Assembly (NCBI GenBank): GCA_036378175.1
Contig: DASUWY010000076.1
Coordinates: 1 to 64,000 of the forward strand
Reading direction: 5' to 3'
Source of the DNA: Thermoleophilaceae bacterium
GTDB lineage: Bacteria > Actinomycetota > Thermoleophilia > Solirubrobacterales > Thermoleophilaceae
Length of the DNA: 64,000 nt
Shown here: piece by piece, positions 1 to 64,000 of the stretch
How positions within the stretch are numbered: the stretch's first letter is position 1
Layout: each line of letters starts with the position of its first letter
Translations under genes and position numbers: made by a program
The notes under the pieces: generated by a model
Told to the model about the DNA's origin: nothing
The model's input: only the letters and a program-made list of their open reading frames with translations
Databases searched by the model: none

Positions 1-1189
1 GGAGATCGCCGACATCGTCTCGATGTGGACCGGCATCCCCGTCTTCAAGCTCACCGAGGCCGAGACCCAGAAGCTGCTGCGCATGGAGGACGAGCTGCAC
101 AAGCGCGTCATCGGCCAGCACATGGCGATCGAGGCCGTGTCCAAGGCCATCCGCCGCTCGCGCGCGGGCATCAAGGACCCCAAGCGGCCCACCGGCTCGT
201 TCATCTTCCTCGGCCCCTCGGGCGTTGGTAAGACCGAGCTGGCCCGCACACTCGCCGAGTTCCTGTTCGGCGACGAGGACGCGATGGTGCGGATCGACAT
301 GTCCGAGTACATGGAGAAGCACTCCGTGTCGCGGCTCGTCGGCTCGCCTCCCGGCTACATCGGCTACGACGAGGGCGGCCAGCTAACCGAGGCCGTGCGC
401 CGCAAGCCGTACTCGGTGCTGCTGCTCGACGAGATCGAGAAGGCCCACCCGGACGTCTTCAACATCCTGCTCCAGATCCTGGAGGACGGCCGTCTGACCG
501 ATGCCCAGGGGCGCACGGTCGACTTCCGTCACGCCATCGTGATCATGACCTCGAACATCGGCGCCTCCGAGATCGCGCGCAACACGCCGCTCGGCTTCGC
601 GGTGTCCGACGACGAGACGGGCATCACGTACGACGACATGAAGACGCGGATCATGGGCGAGCTCAAGAAGGTCTTCCGGCCCGAGTTCCTCAACCGAATC
701 GACGAGGTCATCGTCTTCCACAAGCTCACCAAGGACGAGGTCAAGGAGATCGTGGAGCTGCTCCTGCGGCACATCCGCGAGTCCATGGCCGAGCGCGAGC
801 TGTCGCTCAACCTGTCCGACGACGCCAAGAACCTGCTGGTCGAGAAGGGCTGGGATCCCGCCATGGGCGCCCGTCCGCTCCGCCGTGCGATTCAGCGCTA
901 CATTGAGGATCCGCTCGCCGACAAGGTGCTGTCGTCCTCGATGGAGCCCGGCTCGACGGTGGAGGTCGGCAAGGCGGCCGATGGCGAGGAGCCCGAGGTG
1001 AAGATCGAGATAGTCGGTCCGAAGCCGCGCAAGCGCCAGACGGTCGGCGTCGGCGCCAAGGGCGGCGAGGGCGAGGGCGGCGGCGAGCCGTCCGGGAGCG
1101 CGCCGTCCGATCTCCCCGAGGATCCCGAGGTCCTGCCCGAGGTGCCGGACGCACCTCCGGCTGACGAATCGTCCTCGGACCAGTCCTAG
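1..1189 (+). CDS. clpC: ATP-dependent Clp protease ATP-binding subunit ClpC, C-terminal part
   Basis: The reading frame is open from the window edge, so the start lies upstream. The visible part is the second AAA+ module of a ClpC unfoldase, which feeds proteins to ClpP. Counting from the Met at base 23, the Walker A motif GPSGVGKT is at residues 64–71. Walker B ([15 protein letters not shown]) and the [12 protein letters not shown] segment follow, and the D2-small domain ends near residue 310. The family hallmark MWTGIPV sits at the left edge. The last 60 or so residues are an E/P/G-rich tail of low complexity, longer than usual for ClpC. A small CDGSH gene follows within a few bases. Confidence 0.97.
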
Positions 1190-1193
1190 AGCC

Positions 1194-1421
1194 ACGGACA
1201 CAGTCGAAATCAAGGTCCGGGAGAACGGGCCCTACAAGGTCACCGGGCCGATCAGGCTGATCGACGCGGACGGCAACGTCTTCGACCTTCCTGACGACGG
1301 CCGGCCGGTGGCGCTGTGCCGCTGCGGGGCGTCGAAGACCAAGCCGTTCTGCGACAAGAGCCACTCGCGAATCGGATTCGCGGCCGCCGAGCGCGCCGTG
1401 ACCGAGTCCGAGCGCTCGTGA
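1194..1421 (+). CDS. CDGSH iron-sulfur domain protein, no canonical start codon
   Basis: A 75-codon frame directly after clpC encodes a CDGSH-type protein, which binds a 2Fe-2S cluster through three Cys and one His. The signature [16 protein letters not shown] is complete (C42, C44, C53, H57), and the upstream part ([10 protein letters not shown], then an acidic loop) fits the family's usual 70–80 residues. No ATG, GTG or TTG occurs in this frame before the conserved region. The best start by family length is ACG at 1194, 4 bases after the clpC stop, which could work by reinitiation; CTG at 1161 is the alternative. A point change from ATG or a sequence error is possible. The role is unknown, perhaps redox or Fe-S transfer. 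Confidence 0.72.
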
Positions 1422-1451
1422 GCGCCGTGACCGAGTCCGAGCGCTCGTGAG
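1394..1451 (+). repeat. 29-bp tandem duplication across a gene junction
   Basis: Bases 1394–1422 are repeated exactly at 1423–1451. Each copy contains the GTGA that forms a stop/start overlap. The first copy ends the CDGSH gene (TGA 1419–1421) and the second supplies the GTG start (1447) of the aminopeptidase gene. Before the duplication the two genes would have overlapped by 4 bases. Confidence 0.9.
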
Positions 1452-2670
1452 CGACGCCCTGATCGACCGCTACGCGCGCCTCCTCGTCGAGGTTGGGGCG
1501 AACCTTCGCGAGGGGCAGCAGCTCTCGATCGAGGCGCAGGTGGAACATGCGGAGCTCGTGCGGGCCGTCGCGCGGGCGGCGTACGAGGCCGGCGCTTCGT
1601 GGGTCGACGTGCGCTACGGCGACCAGGTGGTGCGGCGGGCGCTGCTCGACTCCGGGCTGCCCAACGAGCGGATCGGGCACACCCCGCCGTGGCTCGTCAA
1701 GCGCATCACGGACCTCGGCGATTCCGGAGGTGCGGAGATCGCGATCATCGGCCAGCCCGACCCCCATCTCTTCGACGGGGTGGACGGCTCGCGCGTGGCC
1801 GCCTCGCAGATGCTCGACCTCGCCAAGGCGCGGCGCGACCAGACCACGGCAGGGCGGGTGGCATGGGCAATCGGCGCGTGTCCCACGCCGGGCTGGGCCG
1901 AGCAGGTGTTCGGCGAGCCGGACGTGGAGCGGCTGTGGCAGGCGATCGGCGACGCCGTGCGGCTCGACGAGCCGGACCCGGTGGCGGCCTGGCGCGACCA
2001 CGTGAACAAGCTCAAGGGCCGCTGTGCCGCTCTTGCCGCGCACGATTTCGACGCCGTTCGCTTCCGCGGCCCGGGCACGGATCTCACGATCGGGCTGAAC
2101 TCGGGGATGCGCTGGATCGGCGGCACGCTCGAGACCGAGTGGGGCCAGGAGCACGTGCCGAACCTTCCGACTGAGGAGGTGTTCACGAGCCCCGACTGGC
2201 GGCGCACCGAGGGCACGGTGCGTTCCACCCGGCCGCTGGAGCTTCTCGGCGCGATGGTCCGCGACCTCGAGCTGCGCTTCGAAGGCGGCAGGATCGTGGA
2301 GGTGAACGCGTCCGAGGGCGCCGACGTGGTGCGTTCCCAGATCGACTCGGACGACCAGGCGTGCTTCCTGGGTGAGGTGGCTCTGGTGGACCGGGAGTCG
2401 CGCGTTGGCCGCAGCGGGGTCACGTTCTTCAACACGCTGTTCGATGAGAACGCCACCTGTCACATCGCGTACGGGACGGCGTTCGCCTTCGTGCTCGAGG
2501 GAGGCGCCGCGATGACCCGCGAGGAGCGCATCGAGGCCGGTCTCAACCAGTCGGCGGTACACACCGACCTGATGATCGGCGGGCCGGATGTTGAGGTGGA
2601 CGGCATCGCCGCGGACGGCGAAGCGGTACCGATCCTTCGCGACGAGGCCTGGCAGCTCTCGGACTCCTAG
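1447..2670 (+). CDS. Aminopeptidase, M29 (thermophilic metalloaminopeptidase) family
   Basis: This is a 407-residue cytoplasmic metallopeptidase of the AmpS/PepS type, which removes N-terminal residues from peptides using a two-metal centre. Visible family segments are [12 protein letters not shown] near residue 240, FLGEVALVD near 308, HIAYGTAF near 338 and [10 protein letters not shown] near 362; these hold the Glu, His and Asp residues expected to bind metal. Length is normal. The GTG start is set by the N-terminal match ([16 protein letters not shown]) and lies in the second copy of a 29-bp duplication. It probably shares a transcript with clpC and the CDGSH gene and could act on peptides released by ClpCP, though that link is inference. 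Confidence 0.93.
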
Positions 2671-2716
2671 TCGAACCGGCGCGGACCCCGCGCCGTGACC
2701 GTAATATGCCGCGCAG

Positions 2717-5458
2717 ATGGGGAGGCAGGGGGTCTCTCGAGGGGTTGTCGCAGCCATACTGTCGGCTGCCGCGTGCGCGCTGGCCGCGGCGCCCGCCGCC
2801 GCTGCGCCCCTGCCGGTGGGCGGCACGCCGCCGCCGATAACGGTGCCGAAGTTCGGCCACTTCCGGGCGGTGCTCGCGCAGGGCGAGGGCCAGACGGTGA
2901 ACGCGGTGGACCTCGCGGCCTACGAGGCCACGGGCACCCCGCCGGACACGTTCACGAGCCAGACGCCGCTGTATGCCGGGATCATGCCGCACGCCGCGAC
3001 GCTCAAGCCGAGCGATCTGGACGCCTTCTACAAGGACACTGACTTCGGCAGCATGCCCGGCGGGGTGGGCTCGGTGGAGCAGCCGCGAGCCGGCGTGGAG
3101 ATCTTCCGCGACAAGAAGTACGGCATGGCGCACATCTGGGGCGCCACCCGCAGCGACGTGATGTGGGCGGCGGGATACGCGCAGGCCGAGGAGCGGCTCT
3201 TCCTCATGGATGCCCTGCGGCGCACCGCGGAGGGCAACCTCGCCGGACTTCTAGGCGCGAGCGCCGCGCCCGGCGACGCGCAGCAGCTCACGGACCAGGA
3301 CTTCTCGCCCAAGGAGCTCACCGACCAGTTCAATGCGCTGCCGCAGAAGTTCGGCGCGGAGGGCGAGCGCGCGCATCAGGACCTGCTCGACTTCGTGGAC
3401 GGGATCAACGCTCGCATCACCGAGGACAAGCTCAATCCCACGGAGATGCCCGCCGAGTACGTGGCGCTCGGCACCACACCGGCTCAGTGGACGGTCGCGG
3501 ACTCGGCGGCGGAGGCCGTGCTCCTCGTCACGCAGTTCACCGTGTCGAACGGCAACGAGCAGGTGAACGCCATGCTCCAGCAGGCCTTCCAGAAGCGCTT
3601 CGGCAGCGCCTGGCAGTCGCCGTATCACGACCTGCGCGAGGCGAACGACCCAGAGGCGCTGACGGTGGCGAAGACGCCGTTCCCCTCGGACGATCCCGGG
3701 CCGGTGCAGGCAGGGCTGAACGCGCTTCCGGATCCCGGCTCGCTCAAGCCGCGCAACGCCGAGGTGTCGGGACCGGACGCCGCGCAGGCGTCGCAGGCGA
3801 AGGCGGCGCTGCCGGCGTGGGCGCGTTCGGTCGAGGGGTTGCGGGGAGATCTGCCGCCGGTGGAGTCCAACGCGGTGATGGTGGCGGGCAAGCTCTCGAG
3901 GGATGGTCGTCCGCTGGCCGCGATGGGTCCGCAGGTGGGCTACTACTCGCCCCAGATCTTCAGCGAGTACGAGCTTCATGGCGGCGGCATCGACGAGGAG
4001 GGCGTGACCTTCCCGGGCGCGAGCCCCTATGTGCTGATCGGGCACGGGATCGACTTCGCCTGGAGCGGCACCTCGGCGAACGGGGACAACGAGGACACGT
4101 TCGTGGAGAAGCTCTGCAACCCGGACGGGTCGGCGCCGTCGGACGCGAGCACGCACTACCTGTACAAGGGGCAATGCGTGCCGTTCACGATGCGCGATCA
4201 GAGCGTGACCACCCCCGTGGCTCCCACGTCGCCCGCGCCACCACAGACGATCACCTATCGGACGATGCGCTCGGTGCATGGGCCCGTGTTCGAGTTCGGC
4301 ACCGTCGACGGCCAGCCCGTCGCGCTCACCAAGGCGAAGGCGGTGGACTTCCACGAGCTCGACGCGGTGATCTCGTTCATGCGCATGGCCGAGAATCACC
4401 CGCGGAACGCGGCCGAGTTCATGTCGGACTTCGGCACGTTCCCCGGCACCGAGAACTGGTTCTACGTCGACAACCGCGACGTGGCGTGGCAGCAGTCCGG
4501 CGTGTACCCGCGGCACGCGACGGGCAGCGACGTGGATCTTCCGTTCTGGGGCGACGGCCGGGCGGACTGGATCGGCTTCGATCCGTCGGCCTACACCGCC
4601 AGCTATCTCCCGCCGAGCGCGCGACCGAACGCGCTCGATCCCACCGACGGCTTCATCATCTCGTGGAACAACAAGGAGGCGCCGGGCTGGCGGAAGGGGC
4701 CGGCCGAGTGGGACGGCGGGCCGATCCAGCACGCGCGGATCCTCCAGGAGCGCCTTCTCAACGAGGTGCAGCGCGGCGGCGGCACGACGGACCTGACCGG
4801 CCTCGCTCGCGCAGTGAACATGACGGCCACCACCGACCTGCGGGAGTGGGACGTGTATCCGCTGCTGCGCAGGGTGATCGGGCACGCCGGGGGCGAGGAA
4901 GGCCAGATGCTGGCGCTGCTCGACCGCTGGCACCGCGACGGGTCACAGCGCCTCGCACCCGCCGGCGGCAACGTCTACGGGGACAGCCCGGCGATCGCGC
5001 TGTTCGACCGCTGGTGGCCGGACGCCGTGAAGGCGATCTTCGAGCCGCCCCTCGGCAGTGAGCTGTTCGGCCAGGTGCAAAGCGATGTGCTGGGGCTGCC
5101 CGCGCCAGGGCGGTTCGGCGGCTATGACTGGACGAGCCACGTCTGGAAGGACATGCGCGACCTCCTCGACGGCTCGAGCCGTCCCGGAGCCTTCAGTCGC
5201 ATCTACTGCGGCGATGGCACGGTGGCGAGCTGTCGCGGCGTCCTGCTCGCATCGCTGGACCAGGCGATCGCGCAGACGAAGGCCGCGCTCGGCCCCGATC
5301 CTTCCAACTGGCAGGTGGACGCCACCTGCAAGATCACCAGCCCGCCGTCGTGCGACCAGGAGGTGCCGAACACCGCCGGCGCGGTGGACACGCCGCCCTT
5401 CCCCTGGCAGGACCGCGGCACCTACCACCAGATCGACGAGCTGACCGGCCACCGCTGA
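2717..5458 (+). CDS. Secreted penicillin acylase family protein (Ntn hydrolase)
   Basis: This 913-residue protein belongs to the penicillin/acyl-homoserine-lactone acylase family, amidases made as a precursor that cleaves itself into two chains. The first 30 residues form a signal peptide (Arg-containing start, Ala-rich core, AAAA end). The N-terminal alpha-chain region includes MAHIWGATRSDVMWAAGYAQAEERL split over residues 135–160. The predicted autocleavage site precedes Ser384 in the motif ESNAVMVAG, making Ser384 the N-terminal nucleophile of the beta chain. The C-terminal 30 residues add cysteines. A TAATAT box (2702–2707) stands 9 bases before the ATG with no Shine-Dalgarno sequence, so the mRNA may be nearly leaderless. 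Substrate is unknown; lactone signals, amide lipids or beta-lactams are the usual candidates. Confidence 0.92.
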   Translation: MGRQGVSRGVVAAILSAAACALAAAPAAAAPLPVGGTPPPITVPKFGHFRAVLAQGEGQTVNAVDLAAYEATGTPPDTFTSQTPLYAGIMPHAATLKPSDLDAFYKDTDFGSMPGGVGSVEQPRAGVEIFRDKKYGMAHIWGATRSDVMWAAGYAQAEERLFLMDALRRTAEGNLAGLLGASAAPGDAQQLTDQDFSPKELTDQFNALPQKFGAEGERAHQDLLDFVDGINARITEDKLNPTEMPAEYVALGTTPAQWTVADSAAEAVLLVTQFTVSNGNEQVNAMLQQAFQKRFGSAWQSPYHDLREANDPEALTVAKTPFPSDDPGPVQAGLNALPDPGSLKPRNAEVSGPDAAQASQAKAALPAWARSVEGLRGDLPPVESNAVMVAGKLSRDGRPLAAMGPQVGYYSPQIFSEYELHGGGIDEEGVTFPGASPYVLIGHGIDFAWSGTSANGDNEDTFVEKLCNPDGSAPSDASTHYLYKGQCVPFTMRDQSVTTPVAPTSPAPPQTITYRTMRSVHGPVFEFGTVDGQPVALTKAKAVDFHELDAVISFMRMAENHPRNAAEFMSDFGTFPGTENWFYVDNRDVAWQQSGVYPRHATGSDVDLPFWGDGRADWIGFDPSAYTASYLPPSARPNALDPTDGFIISWNNKEAPGWRKGPAEWDGGPIQHARILQERLLNEVQRGGGTTDLTGLARAVNMTATTDLREWDVYPLLRRVIGHAGGEEGQMLALLDRWHRDGSQRLAPAGGNVYGDSPAIALFDRWWPDAVKAIFEPPLGSELFGQVQSDVLGLPAPGRFGGYDWTSHVWKDMRDLLDGSSRPGAFSRIYCGDGTVASCRGVLLASLDQAIAQTKAALGPDPSNWQVDATCKITSPPSCDQEVPNTAGAVDTPPFPWQDRGTYHQIDELTGHR

Positions 5459-5500
5459 GGGGGGCGAAAGACGTCCGCCTCGCGCCTTACCTTGGGTGCG

Positions 5501-6859
5501 ATGGCAAGGACCCTCTTCGTCTGCTCCCAATGCGGGAACGAGAGCCCCAAGTGGCACGGGCGCTGCCCGGGCTGCGGCGAGTGGAACACCATGGTCGAGG
5601 AGCGCGCCGTGGAGGCGGCGCGGAGCGGCGGATCGTCGCTTGCCCGGAAGTCCGCCAAACCGGCGCGGCCCATCGCCCTCGCGGACGTGGAGGCCCCGGC
5701 GCTCGCGCGCTACACCACCGGCATCGGTGAGCTCGACCGCGTGCTCGGCGGCGGGATCGTGCCGGGCTCGCTCGTCCTGATCGGCGGAGCGCCGGGCATC
5801 GGCAAGTCCACGATCACCGGAGGTGCGCTCGGCAACCTCGCCGCCGCCGGGCGGCGGGTGCTCTACGTGTCCGGCGAGGAGTCGGCCGCTCAGGTGAAGC
5901 TTCGGGCCGAGCGGATCGGCGAGCACGCGCTGAACGTGCCCATCGTGGCCGAGACAGACCTCGAGACGGTCGTGGCCACGCTCGAGGCCGAGCGGCCGGA
6001 CGTGTGCGTGGTGGACTCGGTGCAGACGCTGTACGCGGGCGGGATGACCGGTGCGCCCGGATCGGTCGGGCAGGTGCGCGAGGTTGCGGGCACGCTCATG
6101 CGCGTGGCGAAGGAACGAGGCATTGCGGTGATCCTCGTGGGCCACGTGACCAAGGAGGGCGCCCTGGCGGGGCCGCGCGTGCTCGAGCACCTCGTGGACT
6201 GCGTGCTCCAGTTCGAGGGCGAGCGCGAGCGCACCTACAGGACGCTGCGGGCTCTGAAGAACCGTTTCGGCTCCACCAACGAGGTCGGAGTGTTCGAGAT
6301 GCGGGAAAACGGGCTCGTGGAGGTCGCGGACGCGTCCTCACGCTTCGTCGCCGAGGCCACCCGCGCGCCCGGGTCCGTGGTGCTGTGCGCGATGGAGGGC
6401 TCGCGGCCGCTGCTCGTCGAGCTGCAGGCGCTCGTGGCGCCCACCGAGCTCGTGCCGCCGCGGCGCGTGGCGAACGGCGTGGACAGAAACCGCCTCGCTC
6501 TCGTGCTCGCGGTGCTGGCGCGCCACGCCGGGCTGGGACTCGGATCGAGCGACATCTTCGTCTCCGTCGCCGGCGGCGTGCGGGTCGACGAGCCGGGCGC
6601 GGATCTGGCGGTGGCGCTCGCGCTCGCGTCCGCGGCCCGCGGCATCCCTCTCGGCACCGAGGAGAAGCCGCTCGCGGCGTTCGGGGAGGTCGGCCTCACG
6701 GGTGAGCTCCGCTATGTCGCACATGCGGACAGGCGCCTCGCGGAGGCCTCCAAGTTCGGGCTCGAGCCGGTAATGTCACCTGACGGACAGCTCGGCAGCC
6801 TGCGTCAGGCGCTGAAGGCGGCGCTCAGCGGCGGCGAGCGGGTAGCCCAGGCGGCGTAG
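5501..6859 (+). CDS. radA: DNA repair protein RadA/Sms
   Basis: RadA is a RecA-related ATPase that drives branch migration in recombinational repair. All parts are present in 452 residues: a zinc finger (C8, C11, C22, C25), Walker A GGAPGIGKST at 95–104, the RadA-specific KNRFG motif at 253–257, and a C-terminal Lon-protease-like domain. An in-frame TTG lies 9 bases upstream, but ATG 5501 gives the standard N-terminus (MARTLFVCSQCG). The gene lies just before disA, as in many actinobacteria. Confidence 0.97.
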   Translation: MARTLFVCSQCGNESPKWHGRCPGCGEWNTMVEERAVEAARSGGSSLARKSAKPARPIALADVEAPALARYTTGIGELDRVLGGGIVPGSLVLIGGAPGIGKSTITGGALGNLAAAGRRVLYVSGEESAAQVKLRAERIGEHALNVPIVAETDLETVVATLEAERPDVCVVDSVQTLYAGGMTGAPGSVGQVREVAGTLMRVAKERGIAVILVGHVTKEGALAGPRVLEHLVDCVLQFEGERERTYRTLRALKNRFGSTNEVGVFEMRENGLVEVADASSRFVAEATRAPGSVVLCAMEGSRPLLVELQALVAPTELVPPRRVANGVDRNRLALVLAVLARHAGLGLGSSDIFVSVAGGVRVDEPGADLAVALALASAARGIPLGTEEKPLAAFGEVGLTGELRYVAHADRRLAEASKFGLEPVMSPDGQLGSLRQALKAALSGGERVAQAA

Positions 6860-6928
6860 TTCCGCCCTTACAGCGCGGAAAAAGCCGCTGCAAAGCCAAA
6901 AATCGCCGCAATTGCAGGGCGAGTGGCG

Positions 6929-6934
6929 TAGAAT
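6929..6934 (+). promoter_or_regulatory. -10 box for leaderless disA mRNA
   Basis: TAGAAT lies exactly 6 bases before the disA ATG, so transcription should begin at or next to the start codon. No -35 hexamer is evident. The 80 bases upstream are unusually A-rich for this window, with several short A-tracts. Confidence 0.55.
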
Positions 6935-6940
6935 GGGCTG

Positions 6941-8053
6941 ATGCAGTCGCACGCCGGGGACGAGGTCACCCAGCTGGAAACCCGTCAAGAGCCCCGGCTA
7001 GTGAGGGCGCTCGAGATGGTCGCGCCCGGCACGGCGGTGCGAGAGGGCATCGACGCGATCGGCCAGGGGCGGCTTGGAGCGCTGATCTGCATCGGTGACA
7101 GCGAGGAGCTGTCGTTCCTCTATTCGGGCGGCATCAAGCTCGACATCGACTACACCCCGGCGCTGCTCTACCAGGTGGCGAAGATGGACGGCGCGATCAT
7201 CCTCAACTCGAACGCGACGAAGATCTGCTGGGCGAACGTCCAGCTCATGCCGGACCCGACGATCCTCTCGCTAGAGACCGGCACGCGCCACCGCACCGCC
7301 GAGCGCGTGGCCAAGCAGACCGACGCGCTGGTGATCGCCGTGTCGGCGAGCCGCGACGTGGTGTCGCTCTACCTCGACGGCGCGAAGTACATCCTCGAGG
7401 ACATCCCGGTGGTGCTCGCCAAGGCCAACCAGGCCCTCGCCACGCTCGACAAGTACCGCAGCCGGCTCGACCAGGTGTCCACGCGCCTCACGGCGCTCGA
7501 GTTCGAGGGCGGCGTCACGCTCCACGACGTCCTCAACGTGCTCCAGCGCGGCGAGCTCGTCACGCGCATGGCCGTGGAGATCGAGCGCTACATCGTCGAG
7601 CTCGGCACCGAGGGCCGGCTCATCGAGATGCAGCTCGAGGAGACGATGGTGGGGGTGGCGGCCGACAAAGCGGCGCTGGTGCACGACTATCTGTCGCAGC
7701 CCAGCGAGGACAGCTTCGCGCTCGTGCTCGACTCGCTGGCCCGCCTGCCGCACCAGGACCTGCTCGACTTCGGGCGCCTGGCGGAGCTGCTGGGTTACGA
7801 CCGGAAGCTCAACACGCTCGACCATCCGGTGTCGCCACGCGGCTACCGCATCCTCGGGCGCATACCGCGACTGCCAAAGCTTGTGATCCAGGCCATCGTC
7901 CGCGACTTCGGCGGCCTGGACGAGATCTTGGCGGCTTCAGACGCAGAGCTGGAAGCCGTCGAGGGGGTGGGAGATATGCGGGCAAAGGACATCCGCGAGG
8001 GCCTTCGCCGACTGCAAGAGATCAACCTCGTGGACCGCTATCTGCAAACGTGA
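6941..8053 (+). CDS. disA: DNA integrity scanning diadenylate cyclase DisA
   Basis: DisA makes cyclic di-AMP from two ATP and scans DNA for branched structures. The 370-residue protein has the DAC domain with DGA at residues 83–85 and RHRTAER at 116–122, then a helical linker, then a C-terminal helix-hairpin-helix DNA-binding domain (LGRIPRLPKLVIQAIV… and VEGVGDMRAKDIREGL). Length is typical. A TAGAAT box 6 bases before the ATG and the absence of a Shine-Dalgarno sequence suggest a leaderless message, separately promoted from radA. No c-di-AMP riboswitch was recognised in the window. Confidence 0.97.
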   Translation: MQSHAGDEVTQLETRQEPRLVRALEMVAPGTAVREGIDAIGQGRLGALICIGDSEELSFLYSGGIKLDIDYTPALLYQVAKMDGAIILNSNATKICWANVQLMPDPTILSLETGTRHRTAERVAKQTDALVIAVSASRDVVSLYLDGAKYILEDIPVVLAKANQALATLDKYRSRLDQVSTRLTALEFEGGVTLHDVLNVLQRGELVTRMAVEIERYIVELGTEGRLIEMQLEETMVGVAADKAALVHDYLSQPSEDSFALVLDSLARLPHQDLLDFGRLAELLGYDRKLNTLDHPVSPRGYRILGRIPRLPKLVIQAIVRDFGGLDEILAASDAELEAVEGVGDMRAKDIREGLRRLQEINLVDRYLQT

Positions 8054-8090
8054 ATCGATGGGGGCAGTGATTCCGCTGCCGGCCTGAACA

Positions 8091-8104
8091 AGGAGGTCAC
8101 CATT
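8091..8104 (+). promoter_or_regulatory. Strong ribosome-binding site that fixes an ATT start for carD
   Basis: AGGAGGT (8091–8097) is a perfect Shine-Dalgarno sequence. It is followed after 4 bases by ATT (8102–8104), in frame with carD. No ATG, GTG, TTG or CTG lies in this frame between here and the conserved GTG at 8192. A small hairpin (GGCAG/CTGCC, 8063–8080) lies just upstream. Confidence 0.7.
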
Positions 8105-8689
8105 TCCGAAGAAGCAACTTGGGAGCAGGAGCTCGAAGAGCTCGAGATCAGCCGTGAGGCGCCGCACATCGACTACGAGGTCGGCGACCAGGTGGTCTAT
8201 CCGCATCACGGCGCTGGGAAGGTCGTAAAGAAGGAGCAGAAGGAGGTTCTGGGGGAGACCCGCGAGTACCTCACGATCAAGATCCTTCACAACGACATGA
8301 CCGTCATGGTTCCGTGCTGCAATGCCGGCAAGGCCGGCCTCCGGCGCGTCATCGGGGAGGAGGACGTCGCGCGCGTCCTGTCCGTTCTTCGCGATGACGT
8401 GAGCCAGATGCCGAAGAACTGGAACCGGCGCTTCAAGCACAACCGCGACAAGATCAAGACCGGCGACGTGTTCGAGCTTGCCGAGGTCGTGAGGAACCTC
8501 GCCATTCGGGAGAACGACAAGGGTCTTTCCACCGGGGAGAAGCAGATGTTCACCCGGGCGAAGAAGATCCTCGCCTCGGAGCTGATGTACGCCCTCGAGA
8601 TGGAAGAGGGGGAAGCCGAGGAGTACATCGACAACCTGATCGAGGAGTCGCACGCGCAGCGCGAGGGCGCTGCCGCGGCAGCCAAGTAG
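8102..8689 (+). CDS. carD: CarD family transcriptional regulator, probable ATT start
   Basis: CarD binds the RNA polymerase beta subunit and stabilises open promoter complexes; it is often essential in actinobacteria. The N-terminal Tudor-like domain (HIDYEVGDQVVYPHHGAG) and the helical DNA-binding C-terminal domain (NWNRRFKHNRDKI…, LTxGEKQMF) are clear. A start at the first ATG/GTG, 8192, would delete the first beta strand (YEVGDQ), so the gene must begin upstream. The ATT at 8102 with a perfect Shine-Dalgarno sequence gives 195 residues with an acidic 22-residue leader. AUU starts are known from infC and pcnB and are sensitive to initiation factor IF3. The gene leads the ispD–PHP–ispF–cysS–rlmB cluster. 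Confidence 0.93.
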   Translation: MSEEATWEQELEELEISREAPHIDYEVGDQVVYPHHGAGKVVKKEQKEVLGETREYLTIKILHNDMTVMVPCCNAGKAGLRRVIGEEDVARVLSVLRDDVSQMPKNWNRRFKHNRDKIKTGDVFELAEVVRNLAIRENDKGLSTGEKQMFTRAKKILASELMYALEMEEGEAEEYIDNLIEESHAQREGAAAAAK

Positions 8690-8700
8690 AGAATCCACGC

Positions 8701-9336
8701 ATGGCCGTCGTCGGGATCGTTCCCGCGGCCGGCAGCGGCGAACGCCTTGGTGCCTCCGGGCCCAAGGCGTTCGCCATGTGTGGCGGCCGTTCGCTGCTCG
8801 ATTGGAGCCTCGAGGTGCTCGAGTCGGTCTGCGACCGGGTGGTGGTGGCGGTGCCCGCCGGCTTCGAGGGTGAGGGACGCGTGCTCGGCGGGGCGTCGCG
8901 CTCCGAGTCGGTGAAGCTGGCCCTGGCCGCGGCGCCGGAGGCCACGGTGGCGGTTGTGCACGACGCCGCGCGACCGCTGATCACGCGCGAGCTCGTTCAG
9001 GAGTGCATCGAGGCCTTGCCGGATTGCGACGGTGTGGTGGCGGCGGCGCCGGTGTCGGACACGATCAAGGAGGCGGACGGCTCGGGACGCGTGGTGCGAA
9101 CGCTCGACCGCTCCGCGTTGTGGGCGATCCAGACGCCGCAGGTTTTTCGCGCCGACGTGCTGCGGCGCGCGCTCGACGTCGACGATGCCGTGCTGGCGGC
9201 CGCGACCGATGACGCTTCTCTGGTCGAGGCCGCGGGCGGCACGGTGCGCGTGGTGGAGGCACCGGCAGAAAACATCAAGGTCACGCGTCCGGTAGACCTC
9301 GCGCTCGCGGAAGCTCTCCTGCGAGCGCGATGCTGA
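8701..9336 (+). CDS. ispD: 2-C-methyl-D-erythritol 4-phosphate cytidylyltransferase
   Basis: IspD transfers CMP to methylerythritol phosphate in the non-mevalonate isoprenoid pathway. The 211-residue protein shows the nucleotide-binding AAGSGERLGASGPK (residues 9–22), HDAARPL, the DTIK segment and the C-terminal ENIKVTRPVDLALAEALL. Length is slightly short for the family but complete. It starts 11 bases after carD and overlaps the next gene by 7 bases (ATGCTGA), so it is probably translated in a chain with the following genes. Confidence 0.97.
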   Translation: MAVVGIVPAAGSGERLGASGPKAFAMCGGRSLLDWSLEVLESVCDRVVVAVPAGFEGEGRVLGGASRSESVKLALAAAPEATVAVVHDAARPLITRELVQECIEALPDCDGVVAAAPVSDTIKEADGSGRVVRTLDRSALWAIQTPQVFRADVLRRALDVDDAVLAAATDDASLVEAAGGTVRVVEAPAENIKVTRPVDLALAEALLRARC

Positions 9337-10154
9337 CCGACTTCCACGTACACCTTCGTCCCGACGAGCACCCGAGCGACGCCTCGCGGTACTTCACGCG
9401 CGGCAGCGCCGAGCGCTACCGCGAGGTGGCGAGCGAGCGCGGCATCGAGCTGCTCGGAGTGGCGGAGCACGTGCACCGCTTTCGGCAGTGTCTGGACGTG
9501 TGGCGGCATCCGTTCTGGGAGCGCAACGCCGTGGACGACCTCGACGAATACTGCCGCTTCGTCCGTGAGGAGACGGACCTCAAGCTCGGCATAGAGGCCG
9601 ACTTCGTGGCGGGAGGCGAGGACCGCATGGCGAACCTTCTCGACGCTCGCGAGTGGGACTACGTGGTCGGCTCGGTGCATTTCCTGCGCGACTCCGCGGT
9701 GGACATGGACGAGTGGGACGTGTGGGAGTCGGGCGACCCGGAGAAGGTCTGGCGCCGCTACTTCGAGACGCTGGGCGAGGCGGCGCGGAGCGGCATGTTC
9801 GACATCCTCGCCCATCCCGACCTCGTGAAGGTGTGGGGCGCAGAGCGCCCGCGGCCGGAGGGCGACCTTCGCCGCTTCTACGATCTCGCGATGGACGGCA
9901 TCGGCGAGTCTGACGTGGCGATCGAGGTCTCCACCGCGGGGCTGCGGAAGCCCGTCGGCGAGATCTATCCGGCCCCTGCCTTCCTCGAGATGTGCCTCGA
10001 GGCGGGGCGCCCGGTGGCGCTCTCATCGGACGCGCACGTGCCGGACCAGCTCGGCTTCCGTTACGAGGAGGCGGTGGAGATGCTCGGAGCGATGGGTGTC
10101 ACGGAGATAGCCGACTTCGAGCGCCGGCAGCGTCGCATGGTGCCGCTCGGGTGA
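9330..10154 (+). CDS. PHP domain metal-dependent hydrolase (histidinol-phosphatase-like)
   Basis: The 274-residue protein has the PHP-domain metal ligands in order: DFHVHLRPDE at the N-terminus, GVAEHVH near residue 48, IEADF near 90, GSVHFL near 113, ILAHPDLVK near 160 and SSDAHVPDQLG near 235. PHP enzymes hydrolyse phosphoesters with two or three metals. It most resembles the HisK/histidinol-phosphatase branch, but no his genes are nearby. It lies inside the ispD–ispF pair with start/stop overlaps on both sides (7 and 4 bases). A link to isoprenoid phosphates is possible but unproven; histidine synthesis or sugar-phosphate hydrolysis are alternatives. Confidence 0.88.
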   Translation: MLTDFHVHLRPDEHPSDASRYFTRGSAERYREVASERGIELLGVAEHVHRFRQCLDVWRHPFWERNAVDDLDEYCRFVREETDLKLGIEADFVAGGEDRMANLLDAREWDYVVGSVHFLRDSAVDMDEWDVWESGDPEKVWRRYFETLGEAARSGMFDILAHPDLVKVWGAERPRPEGDLRRFYDLAMDGIGESDVAIEVSTAGLRKPVGEIYPAPAFLEMCLEAGRPVALSSDAHVPDQLGFRYEEAVEMLGAMGVTEIADFERRQRRMVPLG

Positions 10155-10635
10155 GCTCGCGCTCCGGCATCGGGTACGACTCACACCGCTTCGCCGAGGG
10201 GCGGCCGCTGATCCTCGGTGGCGTTGAGGTCCCAAACGCTGAACGCGGGCTCACAGGGCATTCGGATGCGGACGTGCTCACCCATGCGCTGATCGACGCG
10301 CTGCTGGGAGCGGCCGGACTCGGCGACATCGGGCAGCACTTTCCGGACACCGACGAGCGCTATCGCGATGCCGACAGCCTGGCGCTGCTCGAGGAGGTGT
10401 GCGGCTTCCTTTCCGAGCACGGGTGGAGCGTGGTCCATCTCGATGCCACCGTGATCTGCGACGCGCCGAAGCTGTCCCCGCACCGGGACGAGATGCGCTC
10501 CAGGCTTTCGGCGGCAGTGGGGCTGCAGCCGCTCGAGGTGAACGTGAAGTTCACCACCAACGAGGGCCTCGGCTTCATCGGCCGCGAGGAGGGGATGGCG
10601 GCACTCGCGATCGCCACCGTGGAGCGCGGCGGCTG

Positions 10636-10636
<1 letters not shown>
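10151..10636 (+). CDS. ispF: 2-C-methyl-D-erythritol 2,4-cyclodiphosphate synthase
   Basis: IspF closes the cyclodiphosphate ring two steps after IspD. The 161-residue protein shows the metal ligands of GYDSHRF (D10, H12) and the family motifs GHSDADVLTHALIDALLGAAGLGDIG, DTDERYRDADS and NVKFTTNEGLGFIGREEG (read as separate segments). The start is GTG 10151, overlapping the PHP gene stop by 4 bases (GTGA). The frame stays open upstream, but the family N-terminus begins here. It shares one base with cysS. Confidence 0.96.
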
Positions 10637-11999
<1,363 letters not shown>

Positions 12000-12003
<4 letters not shown>

Positions 12004-12692
12004 TCGTCTACGGCCGCAACCCGGTGCGGGAGGCGCTGCGCGGGCGCCGCAGCGTGAAGCGCGTTTGGGCGACGGCGAATGGGGCCCGCGAGGAATGGCT
12101 GGCGGGTGTGGAGGTCCAGCGCGTCGACGATGACGAGCTCGAGCGTCTGTGCGGATCGCCCGACCATCAGGGCCTCTGTGCGGACGCCGGCCACTATCCC
12201 TATGGCGATGCCGCCGAGCTGCTAGGCGATGAGCAGGCGCTTGTGGTCTGCCTCGACCAGATCCAGGACCCCCGCAACCTGGGCGCCATATGCCGCGTGG
12301 CCGAATGCGCCGGTGCCGCGGGCGTGGTGATACCCGAGCGGCGCTCTGCGGAGGTCACCCCGGTGGTGTGCAAGGCGTCCGCGGGCGCGGTGGAGCACCT
12401 TCCCGTGGCGCGCGTGAGGAACATCGCTGACTGGCTCGGCGAGGCGAAGCGGGCGGGGGCGTGGGTCTACGGCGCCTCGGCCGATGGCGTGCCGTACGCG
12501 CAGCCGGACTACCGCGGCCGGGTGGTGCTGGTGCTCGGATCCGAGGGCCGCGGGCTGCGGCCACGGGTCTCCGACGCCTGTGACGAGCTCGTGGCGCTGC
12601 CCCTGCGCGGCCGGATCGAGTCGCTCAACGTGTCGGCAGCCGCGGCGGCGCTTGTTTATGGCGTCCTGCAATTTCGCGCCCAGGCCACTTGA
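12000..12692 (+). CDS. rlmB: 23S rRNA 2'-O-ribose methyltransferase, TrmH/RlmB (SpoU) family
   Basis: This 230-residue SPOUT methyltransferase has a small N-terminal substrate-binding domain (YGRNPVREALRG) and the three knot motifs: NLGAICRVAECAGAAGVVIP near residue 92, LVLGSEGRGLRP near 179, and LPLRGRIESLNVSAAAA near 202. The position after cysS is typical for rlmB, which modifies a G in 23S rRNA domain V, although other TrmH-family targets cannot be excluded. Start is GTG 12000, overlapping the cysS stop by 4 bases. The gene ends a tightly coupled run that began at carD. Confidence 0.93.
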
Positions 12693-12717
12693 CAAGGCTC
12701 CATAACGTCCGTAATAC
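12689..12717 (+). promoter_or_regulatory. Near-consensus housekeeping promoter for the SigH-like gene
   Basis: TTGACA (12689–12694) and TAATAC (12712–12717) are separated by exactly 17 bases. The -35 is a full consensus match, rare in this GC-rich window, and it overlaps the rlmB stop codon. Expected start of transcription is near 12724, giving a 5' leader of about 115 bases. Confidence 0.75.
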
Positions 12718-12735
12718 TCCTGCCATCAGATAAGG

Positions 12736-12766
12736 CTGAAGTTGAGGTTGAGATCTCGGCTTCAGC
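12736..12766 (+). promoter_or_regulatory. Leader hairpin and first copy of a 16-bp repeated motif
   Basis: CTGAAGTTGAGGTTGA (12736–12751) recurs with one mismatch inside the following gene at 12894–12909. Here it also forms one side of a stem, GCTGAAG (12735–12741) with CTTCAGC (12760–12766). It lies 12–27 bases after the predicted transcription start and could be an operator or an RNA element. Confidence 0.5.
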
Positions 12767-12838
12767 GTAAGTCTGGCGCCAGGGGAGGTAGTGCGCCACC
12801 GGCTTTTCAGAGCCCGAGAGGGTTCGGAGAGGACGTTC

Positions 12839-13513
12839 GTGGCTATCTCGACCTCGCCTGCGCGGCCGCTGTCATCGGCCCGAAACTCTCAACCTGAAGT
12901 TCAGGTTGATGATCACTACCTGATCGCCCTCGCGAAGCAGGGCAGGGCCGACGCTTATGACCGGATCGTGCGGCGCTACTACGGCTTCGTGCGGCTGAAG
13001 GCGTCGTCGTACTTCCTGATCGGTGGCGACTCCGACGACCTCATCCAGGAGGGCCTGGTCGGCCTCTACAAGGCCGTGCGCGACTACCGCAGCGATCGCG
13101 AGTCGAGCTTCCGCAACTTCGCCGAGCTCTGCATCACCCGCCAGATCATCACCGCGGTCAAGACGGCCACGCGGAACAAGCACACCCCGCTCAACCAGTA
13201 CGTGTCGTTCTCGCAGACACCGGCCGCGCCGGGCGACAGCGAGCCGACTCTGGACGAGGTTCTCCCCGGGCCGACCGCGCACGACCCCGTGAACCAGGTG
13301 ATCAGCTCTGAGGAGCTGCGCAGCCTCGTGGCCTGCCTCTCGAGCGTGCTGTCCGAGCTCGAGAGCTCCGTGCTCTCGCTCTATCTCGACGGCCATTCCT
13401 ATGAGGCCATCGCCGAGCGGCTCGTGTGCGACACGAAGACGGTGGACAACGCCCTCCAGCGCGTGAAGCGCAAGGTCGGCGCGCACCTGGCGTCGCGGAA
13501 CGTGCCGCTCTAG
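12839..13513 (+). CDS. sigH: RNA polymerase sigma factor, SigH/Spo0H type
   Basis: The 224-residue protein matches the SigH (Spo0H) branch rather than ECF factors: region 2 reads VRLKASSYFLIGGDSDDLIQEGLVGLYKAVRDY, followed by SSFRNFAELCITRQIITAVKTATRNKH (segments), and region 4 ends with LDGHSYEAIAERLVCDTKTVDNALQRVKRKV. GTG 12839 is preferred because GGAGAGG (12826–12832) sits 6 bases upstream. GTG 12791 is also in frame, but its GGAGG is only 2 bases away. The gene has its own strong promoter and follows rlmB, as in other actinobacteria and firmicutes. Target genes are unknown. Confidence 0.93.
   Translation: MAISTSPARPLSSARNSQPEVQVDDHYLIALAKQGRADAYDRIVRRYYGFVRLKASSYFLIGGDSDDLIQEGLVGLYKAVRDYRSDRESSFRNFAELCITRQIITAVKTATRNKHTPLNQYVSFSQTPAAPGDSEPTLDEVLPGPTAHDPVNQVISSEELRSLVACLSSVLSELESSVLSLYLDGHSYEAIAERLVCDTKTVDNALQRVKRKVGAHLASRNVPL
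12890..12908. repeat. 19-bp perfect palindrome inside the SigH-like gene
   Basis: CAACCTGAAGTTCAGGTTG has 9-base arms around a central G and lies about 50 bases into the coding region. Its right part repeats the leader motif at 12736–12751 with 15 of 16 bases identical. Two sites 158 bases apart fit a looping repressor or autoregulator. Confidence 0.6.
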
Positions 13514-13575
13514 GCACCTACGGCCAGCCCCACGGGAGCGCGCGCAAGCCTCGCTCGGTCACCCGTCACCGGCGG

Positions 13576-14031
13576 CTAGGCGTACAGCCAGTAATCGAGC
13601 CACTGCTCGCGCGTGCCGCCAACACGGTCGTAGACGGCCTGCGCGCGGTGGTTGTCGAGCGCGGTCTGCCAGCTGAGTCGCCTGGCGCCGCGCTCGGCGC
13701 ATTCGCGCCGGCACGCGTCGATCAGGGCGTCGGCCGCGCCGCTGCCGCGCGCGGACTCGGATACGAACAGGTCGTTCATCACACCGAGCCGGGCGGCGTC
13801 GGTGGTGGACCACGTCCAGTAGACGGTGGCGAAGCCGATCGCACGGCCGTCCCTGTCCCGCGCTATGAGCTGCACGCCCTCGCGTGCCGGATCGGCGATC
13901 AGCGCGCGCGACAGCGCGAGCAGAGCGTCGTCGCTCGGACTGACTTTGTAGAAGTCGCAGTAGGCGCGCATCAGCGGAAGGAGCTCCTCGAGGTCGCTCT
14001 CCGCCACCCGGCTGATCGCGATCTCAGTCAC
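13576..14031 (-). CDS. GNAT family N-acetyltransferase
   Basis: This 151-residue protein has the acetyl-CoA-binding GNAT core: VMNDLFVSESARGSGAADALIDACRREC forms beta4 and the R/Q-x-x-G-x-G/A loop (residues 82–110), and TALDNHRAQAVYDRVGG is motif B. The substrate is unknown. The GTG start overlaps the stop of the CGNR gene by 4 bases, so the two form a coupled minus-strand operon. It ends convergently 62 bases from the SigH-like gene. Confidence 0.88.
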   Translation of the reverse strand: MTEIAISRVAESDLEELLPLMRAYCDFYKVSPSDDALLALSRALIADPAREGVQLIARDRDGRAIGFATVYWTWSTTDAARLGVMNDLFVSESARGSGAADALIDACRRECAERGARRLSWQTALDNHRAQAVYDRVGGTREQWLDYWLYA

Positions 14032-14642
14032 CGTCGTGAACGCCTTCGCCGGTTACGTTGCCGGTACGCGCGCGCCTTTGACCGGGAGCCGCAGACGGAC
14101 ATGGAGCACCAGGCGCTCGCCTGGTTGCGGGAATAGTCGTAGAAGGCCCAGCCGCAGTCGTCCCCCGGGCAGGCCTTGAAGCGCGCCCACGTACCGTCGA
14201 GCTGCGCGCGCGCCACGATCCCGAGAAGCAGCGCAAATGCGCCGTCGATGTCGCGCTCGTACAACTCGAGGCTCGGCCCATCGCGATGGAACTGAATCAG
14301 GACCGCCGGACGCGCCGCCGCAGCACGGTTGAGCTTTTCCACGGCCTGCTGGTCCCAGGCCGCACCGTTGTTCGCGGCGAGCATCGCGCGCAGGCCCTCG
14401 CGGATGTCGAGTGCGCGCCGCAGGTCCGCCCGCGAGATCTTCGCCGCGCACGCACGGTCGAGCAGCCCCCGTGCTTCGAGCCAGGACGCCAGAGCGCTCG
14501 GAGAGTGAAGGAGCTCGGCGCCGTGCTCGTGTGCGAGGTCGTAATGCGAGTTCACGAACGCCTGCACGAGCCCGAGTTCCCCGGGCGCCGGCTCGCGCCC
14601 GCCCGACTGCGGGCCCGCGCTGTAGTCGAAGCCGCCCTCCAT
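14028..14642 (-). CDS. CGNR zinc-finger (ABATE) domain protein, probable transcription regulator
   Basis: The N-terminal ABATE-type region (residues 15–140, including LVQAFVNSHYDLAHEHGAELL) may bind a small ligand. The C-terminal treble-clef zinc finger reads CPGDDCGWAFYDYSRN and then WCSMSVCGSRSKARAYR. Four cysteines are kept, but the namesake CGNR is CGSR here. Such proteins are thought to act as transcription factors. ATG 14642 is chosen over the adjacent GTG 14645. A basic tail (RQRNRRRRSRR) ends the protein. A GCTATA-containing segment at 14655–14662 lies between this gene and the divergent zinc-ribbon gene and could hold both -10 boxes. Confidence 0.85.
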   Translation of the reverse strand: MEGGFDYSAGPQSGGREPAPGELGLVQAFVNSHYDLAHEHGAELLHSPSALASWLEARGLLDRACAAKISRADLRRALDIREGLRAMLAANNGAAWDQQAVEKLNRAAAARPAVLIQFHRDGPSLELYERDIDGAFALLLGIVARAQLDGTWARFKACPGDDCGWAFYDYSRNQASAWCSMSVCGSRSKARAYRQRNRRRRSRR

Positions 14643-14673
14643 CACTGGCGTGATGCTATACGCTGGTGACGCT

Positions 14674-15426
14674 ATGCCGGACGATTGGGATTCGTCACCG
14701 GTCTGGGCGGAAGCCAGGGCGCGGACTCGCGCCGAGGTTCAGGCCGCATTCGCTCCCAGGGAACGCACGTGCCCCGCGTGCGGCCACAGTGCAGCCACGG
14801 CATCGCGGAATTGCCCCGCCTGTGGCAGCTCGTACGTGATCGTGCAGCCGAAGCTCTCGAAGCGGGCGAAGCTCACGATCGCCGGAGCCGCTCTGGCGGT
14901 GCTCGCGGCCGCCGGCATCGCCTGGGTGCTCAGCTCGCCGTCGATCGACCGCACCAAGGAGGCCAACGCGCGGCGCAGCGCGGCGCAGGAGGCCGCCTTC
15001 ATTCACAGCGAGCGGCTGCGCCTCGAGGCGGACCAGCGCCTGCACCGCGCCCGCGGCGTCCGCGCCGGAGAGGGACGAGCGGCGCTCGTGGCGGACCTCC
15101 AGACCGCGATCACCGCCGATGCTCGCTCGCGCGTGCGCGCCGGCACGATTCAGGGTCCGATCCACCGGACCGCCTGCCAGGCGATCACGTTCGGGCCGCT
15201 CGCGCCGAACGCCGCGCGCGGCGGCTACCAGTGCGTGGCGGTGAACGCCGACATCCCGAAGGGAACCGAGGTGGGCGGGCAGCTCGGCTATCCGTTCTGG
15301 GCGATCGTGGACTACCGCCACGGCACGTTCGCGTGGTGCAAGATCAATCCCAAGCCGGGGGAGATGGCGACGCAGACCCACGAGCCCGTGGTGGACCCGC
15401 CCGCGGGCTGCAACCTGCACATCTGA
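14674..15426 (+). CDS. Membrane protein with N-terminal double zinc ribbon, unknown function
   Basis: The 250-residue protein has two CxxC pairs (CPACGH and CPACGSS, residues 30–55), a basic stretch, one membrane segment near residues 69–88 (LTIAGAALAVLAAAGIAWVL), a helical region rich in R/E/A, and a C-terminal globular part with conserved-looking Cys and Trp residues (YPFWAIVDYRHGTFAWCKIN). The ribbon should lie in the cytoplasm and the C-terminal part outside. ATG 14674 is chosen because the 8 residues before it, from an upstream ATG at 14650, look unrelated. No function can be assigned. Confidence 0.75.
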   Translation: MPDDWDSSPVWAEARARTRAEVQAAFAPRERTCPACGHSAATASRNCPACGSSYVIVQPKLSKRAKLTIAGAALAVLAAAGIAWVLSSPSIDRTKEANARRSAAQEAAFIHSERLRLEADQRLHRARGVRAGEGRAALVADLQTAITADARSRVRAGTIQGPIHRTACQAITFGPLAPNAARGGYQCVAVNADIPKGTEVGGQLGYPFWAIVDYRHGTFAWCKINPKPGEMATQTHEPVVDPPAGCNLHI

Positions 15427-15465
15427 GAGTTACGCTGCGCGCCTTCCCGACGAAGGAGACACGCC

Positions 15466-16152
15466 TTGCAGATCACCACTCACGGCGAGCACCTCGTGAA
15501 GCTCACGCGCCTGCGGGCCGTGAACGCGTACCTCGTGCGGGAGGAGGACGGCTTCACCTTGGTCGACACCATGATCATGCGCAGCGGAAAGCAAATCCTC
15601 GACGCCGCGCGGCAGCACGGTGGCGAGATCAAGCGGATCGCGCTCACCCACGCGCACAGCGACCACGTGGGATCGGTCGACGAGCTGGCCCAGAGCATCC
15701 CGGGCGTGGAGGTCCTGATCTCCACCCGCGACGCGCGCTTCATCCGCGGGGACAAGAGCCTCGACCCGGCCGAGCAGGAGGGGAAGGCGCGCGGCGGCTT
15801 TCCGAAGTTGAAGACGCAACCCGCGCGCACGTTCGAGCCGGGAGAGAGAATCGGCTCGCTGGAAGTGATCGCCGCTCCGGGTCATACGCCAGGGCACGTC
15901 GCGTTCCTTGACACGCGCGACCAGACGCTGATCGCGGGCGACGCCTACACCACCATCGGCGGCGTGCACACCTCGGCGAAGGCGCCGTGGCAGTTTCCGT
16001 TCGCGGCCACCGCCACCTGGCACAAGCCCACCGAGGTGCAGACTGCCCGCGAGCTGCGCGGGCTCAACCCGACCCGGCTGGCCGTGGGTCACGGCCGGGT
16101 TGTGGAGAACCCGGGCGCTGCGATGGAGGCCGCGATCCTGGAAGCGAGCTGA
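15466..16152 (+). CDS. MBL-fold metallo-hydrolase
   Basis: This 228-residue metallo-beta-lactamase-fold protein has the zinc-binding HAHSDH motif (THAHSDHVGS near residue 62), PGHTPGHVAFL near 143, a metal-bridging Asp in IAGDAYTTIGG near 163, and a final His in AVGHGRVV near 207. The TTG start has a good AAGGAG site 7 bases upstream. Substrate is unknown; glyoxalase II-like, lactonase and arylsulfatase-like relatives share the fold. Its last 89 bases overlap the end of the convergent histidine kinase gene. Confidence 0.9.
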   Translation: MQITTHGEHLVKLTRLRAVNAYLVREEDGFTLVDTMIMRSGKQILDAARQHGGEIKRIALTHAHSDHVGSVDELAQSIPGVEVLISTRDARFIRGDKSLDPAEQEGKARGGFPKLKTQPARTFEPGERIGSLEVIAAPGHTPGHVAFLDTRDQTLIAGDAYTTIGGVHTSAKAPWQFPFAATATWHKPTEVQTARELRGLNPTRLAVGHGRVVENPGAAMEAAILEAS

Positions 16153-17542
16153 TCCGCTCGTCGGTGGCGGGCATCGATACGGCTTCGGCCGGGAACGCCA
16201 GCTCGAGCACCGCGCCCCCGCCCTCGGCGTTGGCGGCCGCAACTGAGGCGCCGTGCGCCTCCGCCACCTGGCGCACGATGGCGAGGCCGAGGCCGGAACC
16301 GGGCAGGCCGCGGGCATCGCTCGCGCGGTAGAAGCGGTCGAACACGCGCGGGAGGTCCTCCTCGGGTATCCCCGGCCCGTAGTCGCGCACCGTTAGCGTG
16401 CCGCGCCGAAGAGCCACGTCCACGGGGGCTCCCGGCCGGTTCCACTTGGCCGCGTTGTCGAGCAGGTTGTCGATGGCGCGCCCGAGCCGGTCGGGATCGC
16501 CGCGCACCACGGCCGGCTCGAGCTCCTCGGCGAACTCGGTGCCCGTGGCGCGGCGGCGGGCCTTTTCAACGCACGCGGCGATGAGCTCGTCGAGCCGCAA
16601 CTCCTGCATCAGCGTGTCAGGCTGCGCGCCGCGCGCGAGGTCGACCACGTCGCCCACGAGCGCGGTGAGCTCGTCGAGCTCGAGCTGCACGTCGCGCATG
16701 AGCCTCTCGCGCTCCTCCTGCGGCATCGCGTTCGCGCGCGCGAGGACCTGGATGTTGGTACGCATGCTGGCAAGCGGCGTCCGCAGCTCGTGCGAGGCGT
16801 CCGCCACAAGCTGCCGCTGGGACTCCACCGAGCTCTCGAGCGCGTCGAGCGTGGTGTTGAAGCTGCGCGCCAGCCGGCTGATCTCGTCGTCGCCCTCGAC
16901 GGTGAGCCGGCGCCCCGTGGGTTCGCCCGTTACGGCTTCCGTCTCCTCGGTGAAGCGGCGCACGGGCTGCAGCGCTGTGCGCGACACCACCCACCCAAGG
17001 CCCGCGGCAAGCAGGATCCCGGCGCCGGTGATGCCCACCAGCAGCAGGCGGAGTGAGCGGAGGGTGTGGTCGGTCTCGGTGAGCGGACGCGCGATCTGAA
17101 CCGCGTAGCCAGGCTCGATTGGCGCCGTGAGCACGCGAAGATGGATTCCGGCGGCGTGCTGATCCGCGAGGAAGCCCGGACGCGTGCCCGCGGCCACCTG
17201 CCGCGCCGCGGCGGTGACCGGCAAGCCGGGACGCAGCTCCGGATGCCCGGCGAGAAGGCCCGCGGGAGTGACGAGCTGGACGTATCCGGCCGCACCTCCG
17301 AACGCGGGCGGCGGCAGCGCCGCACCCAGCACGCCCGGCTGCTGGGCGCTCAGGACGAACTTGCGTAGCCCGTCCACGACGTCGGCGCGACTCTCGAGCG
17401 CCTGGTCCACCTGGCCGCGCAGCTTCGCCCTCACCGCGAAGTACCCCGCCACCGAGGCGAGCGCCACGGCCACTGCCACGGCCGCCGCCGCCGCGAGCGA
17501 CAGGCGGGCCCCGAGCGACGAGGGGAGGGCCAGGCGTCTCAT
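16064..17542 (-). CDS. Sensor histidine kinase, HAMP–HisKA–HATPase_c
   Basis: The 492-residue kinase has a first membrane helix (residues 12–37), a periplasmic sensor region (38–160), a second helix (163–187), HAMP (188–240), the phosphoacceptor H251 in ASHELRTP, the N box NLLDN near 359, and G boxes DYGPGIPEE near 387 and GSGLGLAIV near 414. This layout matches MprB-like kinases. It overlaps the response regulator gene by 4 bases (ATGA), so the pair is coupled. About 45 Pro/Ser/Arg-rich residues extend past the ATPase domain and are encoded opposite the MBL gene. The signal sensed is unknown. Confidence 0.93.
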
Positions 17543-18219
17543 TCCGCTCTCAACACATACCCCACGCCGCGCACCGTGTGGATCAGGCGCGACTCGCCGC
17601 CCGCCTCGAGCTTGCGGCGCAGGTAGCCGACGTACACGCCAAGAGAGTTCGATGCCGGACCGAAGTCGTAACCCCACACGCGCTCGTGGATGAGCGAGCG
17701 GGACAGCACGCGGCGCGGGTTGAGCATGAACAGCTCGAGCAGCAGGAACTCGGTGCGCGTGAGCTCGATGCGCCGCTCGCCGCGGCGGGCCTCGTGCGCG
17801 TTGGCGTCGAGCATGAGGTCGGCAAAGCGGAGCTGATCGTGGCCATCGGTACCGAGCGTACGGCGCAGGAGCGCGCGCAGGCGGGCGATCAGCTCGTCGA
17901 GGTCGAACGGCTTCACGAGGTAGTCGTCCGCCCCCGCCTCGAGTCCCTCCACGCGGTCGGACACCGCGTCGCGCGCGGTGAGCATGAGGACCGGAACGCG
18001 GTCGCCGCCCTGGCGCAGACGCCGGCACACCTCGAGGCCGTCCATGTCCGGCATCAGGACGTCGAGCACCACCACGTCGGCGCGGCCGCTGCCTACCGTG
18101 TCGAGCGCCTCGCGCCCACCGGACGCGAGCTCCACCTCATAGCCCTCCAGGACGAGCGCGCGCCGCAGCGACTCACGTACCGCGCGCTCGTCGTCCGCAA
18201 CAAGAACCCGTACGCTCAT
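17539..18219 (-). CDS. OmpR-family response regulator
   Basis: The 226-residue regulator has an N-terminal receiver domain with acidic pocket D9/D10, phosphoacceptor D53 (VLDVLMPD), the T of MLTARD and the K of LVKPFD. The C-terminal winged helix has [20 protein letters not shown] (segments) and the [15 protein letters not shown] recognition helix. It is closest in layout to MprA/TcrR-type actinobacterial regulators. The start codon is ATG 18219; an inverted repeat (18254–18272) lies 35 bases upstream and may be an autoregulatory site. Confidence 0.95.
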
Positions 18220-18253
18220 TTCTCCGCGTAGACGCTAGACGGAGGTTGCGCAA

Positions 18254-18272
18254 ACGCGCGCGATACGCGCGT
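18254..18272. promoter_or_regulatory. Inverted repeat upstream of the two-component operon
   Basis: ACGCGCG-CGATA-CGCGCGT is a perfect 7-base inverted repeat with a 5-base spacer. It lies 35–53 bases before the response regulator ATG and is a candidate operator, or part of the end of the aquaporin-side transcript. Confidence 0.4.
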
Positions 18273-18334
18273 AAGAACTCGCGAAGAAAACGGCCCCGGC
18301 GTCGTGGCCGAGCCGCTCGAGCGGGCGCACCAGC

Positions 18335-19123
18335 TCAGCTGAGCTTGCCGCTACCCGCCGCGCGGCTGATGATGCTGCCGCCTGGCCCACGCAGGACGAT
18401 CGCGAACAGAACCGCCAGCAGCGCGCCGGCGAAGGGTCCGACGAGGTAGATCCAGAAGCCGCCGAAGTCGCCGCGGATCAGGTCGGGCGCAAACGATCGT
18501 GCCGGGTTCATCGACGCGCCGCTGATCGGACTCGCCCACAGCCCGGCGAGCACGATGTAGCCGCCCACGGCCACGGCGGAAAGCGCGCCCACATTCTGTG
18601 CGCCAGATGCGGTGCCGAGGATCGTGCTCACGAGCCCGGCGGTGAGGGCCAGCTCGATCAGCATCGCCTGCCAGTCGTGGATACCGGCCCCCGCCACCGT
18701 GGCTCCCAGCTCGGCCACGTTGCCGATCACCGCGCGCAGGAACAGGATCGCGAGCGACGCCCCCATGAGCTGGGCGACGATGTAGCCGACCGAACGCCGC
18801 CACGGGAAGTCCGAGCGCAGCCCGAACGCGATCGTCACGACCGGGTTGAGGTGGGCGCCAGATACCGCGCCCATGAAGAGGATGATCGCCATCACCGTGA
18901 GCCCCGGAGCGGCCACCGCGGCCGTGCGGCTGATCTGACCACCGCTGGCCGCGTTCACCATCGGCGCGCCCGCCCCGGCCATCACCAGCATGAAGGTGCC
19001 GAGGATCTCGGAGAAGAGCCGCCGCCACTCGAGCGTGGGATCGTCGAAGTCCTGGATCGCTGGATACTCGAGAGCGAGGAGCGCACGCCAGCGGCGATGC
19101 GCGTCATCCGTCCTACTCGCCAT
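18335..19123 (-). CDS. MIP/aquaporin family channel
   Basis: The 262-residue membrane protein has six predicted helices and the two half-helix signature loops of aquaporins. The second is standard (ASMNPARSF, near residue 210), but the first is AHLNPVVT near 95, with NPV instead of NPA. Transport of water, glycerol or other small neutral solutes across the plasma membrane is likely. The N-terminal 40 residues are hydrophilic and longer than in AqpZ. The change in the first NPA loop can widen selectivity in known MIPs, so the substrate is left open. Confidence 0.9.
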   Translation of the reverse strand: MASRTDDAHRRWRALLALEYPAIQDFDDPTLEWRRLFSEILGTFMLVMAGAGAPMVNAASGGQISRTAAVAAPGLTVMAIILFMGAVSGAHLNPVVTIAFGLRSDFPWRRSVGYIVAQLMGASLAILFLRAVIGNVAELGATVAGAGIHDWQAMLIELALTAGLVSTILGTASGAQNVGALSAVAVGGYIVLAGLWASPISGASMNPARSFAPDLIRGDFGGFWIYLVGPFAGALLAVLFAIVLRGPGGSIISRAAGSGKLS

Positions 19124-19176
19124 GCGCGCGACCGTACGGCCGGCGCGGGGTGCCTACCTCATACGAACAGGGTGAG

Positions 19177-19249
19177 AGCCGGAGACAGGACTCGAACCTG
19201 CGACCCTCGCTTTACAAGAGCGACGCTCTACCAACTGAGCTACTCCGGC
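19177..19249 (-). tRNA. tRNA-Thr (TGT anticodon)
   Basis: Read on the minus strand, the cloverleaf is complete: acceptor stem GCCGGAG/CTCCGGC, D arm with AGTTGGTA, anticodon stem TCGCT/AGCGA around loop CTTGTAA (anticodon TGT), a 5-base variable loop and T arm GCAGG-TTCGAGT-CCTGT. The discriminator base is T. The CCA end is not encoded. There is no integrase or attachment-site duplication beside it. Confidence 0.97.
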
Positions 19250-19277
19250 CTGCGCAGCCCAGTCTAGGCGGAGACAG

Positions 19278-19799
19278 CTAGGCCGCGGTGGTGGCGGCGT
19301 GCTCGATGTTGCCGTGCCCGTTGGAGGACACGGGAACGAACGGAGGCTCCGCCTCGCGGCTGCGGTTGAGCCGCTGCTCCACCACACCGAGCACCGCGCC
19401 GAACAGGGCGTGCCGCCAGGTGGCCTGCGCGAGCGCGCGCGGGTTCCCAGACAGCTTTGGAAGGTCGCGCTTGGCCGGATGGTGGTTCTCCGCCAGGTCG
19501 ATGAGCGGCCAGCTGGCGAAGTTCTCCGCGAGCGCCGCGGTGATCGCGCGCACCACCGGCGGGCCGAACAGGAACGGCCGCAGCTGGGCGTACAGCGCCC
19601 CGAACACCGCGCCCGTGCCCACGTGCATGGCCATTCCGACCGCGCGCCACTCCGATCCGCGCGTGACCGCCTTGCCGAGCAGCTCCACGTCCGAGTAGTC
19701 CACTCCGAAAACCCGCTTGTCGAGAGGCTGCTGTGCGGCCCACACCGCGGCGCCCAGCCCGCCGGCGATCGCTCCGTTGAGACTGCGGCTCGCTGTCAT
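19278..19799 (-). CDS. Conserved membrane-associated protein, unknown function
   Basis: The 173-residue protein begins with a Gly/Ala-rich segment (NGAIAGGLGAAVWAAQ) and has further hydrophobic stretches near residues 55–75 (VGMAMHVGTGAVFGALYAQL) and 130–145. It looks like a small integral membrane protein and is not assigned to a named family here. ATG 19799 is chosen because TAGGCT stands 7 bases before it, a leaderless-type signal; the open frame upstream is antisense to plsC–gpsA. It is divergent from that gene. Confidence 0.72.
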   Translation of the reverse strand: MTASRSLNGAIAGGLGAAVWAAQQPLDKRVFGVDYSDVELLGKAVTRGSEWRAVGMAMHVGTGAVFGALYAQLRPFLFGPPVVRAITAALAENFASWPLIDLAENHHPAKRDLPKLSGNPRALAQATWRHALFGAVLGVVEQRLNRSREAEPPFVPVSSNGHGNIEHAATTAA

Positions 19800-19834
19800 T
19801 GCAAGCAGCCTACCCAGAGCCGGCCCGGATGTGT

Positions 19835-19847
19835 AACAAGCGTTGTT
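19835..19847. promoter_or_regulatory. Inverted repeat in a divergent promoter region
   Basis: AACAA-GCG-TTGTT lies between the divergent membrane-protein gene and the plsC–gpsA gene. It is a short operator-like palindrome in the only intergenic space for both promoters. Confidence 0.35.
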
Positions 19848-19865
19848 CCGGTGAGTACTTCCAAC

Positions 19866-21560
19866 ATGCCGTCCAGGGCTCCGGCGCGGGATCTCGCGAT
19901 CTATCACGACCGCACGCGTAGGCGTGGCGTGAACCCGCTCGTGTACTGGATCGTCCGCGGCGTGCTCCAGCCGCTGATGCTCATCTACTTCCGGCTCACC
20001 CGCATGGGCCGCGACCACGTGCCGAAGGAGGGCGGCGTCCTGCTCGCGCCGAACCACCGCAGCTTCCTCGATCCCTTCGTGATCGGCATCTGCGTGAGCC
20101 GGCCGGCCTACTTCATGGCGAAGCAGGAGCTGTTCCAGAACCGGCTGCAGGCTTGGCTCCTCAACTGCCTTGGGGCTTTCCCGGTGCGGCGCGGCGAGGC
20201 CGACGAGGAGGCGATGCAGACGGCGCGGATGCTGCTCGAGCGCGGCGAGACCGTGCTCGTGTTCCCTGAGGGCACGCGCATCCGCAAGGGCTCGCTCGGC
20301 AAGCCCAAGCGCGGGGTGGGCCGCCTCGCGCTCGAGACCGGCGTGCCGGTCGTGCCCATCGCCGTGATCGGCACCGAGAACACGCGCCGCGGCTGGAAGA
20401 TCCGGCCCGCGAAGGTGAAGGTGCGCCTGGGCCGCCCGCTCACCTTCCCGCGCGTGGACCATCCCTCGCCGCGTCTGGCCGCCGAGGTGACCGAGCGCAT
20501 CTGGCCCTGCGTGGAGCTCCAGTGGGAGTGGCTAGGCGGACTGCCGCCGATGCGCAAGGCGGCGATCGTGGGCGCCGGCTCGATGGGCACCGCGATCGCG
20601 ACCCTTCTTGCGCGCGCCGGCATCGAGGTGCAGCTCGGCTGCCGCACGCAGGCCACCGCCGAACGCATTCAGGAGCAGCGCGAGAACGAGCGCCTGCCCG
20701 GCGTGGAGCTTCCCGACGAGGTGAAGGTCTCCACCGTCGCGGCCATCGAGTTCGGCGGCGTGGACCTCGTGTGCTTCGCGGTGCCGTCGCGTGATCTGCC
20801 CGCTGCCGTGGCCCAGGTTGGGGCGAAGGTGGGACAGCGCAGCGCCGTGCTCGTGCTCTCGAAGGGCCTCGTCCCGCCGCTCGGCCTCACGCCCACCAGC
20901 TACGTCGCGGAGCGGATCCCCGCACGTGCTGTGGGAACGCTGGGCGGGCCCGCCCACGCGGCCGAGGCCGTGCGTCACGGCGCGTCGGTGGTGCTCGCGT
21001 CGAGCGACGCGAACTTCCGCGCGCAGCTCTCGAAGATCCTGCAGGACGCCGGACTCGACGTGGAGACCACGGACGACGTGGCCGGTGCCGAGCTCGCGGC
21101 TTGCGCGAAGAACGCGGCCACGCTCGCGGCGGCCGCGGCCGCCACCAGCGGCATGAACGCGGCGGGCGCCGCCGCCTCGCGCGTGTTCGCCGAGATGCAC
21201 AGGCTGGCGCTTCACTCCGGTGGCCGCACCGAGACCTTCATGGGCCTGGCCGGCACCGGCGATCTCGTGGGCACCACGCTCGCGGATCACAGCCGCAACC
21301 GGCGCGCCGGCGAGCTGCTCGGCCGCGGCATGCCGGCCGACCAGATCGCCGCGATGCTGGAGGGCACCCCGGAGAGCCTCGACGCTGTGCCGCTGCTCGT
21401 CCGCGCATTCGAGGAGGCGGGCCTGGAGGCGCCCGCGACCAACGATCTCGGTGCGCTGATCGACGGCCGCCTCGATGCCGAGGAGTGGGTTGCGAGCGTG
21501 AGGGCTCGCAAGGCCGGGGGACGCTGGCGCGAGCGCGCCACCGCTGGCTCGCGAGGGTAG
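19866..21560 (+). CDS. PlsC–GpsA fusion: lysophosphatidate acyltransferase plus glycerol-3-phosphate dehydrogenase
   Basis: One 564-residue frame joins two phospholipid enzymes. Residues 1–225 are a PlsC-type acyltransferase with a membrane-associated N-terminus, NHRSFLD (H64, D69) and FPEGTR at 133–138. From M229, MRKAAIVGAGSMG starts a complete NAD(P)-dependent glycerol-3-phosphate dehydrogenase: Rossmann loop GAGSMG 236–241, VLSKGL, GGPAHAAE, the AACAKNAATLAA active-site segment and the C-terminal helical domain. There is no stop or ribosome site between the parts. GpsA makes glycerol 3-phosphate and PlsC adds the second acyl chain; PlsB/PlsY acts between them. ATG 19866 is used, but GTG 19851 is also in frame. 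Confidence 0.9.
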   Translation: MPSRAPARDLAIYHDRTRRRGVNPLVYWIVRGVLQPLMLIYFRLTRMGRDHVPKEGGVLLAPNHRSFLDPFVIGICVSRPAYFMAKQELFQNRLQAWLLNCLGAFPVRRGEADEEAMQTARMLLERGETVLVFPEGTRIRKGSLGKPKRGVGRLALETGVPVVPIAVIGTENTRRGWKIRPAKVKVRLGRPLTFPRVDHPSPRLAAEVTERIWPCVELQWEWLGGLPPMRKAAIVGAGSMGTAIATLLARAGIEVQLGCRTQATAERIQEQRENERLPGVELPDEVKVSTVAAIEFGGVDLVCFAVPSRDLPAAVAQVGAKVGQRSAVLVLSKGLVPPLGLTPTSYVAERIPARAVGTLGGPAHAAEAVRHGASVVLASSDANFRAQLSKILQDAGLDVETTDDVAGAELAACAKNAATLAAAAAATSGMNAAGAAASRVFAEMHRLALHSGGRTETFMGLAGTGDLVGTTLADHSRNRRAGELLGRGMPADQIAAMLEGTPESLDAVPLLVRAFEEAGLEAPATNDLGALIDGRLDAEEWVASVRARKAGGRWRERATAGSRG

Positions 21561-21563
21561 TCT
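21558..21563 (+). promoter_or_regulatory. -10 box for a leaderless ECF sigma gene
   Basis: TAGTCT begins in the stop codon of the plsC–gpsA gene and ends 6 bases before the GTG start of the ECF sigma gene. No Shine-Dalgarno sequence is present. Confidence 0.45.
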
Positions 21564-21569
21564 CCGTGC

Positions 21570-22106
21570 GTGGCCGGGCTCGCGGACAAGGCAGCCCTCG
21601 ACCGCGAGTTCGAGGAGCTCTACAGGGCACACCTGCGGGACGTGTACAGCTACGCGTACTACCGCGTCGGCAACCATCACGACGCCGAGGACCTCACCGA
21701 GCAAACCTTCCTTCAGGCCTACCGCCATTTCGAGCGGGCGCAGCGCGAGTCACAGGGGAGGCCGCTGCGGCCGTGGCTCATCCGCATCGCCCACAACCTC
21801 GCCGCGAACTACTACCGGGACCGCTCGCGCAAGCCGCAGACTCAGCTCGAGGACGCCGCCGTGGTGTCCGAGCCGCACCCCACGGCAGAGCTCGTGGAGC
21901 AGCGCGAGGAGCTGGAGGAGGTGCTCGCGGGCGTGGCGAATCTTCCCGATGACCGTCGCGAGGCTCTGATCATGAGGTTCGCTCTCGACATGGACAACCG
22001 CGAAATCGCCCGCGCCCTGGGGCGCACCGAAGGCGCGACCAAGGTGCTCATACATCGAGCGATCAGGCAATTGGAGGAGAGCCTGAAGGCAGAGGAGCCA
22101 GCTTGA
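21570..22106 (+). CDS. ECF-type RNA polymerase sigma factor
   Basis: The 178-residue factor has region 2 (LYRAHLRDVYSYAYYRVGNHHDAEDLTEQTFLQAYRHF, read in segments) and region 4 (LPDDRREALIMRFALDMDNREIARALGRTEGATKVLIHRAIRQL). There is no extra domain. The GTG start is supported by a TAGTCT box 6 bases upstream. The stop overlaps the next gene by 4 bases (TTGA), which makes that small membrane protein its likely regulator. Confidence 0.92.
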   Translation: MAGLADKAALDREFEELYRAHLRDVYSYAYYRVGNHHDAEDLTEQTFLQAYRHFERAQRESQGRPLRPWLIRIAHNLAANYYRDRSRKPQTQLEDAAVVSEPHPTAELVEQREELEEVLAGVANLPDDRREALIMRFALDMDNREIARALGRTEGATKVLIHRAIRQLEESLKAEEPA

Positions 22107-22429
22107 CCGACGTCGAACGCCTACTCCGTTCCGCGCTCGTGCCAGTCGAGCCGCCGGTGTCGCTCGTCGACCGCCTCGAGGTGCGGTTGAGCGAGACGGT
22201 GGACATCGCGGCCGAGGAGCTGGCCGACTGGGAGCTGAGCGCGATGCGCGACCCGCGCAACTGGGTTCCCACGGTCGCGGCCGGCGCCGTGCTCGCGGCC
22301 GCCGGCGGCACGCTCGTGCTCGTGCGCGCGCGGCAGCAGCAGAAGAAGCGGCATGCGGGTGTGCTGAAGGCGCTCGAGCAGAGCGTCGAGGACGTGTCGT
22401 CGGACATCCGCAAGCGGCTCGGGCGCTAG
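22103..22429 (+). CDS. Small membrane protein, candidate anti-sigma factor
   Basis: The 108-residue protein has a hydrophilic N-terminal half (residues 1–55, EDRLEV-like acidic and basic helices), one membrane helix near 57–74 (VPTVAAGAVLAAAGGTLVLV) and a basic C-terminal helix. There is no zinc-binding HxxxCxxC motif. Its TTG start overlaps the ECF sigma stop by 4 bases, the usual arrangement for sigma/anti-sigma pairs. The anti-sigma role is inferred from context and layout only. Confidence 0.65.
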   Translation: MTDVERLLRSALVPVEPPVSLVDRLEVRLSETVDIAAEELADWELSAMRDPRNWVPTVAAGAVLAAAGGTLVLVRARQQQKKRHAGVLKALEQSVEDVSSDIRKRLGR

Positions 22430-22457
22430 CGGCCCTTCGTCCGACGGAATTTGCTTG

Positions 22458-22504
22458 AAGGTTCCTGTCTTGACCCCGTATATGGGGGCTGAGTCAGGAA
22501 CCTT
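22458..22504. terminator. Nested hairpin between convergent genes
   Basis: AAGGTTCCTG (22458–22467) pairs with CAGGAACCTT (22495–22504), and inside it CCCC-GTATAT-GGGG (22474–22487) forms a second stem. The right arm covers the stop codon of the minus-strand aminotransferase gene. Because it lies between two convergent genes, it probably ends both transcripts. There is no long T-tract. Confidence 0.65.
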
Positions 22505-23648
22505 TGCCCGCAGCGCGCTCCACTGCGTCGAGCAGGCGCTGCACGTCGTCCTCGTCGTTGTAGTGGACGATGCCGGCGCGCACGGCGCCGTCGGGCTCGA
22601 GGCCGAGCAGGGTGGACAGCTCGAAGGCGTAGTAGTTGCCGTGCCACACGGCCACGCGCTCGGCGGCAAGCGCGGCTGCCACCTCGCGCGGAGTCCGGCC
22701 CGCCACGGTGAACATGAGCGTGGGCACCCGATCGCGCGCCGCGCCGTACACCGTCACGCCGTCGATCGCGGCGAGCCCGTCGCGCATGCGCTCGAACAGC
22801 GGCTCCTCATAGGCGCGGATCGCCTCGAGGCCGGTGTCCTCGAGGTAGCGCGCCGCGGCGATCATGCCCGCCATCAGCTCAAACGGCGGCGTGCCCGTCT
22901 CCCAGCGCCACGGGTCGATGGACGGCGCAGGGCGCAGCCTGTCGGGCGCGAGCTCGGCCAGCACCTCCGGCCGCACCCAGAGGAGCGACTGGTGCGGGCC
23001 GAACCACTTGTAAGCCGAGCACACGAGAGCGTCGCACCCGAGCGCGCCGGCGTCGAGCCTGCGGTGCGGCGCCGCGTGCACCGCGTCCACGTACACCCGC
23101 GCCCCGGCGGAGCGCGCGGCCGCCGCTATGCGGTCGAGCTCGGGCACGGTGCCCACCGCATTGCTCGCGGCGGTGACCGCCACCCAGCGCGTGCGTTCCG
23201 ACAGCACCGCCTCAATCGCGGACGCCGGGAGCTCCAGCGTGTGGGGATCCGGCGCGGCGAAGCGCACGGTCGCGCCCGAGCGTTCGGCGGCGATCAGCCA
23301 GGGCGCAACGTTGCCGTCGTGGTCGAGCTGCGTGCATACCAACTCGTCGCCCGGCGAGAGTGAGCGCCCCACCGCGGCCGCGAACGAGAAGGTGAGCGTG
23401 GTCATGCTCGGCCCCAGCACGAGGCTGTCGGGCTCCCCGCCGACGAAGCGCGCTGCGGCGGCGCGCGCCTCGGCCACGAGAGCGTCGGTGCGCTCGCCCG
23501 CCTCGAAGGCGCCGCCCTGGTTCGCCACCGCGCCGGACCGCATGAAGTCGGCTACCGCGTCGATCGCGGAATCCACCGGCTGGGCACCGGCGGGGGCGTC
23601 GAAGCGTGCCCAGCCGTCCAACAGGCCCGGGAAGCGCTCGCGGTTCAA
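22494..23648 (-). CDS. Cysteine desulfurase-like aminotransferase class V protein
   Basis: The 384-residue PLP-dependent fold-type I protein resembles the cysteine-desulfurase-like TIGR01976 group. It shows FPGLLDGWARFDAPAGAQ at the N-terminus, the cofactor segment AVHAAPHRR, the Schiff-base Lys in CSAYKWFGPHQSLLW near residue 219, and WRWETGTPPFELMAGM. No clear active-site Cys loop of SufS or IscS is seen, so sulfur transfer is uncertain; it may be a lyase or aminotransferase. The TTG start is set by the family N-terminus and overlaps the upstream DUF4383 stop by 4 bases. Confidence 0.85.
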   Translation of the reverse strand: MNRERFPGLLDGWARFDAPAGAQPVDSAIDAVADFMRSGAVANQGGAFEAGERTDALVAEARAAAARFVGGEPDSLVLGPSMTTLTFSFAAAVGRSLSPGDELVCTQLDHDGNVAPWLIAAERSGATVRFAAPDPHTLELPASAIEAVLSERTRWVAVTAASNAVGTVPELDRIAAAARSAGARVYVDAVHAAPHRRLDAGALGCDALVCSAYKWFGPHQSLLWVRPEVLAELAPDRLRPAPSIDPWRWETGTPPFELMAGMIAAARYLEDTGLEAIRAYEEPLFERMRDGLAAIDGVTVYGAARDRVPTLMFTVAGRTPREVAAALAAERVAVWHGNYYAFELSTLLGLEPDGAVRAGIVHYNDEDDVQRLLDAVERAAGKGS

Positions 23649-24124
23649 GTGGCCGTCCGCAGAGTGGTGGGTGCCGGCTCTGGCGACGTGATCACCGCAG
23701 CGATGACGGCGGCCACACCGAGCACCAGCCGCGCCCAGTTGTTGGCGGCATTCACCGGGATGATGCTGAGGATCGACTGCCCGGAGCCGAGGACGAATCC
23801 CCATATGGCGAGCGCGATGAGGAGAAGCCCGGCGCCGTATCCGTACGCGCGCGCGCCCGACCAGGAGGATGCGACGGCGAGCCCCCAGATCCCGAGCGCG
23901 ATGTTCAGCGTGTTGCTCCAGCCGTTCACGCTGAAGATGCCGAACATCTCGTCGTGGACGCGCTCGTTGCTCGTGAAGGTGCCGTTGTAGAAGAAGCCGA
24001 CCACGCCTGCGGCCACGAGCAGTACGCCGAGCAGCAGCGCGCAGTTCTCGGCGGGTGAGCGTTGTTGCAAATGGGGCCTCTGATCCGTAAGCGTTGCTGG
24101 TGCGTATGCAGCTTCGTGGGCCAC
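23645..24124 (-). CDS. DUF4383 family membrane protein
   Basis: The 159-residue protein has four predicted membrane helices: residues 27–47 (NCALLLGVLLVAAGVVGFFY), 72–92, 98–117 and 128–148. The order SPAENCALLLG…NTLNIALGIWGL fits DUF4383, common in actinobacteria and of unknown function. GTG 24124 is the start. It is divergent from an ECF sigma gene, with only 17 bases between the start codons. Confidence 0.85.
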   Translation of the reverse strand: MAHEAAYAPATLTDQRPHLQQRSPAENCALLLGVLLVAAGVVGFFYNGTFTSNERVHDEMFGIFSVNGWSNTLNIALGIWGLAVASSWSGARAYGYGAGLLLIALAIWGFVLGSGQSILSIIPVNAANNWARLVLGVAAVIAAVITSPEPAPTTLRTAT

Positions 24125-24141
24125 TCTAATCGCGTGATGCC

Positions 24142-24717
24142 TTGAAGCAGACAGCCGACCTCACCCGCCTCGCCGACGAGGAGCTGATGCACGTCGCGCA
24201 GGGTGGTGACCCGCGCGCGTTCGAGGTGCTGTACGACCGGCACGGCGGCGCGGCGTTCTCGCTCGCCTACCGGATGGTGGGCACACGCGCGGTGGCGGAG
24301 GACATCGTGCAGGAGTCGTTCCTCGCTATCTGGCGCAGCAAGGTGCGCTACGAGCGCGACCGTGGGAGCGTGCGCGCGTGGGTGCTCGGGATCGTCCACC
24401 ACCGGACGATCGACGCGCTCAGGCGCAACCTCGTGCACGACCGCCGCCGGGCGAGCGCGGAGGGGATCGAGGAGCGGCAGCAGGCGCCGGAACTGACCGA
24501 CGTGGAGGCGGTCCGGCGGGAGGAGGCCAGGGAGGTGAGGGCGGCGCTTTCCACGCTGCCCGGAGAGCAATCGCGCGTGATCGAGCTGGCCTATTACGGC
24601 GGCTTCACCCACACGCAGATAGCCGAGATGCTGGGCGAGCCGGTGGGAACCGTGAAGGGCAGGATGCGCCTGGGGCTCGCGAAGATGCGGAGGCAGATGA
24701 CGGGAGAGGTGGCATGA
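24142..24717 (+). CDS. ECF sigma factor with RskA-type partner (SigK/SigL-like)
   Basis: The 191-residue factor contains region 2 (FEVLYDRHGGAAFSLAYRMVGTRAVAEDIVQESFLAIW, in segments) and region 4 (LPGEQSRVIELAYYGGFTHTQIAEMLGEPVGTVKGRMRLGLAKMRR). It resembles SigK/SigL-type factors paired with RskA anti-sigma factors, and its stop overlaps that gene by 4 bases (ATGA). The start is TTG 24142 (LKQTADLTRLADEELM). A TCTAAT box at 24125–24130 lies 11 bases before it. Confidence 0.93.
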   Translation: MKQTADLTRLADEELMHVAQGGDPRAFEVLYDRHGGAAFSLAYRMVGTRAVAEDIVQESFLAIWRSKVRYERDRGSVRAWVLGIVHHRTIDALRRNLVHDRRRASAEGIEERQQAPELTDVEAVRREEAREVRAALSTLPGEQSRVIELAYYGGFTHTQIAEMLGEPVGTVKGRMRLGLAKMRRQMTGEVA

Positions 24718-25412
24718 GCAGGGATCACCAGCAGTACGAGGAGAACGTGGGGGCCTACCTCCTGGGCGCGCTGCCCGAGCTCGAGTCGGAGGTGTTCGAG
24801 CGCCACCTGGAGGTGTGCCCGGACTGCCGGGGAGAGCTCGACGAGCTGCGCGTGGCGTCGGACGCCCTGTCGCGGGCGGTCGAGCCCGTGCAGCCACCGC
24901 CCGAGCTCAAGGCATCGCTGATGAAGATCGTGTGGGCGGAGTCCGCCACCCGCGAGGCGGCGAAACCGAAGCGCCACTGGTCTCTACCGAGGCTGAGCCC
25001 GGCTTTCGCCGCCGCGGCCGCGGCGTGCGTTCTCGCGATCGGCGTGGGCATCGGCGTGGCGATATCGCAGCTCGGGGGCAGCGGGACGAAGACGATCAGT
25101 GCTCTCGTGGACCACTCGCGCGCGCCTTCGGGCGCCGCCACTCTCCGCCTGCCCGCCAGCCGCAAGGACGCGCTCCTCACGGTTCAGGGGCTGCCGAGCC
25201 CCGGCGCCGGGAAGGTCTACGAGGTGTGGGTGCAGCGCGGCGGCGCCATGGAGCCGGCCGGCTCGCTGTTCTCGGTCGGCAGTGGCGGCAGCGGCTCCGC
25301 GGCGATCCCCGGCTCCCTGAAGGACGTGCAGGCCGTGGCAGTCACGGCCGAGCGCGACGGCGGCGCGCTGAAGCCCACGCAGACGCCCGTTCTGACCGTC
25401 AAGCTTTCCTAG
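24714..25412 (+). CDS. Anti-sigma factor, RskA family
   Basis: The 232-residue membrane protein has an N-terminal anti-sigma domain with the zinc-binding HLEVCPDC motif near residues 33–40, a linker, one membrane helix near residues 98–120 (FAAAAAACVLAIGVGIGVAI) and an external RskA domain ending with the family's beta-sandwich segments (KVYEVWVQRGGAMEPAGSLF, VAVTAERDGG…PTQTPVL). It should hold the ECF factor at the membrane until cleaved by regulated proteolysis. A rhomboid protease gene follows, but known RskA cleavage uses Rip1, so a link is speculative. Confidence 0.93.
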   Translation: MSRDHQQYEENVGAYLLGALPELESEVFERHLEVCPDCRGELDELRVASDALSRAVEPVQPPPELKASLMKIVWAESATREAAKPKRHWSLPRLSPAFAAAAAACVLAIGVGIGVAISQLGGSGTKTISALVDHSRAPSGAATLRLPASRKDALLTVQGLPSPGAGKVYEVWVQRGGAMEPAGSLFSVGSGGSGSAAIPGSLKDVQAVAVTAERDGGALKPTQTPVLTVKLS

Positions 25413-25433
25413 CGCGCCACTATCGTCTCCCCC

Positions 25434-26243
25434 GTGGAGACCTGCTATCGCCATCCCAGCCGTGAGACGGGGGTGGCGTGTTCCAATTGCGGACGGCCGA
25501 TCTGCCCGGAGTGCATGACCCCGACGCCGGTGGGCATGCGCTGTCCCGAGTGCGCGCGCCAGCGGACGAAGGTCGTCCGCGCGCGGAGCATGTACGGCCG
25601 GCCGAACGTCACGTACGCGCTGATCGCAATCAACGTGGTGGCCTTCCTGGCCGAGCTTGTGAGCGGAGTGAGCGCGGCCGGCAACAGCTTCGGCGGCAGC
25701 AAGATCATCCTCCACGGCGCGCTGTTCGGCCCGAAGGTCGCCGACGGTGAGTACTACCGCATCCTCACCTCCGGCTTCCTCCACTTCAACCTCTGGCACA
25801 TCGCGTTCAACATGTACGCGCTCTACATCCTGGGCACGATGCTCGAGCCGGCCATCGGGAGCTTCCGCTTCGCGCTCATCTATTTCGTGGGACTCCTCGC
25901 GGGGTCGTTCGGAGCGCTCATCGTCACTCCTGACAGCTTCACCGTGGGTGCGTCCGCGGCCGTGTTCGGGCTCTTCGGCGCCGCGATCGTGGAGATGCGG
26001 GCGCGAGGCGTCGACGTGATGTCCACGGGCTTGCCGCTGTGGCTCGGGATCAACCTGATCTTCACCTTCGCCTTCAACGGCATCTCGATCGGGGGCCACA
26101 TCGGCGGCTTGATCGGGGGAACGCTCGCCGGAGTTGCGATCGGCGAGCTCGACAAGCGGCGCGACGTGCCGCGGATGGCAGGGCCCATCGCGGCGGTCGC
26201 GATCGGCGTGATCTCGGTGATCGGCGCGATCGCCGTCGCGTAG
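25434..26243 (+). CDS. Rhomboid family intramembrane serine protease with zinc-finger N-terminus
   Basis: The 269-residue protein begins with a B-box-like zinc finger (C4, H7, C16, C19 and further CxxC pairs to residue 40). Six membrane helices follow, with rhomboid signatures: HFNLWHIAFNMYAL near 117–130, the catalytic Ser in VGASAAVFG (S174) and the catalytic His in GGHIGGLIGG (H222). It cleaves membrane proteins within their helices; the substrate is unknown. The GTG start is preceded by TATCGT 7 bases upstream, suggesting a leaderless message. The stop codon is the first base triplet of a 290-bp inverted-repeat element. Confidence 0.94.
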   Translation: METCYRHPSRETGVACSNCGRPICPECMTPTPVGMRCPECARQRTKVVRARSMYGRPNVTYALIAINVVAFLAELVSGVSAAGNSFGGSKIILHGALFGPKVADGEYYRILTSGFLHFNLWHIAFNMYALYILGTMLEPAIGSFRFALIYFVGLLAGSFGALIVTPDSFTVGASAAVFGLFGAAIVEMRARGVDVMSTGLPLWLGINLIFTFAFNGISIGGHIGGLIGGTLAGVAIGELDKRRDVPRMAGPIAAVAIGVISVIGAIAVA

Positions 26244-26530
26244 CGCGCGCCCCGGTGTCGCTTACCGGGGGTGATTAGCCAGGCGTGGAGCGCCTGGGGC
26301 CAGCGTCTACGGCAGCGATAAACGGTCGCGGGGCCGAGAGCTATCCCATATAGCTGTTGCTGAACAACAGCAATATGGGATTGCTTGGGCCGACGACGAC
26401 GAGCGCGGCTGGGTATGGCCGGCTGCCAACTCGACCTGGGCTCCGAGGGCGCCGCCCTTATTGCGGTTGTAGACGCCGGGTAGGGTCGTCGTCGATAGTC
26501 ACCCGGTAAGCGACACCGGGGCCGGCGCTA
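26241..26530. repeat. 290-bp inverted-repeat element joining two convergent stop codons
   Basis: The arms begin at the TAG stop codons of the two convergent genes. Left 26241–26274 and right 26499–26530 (reverse complement) share TAGCGC, two mismatches, GCCCCGGTGTCGC, TTACCGGG and TGA, with a 2-base insertion. Inside, GCGTCTAC (26308–26315 region) pairs with GTAGACGC, CCAGGCG with CGCCTGG, and a central stem of ATCCCATAT plus GCTGTTG pairs with CAACAGC plus ATATGGGAT around CTGAA. The right half carries about 45 extra bases. It could be a bidirectional terminator, a small non-autonomous transposon or a structured RNA. Confidence 0.75.
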
Positions 26531-27445
26531 GCGGGCCGGCGAGGGCGCGCCCAGGTCCACGTCGATCAGGCGCTCCTTGGGCGGCTCGTCCACGAGCTCC
26601 GGATGCAGGATGTGGGCGAGCAGCTCCACACCGTCCACGAGACGCGGCCCGGGACGCGAGAAGTAGGCGGCGGCATCCACCGCCACCACCTGGCCGGCGC
26701 CGAGCCTCGCCACCTCGTCGCGATGCTGCATCACCTCGTGCGCGGCGCGCTCGGCGTAGTGACCGCAGGGCATAGCCACCACCACGTCGGGCTGCGACGC
26801 CCGCAGCTCGTCCCAGGTGGCCTCGCGTGAGCGCTCGCCCGGGAAGCCGATGGAGTCGTCGCCTCCGGCCAGCTCGATCATCTGCGGCACCCAGTGGCCG
26901 CCTATGAACGGCGGATCGAGCCACTCCAGCGCGAGCACGCTCGGCCGCCGGTCTGCGCCGCGGACCGCGAGCTTCACTCGATCGAGCCGGTCTGCCAGCT
27001 CGCGTACGAGGTCCACGCCGGCGTCCTTCGAGTCGGTGGCCTGGGCGAGTGTGCGGATGTCGCCCATCACCTCCCCGAGCGTCGACGGGTCGAGCGAGAT
27101 CACGTTCGGCTGCGACGGGAGCCGCGCCGCCACGGCGCGCACGTCGTCGAACGACACCGCGCATACCTCGCACACCGCCTGGGTCACGATCAGGTCCGGC
27201 TCGAGGTCGGCGAGCAGGTCCTCGTCGAGCTCATAGATCGCCTCACCACTGCGGGTGCGGTCACGCACGGCGGCGTCGACCTCTCTGGAGGAGAGGTCGT
27301 CCGGAATCACGCTGCGCGTGAGGTGGGGGAGCCGCTCGATGCCCTCCGGGTAATCGCACTCGTGAGTGACGGCCACTACGCTGTCGCGCAGGCCGAGGGC
27401 GCAGAGCATCTCGGTGGCGGAGGGGACAAGACTTGCGATCCGCAT
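26528..27445 (-). CDS. ABC transporter-type substrate-binding protein, cobalamin/iron-siderophore (BtuF-like) family
   Basis: The 305-residue protein has the BtuF/periplasmic-binding-protein-2-like fold: MRIASLVPSATEMLCALGL at the N-terminus, the DL(I/V)VTQ segment near residue 88, and GGHWVPQMIELAGGDD with AMPCGHYAERAAHEV further on. There is no signal peptide or lipobox, so unlike true BtuF it may be cytoplasmic. It has CEVCAVS with paired cysteines. Lone cytoplasmic members occur in actinobacteria with unclear roles. Start ATG 27445 overlaps an ATG of the divergent pterin dehydratase frame. Confidence 0.82.
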   Translation of the reverse strand: MRIASLVPSATEMLCALGLRDSVVAVTHECDYPEGIERLPHLTRSVIPDDLSSREVDAAVRDRTRSGEAIYELDEDLLADLEPDLIVTQAVCEVCAVSFDDVRAVAARLPSQPNVISLDPSTLGEVMGDIRTLAQATDSKDAGVDLVRELADRLDRVKLAVRGADRRPSVLALEWLDPPFIGGHWVPQMIELAGGDDSIGFPGERSREATWDELRASQPDVVVAMPCGHYAERAAHEVMQHRDEVARLGAGQVVAVDAAAYFSRPGPRLVDGVELLAHILHPELVDEPPKERLIDVDLGAPSPAR

Positions 27446-27455
27446 GGGGGTAACC

Positions 27456-27734
27456 ATGGCAGCTCTGGGTGAGGACGAAGTAAAAGCTCGGCTCTCCGGG
27501 CTCGACGGCTGGGAGCAAAAGGGCGACGCGATCGAGAAGCAGTTCCAGTTCGAGGATTTCTCCGGTTCTGTGGACTTCGTGAACCGCATCACGCCGGTTG
27601 CGAACGAGATGAACCACCATCCGGACCTGGCGATCTCGTGGAACACGGTGACCGTCACGCTCTCCACGCATTCCGAGGGCGGGCTCACCGAGAACGACTT
27701 CGAGCTGGCGCAGAGGATCGACCGGTCCGCTTGA
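27456..27734 (+). CDS. 4a-hydroxytetrahydrobiopterin dehydratase (pterin-4a-carbinolamine dehydratase)
   Basis: The 92-residue protein carries the PCD signature NEMNHHPDLAISWNTVTVTLSTHSEGGLT with the paired His residues and the distal His. It dehydrates the carbinolamine made by pterin-dependent hydroxylases and may also act on related pterins in molybdopterin or other pathways. ATG 27456 is chosen because GGGGGT lies 4 bases upstream; ATG 27444 is also in frame and would overlap the start codon of the divergent gene. No phenylalanine hydroxylase gene is present in the window. Confidence 0.92.
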   Translation: MAALGEDEVKARLSGLDGWEQKGDAIEKQFQFEDFSGSVDFVNRITPVANEMNHHPDLAISWNTVTVTLSTHSEGGLTENDFELAQRIDRSA

Positions 27735-27746
27735 ATCTCGCCCTGC

Positions 27747-28409
27747 ATGGCGGGGATGCAGGGGCGCGGCCGCCTGGCCGCGGAGCTATCGCGTAGGGAC
27801 TTCATCACGCGCGTGAGCACGCTCGGCGCGGGCGCCTATGTGCTCGCGGCGCTGCCGGCCGCGCGGCTGCTGCAGGCGGCGCTCCCGAACCCGAGCGCGC
27901 CGGCGGACGCCACGCTTCAGGCATTCGCGGACACCCTGGTTCCAGGGCGCAAGGCGGCGAAGACCGACCTCGGCGATCCGATCGACCCGCGGGCGATCGC
28001 CGGAGTGGACTCCCAGCCCGGCGCCGTGGAGGCCGACGCCCTGCGCCTCTTCCACGATCCGCTGATCGGCTTCGACGCGCTGGAGGCGCCGTTCCTCGCC
28101 GACCTGTCGGCCCGCTCCCTCACGGTCGGCGGCGGCGAGTTCCTGCTCCTGCCGTACGAAAAGCGTGCGGAGGTGTGCATGGCGGGCCTCGACTTCTCCA
28201 ACCCGTCGCGCACGCTGTGGGAAGCCGCCGCGGCCGTGCCGTTCACCGCCTTCTGCGGCGCGGCCGAGCACCCGATCGGCACGAGCGGGAACGCCTCCGG
28301 CTACCGCGTGATGGGTTACCCCGGCGCGGCGCCGAACGGCTACCAGCGCGACTACAGCTACGGCCGCCCGCTCTCGCGCGAGCGCACCCGGAACGGGAAC
28401 CTCGGCTGA
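27747..28409 (+). CDS. Tat-signal protein, partner of a GMC oxidoreductase (DUF5987/gluconate dehydrogenase subunit 3-like)
   Basis: The 220-residue protein begins with a twin-arginine signal (ELSRRDFITRVS followed by a hydrophobic run to residue 40). The mature part (TLQAFADTLVPGRKAAKTDLGDPIDPRAIAG, segments) resembles the small subunits that accompany flavin-dependent alcohol dehydrogenases. It shares one base with the following GMC gene (TGATG), so the two are translated together. It may help export or anchor the oxidoreductase, which has no signal peptide of its own. The exact family is tentative. Confidence 0.75.
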   Translation: MAGMQGRGRLAAELSRRDFITRVSTLGAGAYVLAALPAARLLQAALPNPSAPADATLQAFADTLVPGRKAAKTDLGDPIDPRAIAGVDSQPGAVEADALRLFHDPLIGFDALEAPFLADLSARSLTVGGGEFLLLPYEKRAEVCMAGLDFSNPSRTLWEAAAAVPFTAFCGAAEHPIGTSGNASGYRVMGYPGAAPNGYQRDYSYGRPLSRERTRNGNLG

Positions 28410-30073
28410 TGGCCGAGCGCGTTGACGTGTGCATCGTGGGCTCGGGCTTCGGCGGTTCGATCTCCGCCTGGCGGCTCGCAGAGCTCTACCAGGCGGCGGG
28501 CGCGGATCCGGCGAACATCCTCGTGCTCGAGCGCGGCGCGCGCTTCAAGCACACCGACTTCCGCCAGTCGATGTACGTCGGAAACCTCGCGCGCGTGTAC
28601 GAGCTCATCCAGTCCGCCGATGGCGGCGGCCAGGTGGTGGTGGCGAACGCGGTGGGCGGCGGCTCGAACCTGTACCTCGCGGCATCGCTCCGCGCGCCGA
28701 GCCAGACGTTCGAGCGGCGCGACCACCGCCCGGACGATGGGCCGGACCGCCGCATGTGGCCGGCAGCGATCTCCCGCCGCGCCCTCGACCCCTACTACGC
28801 CCGCGCCGAGGCCGGGCTTCGCGTGAGCCGCCCGCGCTGGGACCAGGTGTCGAAGTCGGGAGGCGTGTGGGCCGCCTCGCTGGCCGCTGCCGGCCACACG
28901 TGCGACCGGGTGCCGGTGGCGATCGACCCCGGGCGCTGCGTGAACGCCAAGTGGTGTCACACGGGCTGCATCTTCGGCGCGAAGAACACGCTCAACACCA
29001 ACTACCTCGCGAGCGCCGAGCACGCCGGCGTCCGGGTGCGACCGAGCCGGCAGGTGGATCTGGTGCGGCGCTCGGCGCCGAACGCCAGCGGCTACCGCTA
29101 CGTGGTCACGGCAGCCGAGATCGACAACGACGGAGACAACCCCACGCGACAGCCCACCGGCAAGTTCGAGGAGATCGAGTGCAGGGTGCTGATCCTCGCC
29201 GCAGGCGCGATGGGCACTCCGGTGATCCTGCTCCGCTCGCGCGCGGCGCTGCCGTCGCTGTCCCCCCAGGTGGGCAAGAACCTCGGCGTGAACGGCGACC
29301 ACATCGCGGGGGCCGAGTTCGACCCGGCGCAGCTGCGCGCGCAGCTAGGGCTCGACTACGGCGAGTTCTACAAGGGTCGCCCGATCACGACGATGAGCTA
29401 CGACTGGTGGAACGGCGCGGACGGTACGCGCTTCAACCTCCAGGAGATCTTCCTGTCCACCCTCACCAACTTCCTCTACGACGACGGCCGCCCTGGCGAG
29501 CCGTCCTGGTGGGGGCTTGGCAAGAAGCGCTCGATCGCCACGTGGAGCAACCACATCGAGCTGCTGGCGATGGTGGAGGACACGAACGACGGCGAGTTCG
29601 TGGCGCCGCCGCCGGACGGCGACAACATGCGCCCGAACGCCGGCCCCGTAACGGTCGGCCTCTTCACGTACTCGTTCTCGGAGCAGTCCCGACGGGTTCG
29701 CGACGCCGCCAACGCGGCCATGAAGTCGGTGCTCGAGCGGGGCGGCCTCGGCCGCTTCCTCGCGCTCACGGAGTCGAAGGGCGCGTACTGCGCGCACCCG
29801 CTCGGCGGCGCCCGCATGGCGGAGTCGAAGGACCTGGGCGTGGTGGACCACCGCTGCGAGGCATTCGACAACGAGGGGCTCTTCTGCATCGACAGCTCGG
29901 CCATCCCCACATCGCTGGGCGTGAACCCCTCGCTGACGATTTCCGCCGTATCCGAGCGCGCCGCAGAGCAACTGGTGAAGCGGAGCACGGACTTCGGCCT
30001 GCCAAAGGCGCCACCACAGTTCACGCCAAAGACGCCCGACGTATACGTGGGCGATCGCGTGGTGCCGGTGTAG
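28409..30073 (+). CDS. GMC family FAD-dependent oxidoreductase (cholesterol oxidase-like)
   Basis: The 554-residue flavoprotein has the FAD-binding GSGFGGS at residues 11–17, VLERGARF, the AVGGGSNLYLAASLR segment near 85, a cluster CVNAKWCHTGCIFGAKNT near 180, and the C-terminal HPLGGARM and SSAIPTSLGVNPSLTISAVSERAAEQL (segments) that close the FAD site. The His of HPLGGA is the likely active-site base. The substrate may be a sterol or other alcohol. It has no signal peptide; export could depend on the Tat-signal partner encoded just before it. Start ATG 28409 overlaps the partner's stop. Confidence 0.9.
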   Translation: MAERVDVCIVGSGFGGSISAWRLAELYQAAGADPANILVLERGARFKHTDFRQSMYVGNLARVYELIQSADGGGQVVVANAVGGGSNLYLAASLRAPSQTFERRDHRPDDGPDRRMWPAAISRRALDPYYARAEAGLRVSRPRWDQVSKSGGVWAASLAAAGHTCDRVPVAIDPGRCVNAKWCHTGCIFGAKNTLNTNYLASAEHAGVRVRPSRQVDLVRRSAPNASGYRYVVTAAEIDNDGDNPTRQPTGKFEEIECRVLILAAGAMGTPVILLRSRAALPSLSPQVGKNLGVNGDHIAGAEFDPAQLRAQLGLDYGEFYKGRPITTMSYDWWNGADGTRFNLQEIFLSTLTNFLYDDGRPGEPSWWGLGKKRSIATWSNHIELLAMVEDTNDGEFVAPPPDGDNMRPNAGPVTVGLFTYSFSEQSRRVRDAANAAMKSVLERGGLGRFLALTESKGAYCAHPLGGARMAESKDLGVVDHRCEAFDNEGLFCIDSSAIPTSLGVNPSLTISAVSERAAEQLVKRSTDFGLPKAPPQFTPKTPDVYVGDRVVPV

Positions 30074-30091
30074 CCAGCGCTCCGAGCCCTC

Positions 30092-30100
30092 TGCTACGGT
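30092..30100 (+). promoter_or_regulatory. Extended -10 promoter upstream of the leader ORF
   Basis: TGcTACGGT fits an extended -10 element (TGn followed by TAnnnT). Transcription should start near 30107, about 9 bases before the ATG of the 18-codon leader ORF and about 60 bases before the transporter gene. No -35 is evident. Confidence 0.45.
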
Positions 30101-30115
30101 GAGGTCGTTCGCCGA

Positions 30116-30172
30116 ATGACTGACGACGAACCTCCTCGAAGTAAGAAGCCCCGGCGCGGGTTAGCACGATGA
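30116..30172 (+). CDS. 18-codon leader ORF (MTDDEPP…) coupled to a CNNM/CorC-type transporter gene
   Basis: ATG 30116 opens an 18-residue ORF, MTDDEPPRSKKPRRGLAR, whose TGA stop (30170–30172) overlaps the transporter ATG (30169) as ATGA. The peptide has an acidic/proline start (DDEPP) followed by a basic half. That layout recalls the enterobacterial MgtL leader, where acidic and proline codons destabilise ribosomes at low magnesium and so control a Mg2+ transporter. The match is in layout only. It could also simply be a translational-coupling ORF. It has no clear Shine-Dalgarno sequence (GCCGA precedes the ATG). Confidence 0.6.
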   Translation: MTDDEPPRSKKPRRGLAR

Positions 30173-31506
30173 ACCTCGTGCTGCTGCTCGTTGTCGTTCC
30201 GCTGCTGATCGCGGTCAACGGCTTCTTCGTCGCCGCCGAGTACGCTCTCGTGCGCTCGCGCGTGGACCGGCTCGATCAGCTCGAGCAGGAGGGACGCAAG
30301 CGCGCGTCGCTCGCGCGGAGCCAGATCGAGCGCATCGACGAGTACATCGCCGCCTGCCAGGTGGGCATCACGCTCGCCTCGATCGGCATCGGCGCCGTGG
30401 GCGAGCCGGTGTTCGCCCACTACCTCGACAAGGTCCTCGACAACGCTCTCTCGCACGGGGCCGCCATCGCGATCGCGGCGATCATCGCGTACCTCTTCAT
30501 CTCCGCCTGCCACATCACCCTCGGCGAGCTGTCGCCGAAGATCTACACCGTCGCAAAGCCGGAGACCGTGGCGATGCGCTCGGCGCGGCTGCTCCAGTTC
30601 TCGAGCACGGTCTTCAAGCCGGTGTCGGTCGCGCTGTCGGCGGCCGCGCAACTCGTGCTGCGGCCGTTCGGCATCCGCGCCGAGGGGCTTGGCGAGGAGA
30701 CCACCACCTCCGAGGACCTCAAGTTCCTGATCGCTCGCAGCGCCTCGGGCGGCACCCTCGACCCCGGCGAGGCCGTGATGCTCCGCGGGGTGTTCCACCT
30801 GCACGAGCAGGAGGCGCGCAATGTGATGACGCCCATCCCGGCGGTGGTGACCGTGGACGTGTCCGAGAGCGTGGAGGCGGCGCTCAGGCGCTGCGTGCAG
30901 TCCGGGCACACGCGGCTCCTCGTGACCGAGGACGAGAACACGGACCGCATCCGAGGCATCGTTCATTCGAACTCGCTGGCGCGCCTGTTGATGACGCGCG
31001 GCGCGGACTCGTCGATCGAGTCGGTGGTGAAGGACGTGCCGATCATTCCCGAGACCAAGCCGCTCGACGACCTGCTCGCCGACCTCCAGCGCGAGCGCAC
31101 GTCGATGGCGGTGGTGGTGGACGAGTACGGCCGCACGGCCGGCATCGTGACGGTGGAGGACATCATCGAGGAGGTGGTCGGCGAGATCACCGACGAGACC
31201 GATCCCGCGGGCGGCGCGGTGCGAAGGCTCGCGAACGGCGACTGGTACGTGCGAGGGCACGTGCCGATCACGGACCTCCAGGACTACGGGCTCGACCTGC
31301 CGATCGATTCCGACACGTACAACTCGGTGGGCGGCTACGTGTTCGGGGAGCTCGGGCGCCTGCCCAAGCGCGGCGACATGGTCAACGCCAACGGCTACTC
31401 GCTGCGCGTGGAGTCCGTGAGGGAGAACCGGATCGAGGCCGTACGCATCCGCGACCACACGCCCGCGAACCGAGAGGAAGGCGGATCCGTCCGCGACGAG
31501 AGTTAG
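30169..31506 (+). CDS. Hemolysin family/CNNM–CorC-type membrane protein (putative Mg2+ or cation exporter)
   Basis: The 445-residue protein has an N-terminal DUF21 (CNNM) transmembrane domain with a first helix at residues 1–25 (LVLLLVVVPLLIAVNGFFVAAEYALV) and helices near 60–80, 95–120 and 130–150. A CBS pair follows (residues 205–330, with RNVMTPIPAVVTVDV and VVVDEYGRTAGIVTVEDIIEEVVGEI), then a CorC/HlyC domain. The family (CorC, MpfA, CNNM) is linked to Mg2+ and Co2+ export or homeostasis. The gene is translationally coupled to the short leader ORF before it. Confidence 0.94.
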   Translation: MNLVLLLVVVPLLIAVNGFFVAAEYALVRSRVDRLDQLEQEGRKRASLARSQIERIDEYIAACQVGITLASIGIGAVGEPVFAHYLDKVLDNALSHGAAIAIAAIIAYLFISACHITLGELSPKIYTVAKPETVAMRSARLLQFSSTVFKPVSVALSAAAQLVLRPFGIRAEGLGEETTTSEDLKFLIARSASGGTLDPGEAVMLRGVFHLHEQEARNVMTPIPAVVTVDVSESVEAALRRCVQSGHTRLLVTEDENTDRIRGIVHSNSLARLLMTRGADSSIESVVKDVPIIPETKPLDDLLADLQRERTSMAVVVDEYGRTAGIVTVEDIIEEVVGEITDETDPAGGAVRRLANGDWYVRGHVPITDLQDYGLDLPIDSDTYNSVGGYVFGELGRLPKRGDMVNANGYSLRVESVRENRIEAVRIRDHTPANREEGGSVRDES

Positions 31507-31550
31507 CTTGACCCGGCAAGAGCTCTTCCAGCCGCCAGGAGGTCTTGCCG

Positions 31551-31862
31551 ATGTGGTCCGTGAAGCTCACCGATTCCCAGCGCGATGCGCTGCGGGCTCT
31601 CATCAACGCGCAGGGGGAGGTGGGGCCGTCGCTCAGCGGCGGGCTCGAAGCGCTCGAGTTCGCGCGCTGGGATGACCTGCCCGAGGCCGAGCTTCCGTGG
31701 GAGCGGGTGGCCGAGCTGGCGAGCCTGCAGGGCATCGGCGAGGCGGACGTTGTGTGGGATCTCGCGTCCGGCTTGCCCACGCCGGTCGAGCGGCCGGTGC
31801 CGCGCCGCCGGCCGCCGGCCAGACGGCCACCGCCGCCGCCGGCACGTCGCAAGGCGGCTTAG
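31551..31862 (+). CDS. Small hypothetical protein with Pro/Arg-rich tail
   Basis: The 103-residue protein starts MWSVKLTDSQRDALRALINAQ, continues with an acidic helical middle (WDDLPEAELPWERVAELASL), and ends in a basic proline-rich tail (RRRPPARRPPPPPARRK). No domain is recognised. ATG 31551 is preferred because GGAGG lies 8 bases upstream; TTG 31545 is too close to it. The stop overlaps the convergent acetyltransferase stop by 4 bases. Confidence 0.68.
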   Translation: MWSVKLTDSQRDALRALINAQGEVGPSLSGGLEALEFARWDDLPEAELPWERVAELASLQGIGEADVVWDLASGLPTPVERPVPRRRPPARRPPPPPARRKAA

Positions 31863-32299
31863 GGCATCCCGGGCGGCGCGCCCGGCCGCGGCCGTTCCAT
31901 CAGGCGCTCCGGCGGGGGGCCGAACCCGAACGGCTCGTAGAACGCCGGGTCGTTGGTGTGAAGGACCCAGCGCACGTTCGCGTGCGGGCCCTCAACCACG
32001 GCCTCGCGCACCAGCGCGGCGCCGAGACCGCGTCCCCGGAAGTCCGGGTGGATGTACACGTCCGCGAGATACGCGATCGAGTTGCCGTCGGTGACCACGC
32101 GGCAGAAGCCCGCCTGGCGGCCGTCGGGCGAGTAGAGCCCGAGCACGCGGGTGGACTCGCGCACGAGGCGCTCCACCGTTTCCCGCGGCCGGCCGATCGC
32201 CCAGTACGCCTCCGTGGACAGGAACCTGTGTACCGCGTCCACGTCTACGCGCGCGCGGTCGTCGTCGAGCTCGAAGCCGCCCTCGAGCTCCTTGCGCAT
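31859..32299 (-). CDS. GNAT family N-acetyltransferase
   Basis: The 146-residue protein resembles the YhbS/GNAT group: RFLSTEAYWAIGRP, then AYLADVYIHPDFRGRGLGAALV (acetyl-CoA loop RGRGLG near residue 90) and NDPAFYEPFGFGPPPE (motif B). The substrate is unknown. ATG 32299 gives the family N-terminus (MRKELEGGFELDDDRARVDV). A 163-bp nested inverted repeat lies immediately upstream, so its expression may depend on that element or on read-through from the dehydrogenase gene. Confidence 0.87.
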   Translation of the reverse strand: MRKELEGGFELDDDRARVDVDAVHRFLSTEAYWAIGRPRETVERLVRESTRVLGLYSPDGRQAGFCRVVTDGNSIAYLADVYIHPDFRGRGLGAALVREAVVEGPHANVRWVLHTNDPAFYEPFGFGPPPERLMERPRPGAPPGMP

Positions 32300-32300
32300 C

Positions 32301-32463
32301 AGTGTCGTGAGTCGTAATTTCGGGTGCGCCTTCCCGGAGTCTGGTCGCGCCTGACGCCACCCGCGGGAATCGCCGATGCACTGCATCGACTCATCCCGCG
32401 TCCGTCGTCAGATCGCGCCCAGCCGCTCGGGAAGCTGAGTACGAACTTACGACTCACGACACT
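32301..32463. repeat. 163-bp nested palindrome between two minus-strand genes
   Basis: Outer arms of 17 bases pair perfectly: 32301–32317 with 32447–32463 (AGTGTCGTGAGTCGTAA and its complement). Inside, further pairs nest in order: CTTCCCG with CGGGAAG, CTGACG with CGTCAG, CGCGGGA with TCCCGCG, and a central CGATGCA-C-TGCATCG. The whole segment can fold into one long interrupted hairpin. It fills the gap between the acetyltransferase start (32299) and the hydroxyacyl-CoA dehydrogenase stop (32462). Terminator, small mobile element or regulatory RNA are possible. Confidence 0.75.
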
Positions 32464-33244
32464 ACTTCGAGTAGTCGTAGAAGCCCGCGCCGCTCTTGCG
32501 GCCGAGCCTGCCCTCGTCCATGAGCTTCCGCACGGTCTGCGGGATCTCCACGCCGAGCGTCTCGCCGATGGCGGTGGACACATCAAGGCCCACGAAGTCG
32601 AGCAGCGCCAGGGGCCCCATCGGGTGGCCGGCGCCCATCTTCATGCAGGCGTCGATCGCGTCGGGCTCGAGGCCGTCGCCCTCCTCGAGCAGCCGCACCG
32701 CGCTGAAGAGGTACGGGAAGAGCAGGCGGTTCACCACAAAGCCGGGCAGGTCCGGCACCTCCACCGGCTCCTTGCCGAGCGACTCGCACAGCGCGCGAGC
32801 GCGCGAGCGCGTCTCGTCGGTGGCCTCCGGCGGGAAGGCGAGCTCCACGAGCTTCATCTTCGGCACCGGGTTGAACACGTGAATGCCGGCGAAGCGCTCA
32901 GGCCGCCCGCTCGCCTGGCCCAGCTCCGCCACGGACAGCGACGATGTGGTGGACGCGATCACGGCGTCCGGCTTCAGCAGCTCGCCGAGCTCGCCGAGGA
33001 TCTCACGCTTGATCTTCATGTCCTCGACCACGGCCTCCACCACCAGGGTGGCCTCGGCGAGCTCCTCGATGTCGGTGACCACGTCCACGTGATCGCCCAG
33101 GCGCTCACGCGCGCGCTCGGCGGAGTGCTCGCTCCGCGCCCACAGCACGAGGCCCGGATGCATGTCGGCCGTCTGCGCCAAACCGCGCGCGATGGCCCCG
33201 CTCCCGACTATCCCCAGCCGCTCTGTGAGGGTTGATTGACTCAC
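32462..33244 (-). CDS. 3-hydroxyacyl-CoA dehydrogenase
   Basis: This 260-residue NAD-dependent enzyme oxidises 3-hydroxyacyl-CoA in fatty-acid beta-oxidation. The Rossmann loop is GIVGSGAIARGLAQ, the second motif is VVEAVVEDMKIKREIL, the catalytic His is in GIHVFNPVPKMKLVEL, and the C-terminal domain has FVVNRLLFPYLFSAVRLLEEG and ends GAGFYDYSK. It is a monofunctional type, like 3-hydroxybutyryl-CoA dehydrogenase. The GTG start overlaps a TetR-type operator. It is divergent from the thiolase gene. Confidence 0.94.
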   Translation of the reverse strand: MSQSTLTERLGIVGSGAIARGLAQTADMHPGLVLWARSEHSAERARERLGDHVDVVTDIEELAEATLVVEAVVEDMKIKREILGELGELLKPDAVIASTTSSLSVAELGQASGRPERFAGIHVFNPVPKMKLVELAFPPEATDETRSRARALCESLGKEPVEVPDLPGFVVNRLLFPYLFSAVRLLEEGDGLEPDAIDACMKMGAGHPMGPLALLDFVGLDVSTAIGETLGVEIPQTVRKLMDEGRLGRKSGAGFYDYSK

Positions 33245-33251
33245 CAGTCAA
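33236..33251. promoter_or_regulatory. TetR-type operator at the hydroxyacyl-CoA dehydrogenase/thiolase divergent promoter
   Basis: TTGACT-CACC-AGTCAA is a perfect 6-base inverted repeat that covers the GTG start codon of the minus-strand dehydrogenase gene. Back-to-back -10 candidates (TAGGGT on minus at 33256–33261, TACATA on plus at 33262–33267) lie beside it. Read on the opposite strand it differs in one base from the site at 42991–43006. Confidence 0.65.
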
Positions 33252-33317
33252 CTCGGTACCCTACATATGAGACGGGTTTTTTGCGCAGACCCCTGAATCA
33301 CCAGGAGGTGGATTCGC

Positions 33318-34490
33318 ATGCCGATGGAGAACGGGCGCGAGGTGGTCATCGTCGAGGCGGTCAGGACGCCGATCGGGCGTGGCCACCCGGAGAAGGGCTA
33401 CTACAGGGACACGCATCCGAACGAGCTCCTGGGCCGCTGTTACACCGAGGTGATCGAGCGCGCCGGCATCCCCGCGGAGGAGGTCGAGGACGTGATCACC
33501 GGCTGCGTGCAGCAGTACGGCGAGCAGATGTTCAACGTCGGCCGCAACGCCTGGCTGCAGGCCGGGCTGCCGGTGGAGACGCCGGCCACCACCGTCGACC
33601 GCCAGTGCGGCTCCGCCCAGCAGGCCGTGAACTTCGCCGCCGCGCTGATCGCCTCCGGCGTGCACGACGCCGCGATCGGCAGCGGCGTGGAGCACATGGG
33701 CCACATCCCGATGGGCGTGGGCTTCAAGTGGGTTGACGAGGTGGGCTCGCCGTGGCCCGAGGCGCTGATGGCGAAGTACGACCTCGTGCCGCAGGGCATC
33801 TCCGCCGAGCTGATCGCCGACCAGTGGGAGATCCCGCGCTCAGAGCTCGACGAGATCGGCATGCGCTCGCACCAGCTCGCGCACCAGGCCACCGAGGAGG
33901 GCCGCTTCGAGCGGGAGATCATCCCGTTCGCCGTGAACGGGGACACCTACGTCGCCGATCAGGGCATCCGCCCGGACACCAATCTCGAGGCGCTCTCGCA
34001 GCTCAAGCCGGCGTTCAAGCCGGACGGGAAGATCACCGCGGGCAACTCGTCCCAGATCTCCGACGGCGCGGCGGCCGTGCTGTTGATGGAGCGGAAGAAG
34101 GCGGAGTCCCTCGGGCTGAAGCCGCGCGCGAAGATCCTCGACCAGACCACCGTGGGCGTGGATCCGGTGACGATGCTCACCGGGCCGATCCCCGCCACGA
34201 GGAAGCTGCTCGACCGCAACAAGATGCAGATGTCGGACATCGATCTCGTGGAGATCAACGAGGCCTTCGCCTCGGTGGTGGCCGCCTGGCGCCGGGAGCT
34301 CGAGCCGGACATGGACCGCGTGAACGTGAATGGAGGCGCGATCGCTCTCGGACACCCGCTCGGATCGACCGGCGCGCGGCTCATCACCACGCTGCTGCAC
34401 GAGATGGAGCGCTCGGACAAGGAAGTGGGCCTCGTGACGATGTGCTGCGGCGGCGGTCTCGGAACCGGCACGTTGCTACAGCGAGTCTGA
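33318..34490 (+). CDS. Acetyl-CoA C-acyltransferase (3-ketoacyl-CoA thiolase)
   Basis: The 390-residue thiolase shows all catalytic motifs: nucleophile C97 in DRQCGSAQQ, GGAIALGHPLGSTGAR with the active His near residue 337, and CCGGGLGTGTLL near 376 with the proton-donating Cys. NEAFA (near 314) is also present. It performs the last step of beta-oxidation. The start has a strong CCAGGAGGT site. A TetR-type operator lies about 70 bases upstream, shared with the divergent hydroxyacyl-CoA dehydrogenase. It may favour steroid or branched substrates, but this cannot be told from sequence alone. Confidence 0.95.
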   Translation: MPMENGREVVIVEAVRTPIGRGHPEKGYYRDTHPNELLGRCYTEVIERAGIPAEEVEDVITGCVQQYGEQMFNVGRNAWLQAGLPVETPATTVDRQCGSAQQAVNFAAALIASGVHDAAIGSGVEHMGHIPMGVGFKWVDEVGSPWPEALMAKYDLVPQGISAELIADQWEIPRSELDEIGMRSHQLAHQATEEGRFEREIIPFAVNGDTYVADQGIRPDTNLEALSQLKPAFKPDGKITAGNSSQISDGAAAVLLMERKKAESLGLKPRAKILDQTTVGVDPVTMLTGPIPATRKLLDRNKMQMSDIDLVEINEAFASVVAAWRRELEPDMDRVNVNGGAIALGHPLGSTGARLITTLLHEMERSDKEVGLVTMCCGGGLGTGTLLQRV

Positions 34491-34529
34491 GCTTCGTTTC
34501 CGGCTGGCGTTAACGGGTAGGCAGAAGCG

Positions 34530-35972
34530 GTGGCGGTGCAAACCAACGGCACGCTGCTCGCTGATCGCTACCGGGTGATCCGGCGCCTGGGCTCGGGCGG
34601 TGCCGCAACCGTTTTCCTCTGCGAGGACCAGCGCCTTGGCCGCAAGGTGGCGGTCAAGCGGATGCACGCCGACAGTCCCGAGGAGATGGCCCGGCGCCTC
34701 CAGCGCGAGGCGCGGCTCGGCGCTTCGCTGAACCACCGTGGGCTCGTGTCGGTGTTCGACACGGTGACCTACGAGGAGGGCGTGCTCATCGTCATGGAGT
34801 ACGTGGACGGCGAGACGCTCGCCGACGCGCTGCGGCGAGGGCCGCTGCCGGTGGAGCGCGCGCTCGAGGTCGTATGCGAGCTGGCTTCGGCGCTGGACCA
34901 CGTGCACGCTCAGGGAATCGTCCACCGCGACGTGAAGCCCGGCAACATCCTGCTGGGCACCGACGGGTCGGTGAAGCTGGTGGACCTCGGCATCGGCACC
35001 GCCGCCGGGCACACGCGCATAACGCAGAGCGGTGTGGTGCTCGGCACGCCCGCCTACATGGCGCCCGAGCAGGTGGAGGGCACGGACGTGACCGCCGCGG
35101 CGGATGTGTACGCCCTCGGCGCGGTGGCGTTCGAGCTGCTGAGCGGCCGCAAGGCGCGCACGGGCAAGGGCCCGATCGACATCGCGCACAAGGCCGCCAC
35201 CGAGCCGCCGCCCGATCTTCGCGAGGCGTGGCCGGACGCGCCGCGCGAGGCCGCCGACGTGCTCAAGCGAGCCATGGCCCGCGATCCGCAGCGGCGCCAG
35301 CGGTCCGCCGGCGCACTGGCGGACGAGCTGGCCGCATCGCTGAAGAACGAGCGCACGGCTTCCACGCGGTTGCTCGCCGGCGCCCCGGTTGCCGTGGCCG
35401 CCGCGGGTTCCGCCCGCCGCTGGCTTCCGCTCGCCGCGGTGGTGGGCGGCCTGGCGCTGATCGGTGTGGCGATCGCGCTTCTCACCAGCGGTGGCGGGAG
35501 CTCCACTTCGCCGAAGCAGGCTTCGACCCGCCATCACCGCACCCACCACGCGAAGAAGAAGACGCAGACGGGCACGCAGACCCAGGCTGCGCAGACCACG
35601 AGCACGCCCGCCGCTACGCCGGCCCCCACCACGCAGGATCCGAGCGCGCTCAACGACCAGGGCAAGGCGCTCATCGACTCGGGCCGGCCGCAGGAGGCCA
35701 TTCCGGTGCTGCAGAAGGCGCTTGCCGCGTTCCCAGCGGACCAGCACTCGAGCATCGTCTACGGCTACACGCTCTTCAACCTGGGCGACGCGTACCTGAA
35801 GTCAGGCCAGCCGGCCAAGGCGATCCCGTACCTGCGCCAGCGCCTGAGCTGGCCCGACCAGCGCGACGTCGTTCTCGCCGAGTTGCGGCAGGCGGAGCAG
35901 GAGGCGGGCGTTGCACCCGCTCCGGGGCCGGGCAAGGGCCCGAAGAAGCACGGGCACGGGCCCAAGGACTAG
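34530..35972 (+). CDS. Membrane serine/threonine protein kinase with extracellular TPR-like domain
   Basis: The 480-residue protein is a PknB-type kinase: GSGGAATVF glycine loop, K43 (VAVKRMH), HRDVKPGN with H132/D134, and a DLG (D152) instead of DFG. APE is present in YMAPEQVEG. A membrane helix follows near residues 298–318 (WLPLAAVVGGLALIGVAIALL), then a Thr/Gln/Pro-rich linker and a C-terminal TPR-like repeat region (residues 370–455: QGKALIDSGRPQEAIPVLQKAL…, LGDAYLKSGQPAKAIPYLRQRL). It lacks PASTA domains, so it is unlikely to sense peptidoglycan like PknB. The external TPRs probably bind a protein partner. Confidence 0.93.
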   Translation: MAVQTNGTLLADRYRVIRRLGSGGAATVFLCEDQRLGRKVAVKRMHADSPEEMARRLQREARLGASLNHRGLVSVFDTVTYEEGVLIVMEYVDGETLADALRRGPLPVERALEVVCELASALDHVHAQGIVHRDVKPGNILLGTDGSVKLVDLGIGTAAGHTRITQSGVVLGTPAYMAPEQVEGTDVTAAADVYALGAVAFELLSGRKARTGKGPIDIAHKAATEPPPDLREAWPDAPREAADVLKRAMARDPQRRQRSAGALADELAASLKNERTASTRLLAGAPVAVAAAGSARRWLPLAAVVGGLALIGVAIALLTSGGGSSTSPKQASTRHHRTHHAKKKTQTGTQTQAAQTTSTPAATPAPTTQDPSALNDQGKALIDSGRPQEAIPVLQKALAAFPADQHSSIVYGYTLFNLGDAYLKSGQPAKAIPYLRQRLSWPDQRDVVLAELRQAEQEAGVAPAPGPGKGPKKHGHGPKD

Positions 35973-36007
35973 CGGAAACCTTCCCCTGAACCCGTTAACC
36001 GCCTGGA

Positions 36008-36033
36008 GTTTTGGGGCTCCTGGCCCCAAAAAC
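36008..36033. terminator. Hairpin terminator between kinase and GST remnant
   Basis: TTTTGGGGC (36009–36017) pairs with GCCCCAAAA (36023–36031) around a 5-base loop. The A/T outer stem gives a short U-run in both directions. It lies 36 bases after the kinase stop. Confidence 0.7.
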
Positions 36034-36061
36034 CCAGTCGGTACCCACACATTGGCTGCGT

Positions 36062-36447
36062 TCAGCCGTAAATCGAGCGGCCCGCGCCAGGCGCCGCGTT
36101 CGCGCCGTACGCCTCGACGTCCTCGATGTAGCCCGGCTGTTCCTCCACCCGGTCCGGATCCGATGGCGCGAGCCGGCCCACCAGCAGACGGAAGCGCAGG
36201 CCACCGATCATCGGCACTACATCGGTCTGCTCATAGATCAGCCAGCGGATCACCTGCGTGAGCTCGAACGGATCGTCCGAGAACAGGGGCGTGCGGCGCG
36301 CCAGGTAGACCAGGATCGCGTTCGACTCTTGGAGGAAGCGGCCATCGTCCGTCTCCAGCACGGGCGTGGTGCGAGCGGGTTGAGACGGGCGAACTCGCCG
36401 GTGAGCGTGTGGCCGGGCGTCACAACGTTCCGGCGCGCGCCCTCGTG
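36062..36447 (-). pseudogene. Truncated, frameshifted glutathione S-transferase-like gene
   Basis: On the minus strand the frame ending at 36062 reads TTPVLETDDGRFLQESNAILVYLARRTPLF and then WLIYEQTDVVPMIGGLRFRLL, clear GST segments. The preceding GST part (HTLTGEFARLNPL) is in another frame. CTCGCACC at about 36378 lacks one G that would give LNPLGTTPVLE. The first 30 or so residues, including the glutathione-contact motif, are missing, and a TAA occurs where they should be. The C-terminal helical domain also ends early. The gene is therefore a remnant, cut by the acyl-CoA dehydrogenase gene that starts at 36476. Confidence 0.72.
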
Positions 36448-36475
36448 AGGCGGTGCCGGTTAGGATGCGCCACCT

Positions 36476-37612
36476 GTGGATCTGACCCTCTCGCCTCAGG
36501 AGCAGGCCTTCCGCGACGAGCTGCGCGAGTGGCTCGAGAAGAACAACCCCGGCCAGGAGCCCTCGGGCGAGCAGGACATGTTCCAGTTCCGCCGCGCCTG
36601 GCAGAAGACGCTCCACGAGGCGGGCTACGCCGGGCTGTCGTGGCCGAAGGAGTACGGCGGCCGCGGCGCGACGCTGATCGAGCAGGCGATCTTCAACGAG
36701 GAGATGGCGCGGCAGAAGGCGCCGGGCGTGGCCAACGTGCTCGGCCTCGTGATGGGCGGGCCGGTGGTGATCGCGCACGGCACGCCGGAGCAGAAGGAGC
36801 GCTTTCTCACGCCGATCCTGTCCGCGGAGGAGATCTGGTGCCAGGGGTTCTCGGAGCCGGAGTCGGGGTCTGACCTTGCGTCTCTGAAGACGCGCGCGGT
36901 GAAGTCGAACGGCGGCTGGAAGATCACCGGCCAGAAGGTGTGGACCACCTACGCGCACGAGGCCAAGTGGTGCATGCTCGTGGCGCGCACGGATCCGGAT
37001 GCGGCCAAGCACAAGGGCCTCACCTACTTCCTCATGGACATGGAGCAGGAGGGGGTGCAGGTGCGCCCGCTCGTGCAGATCACGAAGGAGTCCGAGTTCA
37101 ACGAGATCTTCATGGAGGAGGCGTACGTCCCGGACGAGAACGTGGTGGGCGAGCCGGGGCAGGGCTGGAACGTCGCCATCACCACGCTGATGAACGAGCG
37201 CGCCGGACTCGCGTTCGGATCGGCGGTGGCGGTGAAGCTCGCGCTCGGCGACCTGATGGACCTGATCCGCGAGCGCGGCCTCGAGGACGACCCGATCATC
37301 CGCCAGCGCGTGGGCCAGCTCTACATCGAGGCCGAGACGCTGCGGCTGAACGCCTACCGCGGGCTCACGTCGCAGATGAAGCACGGGATTCCGGGACCCG
37401 AGGGGTCACTGCCGAAGTGGCAGTGGTCGGACATCAACCAGGCTTTGACCGAGCTCGCGATGGACGTGCGGGGACCGGAGGCGCCCGTGGTAGACGAGCG
37501 CTGGACCTACCGCTTCCTGCGCGCACGCGCGAACTCGATCGAGGGCGGCACCACCGAGATCCTCAAGAACATCATCGCCGAGCGGGTGCTCGGCCTGCCG
37601 CGGATGAGGTGA
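36476..37612 (+). CDS. Acyl-CoA dehydrogenase family protein (first of a pair)
   Basis: The 378-residue flavoenzyme has the N-terminal helical domain (MDLTLSPQEQAFRDELREWL), the FAD-binding segment WCQGFSEPESGSDLASLKTRAV near residue 120 and GQKVWTTYAHEA near 147, and the C-terminal RARANSIEGGTTEILKNIIAERVLGLPR. It introduces the alpha–beta double bond in acyl-CoA esters. A second, shorter acyl-CoA dehydrogenase gene starts 7 bases downstream. Adjacent pairs of this type in actinobacteria form heterotetramers, for example in steroid side-chain degradation. TAGGAT lies 9 bases before the GTG start. Confidence 0.93.
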   Translation: MDLTLSPQEQAFRDELREWLEKNNPGQEPSGEQDMFQFRRAWQKTLHEAGYAGLSWPKEYGGRGATLIEQAIFNEEMARQKAPGVANVLGLVMGGPVVIAHGTPEQKERFLTPILSAEEIWCQGFSEPESGSDLASLKTRAVKSNGGWKITGQKVWTTYAHEAKWCMLVARTDPDAAKHKGLTYFLMDMEQEGVQVRPLVQITKESEFNEIFMEEAYVPDENVVGEPGQGWNVAITTLMNERAGLAFGSAVAVKLALGDLMDLIRERGLEDDPIIRQRVGQLYIEAETLRLNAYRGLTSQMKHGIPGPEGSLPKWQWSDINQALTELAMDVRGPEAPVVDERWTYRFLRARANSIEGGTTEILKNIIAERVLGLPRMR

Positions 37613-37619
37613 CCACAGC

Positions 37620-38639
37620 TTGAACTTCGACTTCACCGACGACCAGCAGGCGATCAAGCGCACCGCGCGCGACTTCCTTGCCAGCCGGCTCAAGCCTGAA
37701 AAGCGCCGCGAGCTGGCCGAGGCGGGCAGCTACGACGACGGCTTCTGGAGCGAGATCGCTGAGCTGGGCTGGCCGGGCATCTTCATCGGTGAGGACCACG
37801 GCGGGCAGGGCCTCGGCACGATTGAACTGGTGATCCTTCAGGAGGAGCTCGGCTACGCGCTTGCGCCCACGCCGTTCTTCTCAAACGCGGCCGCGGGCTT
37901 TCTCATCGAGCATGGGGGCAGCGACGAACAGAAGGAGCGATGGCTGCCGGGCATCGCCTCGGGCGAGGCGCGAGGCACCGTGGGTGTGGTGTCGAACGGC
38001 GAGGCGACGCTCGTGCCGGACGCCGACTCAGCCTCGGTGATCGTGCTCGTGGATGGCGAGAACGCGACCGTGGTGGAGGCGGGCAGCGCGGATATCGAGC
38101 CGCGCGACACGATCGATTCCACGCGACGGTTCTCGCGCGTTGGTGCGAACGGCGGCGGGGAGCAGCTTGGCGGCGACGTTCAGGCCGGGCTCGATCGAGC
38201 CGAGATCGCGCTTGCAGCGGAGCTCGTGGGCGTTTGTCAGTGGGCGCTCGAGACCGCCGTGGCGTACGCGAAGGAGCGCAAGCAGTTCGACCGTCCGATC
38301 GGCGCCTACCAAGCGGTGTCTCACCGCTGCGCGCAGATGATGCTCGAGACGGAGAGCTCGCGCTCGGCCGTCTACTTCGCGGGCTGGACCGCGGACAACG
38401 AGCCGGAGAGCACGCCGCTCGCTGCGTCGATGGCGAAGGCATACGCCGCGGACGCGGGCTGGCGCGTCACCGCCTCGTCGCTGCAGGTTCACGGCGGCAT
38501 CGGCTTCACCTGGGAGCACGACCTCCACTTCTTCCTCAAGCGCGCCCGCACCGACGGGCATCTGCTTGGCAGCGCGCGCTCACATCGCGACCGCGTGGCC
38601 GAGCTCGCAGGGCTGTCCCGAGAAGCCGCCACCGCGTGA
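37620..38639 (+). CDS. Acyl-CoA dehydrogenase family protein (second of a pair)
   Basis: The 339-residue protein (MNFDFTDDQQAIKRTARDFLAS) is shorter than a normal acyl-CoA dehydrogenase, typical for the smaller subunit of heteromeric enzymes. It shows GVCQWALETAVAYAKERKQFDRPIGAYQAVSHRCAQM and YAADAGWRVTASSLQVHGGIGFTWEHDLHFFLKRA (read in segments). The middle beta domain is reduced (residues 115–185), so FAD contacts may be shared with the partner subunit. The TTG start has GAGGT 9 bases upstream. The stop overlaps the hemerythrin gene by 4 bases. Confidence 0.92.
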   Translation: MNFDFTDDQQAIKRTARDFLASRLKPEKRRELAEAGSYDDGFWSEIAELGWPGIFIGEDHGGQGLGTIELVILQEELGYALAPTPFFSNAAAGFLIEHGGSDEQKERWLPGIASGEARGTVGVVSNGEATLVPDADSASVIVLVDGENATVVEAGSADIEPRDTIDSTRRFSRVGANGGGEQLGGDVQAGLDRAEIALAAELVGVCQWALETAVAYAKERKQFDRPIGAYQAVSHRCAQMMLETESSRSAVYFAGWTADNEPESTPLAASMAKAYAADAGWRVTASSLQVHGGIGFTWEHDLHFFLKRARTDGHLLGSARSHRDRVAELAGLSREAATA

Positions 38640-39079
38640 AGCGGCACAAGGCACTCGAACAGCTCTCACGCGACCATCATCAGGCCCTGTTTCAGGCGAT
38701 GCGCCTGAAGCGCGCGAAGGAGGCGGACGCGGGCAGCGTGCTCGGCGACTTCCTCGACTTCTGGTTCGGCGTGGGGCACCTGCACTTCCGGGCTGAGGAG
38801 GAGGTGCTCCTTCCCGCGTATTCGGCATATGGCGATGGGTCGCGCGAGGAGGTCGTGCGCGTGCTTATCGATCACATGCAGATCCGGCGCGAGGCGTTCG
38901 AGCTGGGCGGGCTCAAGAAGGACCCGCCGCCGGAGCGCCTGCACGCTCTCGGCGAGAAGCTCGACGCTCACGTTCGCCACGAGGAGCGAGTGCTGTTCCC
39001 CCTGATCGAGGAGGCGCTGCCGGACGACGAGCTCGTGCGGGTGGCGCGCGGCGTGGACGAGGTGGAGAAGGCCGGCTAG
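38636..39079 (+). CDS. Hemerythrin HHE-domain protein
   Basis: The 147-residue four-helix protein has the expected iron ligands spaced across helices: LSRDHHQALFQ, HLHFRAEEEVLLP, VLIDHMQIRREAF and AHVRHEERVLFPLIEEAL. HHE proteins bind a di-iron centre and handle oxygen, nitric oxide or iron. The GTG start overlaps the upstream acyl-CoA dehydrogenase stop by 4 bases (GTGA), so it is made from the same transcript. Its link to acyl-CoA oxidation is unclear. Confidence 0.9.
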   Translation: MKRHKALEQLSRDHHQALFQAMRLKRAKEADAGSVLGDFLDFWFGVGHLHFRAEEEVLLPAYSAYGDGSREEVVRVLIDHMQIRREAFELGGLKKDPPPERLHALGEKLDAHVRHEERVLFPLIEEALPDDELVRVARGVDEVEKAG

Positions 39080-39130
39080 CGGGACCTCTTGCGGACCGCG
39101 CCTCGTAGGTAGGACGATGGGGCACGAGCC

Positions 39131-39697
39131 GTGACTTCGGATACGGGCGAGCTGGCGTTGGGAGAGCTGCCGCGGCCGCGGCGCGCGGGGCGGTCAGAAC
39201 GCGCTTTGCTGCGCGGCGCGCAGGCCGGGCGGCGCGAAGACCTGGAGGAGCTGTTCCGGCGGTACTGGCCGGCGTCGTATCGCGCGGCGTATTTCGTCGT
39301 GTACGACCGCGCCGCCGCCGAGGACATCGCGCAGGAGGCTTTTCTGTCGGCGCTGCGCGCGCTGCACCGCTTCGACCGGCGGCGACCTTTCGGGCCCTGG
39401 CTCCACCGCATCGTGGTGAACCGCGCGATCGACTGGGCGCGGTCGCGAGCGCTGCGCCGTGAGCTCGACGTGGAGCCGCCGGACGCGGAGCTGCGCGACT
39501 CGCCTGAGGTGCGCGACGAGCTGGCGGCCGCGCTCGCTTCGCTGAGCCCGGAACGGCGTGCCGTGGTGGTGCTGCGCTACGTGCTCGAGTACACGCCAGG
39601 GGAGATCGCCGAGCTGCTCGACCTGCCGCGCGGCACGGTGAACTCGCGGCTTAGGCGCGCGCTCGACGACCTCGCGCGGGAGGTGGCCCGTGACTGA
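39131..39697 (+). CDS. ECF sigma factor
   Basis: The 188-residue sigma factor has region 2 (LEELFRRYWPASYRAAYFVVYDRAAAEDIAQEAFLSALRAL, segments) and region 4 (LASLSPERRAVVVLRYVLEYTPGEIAELLDLPRGTVNSRLRRAL). An Arg/Gly-rich N-terminal stretch of 35 residues precedes region 2. Its last 8 bases overlap the start of a membrane beta-propeller gene, which is the probable anti-sigma factor. GTG 39131 is the start; no good Shine-Dalgarno sequence is seen. Confidence 0.92.
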   Translation: MTSDTGELALGELPRPRRAGRSERALLRGAQAGRREDLEELFRRYWPASYRAAYFVVYDRAAAEDIAQEAFLSALRALHRFDRRRPFGPWLHRIVVNRAIDWARSRALRRELDVEPPDAELRDSPEVRDELAAALASLSPERRAVVVLRYVLEYTPGEIAELLDLPRGTVNSRLRRALDDLAREVARD

Positions 39698-40874
39698 CCG
39701 GGTGCTCCAGCGCGAGCTTCGCTCACTCCGGGCGCCCGACGAGGGCGATGCCGCCCTGCGCGCGTGGCAGGTGACGGCGGCGGAGTTCGACCGGGTGGAG
39801 CCGGTGACCACGCGGCCGCGGCGACGGTGGGTGGTGGCGCTCGCGGCGGCGGTGGCGCTGGCGGCGCTTGCGATCTCGCCCGCCGGAGCAACCGTGGTGC
39901 GATGGGTCGGGGACCGCATCTCGCCTCCGGGCGTGAAGAATGCCCGCCCTGCCCTGGTGTCGCTCCCGGCGCCGGGACACTTGCTCGTGAGCTCTCCGGA
40001 CGGCGCCTGGATCGTGTCGAGCGACGGGTCCAAGCGCCTGCTCGGCCCGTACCGCGACGCCACCTGGTCACCGCATGGGCTGTTCGTGGCGGCGGTGCGG
40101 GGAAGCAATCTCGTGGCGGTGGACACCCGCGGGCATGTGCGCTGGAGCGTGCCACGGGTGCCGGCGCCGGAGCTGCCGAGCTGGTCGCCCCGCGACGGCT
40201 TCCGAGTGGCGTACCTGAGCGGCTCGACCCTCCGGGTTGTGGCCGGCGACGGAACCGGCGACCGGCTCCTGGCGCGCGGGGTGGACCGGATCAAGCCGGC
40301 ATGGCGGCCCGGAACGGCGCATGTCCTCAGCTACCTGACGTCGCGCGGGAACGTGGTCACTCGAAATGCGGACACGGGCCGCGTGCTGTGGCGAGCGAGC
40401 GTGGGTGGGGCCGCTTCGCTCGGATGGGCGCCCACGGGCCGGACGCTGATGATCGTCGCGCCACATCGCCTCGAGCTTCTCGACGGCCGCAGCGGCAGTG
40501 CCCTCAAGCTGCTCACCACCGGCCCCGGTCTCCGCTTCGCGGATGCCGACATCTCGCCTGACGGTCGCACGATCGCCCTGGTGCGCCAGGAGGCCATGGC
40601 CAACCGGAGTGAGCTCTACCTGCTGAGCGTGCGCGGCCGCAGCTGGAACGCGAGGCGAGCTTTCGGCGGAGCCGGCACCTTCACAGCCGCTCGCTGGTCA
40701 CCCAACGGCCACTGGCTGCTGCTCACCTGGCGCGAAGCCAACCAGTGGCTATTCCTGCGCTCAGCCCCGGCGAGCCGGGTGGTGGCGGTGTCGAGAATTG
40801 CCCGGGCCTTCGAGCCCGACCGGAGAGGGCCGGCGGAGTTCCCGAAGGCGGGCGGATGGTGCTGCACGCCATGA
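39690..40874 (+). CDS. Membrane-anchored beta-propeller protein, candidate anti-sigma factor
   Basis: The 394-residue protein has a cytoplasmic N-terminus of about 45 residues (RELRSLRAPDEGDAALRAWQV), one membrane helix near residues 47–66 (WVVALAAAVALAALAISPAG), and an external domain of TolB/WD40-like repeats (LLVSSPDGAWIVSSDG, ATWSPHGLFVAAV, SWSPRDGFRVAYL, ADISPDGRTIALV, ARWSPNGHWLLLTW). The 8-base overlap with the ECF gene and the layout suggest anti-sigma function with an external sensor. The N-terminus lacks the zinc-binding motif, so this role is inferred. Confidence 0.78.
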   Translation: MTDRVLQRELRSLRAPDEGDAALRAWQVTAAEFDRVEPVTTRPRRRWVVALAAAVALAALAISPAGATVVRWVGDRISPPGVKNARPALVSLPAPGHLLVSSPDGAWIVSSDGSKRLLGPYRDATWSPHGLFVAAVRGSNLVAVDTRGHVRWSVPRVPAPELPSWSPRDGFRVAYLSGSTLRVVAGDGTGDRLLARGVDRIKPAWRPGTAHVLSYLTSRGNVVTRNADTGRVLWRASVGGAASLGWAPTGRTLMIVAPHRLELLDGRSGSALKLLTTGPGLRFADADISPDGRTIALVRQEAMANRSELYLLSVRGRSWNARRAFGGAGTFTAARWSPNGHWLLLTWREANQWLFLRSAPASRVVAVSRIARAFEPDRRGPAEFPKAGGWCCTP

Positions 40875-41464
40875 CGTGGACCATGAAATCCGTGACATTC
40901 ACGGTTCTTATGGTCCAGGTCGCGCTGGCGGCCAGTGGCTGTGCGGGACACCACACGGCAGCGCGGGCGGTCCCGCCTCTCACTGAGGCGGGCCACGGGC
41001 TGAGCGTCCGGCTCCCTCAAGGCTGGCACCGCGCGACCGTCAATCTCACGCCGCACCTCACGGATCCGCGCGAGGAACTGTCGGTGGCGACGTTCCCTCT
41101 TCGCTACCGGCCCGGGCCGTGCGCTCAATTCCCGGTGAGCGCGATCGCGCAGCTCGGCCCGCGCGATGCGCTGGTCACGCTCCAAGAGCGCGGCGTCGAT
41201 CCCGGCTACAGCTGGCCGGACTTCCCCCAACGCCCCACTGCCTTCGGTCCGCGTCTCGGCGGAGAAGCAGACGTCCGCGGCTGCGTCCCGCACGCGCGCT
41301 TCACCGATCACTGGTTCGGCTTCACCGACTCCGGGCGTCACTTCCACGTCCTGGTGGTCTTCGGCCTCGATGCACCTGTCGCGGTACGCGCACAGGCGTG
41401 GCGAATTCTCGACAGCCTGCGCGTAAACCCGCGAGTACGTCCGGACTGGCGCGCGACGCCTTAG
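40871..41464 (+). CDS. Putative lipoprotein, unknown function
   Basis: The 197-residue protein begins MTWTMKSVTFTVLMVQVALA and continues to a lipobox-like ASGC near residue 24, so it is probably a lipoprotein. The mature part has an LPQGWHRATVN segment and a C-terminal LVVFGLDAPVAVRAQAWRIL typical of small extracellular alpha/beta domains. ATG 40871 overlaps the upstream stop (ATGA), so the ECF sigma factor, beta-propeller and lipoprotein form one operon. Confidence 0.72.
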   Translation: MTWTMKSVTFTVLMVQVALAASGCAGHHTAARAVPPLTEAGHGLSVRLPQGWHRATVNLTPHLTDPREELSVATFPLRYRPGPCAQFPVSAIAQLGPRDALVTLQERGVDPGYSWPDFPQRPTAFGPRLGGEADVRGCVPHARFTDHWFGFTDSGRHFHVLVVFGLDAPVAVRAQAWRILDSLRVNPRVRPDWRATP

Positions 41465-41718
41465 CGCTGGATGCTCGGCAGCTCGCGCTCGCCCGGCTCG
41501 CCCGGGTGGCCGCGGTGCTCGCCCTCGAAGGCGATTCGCTCCAGCCGCGCGATCTCGCGCTCGCCCTCGACACGGGCGGGATCGTCCGCCGGCAGGTCCT
41601 TGATCAGGTGCCGGATGCGGTTGCGAAGCTGCAGGGAGAAGTGTGGGGTGGAGGCGCCCATCAGCTGCCTCACGTCCTCGAGCGTGGGCTTGCGCCCGGG
41701 CTTCTCGTACTCGCTCAT
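41461..41718 (-). CDS. Small conserved hypothetical protein
   Basis: The 85-residue soluble protein starts MSEYEKPGRKPTLEDVRQLM and has a helical core rich in Arg and Leu (HFSLQLRNRIRHLIKDL, EREIARLERIAFEG) and a flexible GEHRGHPGEPGE tail. No known domain is recognised. Its stop overlaps the convergent lipoprotein gene by 4 bases. Confidence 0.65.
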   Translation of the reverse strand: MSEYEKPGRKPTLEDVRQLMGASTPHFSLQLRNRIRHLIKDLPADDPARVEGEREIARLERIAFEGEHRGHPGEPGERELPSIQR

Positions 41719-41744
41719 CCGCCTGGAAACCTAGCGAACGGGGC

Positions 41745-42932
41745 CTACGGGTTCCGTGTCTGCACCGGCACGAGCTCGGTGATCGTGTCGAGCCGGCCCT
41801 GCGCCGCCACGGACACGGTGTTGTCGTCGCCGAGGATCCACACGTGGTTGAACACGCCCGAATTCGGGTTCGACTGGTAGCCGGGCTGGACGTCCAGGAA
41901 GTAGTTGTCGAGCGGGGTGGGGAGGGCGTCGCTGCGGTCGGTGAGCAGCAGCGGCGCGAACACTCCGGCGGTGGCGAGCACGGCCGCGCCGGCGGCGTCG
42001 GCGGGGCGCGAGATGTTCGCGAGGGTGAAGTTCTGGCCGGGCGTGGTGATTCCCCAGCCGAAGCCGTGGCTCTGGTACTTCGTGAACGCGATCGCGTTCT
42101 GCACCGGGGTCGCGCCGTCGACCCGGTGCACGGTTCCGTACTTCGACAGCGTCTTGATCACCGCGGACCCGATCGCGCTGGAGGGCCCGAGCACGTAGAT
42201 GTTCGGATGCGAGTGCCGCTTGAGCGCCGAGCGCGTGAACGCCGGCACCACGTCGTGCTTGACGAACAGCACGCTGTCTCCGGAGCGCGCGGCCCAAGCG
42301 GCCGCCGGCATCGCGAACGCCGGCTGCTCGCCGCTAGCCACCACCACGTCGCTCGCGGGCTTGGCGCGCGCGACGGAGAAGAAGCGGTCGATCCCAGCGG
42401 CGATTTCGTAGATGTCGGTGCCCGGCACGATGGCCGTGTGATAGCCGGCCACCTGGGCGCTGCCGTCGCCGATCCGGATGATCTGGGCGTTCTCCGCGAG
42501 GGGAGAGCCGCCGGGGTGGAGGCGCTTGAGCGTGTCGCGCGACACGGGCGGCAAGGAAGTTCCGTCGCTCAGCAGCACGGGGACTCCAAGCGGGTTGGCC
42601 ATGAGCACCGACGCCGCTATCGCGCCCTGCCAGTTGTTCTTGTCCACGATCGCCACCGCGTGGGGGCGGTTGTCCGCGGAGGTCGCGGGGAACACCGCGC
42701 TCACGGCGCCCGCCACGTCGGCAACCGCATCGGCCCCGGCCACTCGCGTGGTGTTGCGCGTGGCGGTGACGGGGAAGCCGAGCTCAGCGCTGGCCGAGGT
42801 GTCGCTCGACTGCGCGCTCACCTGGGGCGGCGTGCCGTTGCCGCGCGCGTTCGACTTCTTCTCGTTCAGGTTCTTGCAGCCTGATACGGCGACGAGCACG
42901 ACAAGAAGGAGCGCAGCAAGCGGACGGGCCAC
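41745..42932 (-). CDS. Lipoprotein with cell-wall-binding repeat 2 (CWB2)-like domains
   Basis: The 395-residue protein has a lipoprotein signal from GTG 42932 (ARPLAALLLVVLVAVSGC, lipobox VSGC). It continues with a low-complexity linker and CWB2-type repeats: TRVAGADAVADVAGAVSAVFP, then AVAIVDKNNWQGAIAASVLM, VVVASGEQPAFAMPAAAWAA and NIYVLGPSSAIGSAVI. CWB2 modules bind teichoic or other wall polymers in Gram-positive bacteria; here they sit on a membrane lipoprotein. TTG 42971 is in frame, but the shorter form has a better signal peptide and a TATCTT box 8 bases upstream. Confidence 0.85.
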   Translation of the reverse strand: MARPLAALLLVVLVAVSGCKNLNEKKSNARGNGTPPQVSAQSSDTSASAELGFPVTATRNTTRVAGADAVADVAGAVSAVFPATSADNRPHAVAIVDKNNWQGAIAASVLMANPLGVPVLLSDGTSLPPVSRDTLKRLHPGGSPLAENAQIIRIGDGSAQVAGYHTAIVPGTDIYEIAAGIDRFFSVARAKPASDVVVASGEQPAFAMPAAAWAARSGDSVLFVKHDVVPAFTRSALKRHSHPNIYVLGPSSAIGSAVIKTLSKYGTVHRVDGATPVQNAIAFTKYQSHGFGWGITTPGQNFTLANISRPADAAGAAVLATAGVFAPLLLTDRSDALPTPLDNYFLDVQPGYQSNPNSGVFNHVWILGDDNTVSVAAQGRLDTITELVPVQTRNP

Positions 42933-42990
42933 GGCATTCCAAGATATCGGCGCGAGTGGCGTCAGGCGCAAGCGGGTATCCTGCGATTGG

Positions 42991-43006
42991 TTGACTGGTC
43001 AGTCAA
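42991..43006. promoter_or_regulatory. TetR-type operator before the acyl-CoA dehydrogenase gene
   Basis: TTGACT-GGTC-AGTCAA has the same half-sites and spacing as the site at 33236–33251 and matches it in 15 of 16 bases in inverse orientation. It lies about 9 bases after a TATCCT box (42977–42982), where a repressor would block transcription. Confidence 0.65.
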
Positions 43007-43062
43007 CAACGGCACAGCGCGTCGGCTCGACGTGCCACACGACTTGAACTGGAGGCGCCGGA

Positions 43063-44352
43063 GTGGATTTCCGCCTGACCGACGAACAGCTCGAATTTCA
43101 GGCTTATTGCCACAAGTTCGCCGAGGAGGTCATCCGGCCGGTGGCCGCCAAGTACGACCGCGAGCAGAGCGTGCCGTGGGATGTGCTGAAGGAGGCGCGC
43201 AAGTGGAAGCTCCATGGCATGGAGTACCTCGAGCGCATGGCCAACGATCCTGGCGGCCTGAACGGCGTGATCTACGCCGAGGAGCTGCACTGGGGCTGTG
43301 CCGGCATCGCTCTCGCCATCTCGGCCGGCTCGCTCGCCGCCGCGGGAATCGCCTCGTCGGGCACTCCTGAGCAGATCGGCAGGTGGCTCCCCGAGTGCTA
43401 CGGCACAGGCGACGAGATCAAGCTCGGCGCCTACGCCGTCACGGAGGCGGGGGCCGGATCCGACGTGAAGTCGCTGCGCACCACCGCCAAGCTCGACGGC
43501 GACGAGTGGGTGCTCAACGGCACCAAGGTCTTCATCTCGAACGGCGGCATCGCCGACGTGACCGTCGTGGTCGCGACCGTCGATCCGGAGCTCGGCCACC
43601 GCGGCCAGGCCACCTTCGTGGTGCCCAAGGGCACGCCCGGCCTCTCGCAGGGCAAGAAGGAGGACAAGATCGGCATCCGCGCCTCGCATACAGGCGAGGT
43701 GGTGCTCGACGACGTCCGCATCCCCGTGGACTACCTGCTGGGCGGCATGGACAAGCTGAACGCGAAGCTCGAGCGCGCGCGCTCCGGCCAGTCCACCGGG
43801 CGCTCGTCCGGCGCGCTCGCCACCTTTGAGATCACGCGCCCGCTCGTGGGCGCCTCGGCGCTGGGCATCGCGCGCGCGGCGTACGAGTACACCCTCGAAT
43901 ACCTAGAGGGTCGCGAGGAGGAGGGCCAGGAGCTGCTCGAACAGCAGCGCATCCAGCAGGTGATCGCCGACATGGCGACGGAGATCGACGCCGCTCGCAT
44001 GCTCGTCTGGCGCGCTGCCTGGATGGGGCGCAACGGCGTGCCAATGACCGCCGGTCAGGGCTCGATGTCCAAGCTCAAGGCGGGCGACGTGGCGATGTGG
44101 GCCACCACCGCCGCGATGGATCTCGTGGGCCCGTACGCGCAGAGCACCGACTGCCCGCTCGAGAAGTGGTTCCGCGACGCCAAGATCTACCAGATCTTCG
44201 AGGGCACGGCCCAGATTCAGCGGCTGGTGGTCTCGCGGATGCAGCGCGAGGCGTTCCAGGAGGGTTTGCGCGCCGCGGCCGGCGTGGTAGAGCAGGCGCC
44301 GGGCAACGCGCCGGGCGACTCGGCCACGGACAAGGAAGCAGCCGCCGCGTAG
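43063..44352 (+). CDS. Acyl-CoA dehydrogenase
   Basis: The 429-residue enzyme has the complete three-domain layout: MDFRLTDEQLEFQAYCHKFAEEVIRPVAAKYDRE at the N-terminus (segments), the FAD segment GAYAVTEAGAGSDVKSLRTTA near residue 125, LNGTKVFISNGGIADV near 148, and the C-terminal YAQSTDCPLEKWFRDAKIYQIFEGTAQIQRLVVSR with the typical catalytic Glu (FEG). It resembles medium- or short-chain dehydrogenases. The GTG start has GGAGG 7 bases upstream. The TetR-type operator before it suggests coregulation with the hydroxyacyl-CoA dehydrogenase and thiolase genes. Confidence 0.95.
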   Translation: MDFRLTDEQLEFQAYCHKFAEEVIRPVAAKYDREQSVPWDVLKEARKWKLHGMEYLERMANDPGGLNGVIYAEELHWGCAGIALAISAGSLAAAGIASSGTPEQIGRWLPECYGTGDEIKLGAYAVTEAGAGSDVKSLRTTAKLDGDEWVLNGTKVFISNGGIADVTVVVATVDPELGHRGQATFVVPKGTPGLSQGKKEDKIGIRASHTGEVVLDDVRIPVDYLLGGMDKLNAKLERARSGQSTGRSSGALATFEITRPLVGASALGIARAAYEYTLEYLEGREEEGQELLEQQRIQQVIADMATEIDAARMLVWRAAWMGRNGVPMTAGQGSMSKLKAGDVAMWATTAAMDLVGPYAQSTDCPLEKWFRDAKIYQIFEGTAQIQRLVVSRMQREAFQEGLRAAAGVVEQAPGNAPGDSATDKEAAAA

Positions 44353-44362
44353 GCTGCCGCGG

Positions 44363-45118
44363 ATGGAGCTCCATCCGCTTGCGCAGAGCTTCGCTGAGGT
44401 AGCCGACGCGTACGAGCGCGGGCGGCCGGACTACCCGCCCGCCGTGGTGGGCGCGCTGGCGGCCGAGCTCGGCCTGGCTCCGGGCGCGCCGGTGCTCGAC
44501 CTCGCCGCCGGCACGGGCAAGCTCACCACCGCGCTCGTGCGCGCGGGCTTCGACGTGGTCGCGGTGGAGCCGCAGGAGGCGCTGTGCGAGGTGCTCTCGG
44601 CGAAGGTGGGAGCCGAGCGGGTGAAGCGCGGAACGGCCGAGGCGATTCCTCTGCCCGACGCGTCCGTGGCGGCCGTGACGGTGGCCGACGGCTTCCACTG
44701 GTTCGACCAGGCCGCGGCGCTGCGCGAGATCCGGCGCGTGCTCCAGCCGAGTGGCGGCCTCGCCGTGCTCTTCAACGTTCCGGACTGGGGCGCCGCGTCG
44801 TGGGCCGACGAGCTGGGCTCGCTGATATCGGAGTCGCGGCCCGAGCATCCCGGCTTCGACGGCCGGCCATGGCAGGAGGCGGTTGGCGAAGCCGGAGGGT
44901 GGAGCGAGCCGCGCCAGGTCAGCGTGACGACCAATCAGCCCACGAGCCCGCAGCGGCTGCTCGACTTCCTCGCCTCGATGAGCTGGGTGGCGGCCATGCC
45001 CGAGCCGGAGCGCGCTCGGCTGGTGGAGAGCGCGAGGTCGATCATCGAGGCGGGCGAGACGCCGAAGGAGCTGCCCATCCGGGTGATGATCGGGCTGACC
45101 CGGCTCAGCCAGAGCTGA
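44363..45118 (+). CDS. Class I SAM-dependent methyltransferase
   Basis: The 251-residue protein has motif I VLDLAAGTGKLTTALVRAGFDVVAVEPQ (residues 35–65) and SVAAVTVADGFHWFDQAAALREIRRVLQPSGGLAVLFN (segments, 100–140). This is the common Ubi/COQ5-like layout; the substrate is unknown. TAGGCT stands 7 bases before the ATG, suggesting a leaderless message. The start of the family sequence (MELHPLAQSFAEVADAYERGRPDYP) fits this start. It overlaps the broken gene on the other strand by 14 bases. Confidence 0.92.
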   Translation: MELHPLAQSFAEVADAYERGRPDYPPAVVGALAAELGLAPGAPVLDLAAGTGKLTTALVRAGFDVVAVEPQEALCEVLSAKVGAERVKRGTAEAIPLPDASVAAVTVADGFHWFDQAAALREIRRVLQPSGGLAVLFNVPDWGAASWADELGSLISESRPEHPGFDGRPWQEAVGEAGGWSEPRQVSVTTNQPTSPQRLLDFLASMSWVAAMPEPERARLVESARSIIEAGETPKELPIRVMIGLTRLSQS

Positions 45119-45585
45119 GCACGGCGAACGCGATCTGCGGGAACGTGCCCGTCAGCTCCGCGGCGGCCGCGCGCTCCTCGCCGGCCACGTCCGCGGCGAG
45201 CTCCGCCACGCGGGCGTCGCCTGCGTGCTCGGCGACGCGGCGCAACAGGGCGGCGTTCTTCACGCGTAACGGTTGCGCGCCACGAGCCGCCAGAGCTTCG
45301 GCGACGCGGTGCTGGTGCGCACGCGTCTGGTCGAGCTGTTGCTCGAGCCGGTTCACCCGCAGTGCGAAGTCCTTGATCGGCGGAGGGGCGCGCGGGGCGA
45401 CTGTCGAGCCTGTCCCGCACAGCGAGCTGCTGAACCACCGTCTCCCCCAGATGAGAGGCCATCGCTTCCGCAAGCGGCCGGTCCGCCACCCGCTGGGGCG
45501 CGTGACTCAGGTGGAGGATCGCCTGCGCCTCCATGGCGTGCGCGTCAGCCAGGTACTTGTTCAGGCGGCGCTGGAGGTCGGGCAC
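45105..45585 (-). pseudogene. Frameshifted helical protein, DUF892/ferritin-like (tentative)
   Basis: The first frame, from ATG 45585, reads MPDLQRRLNKYLADAHAMEA and AMASHLGETVVQQLAVRDRLDSR; then the match continues in another frame with IKDFALRVNRLEQQLDQTRAH and AALLRRVAEHAGDARVAELAADVAGEE, ending at 45105. Both halves look like amphipathic helices of YciE/YciF-type proteins. The break is near 45395–45405, in a GC-rich run. Either the gene is inactivated by one indel or the base call is wrong. Family assignment is tentative. Confidence 0.62.
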
Positions 45586-45607
45586 GCACCTCCGCTACCC
45601 GTTTCTC

Positions 45608-45946
45608 CTACCCCTGACCCGCGGCCAGCGCCTCGAAGTTCTCGTACATCGCGGACACGCCGGCCTTCTCGCGAGCGCGCTTGGCGGCGGGTCCCACGCG
45701 CGCCCAGGCACCCTTCACGTACAGCCAGTCGTATACCAGCGCGCGGTCCAGCAGATCGTTCTTCACGAGCGTGCCGATCGTCTCGTTGAAGAGGAGCATG
45801 GTCTGCACCTCCTCGTCGAGCGCGCTCGCGGCCTCAGGGTCGAAGTCGTCGGCGAAGATCTTGCGGCCGGCGGCACTCACCCCGATCATCGCGCCCCACT
45901 TCGCCAGCTCGATCATGAGTAGAGCGTCGTCGCGCGTGCCAGCCAT
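45608..45946 (-). CDS. Conserved hypothetical protein
   Basis: The 112-residue protein (MAGTRDDALLMIELAKWGAM) is mostly helical, with a long amphipathic middle (ALDEEVQTMLLFNETIGTLVKNDLLDRALVYDWLYVKGAWARV). The pattern resembles a DUF4760-like regulatory helical fold, but this is a weak match. ATG 45946 has GGGGG 7 bases upstream. It lies just 40 bases after the patatin gene stop on the same strand and may share its transcript. Confidence 0.72.
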   Translation of the reverse strand: MAGTRDDALLMIELAKWGAMIGVSAAGRKIFADDFDPEAASALDEEVQTMLLFNETIGTLVKNDLLDRALVYDWLYVKGAWARVGPAAKRAREKAGVSAMYENFEALAAGQG

Positions 45947-45986
45947 CAGCGAGCCCCCTTGTGTTCGTTCTGCGGGAACCGAAAGA

Positions 45987-47174
45987 CTAGGCGGCGAGGC
46001 GCAGCTTGCGAAGCTGCCACGGCCCGTCGTCGTGGCGCTGCCTGAACCAGCGCTCCGCATCCTCCCGCCCGCGCCTCATCAGCGCCTCCGCGAACTCGCG
46101 CGCGAAGAAGAGGTAGCTGAACAGCTCCCCGCGCGCCGCGCTCTTGCCGGCGTCGAGCGTGTGCCCGAGCAGCGCAAGGCTGGGCGAACGCGCGGCAGCG
46201 AGCGCGCCGGTGTAGTGCCGCCGGTACACCTGCATGGCGATCTCCCCGATCACGTCGCGGCGGTCGGGGGCGATGAGCATGTAGGGGACCACACGGTGAT
46301 CGGATTCGCCGTCCCCTCTTCCTCGCAGAGCGGTGTTGACGGTGGCGAGCGTCTGCACGTCGTGCACCAGCGGGTCCACGAGCACGGCGTGGGCGAGCTG
46401 ACTCACGCCGTCGAGCGCGTCCGGGCGGCCGCGGGCCCTGCCTGCATGCAGGGAGTTCAGGGCGATCACGATCACCCGTTCCGCACCGAGCTCCAGCGCC
46501 GGCTTGATCGGCGTGTTGAGCCGCGTGCCGCCGTCGAAGTACCAGCCGGCGGCGCCGCGAGGCTGCCGGACCCGCACGGCGGGGAAGGCGGCCGGGATCG
46601 CGGCCGACGCTCGCACGTGGTCGACCCCGATCCGGGTCTGCGCGTAGTCGATCCCGCGCGCCTGATCCTTGCGCACATGGCCCCCGCCGTCGTGGAACAC
46701 GACGGTGCGGCTGGTGGCCGCTGACGTCGCCACCACCGCTGCCGCATGGAGATGGCCGTCCCGCACGTTCGAATGGATGCGCTCGAAGGGGATCAGCCTG
46801 CGCAGCGTGCCGGCCAGCGGCGCCGGATCGAGCAGGCTCCAAAGCCGCGCGCCGGGGAGCCGAAGGAACTCGCCCACCGAGCCGAGCGCGGTGAGCAGCT
46901 CCGCGGGCGACACGAGCGGCCGCACGACGTCGTCGAAGTCCACACTCGCCCAGAGCTCGTGCGCAGCGGCCGCGACGTCGGCAGGTGGGTCCGCCGCCGA
47001 GGCCGCGAGGTAGGCGGCGTTGATCGCGCCCACGCTCGTGCCCACGATCACCTCCGGCCGCTCTCCCCGGCGGGCCAGACGCGGCAGCACCACCGAGAGC
47101 GCGCCGGCCTCGTAGGCGCCCCGCGCGCCACCGCCGGCGAGCACCACCCCAACGCGGCCGGCGTCTTCAGCCAT
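45987..47174 (-). CDS. Patatin-like phospholipase
   Basis: The 395-residue protein has the patatin fold: the oxyanion loop GGGARGAYEAGAL (residues 14–26), the nucleophile S47 in GTSVG, and the catalytic Asp in FDGGTRLN near residue 217. It hydrolyses acyl esters of lipids. There is no signal peptide, so it is cytoplasmic or peripherally bound. The C-terminal 180 residues form an extra helical domain (LLGHTLDAGKSAARGELFSYLFF). Its start overlaps the acetyltransferase stop by 8 bases. Confidence 0.92.
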   Translation of the reverse strand: MAEDAGRVGVVLAGGGARGAYEAGALSVVLPRLARRGERPEVIVGTSVGAINAAYLAASAADPPADVAAAAHELWASVDFDDVVRPLVSPAELLTALGSVGEFLRLPGARLWSLLDPAPLAGTLRRLIPFERIHSNVRDGHLHAAAVVATSAATSRTVVFHDGGGHVRKDQARGIDYAQTRIGVDHVRASAAIPAAFPAVRVRQPRGAAGWYFDGGTRLNTPIKPALELGAERVIVIALNSLHAGRARGRPDALDGVSQLAHAVLVDPLVHDVQTLATVNTALRGRGDGESDHRVVPYMLIAPDRRDVIGEIAMQVYRRHYTGALAAARSPSLALLGHTLDAGKSAARGELFSYLFFAREFAEALMRRGREDAERWFRQRHDDGPWQLRKLRLAA

Positions 47175-47868
47175 CGCGCTCCTCCGCGATCAGGTCACCC
47201 AGCGCGCGCAGCTGGCGTCCCTCGGAGTCGAAGTTTTCCGGCGCGAGCCATGCCTCGTACGCGGCGCGGAGCGCGGGCCACTCGTCGTCGACGATCGAGA
47301 ACCACGCGGTGTCCCGGTTCCGGCCCTTCACCACCTGGTGGTTGCGGAACACGCCCTCGAACGTGAAGCCGAAGCGCTCGGCGGCGCGGCGGGACGCATG
47401 GTTGAGCGCGTTGCACTTCCACTCGAGCCGCCGGTAGCCGAGCCGCTCGAAGGCCTCGCGCGCGAGCAGGAAGATCGCCTCGGTGGCCGCCGCGCTGCGC
47501 CGCAGCTCGGCGCCGAACCAGATGTGGCCGATCTCGATCGTGCCGTGCTCAGGGGTGATCCGGAGATACGACGCAATCCCCGCGGGCTTGTCCTCGGGCA
47601 GGAGCACGATGGTGAAGAAGAGCGGGTCCTCGGAGTGGGCTGTCTCCTCGAGCCGCGCGCGCAGCGCCGCCTCGTCCTCGTAGGGGCCATATGGCAGGTA
47701 GGTCCAATGCTCGGGATCGCCAACGGGTGGATGCGACGCCTGGAAGAGCGGCCCGGCGTCCACTGCCGGCTCGATCGGGCGCAGGCGTACGAGGCGTCCC
47801 TCGATCGGCGCGGCGGCGGGGCGGCGTGCGGCCACCCAGTCAAGGGGGTCTCCAAGCATCGCCCGCAT
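47167..47868 (-). CDS. GNAT family acetyltransferase (RimJ/RimL type)
   Basis: The 233-residue protein contains the RimJ/RimL-like core GRLVRLRPIEPAVDAGPLFQ, ITPEHGTIEIGHIWFGAELRRSAAATEA and LERLGYRRLEWKCNALNHASRRAAERFGFTFEGVFRNHQVVKGRNRDTAWFS (read as segments). Members acetylate N-termini or small molecules. ATG 47868 has GAGA just upstream; ATG 47859 is also in frame. It is divergent from a lipoprotein gene with 18 bases between the start codons. Confidence 0.9.
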   Translation of the reverse strand: MRAMLGDPLDWVAARRPAAAPIEGRLVRLRPIEPAVDAGPLFQASHPPVGDPEHWTYLPYGPYEDEAALRARLEETAHSEDPLFFTIVLLPEDKPAGIASYLRITPEHGTIEIGHIWFGAELRRSAAATEAIFLLAREAFERLGYRRLEWKCNALNHASRRAAERFGFTFEGVFRNHQVVKGRNRDTAWFSIVDDEWPALRAAYEAWLAPENFDSEGRQLRALGDLIAEERDG

Positions 47869-47886
47869 TCTCTTAAACTTGGCGGC

Positions 47887-48357
47887 ATGCACCGGCTCTG
47901 GATGGCCGGGCTCGCGTTCCTCGTCATAGCCGCAGGATGCGGCGGCTCCCACCACAGCGCCGCTCCGCGCCACGCTGCCGTGCCCGCTGCGCGTCCGGGT
48001 GACGTTCGCGTGATTCGCGGCTGGAACCACGCGGTCAACAGCGGGAACTACAAGCGCGCCGCGTCCTACTTCGCCACGCATGCGGTGGTCACGCAGGACT
48101 ACGTGCTCCAGTTCCCCAACCGCAAGATCGCGGTGGAGTGGAACTCCGGGCTTCCGTGCCGCGCGGACATCACCTTCATCCGCGCCGAGCAAACCACCTC
48201 GCTCGCGGGCTTCCGGCTGCGCGAGGGCCCGCACGGCGGCTGCAAGGGCGGCGGTTCCGCCCAGGTGAGGTTCACGATTCGGAACGGACTGATCCAGCGC
48301 TGGCAGCAGCTCCTGAACCCGCCGAAAACACCGCAGCCCCAGGTGCCCGCGACGTAG
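47887..48357 (+). CDS. Lipoprotein with NTF2/SnoaL-like fold
   Basis: The 156-residue protein has a lipoprotein signal (MHRLWMAGLAFLVIAAGCGG, lipobox IAAGC). The mature domain starts at about residue 40 (VRVIRGWNHAVNSGNYKRAASYFA), the usual beginning of a SnoaL/NTF2-like cone fold, and ends with QVRFTIRNGLIQRWQQL. The ligand or role is unknown. TAAACT stands 7 bases before the ATG, suggesting a leaderless message. Its last 86 bases overlap the end of the CtaG-like gene on the other strand. Confidence 0.8.
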   Translation: MHRLWMAGLAFLVIAAGCGGSHHSAAPRHAAVPAARPGDVRVIRGWNHAVNSGNYKRAASYFATHAVVTQDYVLQFPNRKIAVEWNSGLPCRADITFIRAEQTTSLAGFRLREGPHGGCKGGGSAQVRFTIRNGLIQRWQQLLNPPKTPQPQVPAT

Positions 48358-49252
48358 ACGCCTCGCGCTCGAGGCGCTCGCGCAGCTCGGCGCCGCGTCC
48401 GGCGGTCACCGCGCGCCCCGCGCGCCGGTCGCTCAGCTCGATGCCCCGCGAGTGCGCCCAGTCGAGCAGCTCCTGCTTCTCCTCACCCTCTGCGGCCGCG
48501 CGCAGGAAGAGCCACGCGAACAGGCAGATCGTGAGGATGCTCTCCTCGAGCATCATGATCACGCCCGCGATCCCCTGGTCGGTGAGCGGCGACACGCTCG
48601 TGTGCGCCTCGCCGGCGGCATAGAACGTGTAGAAGACCGTGCCCGACCAGATGAACACGTTGGCGAGCAGCGTGCCCAGCAGGCGCACGCCGATGATGTA
48701 GCCGAGCTTGCCGAGGCTGCCGAACCACGCCGGCTTGGGCAGCGGGCCGAAGAGCGGCATCCACACCACCGCGCCGAACACGAGGAAGCTGAGGTGCTGG
48801 AGCGCGTGGATGAGGTCGTTCTCGTACGCGGCCCTGTACATGAACGGCAGGTGCCAGACGTAGAAGTTCAGCGCCCACACGCTGATCGCGGGAATCGGAT
48901 TGGCGAGAAAACGCAGCCGGTCGATCGCCTTGATGTGGAGGATCGGCTGCATCATCGGTCCGCTCATCCCCAGTACGAGGAGGAGCGCGACGAAGTCGCC
49001 GATCACGAGGTGCTGCGCCATGTGCGCGGCAAACAGCTTGTCGCTCCACGAGTCCGCGGGCGGGCTGAGCACCGCGAGCAGCAGGATGAGACCGGCGATG
49101 AAGCACCACTCGCGCCATGCCGGCACCGGTCGGCCGTGGTCCGCCAAGGTCTGCGCCCGGCGGCGGTAGGCGAGATAGCTCAGGATCGCCGCGCCGAGCG
49201 CGAGCAGCTGGAGGACGGATTCGAGGTCGAACTGATAGCCGGCCAAGGGCAC
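48272..49252 (-). CDS. Cytochrome c oxidase assembly protein, CtaG_Bsu (caa3-type) family
   Basis: The 326-residue integral membrane protein has seven predicted helices. Conserved His/Trp-rich segments are LFAAHMAQHLVIGDFVALLLVLG near residue 75, NFYVWHLPFMYRAAYEN near 130 and IWSGTVFYTFYAAGEAHTSVSPLTDQ near 200. These fit the DUF1404/CtaG family, linked to copper delivery to cytochrome oxidase. About 65 hydrophilic residues follow the last helix, part of them encoded opposite the lipoprotein gene. Start GTG 49252. No oxidase genes are nearby. Confidence 0.9.
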   Translation of the reverse strand: MPLAGYQFDLESVLQLLALGAAILSYLAYRRRAQTLADHGRPVPAWREWCFIAGLILLLAVLSPPADSWSDKLFAAHMAQHLVIGDFVALLLVLGMSGPMMQPILHIKAIDRLRFLANPIPAISVWALNFYVWHLPFMYRAAYENDLIHALQHLSFLVFGAVVWMPLFGPLPKPAWFGSLGKLGYIIGVRLLGTLLANVFIWSGTVFYTFYAAGEAHTSVSPLTDQGIAGVIMMLEESILTICLFAWLFLRAAAEGEEKQELLDWAHSRGIELSDRRAGRAVTAGRGAELRERLEREASTSRAPGAAVFSAGSGAAASAGSVRSES

Positions 49253-49262
49253 GGCAACAAGG

Positions 49263-49586
49263 CTACGCCTGCTGAGCCTCCGATCGCTGCGGTGCGTTCT
49301 GACGCGCCCAGCGGATGATCTCGCGAGACCCGTTCACCGTGCTGCCGTCGGGCAGCTGGAGCACCGGCAGCTTCTCCTGGCCGCTGATGCGCTTCAGATC
49401 CGGCCGCTTGCCGGTGGTGAAGAAGCCGAAGGGATGGTTGCGGTCAGCCACCTCTGTGCGGTACTGGTGGCCCGCCGAGCGCAGCGCCTCGTGGGCTCGC
49501 TTGCACGGGTGGACAGGCGGTCCCCCGTCATCGATGTGGCACGTGTACAGAACAAGCTCCCCGGGACGGTCCTCGATGTTCGCCAT
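49263..49586 (-). CDS. Thioredoxin-fold/GST N-terminal domain protein
   Basis: The 107-residue protein (MANIEDRPGELVLYTCHIDD) has a thioredoxin/GST-N fold: Cys residues in YTCHIDDGGPPVHPCKRA near residues 15–30, the cis-Pro segment QEKLPVLQLPDGSTVNGSREIIRWA. It may be a glutaredoxin-like reductase or a stand-alone GST domain. ATG 49586 has GGAGAT 6 bases upstream and is preferred to the ORF-extending ATG at 49604. Confidence 0.8.
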   Translation of the reverse strand: MANIEDRPGELVLYTCHIDDGGPPVHPCKRAHEALRSAGHQYRTEVADRNHPFGFFTTGKRPDLKRISGQEKLPVLQLPDGSTVNGSREIIRWARQNAPQRSEAQQA

Positions 49587-49647
49587 GGCGGTATCTCCGA
49601 TCAAGAAGTCTTGAATTGCGCGATGCGGATGAGGCTACCGGACGAAA

Positions 49648-50139
49648 TCAGCCGGAACGGCGACCCTGGACGATGTGCTGTCGTTCCGTCAGCCGGTTGT
49701 CACGCCTCAGCTGCGCTTCGCGCTCTCGCCGGATCTCCTCAGGCGTCTCCGGCGCCAGCGGAGCCACCTCCGTCGGACGGCCGTCGTCGTCCAGCGCGAC
49801 CATCGTGAGGTAGGCCGTGGACGTGTGCACGCAATCGCCGGTGCGCACGTCCTCCGACTCAACGCGCACGCCCACCTCCATCGAGGTGCGCCAAACCGCG
49901 TTCACACACGCGCGCACCGTCACGAGGTTCCCGACGAGCACGGGATGGTCGAACGTCATCCGGTCCATCCCGGCGGTCACCACCGGGCAGCCGGAGTGCC
50001 GGATGGCCGCGATGCCCGCCACCTCGTCGCACATCCGCATGATCTGGCCGCCGTGGACGTTGCCCGCGGTGTTGGCGTCCGTCGGGCCCATCCAGCGGGT
50101 CATCACGGACAGGGACTGGGAGGGCGGCCGCGGCTCCAT
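49648..50139 (-). CDS. Acyl-CoA thioesterase, hotdog fold
   Basis: The 163-residue protein shows the hotdog signature of the YciA/BACH group: VMTRWMGPTDANTAGNVHGGQIMRMCDEVAGIAA with catalytic NVHGG Asn/Asp region, and GMDRMTFDHPVLVGNLVTVRA with the second active-site motif. It hydrolyses acyl-CoA to free acid and CoA. The start is ATG 50139. Its promoter shares the palindromic TAGTCTA box (50153–50159) with the divergent pspA gene. Confidence 0.93.
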   Translation of the reverse strand: MEPRPPSQSLSVMTRWMGPTDANTAGNVHGGQIMRMCDEVAGIAAIRHSGCPVVTAGMDRMTFDHPVLVGNLVTVRACVNAVWRTSMEVGVRVESEDVRTGDCVHTSTAYLTMVALDDDGRPTEVAPLAPETPEEIRREREAQLRRDNRLTERQHIVQGRRSG

Positions 50140-50195
50140 AGACGCGGGGTAGTCTAAGAGTCGTCCTTTCGTAACCAGTTCTCCAGGAGGCGCGC

Positions 50196-50972
50196 ATGCC
50201 CGGACTCGGCGGACGCTTTTCCACCGTCGTGAAGGCCAAGGTCTCGAAGCTCCTCGATCGCGCCGAGGATCCGGCCGAGACGCTCGACTACGGCTACAAC
50301 AAGCAGCTCGAGCTGCTCCAGAACGTGAAGAAGGGCATCGCGGACGTGGTCACGTCCAAGAAGCGCCTTCAGATGCAGGAGGAGCAGATCAAGCAGCAGG
50401 TGGTGAAGCTCGACACCCAGGCGCGCCAGGCGCTCGCCCAGGGGCGCGAGGACCTCGCACGCGCCGCGCTCGAGCGGAAGACCGTCGCGCAGACCGAGCT
50501 GCAGTCGCTAGACCAGCAGATCGCCGATCTCGAGAACCAGCAGGAGCAGCTCACCGAGAACGAGAAGAAGATGCGCGCCAAGATCGAGGCCTTCCGCACG
50601 AAGAAGGAAGTGATCAAGGCGCAGTACTCGGCCGCCGAGGCGCAGGTGAAGATCTCCGAGGCCGCGACCGGCGTGGGCGAGCAGATGGCCGATCTCGGGC
50701 TGGCGATGCAGCGAGCCGAGGACAAGACCGAGCAGATGCGGGCGCGCGCGTCCGCCGTGGAGGAGCTGGAGAAGGCCGGTACGTTCGACGACATCACGTC
50801 GCTCGGCCCGCCGCAGGACGACATCGACAAGCAGCTGGCGGAGCTCAGCGCCGGCTCGCAGGTGGACGACGAGCTGGCGAAGATGAAGGCCGAGCTCGGC
50901 CAGGGCGGCGGCGGGGACGCTCCCGCGCTCGGAGAGGGCTCATCACAGCAGCCGGCCGAAGGCCAGTCATGA
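50196..50972 (+). CDS. pspA: PspA/IM30 family phage-shock protein
   Basis: PspA coats and stabilises damaged membranes. The 258-residue protein is almost entirely coiled-coil helix (residues 20–190, such as LQMQEEQIKQQVVKLDTQARQALAQGREDLARAALERK), beginning with the membrane-binding FSTVVKAKVSKLLDRAEDPAETLDYGYNKQLELLQNVKKG (segments). It ends with a Gly-rich tail. The start has a strong CCAGGAGG site. A TAGTCT box lies about 40 bases upstream and is shared, as a palindrome, with the divergent thioesterase. The stop overlaps the PspAA gene by 4 bases (ATGA). Confidence 0.95.
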   Translation: MPGLGGRFSTVVKAKVSKLLDRAEDPAETLDYGYNKQLELLQNVKKGIADVVTSKKRLQMQEEQIKQQVVKLDTQARQALAQGREDLARAALERKTVAQTELQSLDQQIADLENQQEQLTENEKKMRAKIEAFRTKKEVIKAQYSAAEAQVKISEAATGVGEQMADLGLAMQRAEDKTEQMRARASAVEELEKAGTFDDITSLGPPQDDIDKQLAELSAGSQVDDELAKMKAELGQGGGGDAPALGEGSSQQPAEGQS

Positions 50973-51247
50973 TCGTCCGCATAGCGGGCGAGGGCCAGTA
51001 CGAGCTGCCCGACGCCGACGCCGAGCGGCTGAACGAGCTCGACAACCAGGCGGTGGCCGCCGTCGAGGCCGGCAACGAGGAGAAGTTCCACGAGCTCTGG
51101 AACCAGATGCTCGACCTCGTGACGAGCGACGGGCGCGAGCTGGCCGATGACGAGCTGGTGGAGTCCGACGTGATCCTGCCGCCGCGCGATTCCACGTTCG
51201 AGGACGCGAAGTCGGATTTCAGCGGCGAGGGGCTGATTCCGGACTAG
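50969..51247 (+). CDS. pspAA: PspA-associated protein PspAA
   Basis: The 92-residue protein (MIVRIAGEGQYELPDADAER…, LADDELVESDVILPP, and FSGEGLIPD at the end) matches the PspAA partner family found next to PspA in actinobacteria. Its role is probably to modulate PspA in the envelope-stress response. The 4-base overlap with pspA supports coupled translation. Confidence 0.9.
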   Translation: MIVRIAGEGQYELPDADAERLNELDNQAVAAVEAGNEEKFHELWNQMLDLVTSDGRELADDELVESDVILPPRDSTFEDAKSDFSGEGLIPD

Positions 51248-51311
51248 GCCGGCCTCCCGCCCGGGGGATGGACCCCGACCTCGGGCCTGGAAGGGATCCG
51301 ACTTCGTTTCG

Positions 51312-51581
51312 TTACGACTGAACGAGAATCGAGATCGTTTCCGGAAGGACGGTGTCGTGCTCCATCGCGTCCACCAGCTCGGGCGACGGGCTCGCCAGCG
51401 CCGCCATCATCACGTCGAGGTCGGCGACATCCATCAGAACCGCCACCTGCTGCGGGTTCTGCTGGCTCACGAATGTGCGGATGTTGCTGGCGCCGAGCGA
51501 CCCCAAAACCTCCTCGCGCCTCGCCGAGGAAAGCCAGTGCTCCGTGTCCTCCACCTCATGATGGGCGATCACCGTCGGCAT
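51312..51581 (-). CDS. Small hypothetical protein with a ferredoxin-like fold (DUF3764-like, tentative)
   Basis: The 89-residue protein alternates strand and helix (PTVIAHHEVEDTEHWLSS, RTFVSQQNPQQVAVLMDVADLDVMMAALAS) as in dimeric alpha/beta-barrel or ferredoxin-like proteins. There is no signal peptide or catalytic motif. It begins divergently from the gene at 51817 across a 235-base gap that contains a perfect 20-bp palindrome. Confidence 0.68.
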   Translation of the reverse strand: MPTVIAHHEVEDTEHWLSSARREEVLGSLGASNIRTFVSQQNPQQVAVLMDVADLDVMMAALASPSPELVDAMEHDTVLPETISILVQS

Positions 51582-51707
51582 GAGTGCTCCTCTCCTAATG
51601 GCACCCGAAGATCTGCTGGTGGCGCGACTCTACGGTCCAGCGCCGCCGCGGGCAAGCCACCCATCGACAGCCCGCCCGAATCGCGCGGCGAATCGCACGG
51701 GGGATTG

Positions 51708-51756
51708 CATGCGTTGGGACTTAACCGTGTATATCGCGGTTAAGTCCCAACGCATG
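51708..51756. repeat. Perfect 20-bp palindrome with 9-base loop in a 235-base divergent gap
   Basis: CATGCGTTGGGACTTAACCG (51708–51727) is exactly complementary to 51737–51756 around TGTATATCG. The rest of the 51582–51816 gap shows no ORF. The A/T-rich core is unusual for this genome. The loop contains GTATAT, also found in the loop of the hairpin at 22458–22504. It could be an operator, a terminator for read-through from either side, or a mobile-element remnant. Confidence 0.8.
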
Positions 51757-51804
51757 AGCTGGACGGCTTTAGATTTCGGCCGCAGGCGTCCTTGACCGCC
51801 GGGT

Positions 51805-51810
51805 TACCGT
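51805..51810 (+). promoter_or_regulatory. -10 box for a leaderless gene
   Basis: TACCGT is followed after 6 bases by GTG 51817, so the transcript of the hypothetical gene probably begins at its start codon. Confidence 0.4.
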
Positions 51811-51816
51811 GGAGGT

Positions 51817-52224
51817 GTGAGGAGTCGCCTGATCGCCTGCCGGTATCCCAGCGCGGAGGTGGCGGTCGAGTCGTGGGAACGGCTGTCGGGGCACTTTGCG
51901 TCCGCCAGGGCGGCCGGGATCGCGACGATGCGCTGCATCGGCACGAGCGACGGCGGCGAGACGCACATGGTGGTGGCGGCCGCGCTCAGCGAGGAGGACG
52001 CGGAGGTGCTCGAGCTGGCTCCGTGGGGCGACGACGGCGAACGCTGCGAGGAGGACATTCCCGAGCTGATCGCGCGCCGCTTGTACGCCCGCGCGGCGCG
52101 CAACGCCGCGGCGCTCGTGCGTGAGGGGCAGTCCGGCACGTTCACCACGCGCCGCCCGAAGGGCTCGCGCCTGGTGTTCGACTCCAACGGCTCCTACGGG
52201 CCGGAGCGCCGCCTCTACGGCTAA
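51817..52224 (+). CDS. Hypothetical protein
   Basis: The 135-residue protein has no recognised domain. It starts MRSRLIACRYPSAEVAVESW, has a possible alpha/beta core (MRCIGTSDGGETHMVVAAALSEEDAEVLELAPWGDDG) and a basic C-terminal part (RRPKGSRLVFDSNGSYGPERRLYG). GTG 51817 is chosen because of the TACCGT box 6 bases upstream. An overlapping frame starting at 51792 is mostly low-complexity Arg/Gly and is rejected. Confidence 0.62.
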   Translation: MRSRLIACRYPSAEVAVESWERLSGHFASARAAGIATMRCIGTSDGGETHMVVAAALSEEDAEVLELAPWGDDGERCEEDIPELIARRLYARAARNAAALVREGQSGTFTTRRPKGSRLVFDSNGSYGPERRLYG

Positions 52225-52288
52225 CTGGCGGGCTGCCCGGCGGCGCCCGACGGGCCTGCAAGAAGCTTTGAGCCGAGTGGTACGAGAA

Positions 52289-52313
52289 GCGGCCGGGCGC
52301 GTGGCCCGGCCGC
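52289..52313. terminator. Bidirectional hairpin terminator
   Basis: GCGGCCGGGC (52289–52298) pairs perfectly with GCCCGGCCGC (52304–52313) around GCGTG. It lies between the convergent hypothetical gene and the oxidoreductase gene. Confidence 0.72.
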
Positions 52314-52339
52314 TCCAGGACAGGCTCCGAAGGGCGCGC

Positions 52340-53758
52340 TCAGGCGCCCGAGGAGGGTGCGATGTTCTGGTTGAGGCGGAACAGGTTGGTGGGGTCATAG
52401 CGGTCCTTGAGCGCCACCAGCCGGTCGTACTTCTCCTGGCCGTACGCCTCCTTCAGCCGGTCGTCGCCGGCGCTCATGAAGTTGGTGTACGTCCCGGAGA
52501 CCGTGTAGGGATCGAGGGCGTCGTAGGAGTCACGCGCCCACTGCACCGCCGCGTCGAACCCGTTCGAGTCCGGCGTCCGGCCGAGGATGTTCAGGACGAA
52601 CTCCGCGCTGCGGTTGCCGAACGCTGTCTCCGAGTCCGGCACCCGCGCCACGGCGCCGCCGAAGTGGTGCACGTGGATCTCGCACATCGGCGAGCTCATG
52701 CGTTCGTGCTGGTTCACCATTGTCTCGATCGAGGCATCCGTGATCTCCTCCATGAAGCCGGCCTTGAAGTAGTTGCTTCCGCCGGCGGGGTAGAGGGCGT
52801 CGAGCAGGCTCTGCATGGCCACGTAGGGGATGGGGCCCATGAGGTCCGCCACCGGGTCGCCCAGTTCGCGCATCGGCGCGAGCACGCGCTCGCCCTCCGC
52901 CACGGGGCCCGCGTACACGCCCACGAGCACGCAGACGGGCTTGCCGTGGATCTCCTCCGGCAGGAACGGCGCCGGGGGCGCGTTGGTGAGGTTGAGCAGG
53001 GTGGTGGCCTCATCGGGCAGGCTGCTCGTGAACTCGCGGAAGAAGCGCAGGATCTCCGGCGCGCGCTCGCCGCGATAGAAGACCGGCCCCGCCATCAGCA
53101 CGGGCCCGACCTGGTGAAGCCGGTACTCGAAGTTGGTGACGATGCCGAAGTTGCCGCCGCCGCCGCGGAGGCCCCAGAACAGCTCGGGGTTCTCGTTGGC
53201 GCTGGCGTGCACGAGCTCGCCCTCGGCGGTCACGAGGTCGGCCGAGATGAGGTTGTCGGCGGTGAGGCCGTACGAGCGCATCAGCCAGCCGATGCCGCCG
53301 CCGAGCGTGAAGCCGGCGATGCCGGTGGTGGAGATGAGTCCGCCCGTGGTTGCGAGCCCGAACGCCTGCGTCTCGTGGTCGAACTCGGACCACGTGAGGC
53401 CGGCCTGCGCCTGCGCAGTCTGCGCCTGCGGGTCCACTCGAATGCCCTTCATGCCGCCGAGGTCGATCACTATCCCGCCGTCGACGGTGGAGAAGCCCGG
53501 CAGGCTGTGCTTGCCGCCGCGGACCGCCACGAGCAGGTCCTGGCTGCGTGCGAACTCCACCGCCTGGCGGACGTCCGCCACACCCGCGCAGCGAACGATC
53601 GCCGCCGGGTGCTTGTCGATCGGGCCGTTCCACACCGCGCGGGCCTCGTCGTAGCGGGGGTCCGACGGGCGGATCAGCTCGCCGCGCAGCGATTCCTCGA
53701 GCTCCTGAAGCGAGGCATCGCCCACCACGCCGTGTGCGCTTGTCTCGTGAACTGACAT
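52340..53758 (-). CDS. FAD-binding oxidoreductase, berberine-bridge (BBE) family
   Basis: The 472-residue flavoprotein has the PCMH-type FAD domain: PAAIVRCAGVADVRQAVEFAR, VRGGKHSLPGF with the His that usually binds FAD covalently, GIAGFTLGGGIGWLMRSYGLTADNL and FWGLRGGGGNFGIVTNFEYRL (read in segments), and a C-terminal BBE motif ending YDPTNLFRLNQNI. The second covalent Cys seen in true berberine enzymes is Thr/Gly here, so attachment is likely through His only. No signal peptide. Substrates may be sugars or secondary metabolites. It lies 48 bases downstream of the BTAD/NB-ARC regulator and probably belongs to its regulon. The start has AAAGGAGG 7 bases upstream. Confidence 0.93.
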   Translation of the reverse strand: MSVHETSAHGVVGDASLQELEESLRGELIRPSDPRYDEARAVWNGPIDKHPAAIVRCAGVADVRQAVEFARSQDLLVAVRGGKHSLPGFSTVDGGIVIDLGGMKGIRVDPQAQTAQAQAGLTWSEFDHETQAFGLATTGGLISTTGIAGFTLGGGIGWLMRSYGLTADNLISADLVTAEGELVHASANENPELFWGLRGGGGNFGIVTNFEYRLHQVGPVLMAGPVFYRGERAPEILRFFREFTSSLPDEATTLLNLTNAPPAPFLPEEIHGKPVCVLVGVYAGPVAEGERVLAPMRELGDPVADLMGPIPYVAMQSLLDALYPAGGSNYFKAGFMEEITDASIETMVNQHERMSSPMCEIHVHHFGGAVARVPDSETAFGNRSAEFVLNILGRTPDSNGFDAAVQWARDSYDALDPYTVSGTYTNFMSAGDDRLKEAYGQEKYDRLVALKDRYDPTNLFRLNQNIAPSSGA

Positions 53759-53806
53759 TCCTGTTCCTCCTTTGGGGGTACGCCGGGGGAACCTAAGCCG
53801 GGGCGC

Positions 53807-56800
53807 TTAGCGGGCTCTTAGCGCTCCCTTAATCAGCTCCAGGCCTGCGGAATCGCCAAGTTCCTCGAACATCGCGCGGGCACTCTCCCGCCGCAGAGCG
53901 GCCTCTTCCGGGCCCCCCAGCTCATCGAGCGCGTCAGCGAGCATCAGACACATCCACGCGCACGCGCGCACCAGGTTCTGGCGCTCCCAGAACGGGAGGC
54001 TCTGCTCGAGCAGCGCACGTCCCTCTTCGAGGTTGCCCAGCGAAAGCTCGAGATTCGCGAGGTTGAGCAGCGCTCCGCCTTGGCCGGGACCGTCGTCGGT
54101 GCGCTCGAACAGCCCGCGGCTTTCCGACAGCAGCAGCCGGCCACGCTCGATGTCGCCGGAAGCGGCGGCCAGCAGCCCGAGGTTGCCGAGCGTGACGCCG
54201 GTGCCGCGGCGATCCCCGAGGTCGCGGCGGATCGCTAGCGCCTCGTCGAGCCATTCCCGCGCGAGCGCGTGGTCGCCGCTGGTCCGGCCGAGGTTGCCGA
54301 GCTGGTTGAGCGCGAGCGCCATTCCCGCGACGTCACCCAACTCGCGGAAGAGGGCGAGCGCGCGGTCGAGAGGCTCGCGCGCCGCGTCCGGCCTGCCCAT
54401 GCTGCGCAGGGCGAACGCCTGGTTGCACAGCACGTAGCCGAGCGCGAGGCTCGCGGGCACCGGCCTGAAGAGGAGCAGCGTCTCCTCGAAGTAGATGCGC
54501 GGCCGCCCATTTGCGTCGTCGAGCACGACGAGTCCGAGGGTGGTGGCCGGAAACACCTCCGAATCGTCGCCCTCCACGCCGTCGAGCAGGCGCTCCGCCT
54601 CCGCCAGCAGCCCGCTTGCCTCGGCGTGGCGGCTGCGTGTGGACTCGAGCAGCGCGCGCTCGTGGGCCACCGACGCTGAGAGGAAGCGGTCCCCCGTCTG
54701 CAGGGCGATGGCCTGCGCCTGGTCCAGGTGCGTCTGAGACGAGCCCGGATCGAGCGTGAGCAGGTAGTAGCCCATGCGAAGGAGCGCCTGCGCGATCAGC
54801 CGCGGGTCCCCGAGCTCGCGCCGGATCGCGATCGCCTCGGCTCCACGATCGAGATGCTGGGGAAGGTCGCCGAGCCGTACGTGCAGCGCCATGAGAGCGA
54901 GCAGCCCCTCCGCTCGCAGCTCGTTCCGCTCCGGCGCGCAGTCGAGCGCCGCCTCGAGCCCGCGGGCCCCCTCGGCGAAGTGCGAGCGCACGAGCCACCA
55001 TGGCCAGAGCGCCACCGCCAGCCGCAGCGCCGCCCCGGGATCGCTCCGCAGTGCCGTGGCGAGGGCCGCCCGCAGGTTTCCGTCCTCCGCGTCGAGTCGA
55101 GGCGAGAGCCCGCCGGTGATCGCGCGCGTGAGCGGCGGCACGTGCCCCACCGCGAAGCGCTCGTACCACTCGAGGTGGCGGCGCTCGAATTCGCCCGTCT
55201 CCTCAGCGCCGGCAAGCTGCTCGGAGGCGAACTGCCGCAGCGTCTCGAGCAGCCGGTAGCGGGGTTGGCCGGCGAAGTGGTCCACCGCCACGAGCGACTT
55301 GTCCACGAGTCTGCTGAGCAGGTCGAGCACCTGGAGCTCGTCGAGGTCGTCCGAGGCGCAGATGCTCTCCGCGGCGTCGAGGGCATAGCTGCCGGAGAAC
55401 ACGGCGAGCCGCCGGAAGAGCACGCGTTCCTCGTGCGTGAGCAGGTCGTGGCTCCAGGCGAGCGTCGCGCGCAGAGTCTGCTGGCGGGTGAGAGCGGTCC
55501 TGCTTCCCGCGGCGAGCAGTTGCAGCGAGTCGCCGAGGCGCTCGGCGATCTGCTGCGGCGACAGCACACTCGCCCGCGCCGCGGCCAGCTCGAGCGCCAG
55601 GGGCATGCCGTCGAGCCGCGTGCAGATCTCCGCGATCGCGCGCGTGTTCTCGCCACCCGGATCGAAGCCGGGCGCCACCTCAGCCGCGCGCTCGCAGAAC
55701 AGCCGGCCGGCCTCGCAGCGCAGCAGCTGTTCCTCGCTGATCCCGTGCGCTGATCCCGGCAGCGACAGCGACGGCACGCGCCACGCAAGCTCGCCAGGAA
55801 CGTGCAGCGGCTCGCGGCTCGTGGCGAGCACCGTGAGGTCGGGGCACGAGCGCACCAGCTCGAGGGCCAGCCGCGCGCACGAGTCGATCAGGTGCTCGCA
55901 GTTGTCGAGCAGGAGCAGCAGCTTGCGCGCGGCTAGCTGCGTGGCGAGCGCGGTGGCGGGCGGTTGTCCAGCGCTCAGCTGAAGGCTGAGCGTCTGCGCC
56001 ACGGCATCGGACACGAGCGACTGGTCCTGCAGCGGGGCGAGGTCGACGAGCCACACGCCGTCGGGGAAGTCGCGCAAGCAGCCGCTTGCCGCCTCGGTGG
56101 CCAGGCGCGTCTTGCCGCAGCCGCCGGGCCCGGTGAGGGTCACGAGCCGCCCGCGCTCGAGCAGCCGCCACACCTCCGCCAGCTCACGTTCGCGCCCAAC
56201 GAAGCTCGTGAGGCGCAGCGGCAGGTTGTTGGGGCGTGGCGCCGCCACGGCATCGCGCGGCTGCCGCGGCTCGTCCTCCTCGGTGGCATCGAAGCCGCCG
56301 CTCAGGATCGACTGGTAGAGCTGTCGCGTCTCCGCGTCCGGGACGTCCTCGAACTCCCGCCGCAGCGCCTGGCGCAGGCGCTGGTACTGCGCGAGCGCCT
56401 CCTGGCGCCGGCCGCTGAGCGCGAACAACGTCATCAGGCGCCGGTGCGCGTCCTCGTGCAGCGGGTTCTCCACGAGCGCGCGCTGAAGCCAGCGCACGGC
56501 GGCCGCGCCGTCCCCAGCCTTCTGCTCGAGCGCGGCGAGTTCGATCAACAGCCCGATGCACTGTTCGCGCAGGGACTCCCGGCGAGCGGTGGTCCAGTCC
56601 TCGTAACGGTCCTCCGGCAGAAGCTCGCCCGCGTAGAGATCAATCGCGCTCTGGCACAGCGCGCGATCCCCGGACCCGGTCGCGGCGGCCGCGGCCCGCT
56701 CGAACTCCTCCACGTCCACCACGGCGTCGGACAGCACGAGAGCGTCGTCGCGCAGCTCGATCGCGGCCGCACCGTCCAGCCCTGCCGTCTCGAGCGCTCG

Positions 56801-57031
56801 GCGCGCGACATAGAGCGCTTGGTGCAGGTTGTTCGCCGCCGCGGCGGAGTCGCGATCCGGCCACAGGAGCTCGCTCGCCCGCTCTCTGTGAAGCCGCCGC
56901 TCAGGCGCGAGCGCGAGCAGCTTCACGAGGCTCTTCGCCTTGCGCAGGCGCCACACGCCCTCACTCACCGTCCGCTCGCCCGCGCCTGCGGAGAAGCCGC
57001 CGAGCAGCGAGATCCGAACGGGCGGAGGCAT
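53807..57031 (-). CDS. Large transcriptional regulator: BTAD + NB-ARC ATPase + TPR (AfsR/SARP-like)
   Basis: The 1074-residue protein starts with an OmpR-type winged helix (residues 1–100: LGGFSAGAGERTVSEGVWRLRKAKSLVKLLAL), then a BTAD helical domain (105–245: DVEEFERAA…LYAGELLPEDRYEDW). An AAA/NB-ARC module follows with Walker A GPGGCGKT at 301–308 and LLLLDNCEHLID near 392. C-terminal TPR-like repeats occupy residues 690–1060 (MALALNQLGNLGRTSGDHALAREWLDEALAI and similar). Such proteins are signal-integrating transcription factors, like AfsR. The likely target is the following BBE oxidoreductase gene. The start codon is followed upstream by a small inverted repeat. Confidence 0.93.
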   Translation of the reverse strand: MPPPVRISLLGGFSAGAGERTVSEGVWRLRKAKSLVKLLALAPERRLHRERASELLWPDRDSAAAANNLHQALYVARRALETAGLDGAAAIELRDDALVLSDAVVDVEEFERAAAAATGSGDRALCQSAIDLYAGELLPEDRYEDWTTARRESLREQCIGLLIELAALEQKAGDGAAAVRWLQRALVENPLHEDAHRRLMTLFALSGRRQEALAQYQRLRQALRREFEDVPDAETRQLYQSILSGGFDATEEDEPRQPRDAVAAPRPNNLPLRLTSFVGRERELAEVWRLLERGRLVTLTGPGGCGKTRLATEAASGCLRDFPDGVWLVDLAPLQDQSLVSDAVAQTLSLQLSAGQPPATALATQLAARKLLLLLDNCEHLIDSCARLALELVRSCPDLTVLATSREPLHVPGELAWRVPSLSLPGSAHGISEEQLLRCEAGRLFCERAAEVAPGFDPGGENTRAIAEICTRLDGMPLALELAAARASVLSPQQIAERLGDSLQLLAAGSRTALTRQQTLRATLAWSHDLLTHEERVLFRRLAVFSGSYALDAAESICASDDLDELQVLDLLSRLVDKSLVAVDHFAGQPRYRLLETLRQFASEQLAGAEETGEFERRHLEWYERFAVGHVPPLTRAITGGLSPRLDAEDGNLRAALATALRSDPGAALRLAVALWPWWLVRSHFAEGARGLEAALDCAPERNELRAEGLLALMALHVRLGDLPQHLDRGAEAIAIRRELGDPRLIAQALLRMGYYLLTLDPGSSQTHLDQAQAIALQTGDRFLSASVAHERALLESTRSRHAEASGLLAEAERLLDGVEGDDSEVFPATTLGLVVLDDANGRPRIYFEETLLLFRPVPASLALGYVLCNQAFALRSMGRPDAAREPLDRALALFRELGDVAGMALALNQLGNLGRTSGDHALAREWLDEALAIRRDLGDRRGTGVTLGNLGLLAAASGDIERGRLLLSESRGLFERTDDGPGQGGALLNLANLELSLGNLEEGRALLEQSLPFWERQNLVRACAWMCLMLADALDELGGPEEAALRRESARAMFEELGDSAGLELIKGALRAR

Positions 57032-57047
57032 GGCTCGTTTTCGAGCC
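57032..57047. promoter_or_regulatory. Inverted repeat at the regulator's start
   Basis: GGCTCG-TTTT-CGAGCC lies directly before the regulator's ATG (minus strand). A TAGGCT box overlaps its upstream arm (57044–57049). The site could be an autoregulatory operator or a 5' leader hairpin. Confidence 0.45.
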
Positions 57048-57090
57048 TAACCCGGCCCCGCGACCAGGCGCAACCGCCGGGCGAGGCGCG

Positions 57091-57657
57091 CTACAGCGGA
57101 ATTTCCCAGAGCGGGAACCAGCGCTCGAGCTCCTGCTCCATCGGTAGCTCTGGACCGATCTGTGCCTTCAGCCGCAGCTCGTGCTCGGTATCGCGGGACT
57201 TGTTGCCCGTCGGCACGAACGGGTAGTAGGCGCCGCGCTTGAAGTTGTAGATGAAGTAGAGCGGCTTGCCGCTGTCCTCGAACGAGAACACCGCGCACAG
57301 GAGCCGGTCGCCGTAGCCGCCGCCCTCGAGGTTGCTCGACACCACGTTGAGCGACACCACGAGGTCCTCGAACTCCTCGTCCCGCAGGATGATCCAGTGG
57401 TAGCCGAACTCGTCGTCCTTCGACTCCACGGTCGTGCCCGTGTCCTTCGCCGCGCTGCGCAGCAGGTCGTCGGTGTCCTTCACGATCGAGTTGAAGTCCG
57501 CCGTGGCAAGCGGCTGGAACACGATTCCGGCGGCGTTGCGGTGCTTGAGACCCACCGACGTCTCGAGGGTGATGTACGCCGTGCTCATGGCGAACAGCCG
57601 GTCGCGCGCCGGCAGCTTGACCTTGGTGCGCCCGAGGATCGAGTCGAGCAGACCCAA
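57091..57657 (-). CDS. pspAB: PspA-associated protein PspAB
   Basis: The 188-residue protein matches the PspAB family: MGLLDSILGRTKVKLPARDRLFAMSTAYITLE at the N-terminus (segments), a middle region DEFGYHWIILRDEEFEDLV, and the C-terminal KRGAYYPFVPTGNKSRDTEHELRLKAQI with PMEQELERWFPLWEIP. It lies 3 bases from htpX on the same strand and is its downstream operon partner, the arrangement known from actinobacteria. With PspA–PspAA at 50.2 kb it completes the Psp set of this region. Confidence 0.88.
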   Translation of the reverse strand: MGLLDSILGRTKVKLPARDRLFAMSTAYITLETSVGLKHRNAAGIVFQPLATADFNSIVKDTDDLLRSAAKDTGTTVESKDDEFGYHWIILRDEEFEDLVVSLNVVSSNLEGGGYGDRLLCAVFSFEDSGKPLYFIYNFKRGAYYPFVPTGNKSRDTEHELRLKAQIGPELPMEQELERWFPLWEIPL

Positions 57658-57660
57658 GGC

Positions 57661-58578
57661 CTAGGCGGCGGCCGCCGCGGTGCCCTGGAGCTGCGCCTCG
57701 TACTGCTGGAGGCGCGCGATCCTCGCCTCCATCGGCGGGTGCGTGGCAAACAGCGTGGCCACCGACTGCTTCACGCTCGTCGGCACGATGAAGAACGCGT
57801 TCATCCGGCCCACCTGGCGGAGGTCCTGATCGGGCACGCGCTGCATGGCGCCCGAGAGCTTCATCAGCGCGGACGCGAGCGCGCTCGGACGGCCGGTGAT
57901 GATCGCCGCGCCGCGGTCGGCGCCGAACTCGCGATAGCGCGAGAGGGCGAGCATCAGGAAGAACGAGATCACGTAGACGGCGAATGACACGAGCAGCACG
58001 ACCGCGAAGCCGGGCCCGTTGTCGTCATCGTTGCCGCCGAAGCCGCCGCCGAAGAAGAAGCCGAACTGCGTGATCATCGCGGCGACGGAGGCGAAGAAGC
58101 TCGCCAGCGTCATCACGAGCACGTCGCGGTTCTTCACGTGCGTGAGCTCGTGCGCCATCACGCCCTCGAGCTCGTGCGGCTCGAGCACGTTCATGATGCC
58201 GGTGGTGGCGCACACCACCGCGTTCTTCTGGGAGCGGCCCATCGCGAACGCGTTGGGCACGTCCGTGTCGGCCACGGCGATCTTCGGCTTGGGCAGGTCA
58301 GCCTGGATGCAGAGGCGCTCGATCATCGCGTGAAGGCCCGGAGCCTGATCCGGTCCGACGACCTTCGCCCCCATCGCGGCGAGCGCCAGCTTGTCCGAGA
58401 AGAAGAGCTGCGCGAGCGACAGCGCGCCGATGATGACGACCATCGTGACCACCCCGGCGCCGGCCGCGAGCAGCACGGCGATGAACACCACGTAGAGGGC
58501 CCCGAGGAGGAACATCGTGAGGAGCATCCGGGCCTGAAGACCGGTATCGCGACCGAATTGCGCGCGCTGGCGAGCCAT
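57661..58578 (-). CDS. htpX: HtpX-like M48 family membrane metalloprotease
   Basis: The 305-residue zinc protease has two N-terminal membrane helices (residues 17–60), HELTH at 143–147 with the zinc ligands, and a later Glu in FGADRGAAIITGRP. Two further helices flank residues 155–210. It degrades misfolded membrane proteins. ATG 58578 is preferred to ATG 58602 because TAGAAT ends 10 bases before it and the family N-terminus (MARQRAQFGRDTGLQARMLL) begins there. It is co-directional with pspAB, which starts 3 bases after its stop. The divergent M23 gene lies 200 bases away. Confidence 0.93.
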   Translation of the reverse strand: MARQRAQFGRDTGLQARMLLTMFLLGALYVVFIAVLLAAGAGVVTMVVIIGALSLAQLFFSDKLALAAMGAKVVGPDQAPGLHAMIERLCIQADLPKPKIAVADTDVPNAFAMGRSQKNAVVCATTGIMNVLEPHELEGVMAHELTHVKNRDVLVMTLASFFASVAAMITQFGFFFGGGFGGNDDDNGPGFAVVLLVSFAVYVISFFLMLALSRYREFGADRGAAIITGRPSALASALMKLSGAMQRVPDQDLRQVGRMNAFFIVPTSVKQSVATLFATHPPMEARIARLQQYEAQLQGTAAAAA

Positions 58579-58654
58579 GGTCTGTTCGATTCTAGACGGC
58601 ATTCTGCTGGGAGCCGCCGCGCTTAGAGGACGCTTAAGTTGACCGCTTGCAAGA

Positions 58655-58671
58655 CTGCTTGCAGCAAGCAG
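58655..58671. promoter_or_regulatory. Inverted repeat in the htpX–M23 divergent region
   Basis: CTGCTTG-CAG-CAAGCAG lies in the 200-base gap between the divergent htpX and M23 peptidase genes. A TGaTAGGGT extended -10 (58707–58715 region) and an A-rich leader follow on the plus side. The rest of the gap shows no ORF. Confidence 0.45.
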
Positions 58672-58778
58672 GAAAACCGGCGCCGGCGGCCTGCTCGTTC
58701 AGGCCAGCGTGATAGGGTCGCCGCCGTGCCCGCTGCAGAAATCCCTGCATAACGCGGGTAAACGGGGCGAATTTACGG

Positions 58779-59954
58779 ATGAGAAAGAGCTTCTGGCTTC
58801 CTCTGACGCTGACGCTTGCGGCGTTCCTTCTGCTGCCCATGCCGGGCATGTCGGCGTCGCTCTCCACGCGCATCCAGCACCAGCGCGCGAAGGTCGCGGC
58901 CAAGCTCCACCACGAGGGCGTCCTCACCACGACGATCTCGACGTTCAACGACCGGATCCGCAACCTGCAGGGAACGATCCGCGGCCTGCAGCAGCGCGAG
59001 GAGCGCATCCAGTCGACGCTCGACCAGAAGCGCGCTGAGCTGGCGCAGATCCAGAACCGCCTTCAGGTGGCGCGCGACAGGCTGGCGCGCCTGCGCGCGC
59101 GGCTCGCGCTCGCGATGAACCAGCTTGCCGCGCGGCTGGTGGACGAGTACGAGTCCGACCAGCCGGACATGGTCACCGTGATCCTCGAGTCCCACGGCTT
59201 CGACGACCTGCTCACGAAGGCTGACTTCATGCAGCGCATCTCTCGCCAGGACCAGCAGGTGGTGGGCGTGGTGAAGGTGCTCAAGGCGCAGACCGCCAAG
59301 CAGGCCGCGGAGCTGGCCGTGCTGGAGCGGAAGGCGCAGGACGCCGCCAACGCGATCCTCGCGCAGCGCAACGCCGTGGCGGCGTCGAAGGGCAAGCTCG
59401 TGAGCAGCCGCAACGCGCTGCAGCGCGCGCGCAACGGGCGGCAGGCGGTGCTCGCGCGCGTGCGCTCGAGCCGCGTGCACGCGCAGGAGGACCTCAAGTC
59501 GCTTCTCGCTCAGCAGGCGCGCATCCAGAACCAGCTTCAGAACGCCGCGCCGGGTGCCTTCAACGGCCCGGTGAAGCCCGGCTCGGGCCAGCTGATCTGG
59601 CCGGTGAACGGACCGATCACGTCGCCCTTCTGCGAGCGGCGCGCCTGGGAGGCCTGTCACCCGGGCATCGACATCGGCGTGCCGAGCGGCACGCCCATCC
59701 ACGCCGCCGATTCCGGCCGCGTGACGATTGCCGGCTGGGAGGGTGGCTACGGCAACTACACGTGCATCCAGCACACGGCCACCATGTCCACCTGCTACGG
59801 GCACCAGGAACGGATCCTGGTGCACGTGGGGCAGGGCGTGTCCCAGGGCCAGGTGATCGGGCTCAGCGACTGCACGGGCCTCTGCTTCGGGCCGCACCTG
59901 CACTTCGAGGTGCGCATCAACGGCGCCGTGGTCAACCCGCTGAACTACCTGTAG
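58779..59954 (+). CDS. M23 (LytM/EnvC-like) peptidoglycan peptidase with coiled-coil N-terminus
   Basis: The 391-residue protein has a signal peptide or membrane anchor (residues 1–27: SFWLPLTLTLAAFLLLPMPGMSA), long coiled coils (40–130, 165–260), and a C-terminal LytM domain with HPGIDIG (H294, D298) and HLHFE (H373, H375), the zinc ligands. CTGLCFG adds an unusual Cys pair just before the last motif. EnvC-like members activate or perform septal wall cleavage. It is separately promoted, divergent from htpX. Its 5' leader was searched by eye for a c-di-AMP riboswitch and none was recognised. Confidence 0.94.
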   Translation: MRKSFWLPLTLTLAAFLLLPMPGMSASLSTRIQHQRAKVAAKLHHEGVLTTTISTFNDRIRNLQGTIRGLQQREERIQSTLDQKRAELAQIQNRLQVARDRLARLRARLALAMNQLAARLVDEYESDQPDMVTVILESHGFDDLLTKADFMQRISRQDQQVVGVVKVLKAQTAKQAAELAVLERKAQDAANAILAQRNAVAASKGKLVSSRNALQRARNGRQAVLARVRSSRVHAQEDLKSLLAQQARIQNQLQNAAPGAFNGPVKPGSGQLIWPVNGPITSPFCERRAWEACHPGIDIGVPSGTPIHAADSGRVTIAGWEGGYGNYTCIQHTATMSTCYGHQERILVHVGQGVSQGQVIGLSDCTGLCFGPHLHFEVRINGAVVNPLNYL

Positions 59955-59978
59955 GCCGGCTCGCTAGGGTCGGGCGCG

Positions 59979-60740
59979 GTGAAGCCCGAGCTGCACATCG
60001 GCGGGGCCACGATCCAGACGTTCGGCATCTGCTTCGCCCTCGCGTTCATCGCGGCGGGCGCGATCATCGAACGCCGTTTCAAGGAGCTCGGGGACCCGGT
60101 GGACTGGGCGTATGAGCTGGCGTTCTCCGCGCTGTTCGGCGGCCTCGTGGGCGCGCGGCTCGACTACATCGTCGAGAACTGGCACGACGCGTCGCGAGAC
60201 ATCTTCGGCAGCCTCTTCTCAGGTGGCGGACTCGTGTGGTACGGCGGGCTGATCGGCGGAACGATCGGCGTGGTGCTGTGGGCGTGGTGGCGTGGCTGGC
60301 TCGGCCCGCGGCTGCTCGACCTCTGCGCGCCGGCGCTCGCCGCCGGATACGCGATCGGCCGTATCGGCTGCCAGCTCTCAGGGGACGGCGACTACGGCAA
60401 GCCCTCGCACCTTCCCTGGGCGATGTCCTATCCGGACGGCACGGTGCCCACGATCCGGCGCGTGCAGCCCACACCCGTTTACGAGAGCCTGACGATGGGC
60501 CTCGTCGCCGTGCTGCTCTGGCAGCTGCGGGATCGCTACCGCCCGGGCGTCCTGTTCGCGCTGTACCTCGTGCTTGCGGGCGTCGAGCGCCTGCTCGTGG
60601 AGTTCATCCGGCGCAACCACCACGTGCTTGCCGGGCTCACCGTCCCACAGCTCTTCAGCATCGCGATGATCGCCGTGGGTGGGGGCTGGCTGGCGGCGCA
60701 GCGCGGGTCGCTCTTTGCAGCCCCGGCGATGCAGGCGTAG
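59979..60740 (+). CDS. lgt: Prolipoprotein diacylglyceryl transferase
   Basis: Lgt adds diacylglycerol to the lipobox Cys of prelipoproteins. The 253-residue protein has seven predicted membrane helices and the conserved segments FGGLVGARLDYI, GLVWYGGLIGG, GYAIGRIGCQLSGDGDYG and PTPVYESL. The signature usually written GRxGNFxN reads GRIGCQLSGDGDYG, a variant also seen in other actinobacteria. TAGGGT stands 8 bases before the GTG start. Several lipoproteins in this window (40.9, 42.9, 47.9 kb) are likely substrates. Confidence 0.93.
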   Translation: MKPELHIGGATIQTFGICFALAFIAAGAIIERRFKELGDPVDWAYELAFSALFGGLVGARLDYIVENWHDASRDIFGSLFSGGGLVWYGGLIGGTIGVVLWAWWRGWLGPRLLDLCAPALAAGYAIGRIGCQLSGDGDYGKPSHLPWAMSYPDGTVPTIRRVQPTPVYESLTMGLVAVLLWQLRDRYRPGVLFALYLVLAGVERLLVEFIRRNHHVLAGLTVPQLFSIAMIAVGGGWLAAQRGSLFAAPAMQA

Positions 60741-60772
60741 AACTCGCACAAAGTGGGGACTTACCGCGTAGA

Positions 60773-60793
60773 CTCCCGGCCTTCTCGCGGGAG
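60773..60793. terminator. Weak hairpin after lgt
   Basis: CTCCCG (60773–60778) pairs with CGGGAG (60788–60793), inside a looser GTGGG/CCCAC pair. It could end the lgt transcript or form part of the next gene's leader. Confidence 0.35.
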
Positions 60794-60822
60794 ATCCCAC
60801 GGCGAGCCGCGTCCCCAACGCG

Positions 60823-61374
60823 TTGAGAGCCACCAGGGCCTACATCACCAGTTTCGGCACGACCGGGCTGCTAATAGCTTCGGCCCTTCTGTCGTTGTCC
60901 GTGATGAGCGCGTTCGTCGCGTTCAACGGATTCCCGGGAGAGGACGTTCAGGCGCCGATCCAGAGCCTTCTCGTGCAGGAGCGCCAGGCGCCGGTGCCCG
61001 TTCCGGCGAAGCCGGTGCGGGTGGGGGTCCTCGCCGCGAGTAGGCATCCCGCCTCGGCCGGCACCAACCACGGCGGCACGGGCACGTCGGGACACTTGAA
61101 TAGCCCCACCGCCAGCACCGGCCCGGTGGTGCAGCGCACGGCGCCGAAAACCGCGCCGCCCGCGCAGAGCCCGGCGCCGTCGTCGGGCTCCGGCACGGCC
61201 ACCTCGGTGGCGGAGACCGCGCCGCTCCCCACCGTCGGCAGTGTGCCCACGGACCCGAGCACGATCGTGCCGCAGCTCCCCACCGTGACTGTGCCCTCGC
61301 TCCCCCCGCCGCCGTCGGACAGCTCGCTGCCGGTTGACACGAGCGGCGTCACGAGCCTGCTCGGCGGCCAGTAG
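60823..61374 (+). CDS. Membrane-anchored Pro/Ser/Thr-rich protein, unknown function
   Basis: The 183-residue protein has one N-terminal membrane helix (residues 12–36: TTGLLIASALLSLSVMSAFVAF) and a low-complexity external part rich in Pro, Ser, Thr and Gly (PAPSSGSGTATSVAETAPLPTVG, PTVTVPSLPPPPSDSSLP). It is likely a wall-spanning stalk or spacer protein. The start TTG 60823 has no strong ribosome site; the sequence from MRATRAYITSFG fits a signal-anchor. No catalytic domain is seen. Confidence 0.68.
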   Translation: MRATRAYITSFGTTGLLIASALLSLSVMSAFVAFNGFPGEDVQAPIQSLLVQERQAPVPVPAKPVRVGVLAASRHPASAGTNHGGTGTSGHLNSPTASTGPVVQRTAPKTAPPAQSPAPSSGSGTATSVAETAPLPTVGSVPTDPSTIVPQLPTVTVPSLPPPPSDSSLPVDTSGVTSLLGGQ

Positions 61375-61375
61375 C

Positions 61376-62080
61376 TCAGGCGAGCTCGCCCCGCACCGCG
61401 CGGGCAATGAACTTCACGCTCTCCGCCTGGATCTCCGGATCGTGCTGAAGCGAGCGATGATGCCCTCCGGGAACGAGCAGCAGGCGCTTCGGCTGCCCGG
61501 CAGCCTGGTAAAGCCCCTCCGACACGGTGTACGGCACCTGCTCGTCGCCTTCCGCGTGCATCAAGAGGAGCGCCGTGTTCGGCGCGAGCGACGCCGCGGC
61601 GTCCCGCACGCTCACCTGCTCGAGCCACGGCTCGAGTGCCTCTCCATCCGCCTCGAAGCCGTCGAGCCTGCGCGCCCGCAGGCCGCGCAGCAGTAGGTCC
61701 TCCGGGGCGGGGCAGATGGCCGCGACGGCTGCCGCGCGGCCGTCGCCGGCGGCCGCGAGGATCGCGCTGAAGCCGCCCATGCTGGAGCCGCGCAGCGCCA
61801 CCGCGGCCGCGCCGCGCTCGCGCAGGAAGTCGAGCATCGCCACCGCGTCGCCGATCGCACCGGGGCCGAATGAGCCGCCCGAGCGGCCGTGTCCGCGAGC
61901 GTCGTAGGCGAGCGCGCTGAAGCCGTACGCCACGCACACGCGCGCGAAGTCGAAGTGGCTCTCCTTGGCGGAGCCGGCGCCGTGCAGGATCAGCACGCCC
62001 GCCTCGGGGTCGCCCTCCGGACTGAAGAGCGCGTACGAGAGCCCGTTCAGCTCGCCTATCTCTGGTGTCGCGACCGTCAT
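61376..62080 (-). CDS. Alpha/beta hydrolase (dienelactone hydrolase-like)
   Basis: The 234-residue protein has GxSxG as GSSMGGF near residue 97 (nucleophile Ser), the oxyanion loop LHGAGSAKESH near 33, LLMHAEGDEQVPY near 174 with the catalytic Asp, and a final His in GGHHRSLQ near 218. It is a serine esterase of unknown substrate. ATG 62080 gives MTVATPEIGELNG; ATG 62095 is in frame. It is divergent from lysA; only 23 bases separate the starts. Confidence 0.9.
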   Translation of the reverse strand: MTVATPEIGELNGLSYALFSPEGDPEAGVLILHGAGSAKESHFDFARVCVAYGFSALAYDARGHGRSGGSFGPGAIGDAVAMLDFLRERGAAAVALRGSSMGGFSAILAAAGDGRAAAVAAICPAPEDLLLRGLRARRLDGFEADGEALEPWLEQVSVRDAAASLAPNTALLLMHAEGDEQVPYTVSEGLYQAAGQPKRLLLVPGGHHRSLQHDPEIQAESVKFIARAVRGELA

Positions 62081-62103
62081 GGCTTCAACTAGCATCGCGC
62101 ACC

Positions 62104-63354
62104 ATGCCAGGGCGCACGACCGAGGACGCGGCCGCGGTGTCGCACGTCTTCCCGATCGGCTCGCGATTGAGCGAGGCGGGCCGCCTGGAGGTCGGCGGCT
62201 GCGACGTGATCGAGCTGGCGCGCGAATTCGGCACGCCGGCCTACGTCTACGCGGAGGACGACATCCGCACGCGGGCCCGCGCGTTCATCGACGCGTTCCG
62301 CTCACGCACCGAGCACTTCGACGTGATCTACGCGAGCAAGGCCTTCCCGTGCACAGCCGCGTTCCGGCTGCTGGCCGAGGAGGGCGTGTCCGCAGACGTC
62401 GCATCCGGCGGGGAGCTCTACCTCGCGCTGCGTGGCGGAATGGCCGCCGAGCGCTGCTACTTCCACGGCAACAACAAGACCGAGGCCGAGCTGCGATACG
62501 CCGTTGAACAGGGGATCGGCCACATCGTGGCCGACTCGTTCGACGAGATCGACCGCCTCGAGCGCATCGCCCCCGGCCAGCGGATTCTGCTGCGCGTCAC
62601 GCCCGGCATCGAGGCCGATACGCACGAGAAGATCCAGACCGGCCAGGTGGACTCGAAGTTCGGCTTCCAGATAGACGACCTGCCGCGCGCGCTAGACCGC
62701 ATCAAGACGCTCGAGCTTCGCGGGCTGCACGCGCACATCGGCTCGCAGATCTTCGACCTCGACCCGCTCGAGCGGATCGCGGAGGTGCTCGCCGAGCTTG
62801 GCGACTACCCGCTCCTCAACCTCGGCGGCGGGCTCGCGATCGCCTACACGCGGGACCAGCATCCGCCGGAGATCGACGAATACGTGGAGGCACTCCTCTC
62901 CCGCGCGCCCGAGGGGGTGACCGTGCTGTGCGAGCCCGGCCGCTCGCTCGTGGGGAACGCGGGCGTGACGCTCTACACGGTGGGGACGGTGAAGGAGGTG
63001 CCGGGCGTGCGCACGTACGTGGCAGTGGACGGCGGCATGTCCGACAACCCGCGGCCGATGCTGTACGGCGCTCGCTACGAGGCCGAGATCGCGGACCGGT
63101 TTGGCGGCCACACCGCCTGCCGGATCGTGGGCATGCACTGCGAGTCCGGCGACATCCTGGTGCCGGAGGCCACCCTCGCGGAGCCCAGGCCGGGTGACGT
63201 GCTCGTGATTCCCGCGACGGGCGCCTACTCGCACGCGATGGCAAGCAACTACAACGCGGTGCCGCGGCCGCCCGTGATCTTCTGCTCCGAGGGGAACGCG
63301 CGGGTGGTCGTTCGCCGCGAGACCTACGAGGATCTGGCGCTCCGTGACGTTTAG
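62104..63354 (+). CDS. lysA: Diaminopimelate decarboxylase
   Basis: The 416-residue PLP enzyme makes lysine from meso-diaminopimelate. It has the Schiff-base Lys in YASKAF (K79), HGNNKTEAEL, HIGSQIFD (His over PLP), NLGGGLAIAY, EPGRSLV and the CESGDIL motif with the active-site Cys. Length is typical. TAGCAT stands 8 bases before the ATG. It overlaps hom by 11 bases, the lysA–hom order common in actinobacteria. Confidence 0.96.
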   Translation: MPGRTTEDAAAVSHVFPIGSRLSEAGRLEVGGCDVIELAREFGTPAYVYAEDDIRTRARAFIDAFRSRTEHFDVIYASKAFPCTAAFRLLAEEGVSADVASGGELYLALRGGMAAERCYFHGNNKTEAELRYAVEQGIGHIVADSFDEIDRLERIAPGQRILLRVTPGIEADTHEKIQTGQVDSKFGFQIDDLPRALDRIKTLELRGLHAHIGSQIFDLDPLERIAEVLAELGDYPLLNLGGGLAIAYTRDQHPPEIDEYVEALLSRAPEGVTVLCEPGRSLVGNAGVTLYTVGTVKEVPGVRTYVAVDGGMSDNPRPMLYGARYEAEIADRFGGHTACRIVGMHCESGDILVPEATLAEPRPGDVLVIPATGAYSHAMASNYNAVPRPPVIFCSEGNARVVVRRETYEDLALRDV

Positions 63355-64000
63355 GGTCGGCCTCCTCGGCCACGGCACGGTCGGGGCGGCATTTCACGAG
63401 TTGCTCGACGAGCGGGCGGACGCGATCGAAGCGTCAACCGGGCTGCGCCCGGAGATCAGCGGCGTGCTCACGCGGAGCCGCGGCGAGATCGACGACATCC
63501 TCGAGCGCTCGGACCTGGTCGTCGAGCTGATGGGCGGCCTCGAGCCCGCGCGCGAGTACATGCTGCGCGCCATGGCCGCGGGCAGGCACGTGGTCACCGC
63601 GAACAAGCAGGTGCTCTCGCAGCACGGCGAGGAGCTGTACCAGGCGGCGCGCGAGGCGAACGTGCAGCTTCGCTTCGAGGCCGCTGTGGGCGGCGTGGTG
63701 CCGGTGATCCGCGTGATCCATGAGACGCTCGCCGCCGCGCACATCGAGCGCGTGCACGGGATTGTGAACGGCACCACCAACTTCATCCTCAGCGAGATGG
63801 CCCGCACCGGCGCCTCCTACGGCGACGCGCTTCGCCAGGCGCAGGAGCTGGGCTTCGCCGAGGCCGATCCCACCGAGGACGTGACCGGCACGGACGCGGC
63901 GGCGAAGATGGCGATCATCGCGCGGCTCGCGTTCGGCGCCGACGTCCACCTCGACGACGTGCCGTACGAGGGCATCGACCACGTGACCGCTGACGACATC
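63344..64000 (+). CDS. hom: Homoserine dehydrogenase, N-terminal part
   Basis: The frame starts at GTG 63344, inside the end of lysA, and runs off the window. The visible 219 residues show the Rossmann loop VGLLGHGTVGAA, LVVELMGGLEPAREY, GRHVVTANKQ, FEAAVGGVVPVIR and the catalytic-region HGIVNGTTNFILSEM. Homoserine dehydrogenase reduces aspartate semialdehyde for threonine and methionine synthesis. The C-terminal ACT domain is not visible. The next genes are likely thrC and thrB, though they are outside the window. Confidence 0.95.
   Translation, partial: MTFRVGLLGHGTVGAAFHELLDERADAIEASTGLRPEISGVLTRSRGEIDDILERSDLVVELMGGLEPAREYMLRAMAAGRHVVTANKQVLSQHGEELYQAAREANVQLRFEAAVGGVVPVIRVIHETLAAAHIERVHGIVNGTTNFILSEMARTGASYGDALRQAQELGFAEADPTEDVTGTDAAAKMAIIARLAFGADVHLDDVPYEGIDHVTADDI

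What the first reader, a model, noticed from the sequence alone, without database searches (positions are those of the whole stretch)
8091..8192. carD appears to start with ATT behind a perfect Shine-Dalgarno sequence
The first standard start in frame (GTG 8192) would remove the first strand of the CarD domain (YEVGDQ). Upstream, AGGAGGT is followed after 4 bases by ATT, with no other start in between. AUU initiation is known in infC and pcnB, where it allows control by IF3 level. It would be a way to set the level of a global transcription regulator.
Basis: partly seen in the sequence, partly recalled or inferred. Interest (0 to 1): 0.6.

Follow-up and report, generated by a model that had tools for sequence, protein, structure and literature searches.

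The report
Order-wide AUU/AUC start of carD
A gene for a general regulator of RNA polymerase (CarD) appears to begin with the rare start signal AUU or AUC instead of AUG, and nearly all sampled members of one bacterial order keep this weak start, which suggests it is used to hold the protein's level down.

Summary
In detail: AAGGAGGT (8090-8097), CACC, then ATT at 8102. carD is open from the disA stop with no ATG, GTG or TTG before GTG 8192, which lies inside the CarD domain. It is not a sequencing error. Of 111 distinct carD loci of the same order (Solirubrobacterales by record names), 108 have ATT (69) or ATC (39) at the same place behind a Shine-Dalgarno sequence; one has ATG and one CTG there. 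In 30 of the 108 no canonical start exists between the upstream in-frame stop and the domain. The coding pattern of substitutions begins right after this codon. ATT makes up 64% of these starts but about 4% of Ile codons in the same genes. Other orders of the class lack the ~22-aa acidic extension and use TTG/GTG; the tree needs one switch plus two losses. infC is GTG-initiated. Best explanation: fMet initiation at AUU/AUC, aided by a strong SD, gives a low and probably IF3-sensitive dose of CarD. Initiation there is strongly supported; low yield follows from known cases; IF3 control is untested. It is a new member of a known kind (infC, pcnB, ccpN).

The parts
8090..8097 (+). Shine-Dalgarno sequence AAGGAGGT, 5 nt between its GGAGG and the start codon
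   Evidence: SD match of at least 5 nt in 106 of 113 scored loci, of at least 6 nt in 99 of these
8102..8104 (+). ATT start codon of carD
   Evidence: ATT or ATC in 108 of 111 distinct loci of the order
8102..8689 (+). carD, 195 aa from ATT to the stop codon
8102..8173 (+). acidic N-terminal extension of 24 codons, start codon included, low-confidence in the structure model
   Evidence: coding pattern of differences among relatives; pLDDT near 50
8174..8353 (+). CarD_TRCF_RID domain (PF02559), RNA polymerase interaction domain
8372..8632 (+). CarD_C domain (PF21095)
6941..8053 (+). upstream gene disA (diadenylate cyclase)
8701..9336 (+). downstream gene, ispD-like by its N-terminal motif (name recalled, no family search run)
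   Evidence: ORF; motif used

Best explanation
In this order of Actinomycetota (Solirubrobacterales by record names) carD is translated from a conserved near-cognate start codon, AUU or AUC, chosen by a strong Shine-Dalgarno sequence about 5 nt upstream. The ordinary fMet initiator tRNA (anticodon CAU) pairs with only two of the three codon bases. IF3 proofreads such complexes, so initiation succeeds rarely and CarD is made at a fraction of the AUG rate; the strong SD keeps it from falling to nothing. The result is a low, probably IF3- or growth-state-sensitive dose of a protein whose level sets RNA polymerase open-complex stability. Shown by comparison: the site, its conservation, the onset of coding there, and a single origin on the tree together with an N-terminal extension. 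Inferred: fMet at residue 1, low yield, and control by IF3.
For: 108 of 111 distinct order loci have ATT/ATC behind an SD. 30 of 108 have no ATG/GTG/TTG from the upstream in-frame stop to the domain, 53 of 108 none from ATT/ATC to the domain. Codon-position differences: flat upstream (0.69, 0.66, 0.67), coding-like in the extension (0.21, 0.19, 0.33) and in the domain (0.08, 0.05, 0.27), 148 non-independent pairs among 79 sequences. ATT:ATC is 69:39 at the start against 38:834 in the rest of the same genes. L140 has ATG at the same place. Second residue S, P or T in 102 of 113, as expected for Met removal (the rule is recalled). Near-cognate against canonical needs 3 changes on the tree. Only CAU among 2 matches to the initiator anticodon-stem pattern. 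Near-cognate starts with extended SD give about 10% of AUG expression in S. aureus (PMC13009471, passages); more IF3 lowers correct initiation for the AUU/CAU pair in vitro (PMC10158994, passages).
Against: No protein or ribosome data. SD-like runs before ATT/ATC also arise inside coding DNA: an inner stretch of carD gave 29 of 113 with the same procedure, so in one genome alone the motif would be weak. 78 of 108 loci do have some canonical codon in the open stretch. infC is GTG-started, so the classical IF3 loop is absent. No conserved leader structure (mean z 0.06). Two members of the order have, or may have, canonical starts (L140, L141).
Confidence: 0.88

Rival explanations
1. The true start lies downstream (GTG 8192, or an ATC at 8168 just before the domain, the place where other CarD proteins begin) and the extension is untranslated leader.
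For: CarD chains in the PDB and in other orders begin at about this place; an ATC stands there in many relatives.
Against: The extension shows the codon-position pattern of coding DNA and keeps its frame; the conserved SD is at the upstream codon; GTG 8192 would remove part of the domain.
Confidence: 0.05
2. The ATT/ATC is an inner Ile codon of a protein begun further upstream, for example by readthrough from disA.
For: In the window carD is in the frame of disA and open from its stop codon.
Against: Over the relatives the disA stop lies in all three frames (35, 32, 29; 17 of 113 not found), DNA upstream of the SD evolves without codon pattern, and ATT is far too common for an Ile codon in these genes.
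Confidence: 0.01
3. Sequencing or assembly error for ATG.
For: The genome is a draft of 89 contigs.
Against: The same ATT or ATC stands in independent assemblies, including named strains.
Confidence: 0.005
4. The start is AUU/AUC but has no regulatory meaning: a strong SD makes the third base nearly neutral.
For: ATT and ATC interchange at least 16 times on the tree.
Against: ATG appears there once and ATA never among 111, although ATG is one base away and normally best; other orders of the class also favour weak starts (TTG 25, GTG 16, ATG 3 of 45).
Confidence: 0.15
5. A dedicated initiator tRNA with a matching anticodon reads AUU/AUC, so initiation is efficient.
For: None found.
Against: Both matches to GGGCTNATAACCC in the genome carry CAU; the genome is 95% complete and only this pattern was searched.
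Confidence: 0.01

Closest known systems
ccpN (AUA) and cvfC1 (AUU) of Staphylococcus aureus, ccpN also in Bacillus subtilis (PMC13009471, passages read)
   Same: Near-cognate start with an extended SD, conserved in relatives, on a transcription regulator (ccpN); strong SD thought to rescue the weak codon.
   Different: Firmicutes; tested by ribosome profiling and reporters, which carD is not; here the codon is AUU or AUC and conservation spans an order of Actinomycetota.
infC and pcnB of Escherichia coli (AUU; recalled, with the Binns and Masters title seen in the reference list of PMC13009471)
   Same: AUU start, low expression, IF3 discrimination.
   Different: IF3 control is proven for infC; here infC itself starts with GTG and the near-cognate start is on carD.
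Mycobacterial CarD, whose dose is held down by Clp and the antisense RNA AscarD (PMC8820732, passages read)
   Same: Homologous protein (best E 1.6e-40 to PDB CarD chains), carD next to ispD in an operon, CarD dose controlled after transcription.
   Different: The matched PDB chains start near the domain without this extension; no start-codon control is mentioned in the passages read ('start codon' 0 occurrences).

Membership tests
Genes with conserved near-cognate (AUU/AUC/AUA) start codons | Near-cognate codon at the start position behind an SD, without a canonical alternative | tested here: met
   Window: no canonical codon from stop to domain; 30 of 108 relatives likewise, 53 of 108 from ATT/ATC to the domain
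Genes with conserved near-cognate (AUU/AUC/AUA) start codons | Conserved in related genomes | tested here: met
   108 of 111 distinct loci of the order
Genes with conserved near-cognate (AUU/AUC/AUA) start codons | Strong or extended SD | tested here: met
   At least 6 nt of SD match in 99 of the 106 loci with at least 5, of 113 scored
Genes with conserved near-cognate (AUU/AUC/AUA) start codons | Lower expression than with AUG | not testable with these tools
   Needs a reporter
Genes with conserved near-cognate (AUU/AUC/AUA) start codons | Expression falls when IF3 rises | not testable with these tools
   Needs IF3 variation; infC of the order is GTG-started
CarD | CarD_TRCF_RID and CarD_C domains | tested here: met
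   57.4 and 118.6 bits, over both curated cut-offs; PDB CarD chains at E down to 1.6e-40
CarD | Binds RNA polymerase and stabilises open complexes | not testable with these tools
   By homology only

The most novel reading that the evidence does not exclude
In this order CarD synthesis reads out initiation stringency: the AUU/AUC start makes the CarD level follow the balance of IF3 and ribosomes, so the state of translation initiation feeds back on RNA polymerase and rRNA transcription, with the near-cognate control element on carD instead of infC.
Probability: 0.3. Interest if true: 0.78.

Novelty: new member of a known kind. Interest (0 to 1): 0.62.

Why it matters
Few bacterial genes are known to start with AUU or its kin. 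This one appears fixed across an order and sits on a global regulator of RNA polymerase, so it makes start-codon weakness as a dosage control directly testable in a natural case. It also means that gene finders limited to ATG, GTG and TTG must truncate or mis-start CarD in this order.

Tried and rejected
Considered and rejected: base-call error (independent assemblies); downstream start and upstream fusion; special initiator tRNA; a conserved leader RNA element. The window's own leader folds slightly better than shuffles (z -1.9), but 108 relatives average z 0.06, and Rfam gave nothing.

Led nowhere: ispD as a positive control for SD-based start calling, since its SDs are weak. Literature searches on carD start codons returned mostly unrelated papers because 'CarD' matches other words. 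No paper on a near-cognate carD start was seen in the listings; these cover open-licence PMC papers only.

Hand decisions on start calls: L078 and L085 were called ATT by the script but set aside as outside the order (their records are not named to it; the tree puts them with other orders; an ATG follows shortly). L180 was re-read as ATT (script: TTG). L137 was taken at 48 codons from the 60-codon scan. L141 was counted as canonical. Dropped before counting: 21 of 134 (18 duplicates; L053, L127, L130 too short upstream, of which L053 shows ATC and L130 ATT). Of the 24 other-order loci, 10 went into the table of 45, with 25. In 18 of 108 loci two near-cognate codons stand side by side and the exact one cannot be told.

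Full report
What is there. The window carries disA (6941-8053), carD and an ispD-like gene in a row. Between the disA stop and the CarD domain the sequence reads AAGGAGGT-CACC-ATT, with ATT at 8102. The carD frame is open from the disA TGA to 8689 and has no ATG, GTG or TTG until GTG 8192. The protein has both CarD domains by Pfam and matches solved CarD chains from residue 22 to 180. GTG 8192 lies at the first predicted strand of the domain (residues 30-33), so a start there would remove YEVGDQ.

Relatives. The search for related loci gave 80 loci, the best of 126 relatives, mostly records named to Thermoleophilia or its orders; the genome search and the fetch from genomes added loci of the same order and class. 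From 134 candidate sequences (the window, the 80 loci, 53 chosen loci) 113 distinct ones with enough upstream DNA were scored. For each I asked which in-frame codon among ATG, GTG, TTG, CTG, ATT, ATC and ATA has the best SD match at proper spacing. After the hand decisions listed under Tried and rejected, two of the 113 fall outside the order; of the 111 in it, 69 have ATT, 39 ATC, one CTG (L059), one ATG (L140) and one an unclear canonical start (L141). Eight ATT/ATC loci come from named strains rather than bins, among them Solirubrobacter soli DSM 22325, Svornostia abyssi J379 and Conexibacter sp. CPCC 206217. A base-call error is therefore excluded.

Is it really a start? Five observations agree. 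First, in 30 of 108 loci there is no canonical start anywhere from the upstream in-frame stop to the domain, and in 53 none from ATT/ATC to the domain. Second, in 148 pairs among 79 sequences the difference rate by codon position is flat upstream of the SD (0.69, 0.66, 0.67) but typical of coding DNA in the extension (0.21, 0.19, 0.33) and in the domain (0.08, 0.05, 0.27); the pairs are not independent. Third, ATT dominates at the site while ATC dominates elsewhere in the same genes (69:39 against 38:834, Fisher p about 1e-49 without correction for kinship), so the codon does not behave as an ordinary Ile codon. Fourth, the disA stop lies in all three frames relative to it (35, 32, 29; not found in 17 of 113), so this is not a DisA fusion. 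Fifth, L140 has ATG at the very place. As controls, the same calling procedure gave ATT/ATC in 3 of 63 for disA and 10 of 81 for ispD. It gave 29 of 113 with an SD match of at least 5 in an inner coding stretch of carD, so SD plus ATT/ATC would be weak evidence in a single genome; the conservation carries the argument.

Distribution. In 45 sequences from other orders of the class the canonical codon nearest the domain is TTG (25), GTG (16) or ATG (3), with one unreadable; most begin right at the domain without the extension. In 25 further loci of the phylum outside the class my reading of the rows gives mostly ATG or GTG, one TTG and two unreadable. On a quick tree of the domain the order is one side of a branch; near-cognate (CTG included) against canonical needs 3 changes over 158 rows, which I read as one switch and two losses (L140, L141), and ATT/ATC interchange at least 16 times. 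The tree is a fast one with some long branches, so these counts are approximate.

Mechanism. Both matches to the initiator anticodon-stem pattern in the genome carry CAU, so AUU/AUC would be read by the ordinary fMet-tRNA with a third-position mismatch. From the literature: near-cognate starts with extended SDs gave about 10% of AUG expression in S. aureus, up to 30% for ccpN in rich medium (PMC13009471, passages), and raising IF3 lowered the correct product for the AUU/CAU pair in a reconstituted system (PMC10158994, passages). In mycobacteria CarD activates rRNA transcription, and its level is lowered in starvation by Clp and by an antisense RNA thought to act on translation (PMC8820732, passages). 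I infer that the weak start sets a low CarD dose and may make it respond to IF3 and growth state. That last step is not shown. infC of this order begins with GTG in 29 and TTG in 1 of 30 readable loci (31 examined; read from the printed rows, since the script's tally mis-scored some), so IF3 itself is not under the classical near-cognate loop here.

The extension. It begins 20-27 codons before the domain in most loci and about 48-52 in L137 and L013. It is acidic, with Ser, Pro or Thr as second residue in 102 of 113. The structure model gives it pLDDT near 50, so it is probably flexible. Val codons in it use GTG less than in the rest of the gene (42 of 185 against 588 of 1623), which would fit avoidance of inner starts but may reflect composition. 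Whether the extension or the weak start came first cannot be told; on the tree both mark the same order.

Comparison and novelty. The kind is known: infC and pcnB in E. coli (recalled), ccpN, cvfC1 and infC in S. aureus. The member appears new: no near-cognate carD start turned up in the searches. In the window's genome AAGGAGGN{3,7}ATT has 10 sites, of which I judge only carD a convincing start; the RTG version has 109 sites against 45 for the reversed-pattern control. So carD looks exceptional in this genome at this motif strength; weaker SDs and ATC were not surveyed.

Noticed in passing
L086 and L207-L236 (infC loci of the order): infC starts with a conserved GTG just after CTA or ATA, without an SD; a TTGAC-like box stands about 20 bases upstream in many. 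It looks leaderless or promoter-overlapping.
   Followed up: no
L087-L112 and L152-L198 (other orders of the class): carD in the other orders also avoids ATG: nearest canonical codon TTG 25, GTG 16, ATG 3 of 45. Weak starts may be older than the ATT/ATC start.
   Followed up: partly
L006, L008, L018, L027, L034, L035 and 12 more: In 18 of 108 loci two near-cognate codons stand in tandem at the start, such as ATC-ATT.
   Followed up: no
L013 and L137: Much longer acidic extension, start about 48-52 codons before the domain.
   Followed up: no
window 7937-8698, - strand: A 253-codon open frame runs antisense over the whole of carD, probably by chance in GC-rich DNA; mycobacteria have an antisense RNA to carD (PMC8820732).
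   Followed up: no
L200-L202: Three genomes of one family (f10) carry a second, divergent CarD-like gene, 27-28% identical to the window protein.
   Followed up: no

What the first reader, a model, noticed from the sequence alone, without database searches (positions are those of the whole stretch)
19866..21560. PlsC–GpsA fusion: two phospholipid-synthesis enzymes in one chain
The acyltransferase domain (NHRSFLD, FPEGTR) runs without stop or ribosome site into a complete glycerol-3-phosphate dehydrogenase. The enzymes act at the entry and second acylation of phosphatidate synthesis, so a fusion may channel or balance glycerol 3-phosphate use at the membrane. I do not know of a described example.
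Basis: partly seen in the sequence, partly recalled or inferred. Interest (0 to 1): 0.65.

Follow-up and report, generated by a model that had tools for sequence, protein, structure and literature searches.

The report
Fused lipid acyltransferase–glycerol-phosphate dehydrogenase enzyme
A real gene in a group of soil actinobacteria joins an enzyme that finishes phosphatidic acid (PlsC) to the enzyme that makes its glycerol-phosphate backbone (GpsA); the join arose once, spread through a whole order, and in some families is the only copy of the backbone-making enzyme.

Summary
The fusion is real. Window 19866-21560 (+) encodes 564 aa: Acyltransferase PF01553 (47-167), then NAD_Gly3P_dh_N PF01210 (232-382) and _C PF07479 (404-542), with about five residues between the halves. 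It is not an artefact: catalytically intact copies were read in 44 genomes of the same order (Solirubrobacterales, Actinomycetota), including single-contig ones. In 26 of these 44 the codon at the putative GpsA start is not ATG/GTG/TTG. Trees give one origin: a GpsA duplication in the order's ancestor, one copy fused behind plsC. No fusion turned up in 146 genomes of other orders of the class or elsewhere in a phylum sample. In families f3 and f4 the free GpsA is gone and the fused half is the only GpsA-family protein. About five lineages, mostly keeping the free copy, lost the fused half in place; others keep a decayed half. The order also lacks PlsY (30 of 31 genomes), while a second acyltransferase sits beside glycerol kinase. 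Most likely PlsC anchors an active GpsA at the membrane, so glycerol 3-phosphate is made where it is acylated. Direct channelling is doubtful, because the two enzymes are not consecutive. I found no description in the papers searched.

The parts
19866..21560 (+). plsC-gpsA fusion gene, 564 aa
   Evidence: ORF and translation; Pfam; 44 intact copies counting this one; AF2 mean pLDDT 90.2, pTM 0.84
19866..20540 (+). PlsC half, residues 1-225
   Evidence: PF01553 at residues 47-167; TIGR00530 98.4 bits against a cut-off of 102.95; PDB 5kym PlsC
20052..20072 (+). acyltransferase motif I NHRSFLD (HX4D), residues 63-69
   Evidence: N63 H64 R65 S66 F67 D69 invariant in 28 fusions
20262..20279 (+). 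acyltransferase motif FPEGTR, residues 133-138
   Evidence: F133 P134 E135 G136 R138 invariant in 28 fusions
20520..20555 (+). junction QWEWLGGLPPMR, residues 219-230
   Evidence: conserved in relatives; codon at M229 is not ATG/GTG/TTG in 26 of 44
20553..21560 (+). GpsA half, residues 230-564
   Evidence: PF01210 + PF07479; structure match 3k96, TM-score 0.91-0.92 by target length; K333, K415, D466 and R477 invariant
21570..22106 (+). ECF-like sigma factor gene directly downstream, conserved neighbour
   Evidence: Sigma70_r2 and r4_2; downstream of plsC(-gpsA) in 59 of 62 loci
22103..22429 (+). small protein of 108 aa with one apparent membrane span, overlapping the sigma gene, conserved neighbour
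   Evidence: no Pfam match; present in the same 59 loci

Best explanation
One bifunctional protein. The N-terminal half is a membrane-associated 1-acyl-glycerol-3-phosphate acyltransferase (PlsC type). Through a very short, probably rigid junction it carries an active NAD(P)H-dependent glycerol-3-phosphate dehydrogenase (GpsA). The GpsA half reduces DHAP to G3P at the membrane. A separate G3P acyltransferase makes lysophosphatidate: the order lacks PlsY, and the acyltransferase beside glpK with an EGGRSR motif is the candidate. The PlsC half then completes phosphatidate. The fusion therefore ties backbone supply and the last acylation together in place and in amount, rather than passing an intermediate directly. 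Shown: single reading frame, conserved fusion, intact catalytic residues, purifying selection, one origin, and sole-GpsA status in two families. Inferred: both activities, membrane location, identity of the middle enzyme, and the benefit of co-location.
For: Both domains far above cut-off. 44 intact fusions with all checked catalytic lysines, GDL and RN motifs conserved. Window genus pair dN/dS 0.19 (PlsC half) and 0.08 (GpsA half); values well below 1 in all other pairs. The fused half is the only PF07479 protein in all 14 f3 genomes that have one, in 5 of 5 f4 genomes, and in g37. In G009 and G155 it is the only GpsA and has no in-frame ATG/GTG/TTG at the junction. GpsA tree: fused halves one clade (96/96), sister to the order's free GpsA. 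AF2 pTM 0.84 for the whole chain argues for a defined arrangement of the halves. PlsY absent in 30 of 31 order genomes and PlsX present in all 18 tested. f4 genomes hold exactly two PF01553 proteins, the fusion and the glpK-linked one.
Against: No biochemistry. The GpsA half was lost at least four or five times and decayed in others, so coupling is not essential. Four genomes of the order (G055, G173, G195, G219) showed no GpsA at all, and all 31 order genomes tested have GlpK, so another G3P source exists. The specificity of the PlsC half is inferred from motifs only.
Confidence: 0.55

Rival explanations
1. Neutral fusion: both halves are active, but joining them has no benefit. Two neighbouring genes merged once in the order's ancestor and the join persists by inertia.
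For: plsC and gpsA are neighbours in other actinobacteria: plsC-der-(plsY)-gpsA in sister orders, and 55 bp apart on a Micromonospora plasmid. The GpsA half has been lost or has decayed repeatedly.
Against: In f3 and f4 the free copy, not the fused one, was lost. The junction stays short and conserved over sequences only 54-67% identical.
Confidence: 0.22
2. Direct channelling: the acyltransferase half itself acylates G3P (alone or besides LPA), replacing the missing PlsY, so GpsA hands G3P straight to its partner domain.
For: PlsY is missing in 30 of 31 order genomes. In mycobacteria the PlsC-like PlsM acylates both G3P and LPA (PMC10593935). Two acyltransferases of the order are each tied to a G3P source: one fused to GpsA, one next to glpK.
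Against: The fused half has FPEGTR and scores close to the AGPAT model, while the glpK-linked acyltransferase has the EGGRSR motif, which I recall as typical of PlsB G3P acyltransferases. PlsC-only loci survive without the GpsA half.
Confidence: 0.15
3. The frame is shared, but GpsA is also (or mainly) made separately from an internal start at ATG 20550.
For: An ATG with a weak AGGCGG upstream exists here, and 18 of 44 fusions have ATG, GTG or TTG at that codon.
Against: 26 of 44 do not, including genomes whose only GpsA is the fused one (G009, G155) and which have no in-frame ATG/GTG/TTG near the junction.
Confidence: 0.06
4. Artefact of assembly or a lost stop codon in this one genome.
For: The window comes from a draft assembly of 89 contigs.
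Against: Same gene, junction and neighbours in 43 other genomes, including single-contig ones (G034, G047, G223).
Confidence: 0.01

Closest known systems
[quoted passage not shown] Thermotoga maritima PlsC, PDB 5kym)
   Same: HX4D and FPEGTR motifs; similar fold; two N-terminal helices in the model
   Different: Carries a complete GpsA at its C-terminus
GpsA, NAD(P)H-dependent glycerol-3-phosphate dehydrogenase (PF01210 + PF07479; Coxiella GpsA, PDB 3k96)
   Same: Whole fold (TM-score 0.91-0.92 by target length), catalytic lysines, GDL and SRN motifs
   Different: No free N-terminus; attached to an acyltransferase; forms its own clade, sister to the order's free GpsA
Separate neighbouring plsC and gpsA genes of other actinobacteria (e.g. 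Micromonospora terminaliae plasmid pLB1)
   Same: Same two enzymes encoded side by side in the same order and strand
   Different: Two genes, two proteins
Dunaliella salina bidomain glycerol-3-phosphate dehydrogenase (PDB 6iuy)
   Same: A G3P dehydrogenase as one domain of a longer chain, so fused dehydrogenases are a known kind
   Different: Not an acyltransferase fusion; from my own knowledge the partner domain is a phosphatase-type domain

Membership tests
PlsC / AGPAT (PF01553) | Acyltransferase domain with HX4D motif and FPEGTR | tested here: met
   PF01553 111.8 bits against a cut-off of 23; motifs conserved
PlsC / AGPAT (TIGR00530) | Score above the curated cut-off of the AGPAT model | tested here: inconclusive
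   98.4 bits against 102.95 for the whole protein, 100.9 for the half: just below
PlsC / AGPAT | Acylates 1-acyl-G3P at sn-2, not G3P | not testable with these tools
   needs an enzyme assay
GpsA (PF01210 + PF07479) | Both Pfam domains, Rossmann GxGxxG, catalytic Lys, GDL and SRN motifs | tested here: met
GpsA | DHAP reductase activity with NAD(P)H | not testable with these tools
   needs an enzyme assay; indirect support from sole-GpsA genomes
Fused bifunctional enzyme | One frame without stop or necessary internal start, conserved in relatives | tested here: met
G3P acyltransferase (PlsY or PlsB type) | PlsY family PF02660, or PlsB-type EGGRSR motif | tested here: not met
   the fused half is PF01553 with FPEGTR

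The most novel reading that the evidence does not exclude
In an order that has lost PlsY, the fused acyltransferase half does the first acylation of G3P as well as the second. One polypeptide would then run DHAP to lysophosphatidate (or phosphatidate) at the membrane with direct hand-over of G3P.
Probability: 0.13. Interest if true: 0.75.

Novelty: new variant of a known kind. Interest (0 to 1): 0.5.

Why it matters
It is a natural, order-wide link between the enzyme that makes the phospholipid backbone and one that acylates it. It raises the testable question of whether bacteria position GpsA at the membrane. It comes with built-in natural variants: fused only, fused plus free, decayed half, and cleanly deleted half. 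It also bears on how an actinobacterial order with PlsX but without PlsY starts phospholipid synthesis.

Tried and rejected
Stops flagged by the genome search in some relatives lie at residues 537-566 of the reading, at the C-terminal end, not between the domains (in one search several loci were read on the wrong strand because both strands are open at this high G+C, and were redone). The broken reading in G026 (PlsC half split at residue 180) and the garbled C-terminus in G010 look like draft-assembly frameshifts and were left out of the counts. An association of intact fused GpsA with absence of the free copy is strong in raw counts (Fisher p = 0.0007), but only two phylogenetically independent pairs exist on well-supported branches, so it cannot be called significant. 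The placement of the g32 PlsC-only group near the base of the PlsC tree is weakly supported, so the number of losses is given as at least four or five. Literature searches found no report of a PlsC-GpsA fusion. The library lacks most subscription papers and no domain-architecture database was available, so annotation-level prior knowledge is likely and cannot be excluded. No search outside Actinomycetota for distant fusions was possible beyond plasmids (only two records covered most of the query, each in two pieces; the annotated one is two separate genes).

Full report
What is there. The frame 19866-21560 (+) is open and encodes 564 aa. Pfam finds Acyltransferase PF01553 at 47-167, NAD_Gly3P_dh_N at 232-382 and NAD_Gly3P_dh_C at 404-542, all far above cut-off. 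NCBIfam's GpsA models align over 229-548, and the AGPAT model TIGR00530 over 45-167 just under its cut-off. The nearest solved structures are GpsA (3k96) and PlsC (5kym) by sequence and by fold. AlphaFold2 on 28 fusions gives mean pLDDT 90.2 and pTM 0.84. With the larger half making up about 60% of the chain, a pTM this high suggests that the relative placement of the halves is predicted too; no error matrix or coordinates were available to confirm it. Only about five residues (LPPMR) lie between the WEWLGG end of PlsC and the first GpsA strand.

Not an artefact. The nearest named relative (91% identity) is a Thermoleophilaceae MAG. Full-length copies occur across four families of the order, including single-contig assemblies. 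The stops that the search reported lie at the C-terminus. At the codon matching Met229, 26 of 44 intact fusions have CTG, CTA, CTT, CTC, GCG or ATC, and 11 have no ATG/GTG/TTG near the junction at all. CTG can start translation rarely, so this is strong but not absolute. In the window genus both halves are under purifying selection (dN/dS 0.19 and 0.08).

Distribution and origin. None of the 146 sampled genomes from other orders of the class matched at E <= 1e-60, and in a phylum sample of 396 genomes only members of this order matched at 1e-55. A colinear fusion elsewhere should pass those limits. The tree of GpsA domains puts 44 intact fused halves in one clade (96/96), sister to the order's free GpsA (100/89), and both together apart from other orders. 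The simplest history is one duplication in the order's ancestor, then one fusion. In sister orders plsC, der and gpsA lie in one cluster, with plsY next to gpsA in G064 (der is named from its sequence, not from a family search). In Micromonospora plsC and gpsA are direct neighbours. So the fusion joined genes that are often linked anyway.

What happened afterwards. All 14 f3 genomes with a GpsA and all five f4 genomes have one PF07479 protein, the fused one; so do g37 and the best g9 genome. Conversely, 12 loci from five genera encode PlsC alone, ending shortly after the same W..GG motif. In all 12 the same sigma gene follows, so the GpsA half was removed in place. On the PlsC tree these fall in about five places among the fused ones. 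Six further genomes keep a long frame whose GpsA half has lost catalytic residues (G004, G018, G024, G048, G046, G192; for example CAQSAA for CAKNAA), and each has a free GpsA. Raw counts among genomes at least about 90% complete are: intact fused 16 with and 19 without free GpsA; lost or decayed 16 with and 1 without (Fisher p = 0.0007). Too few independent pairs exist for a phylogenetic test. The pattern still suggests that the fused GpsA half is kept where nothing else can do its job, which is the best evidence here that it works as a dehydrogenase.

Pathway setting. PlsY (PF02660) is missing in 30 of 31 genomes of the order and present in all four sister-order genomes tested, while PlsX was found in all 22 genomes tested. 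Glycerol kinase is present in all 31 order genomes. In 17 of 20 relatives examined it lies directly upstream of a second PF01553 protein, and 1.2 kb upstream in one more; that protein nearly always has EGGRSR in place of FPEGTR. f4 genomes contain only these two PF01553 proteins. I infer that the glpK-linked one makes lysophosphatidate and the fused one completes phosphatidate. From memory EGGRSR is typical of PlsB; I could not verify this in the papers searched. The caution comes from mycobacteria, where the PlsC-like PlsM acylates both G3P and LPA (PMC10593935).

How it most likely works. The PlsC half sits on the membrane, as T. maritima PlsC does through a two-helix motif (known to me from the paper cited by title in PMC10593935); the model shows two helices at residues 7-20 and 24-41. 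It holds GpsA there, so DHAP is reduced to G3P beside the acyltransferases. Direct channelling is not the natural reading, because G3P is not the substrate of an LPA acyltransferase. Co-location and fixed stoichiometry around the middle step are more plausible. A neutral fusion kept by inertia is the main rival.

Verdict. The architecture is a new variant built from two known enzymes, order-wide and apparently undescribed in the literature I could search. Function and advantage remain to be shown.

Noticed in passing
window 21570-22429: An ECF-like sigma factor and a 108-aa protein with one apparent membrane span, overlapping it and without a Pfam match, follow plsC(-gpsA) in 59 of 62 loci of the order. 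They may form a sigma/anti-sigma-like pair tied to membrane lipid synthesis.
   Followed up: partly
G000:C40:35965-38167 (L062 2966-5222) and loci L160-L176: Glycerol kinase is followed within 34-160 bp by a short PF01553 acyltransferase with an EGGRSR motif in most genomes of the order: a second pairing of a G3P source with an acyltransferase.
   Followed up: partly
whole genomes G000-G060: The order has PlsX but lacks PlsY in 30 of 31 genomes tested. What uses acyl-phosphate, if anything, is unknown.
   Followed up: partly
L066, L075, L076, L078, L082: PlsC fusions whose GpsA half has lost catalytic residues yet remains a long open frame: a possible non-catalytic (regulatory or scaffold) domain or slow decay.
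   Followed up: partly
window 25434-26243: Downstream lies a gene whose product begins with a cysteine-rich zinc-ribbon-like segment (CYRHP..CSNCGRPICPECM). Similar genes lie near the fusion in f1, f3 and f4. It looks like a rhomboid-type membrane protease; no family search was run.
   Followed up: no
G052:C1:1860999 and 5018858, G012:C181, G027:C9: A few genomes hold extra GpsA copies that score much higher to PF07479 (E about 1e-52 to 1e-56) than the order's own, suggesting import from elsewhere.
   Followed up: no
window 18335-19123: Major intrinsic protein (aquaporin or glycerol facilitator family) encoded on the opposite strand just upstream.
   Followed up: no
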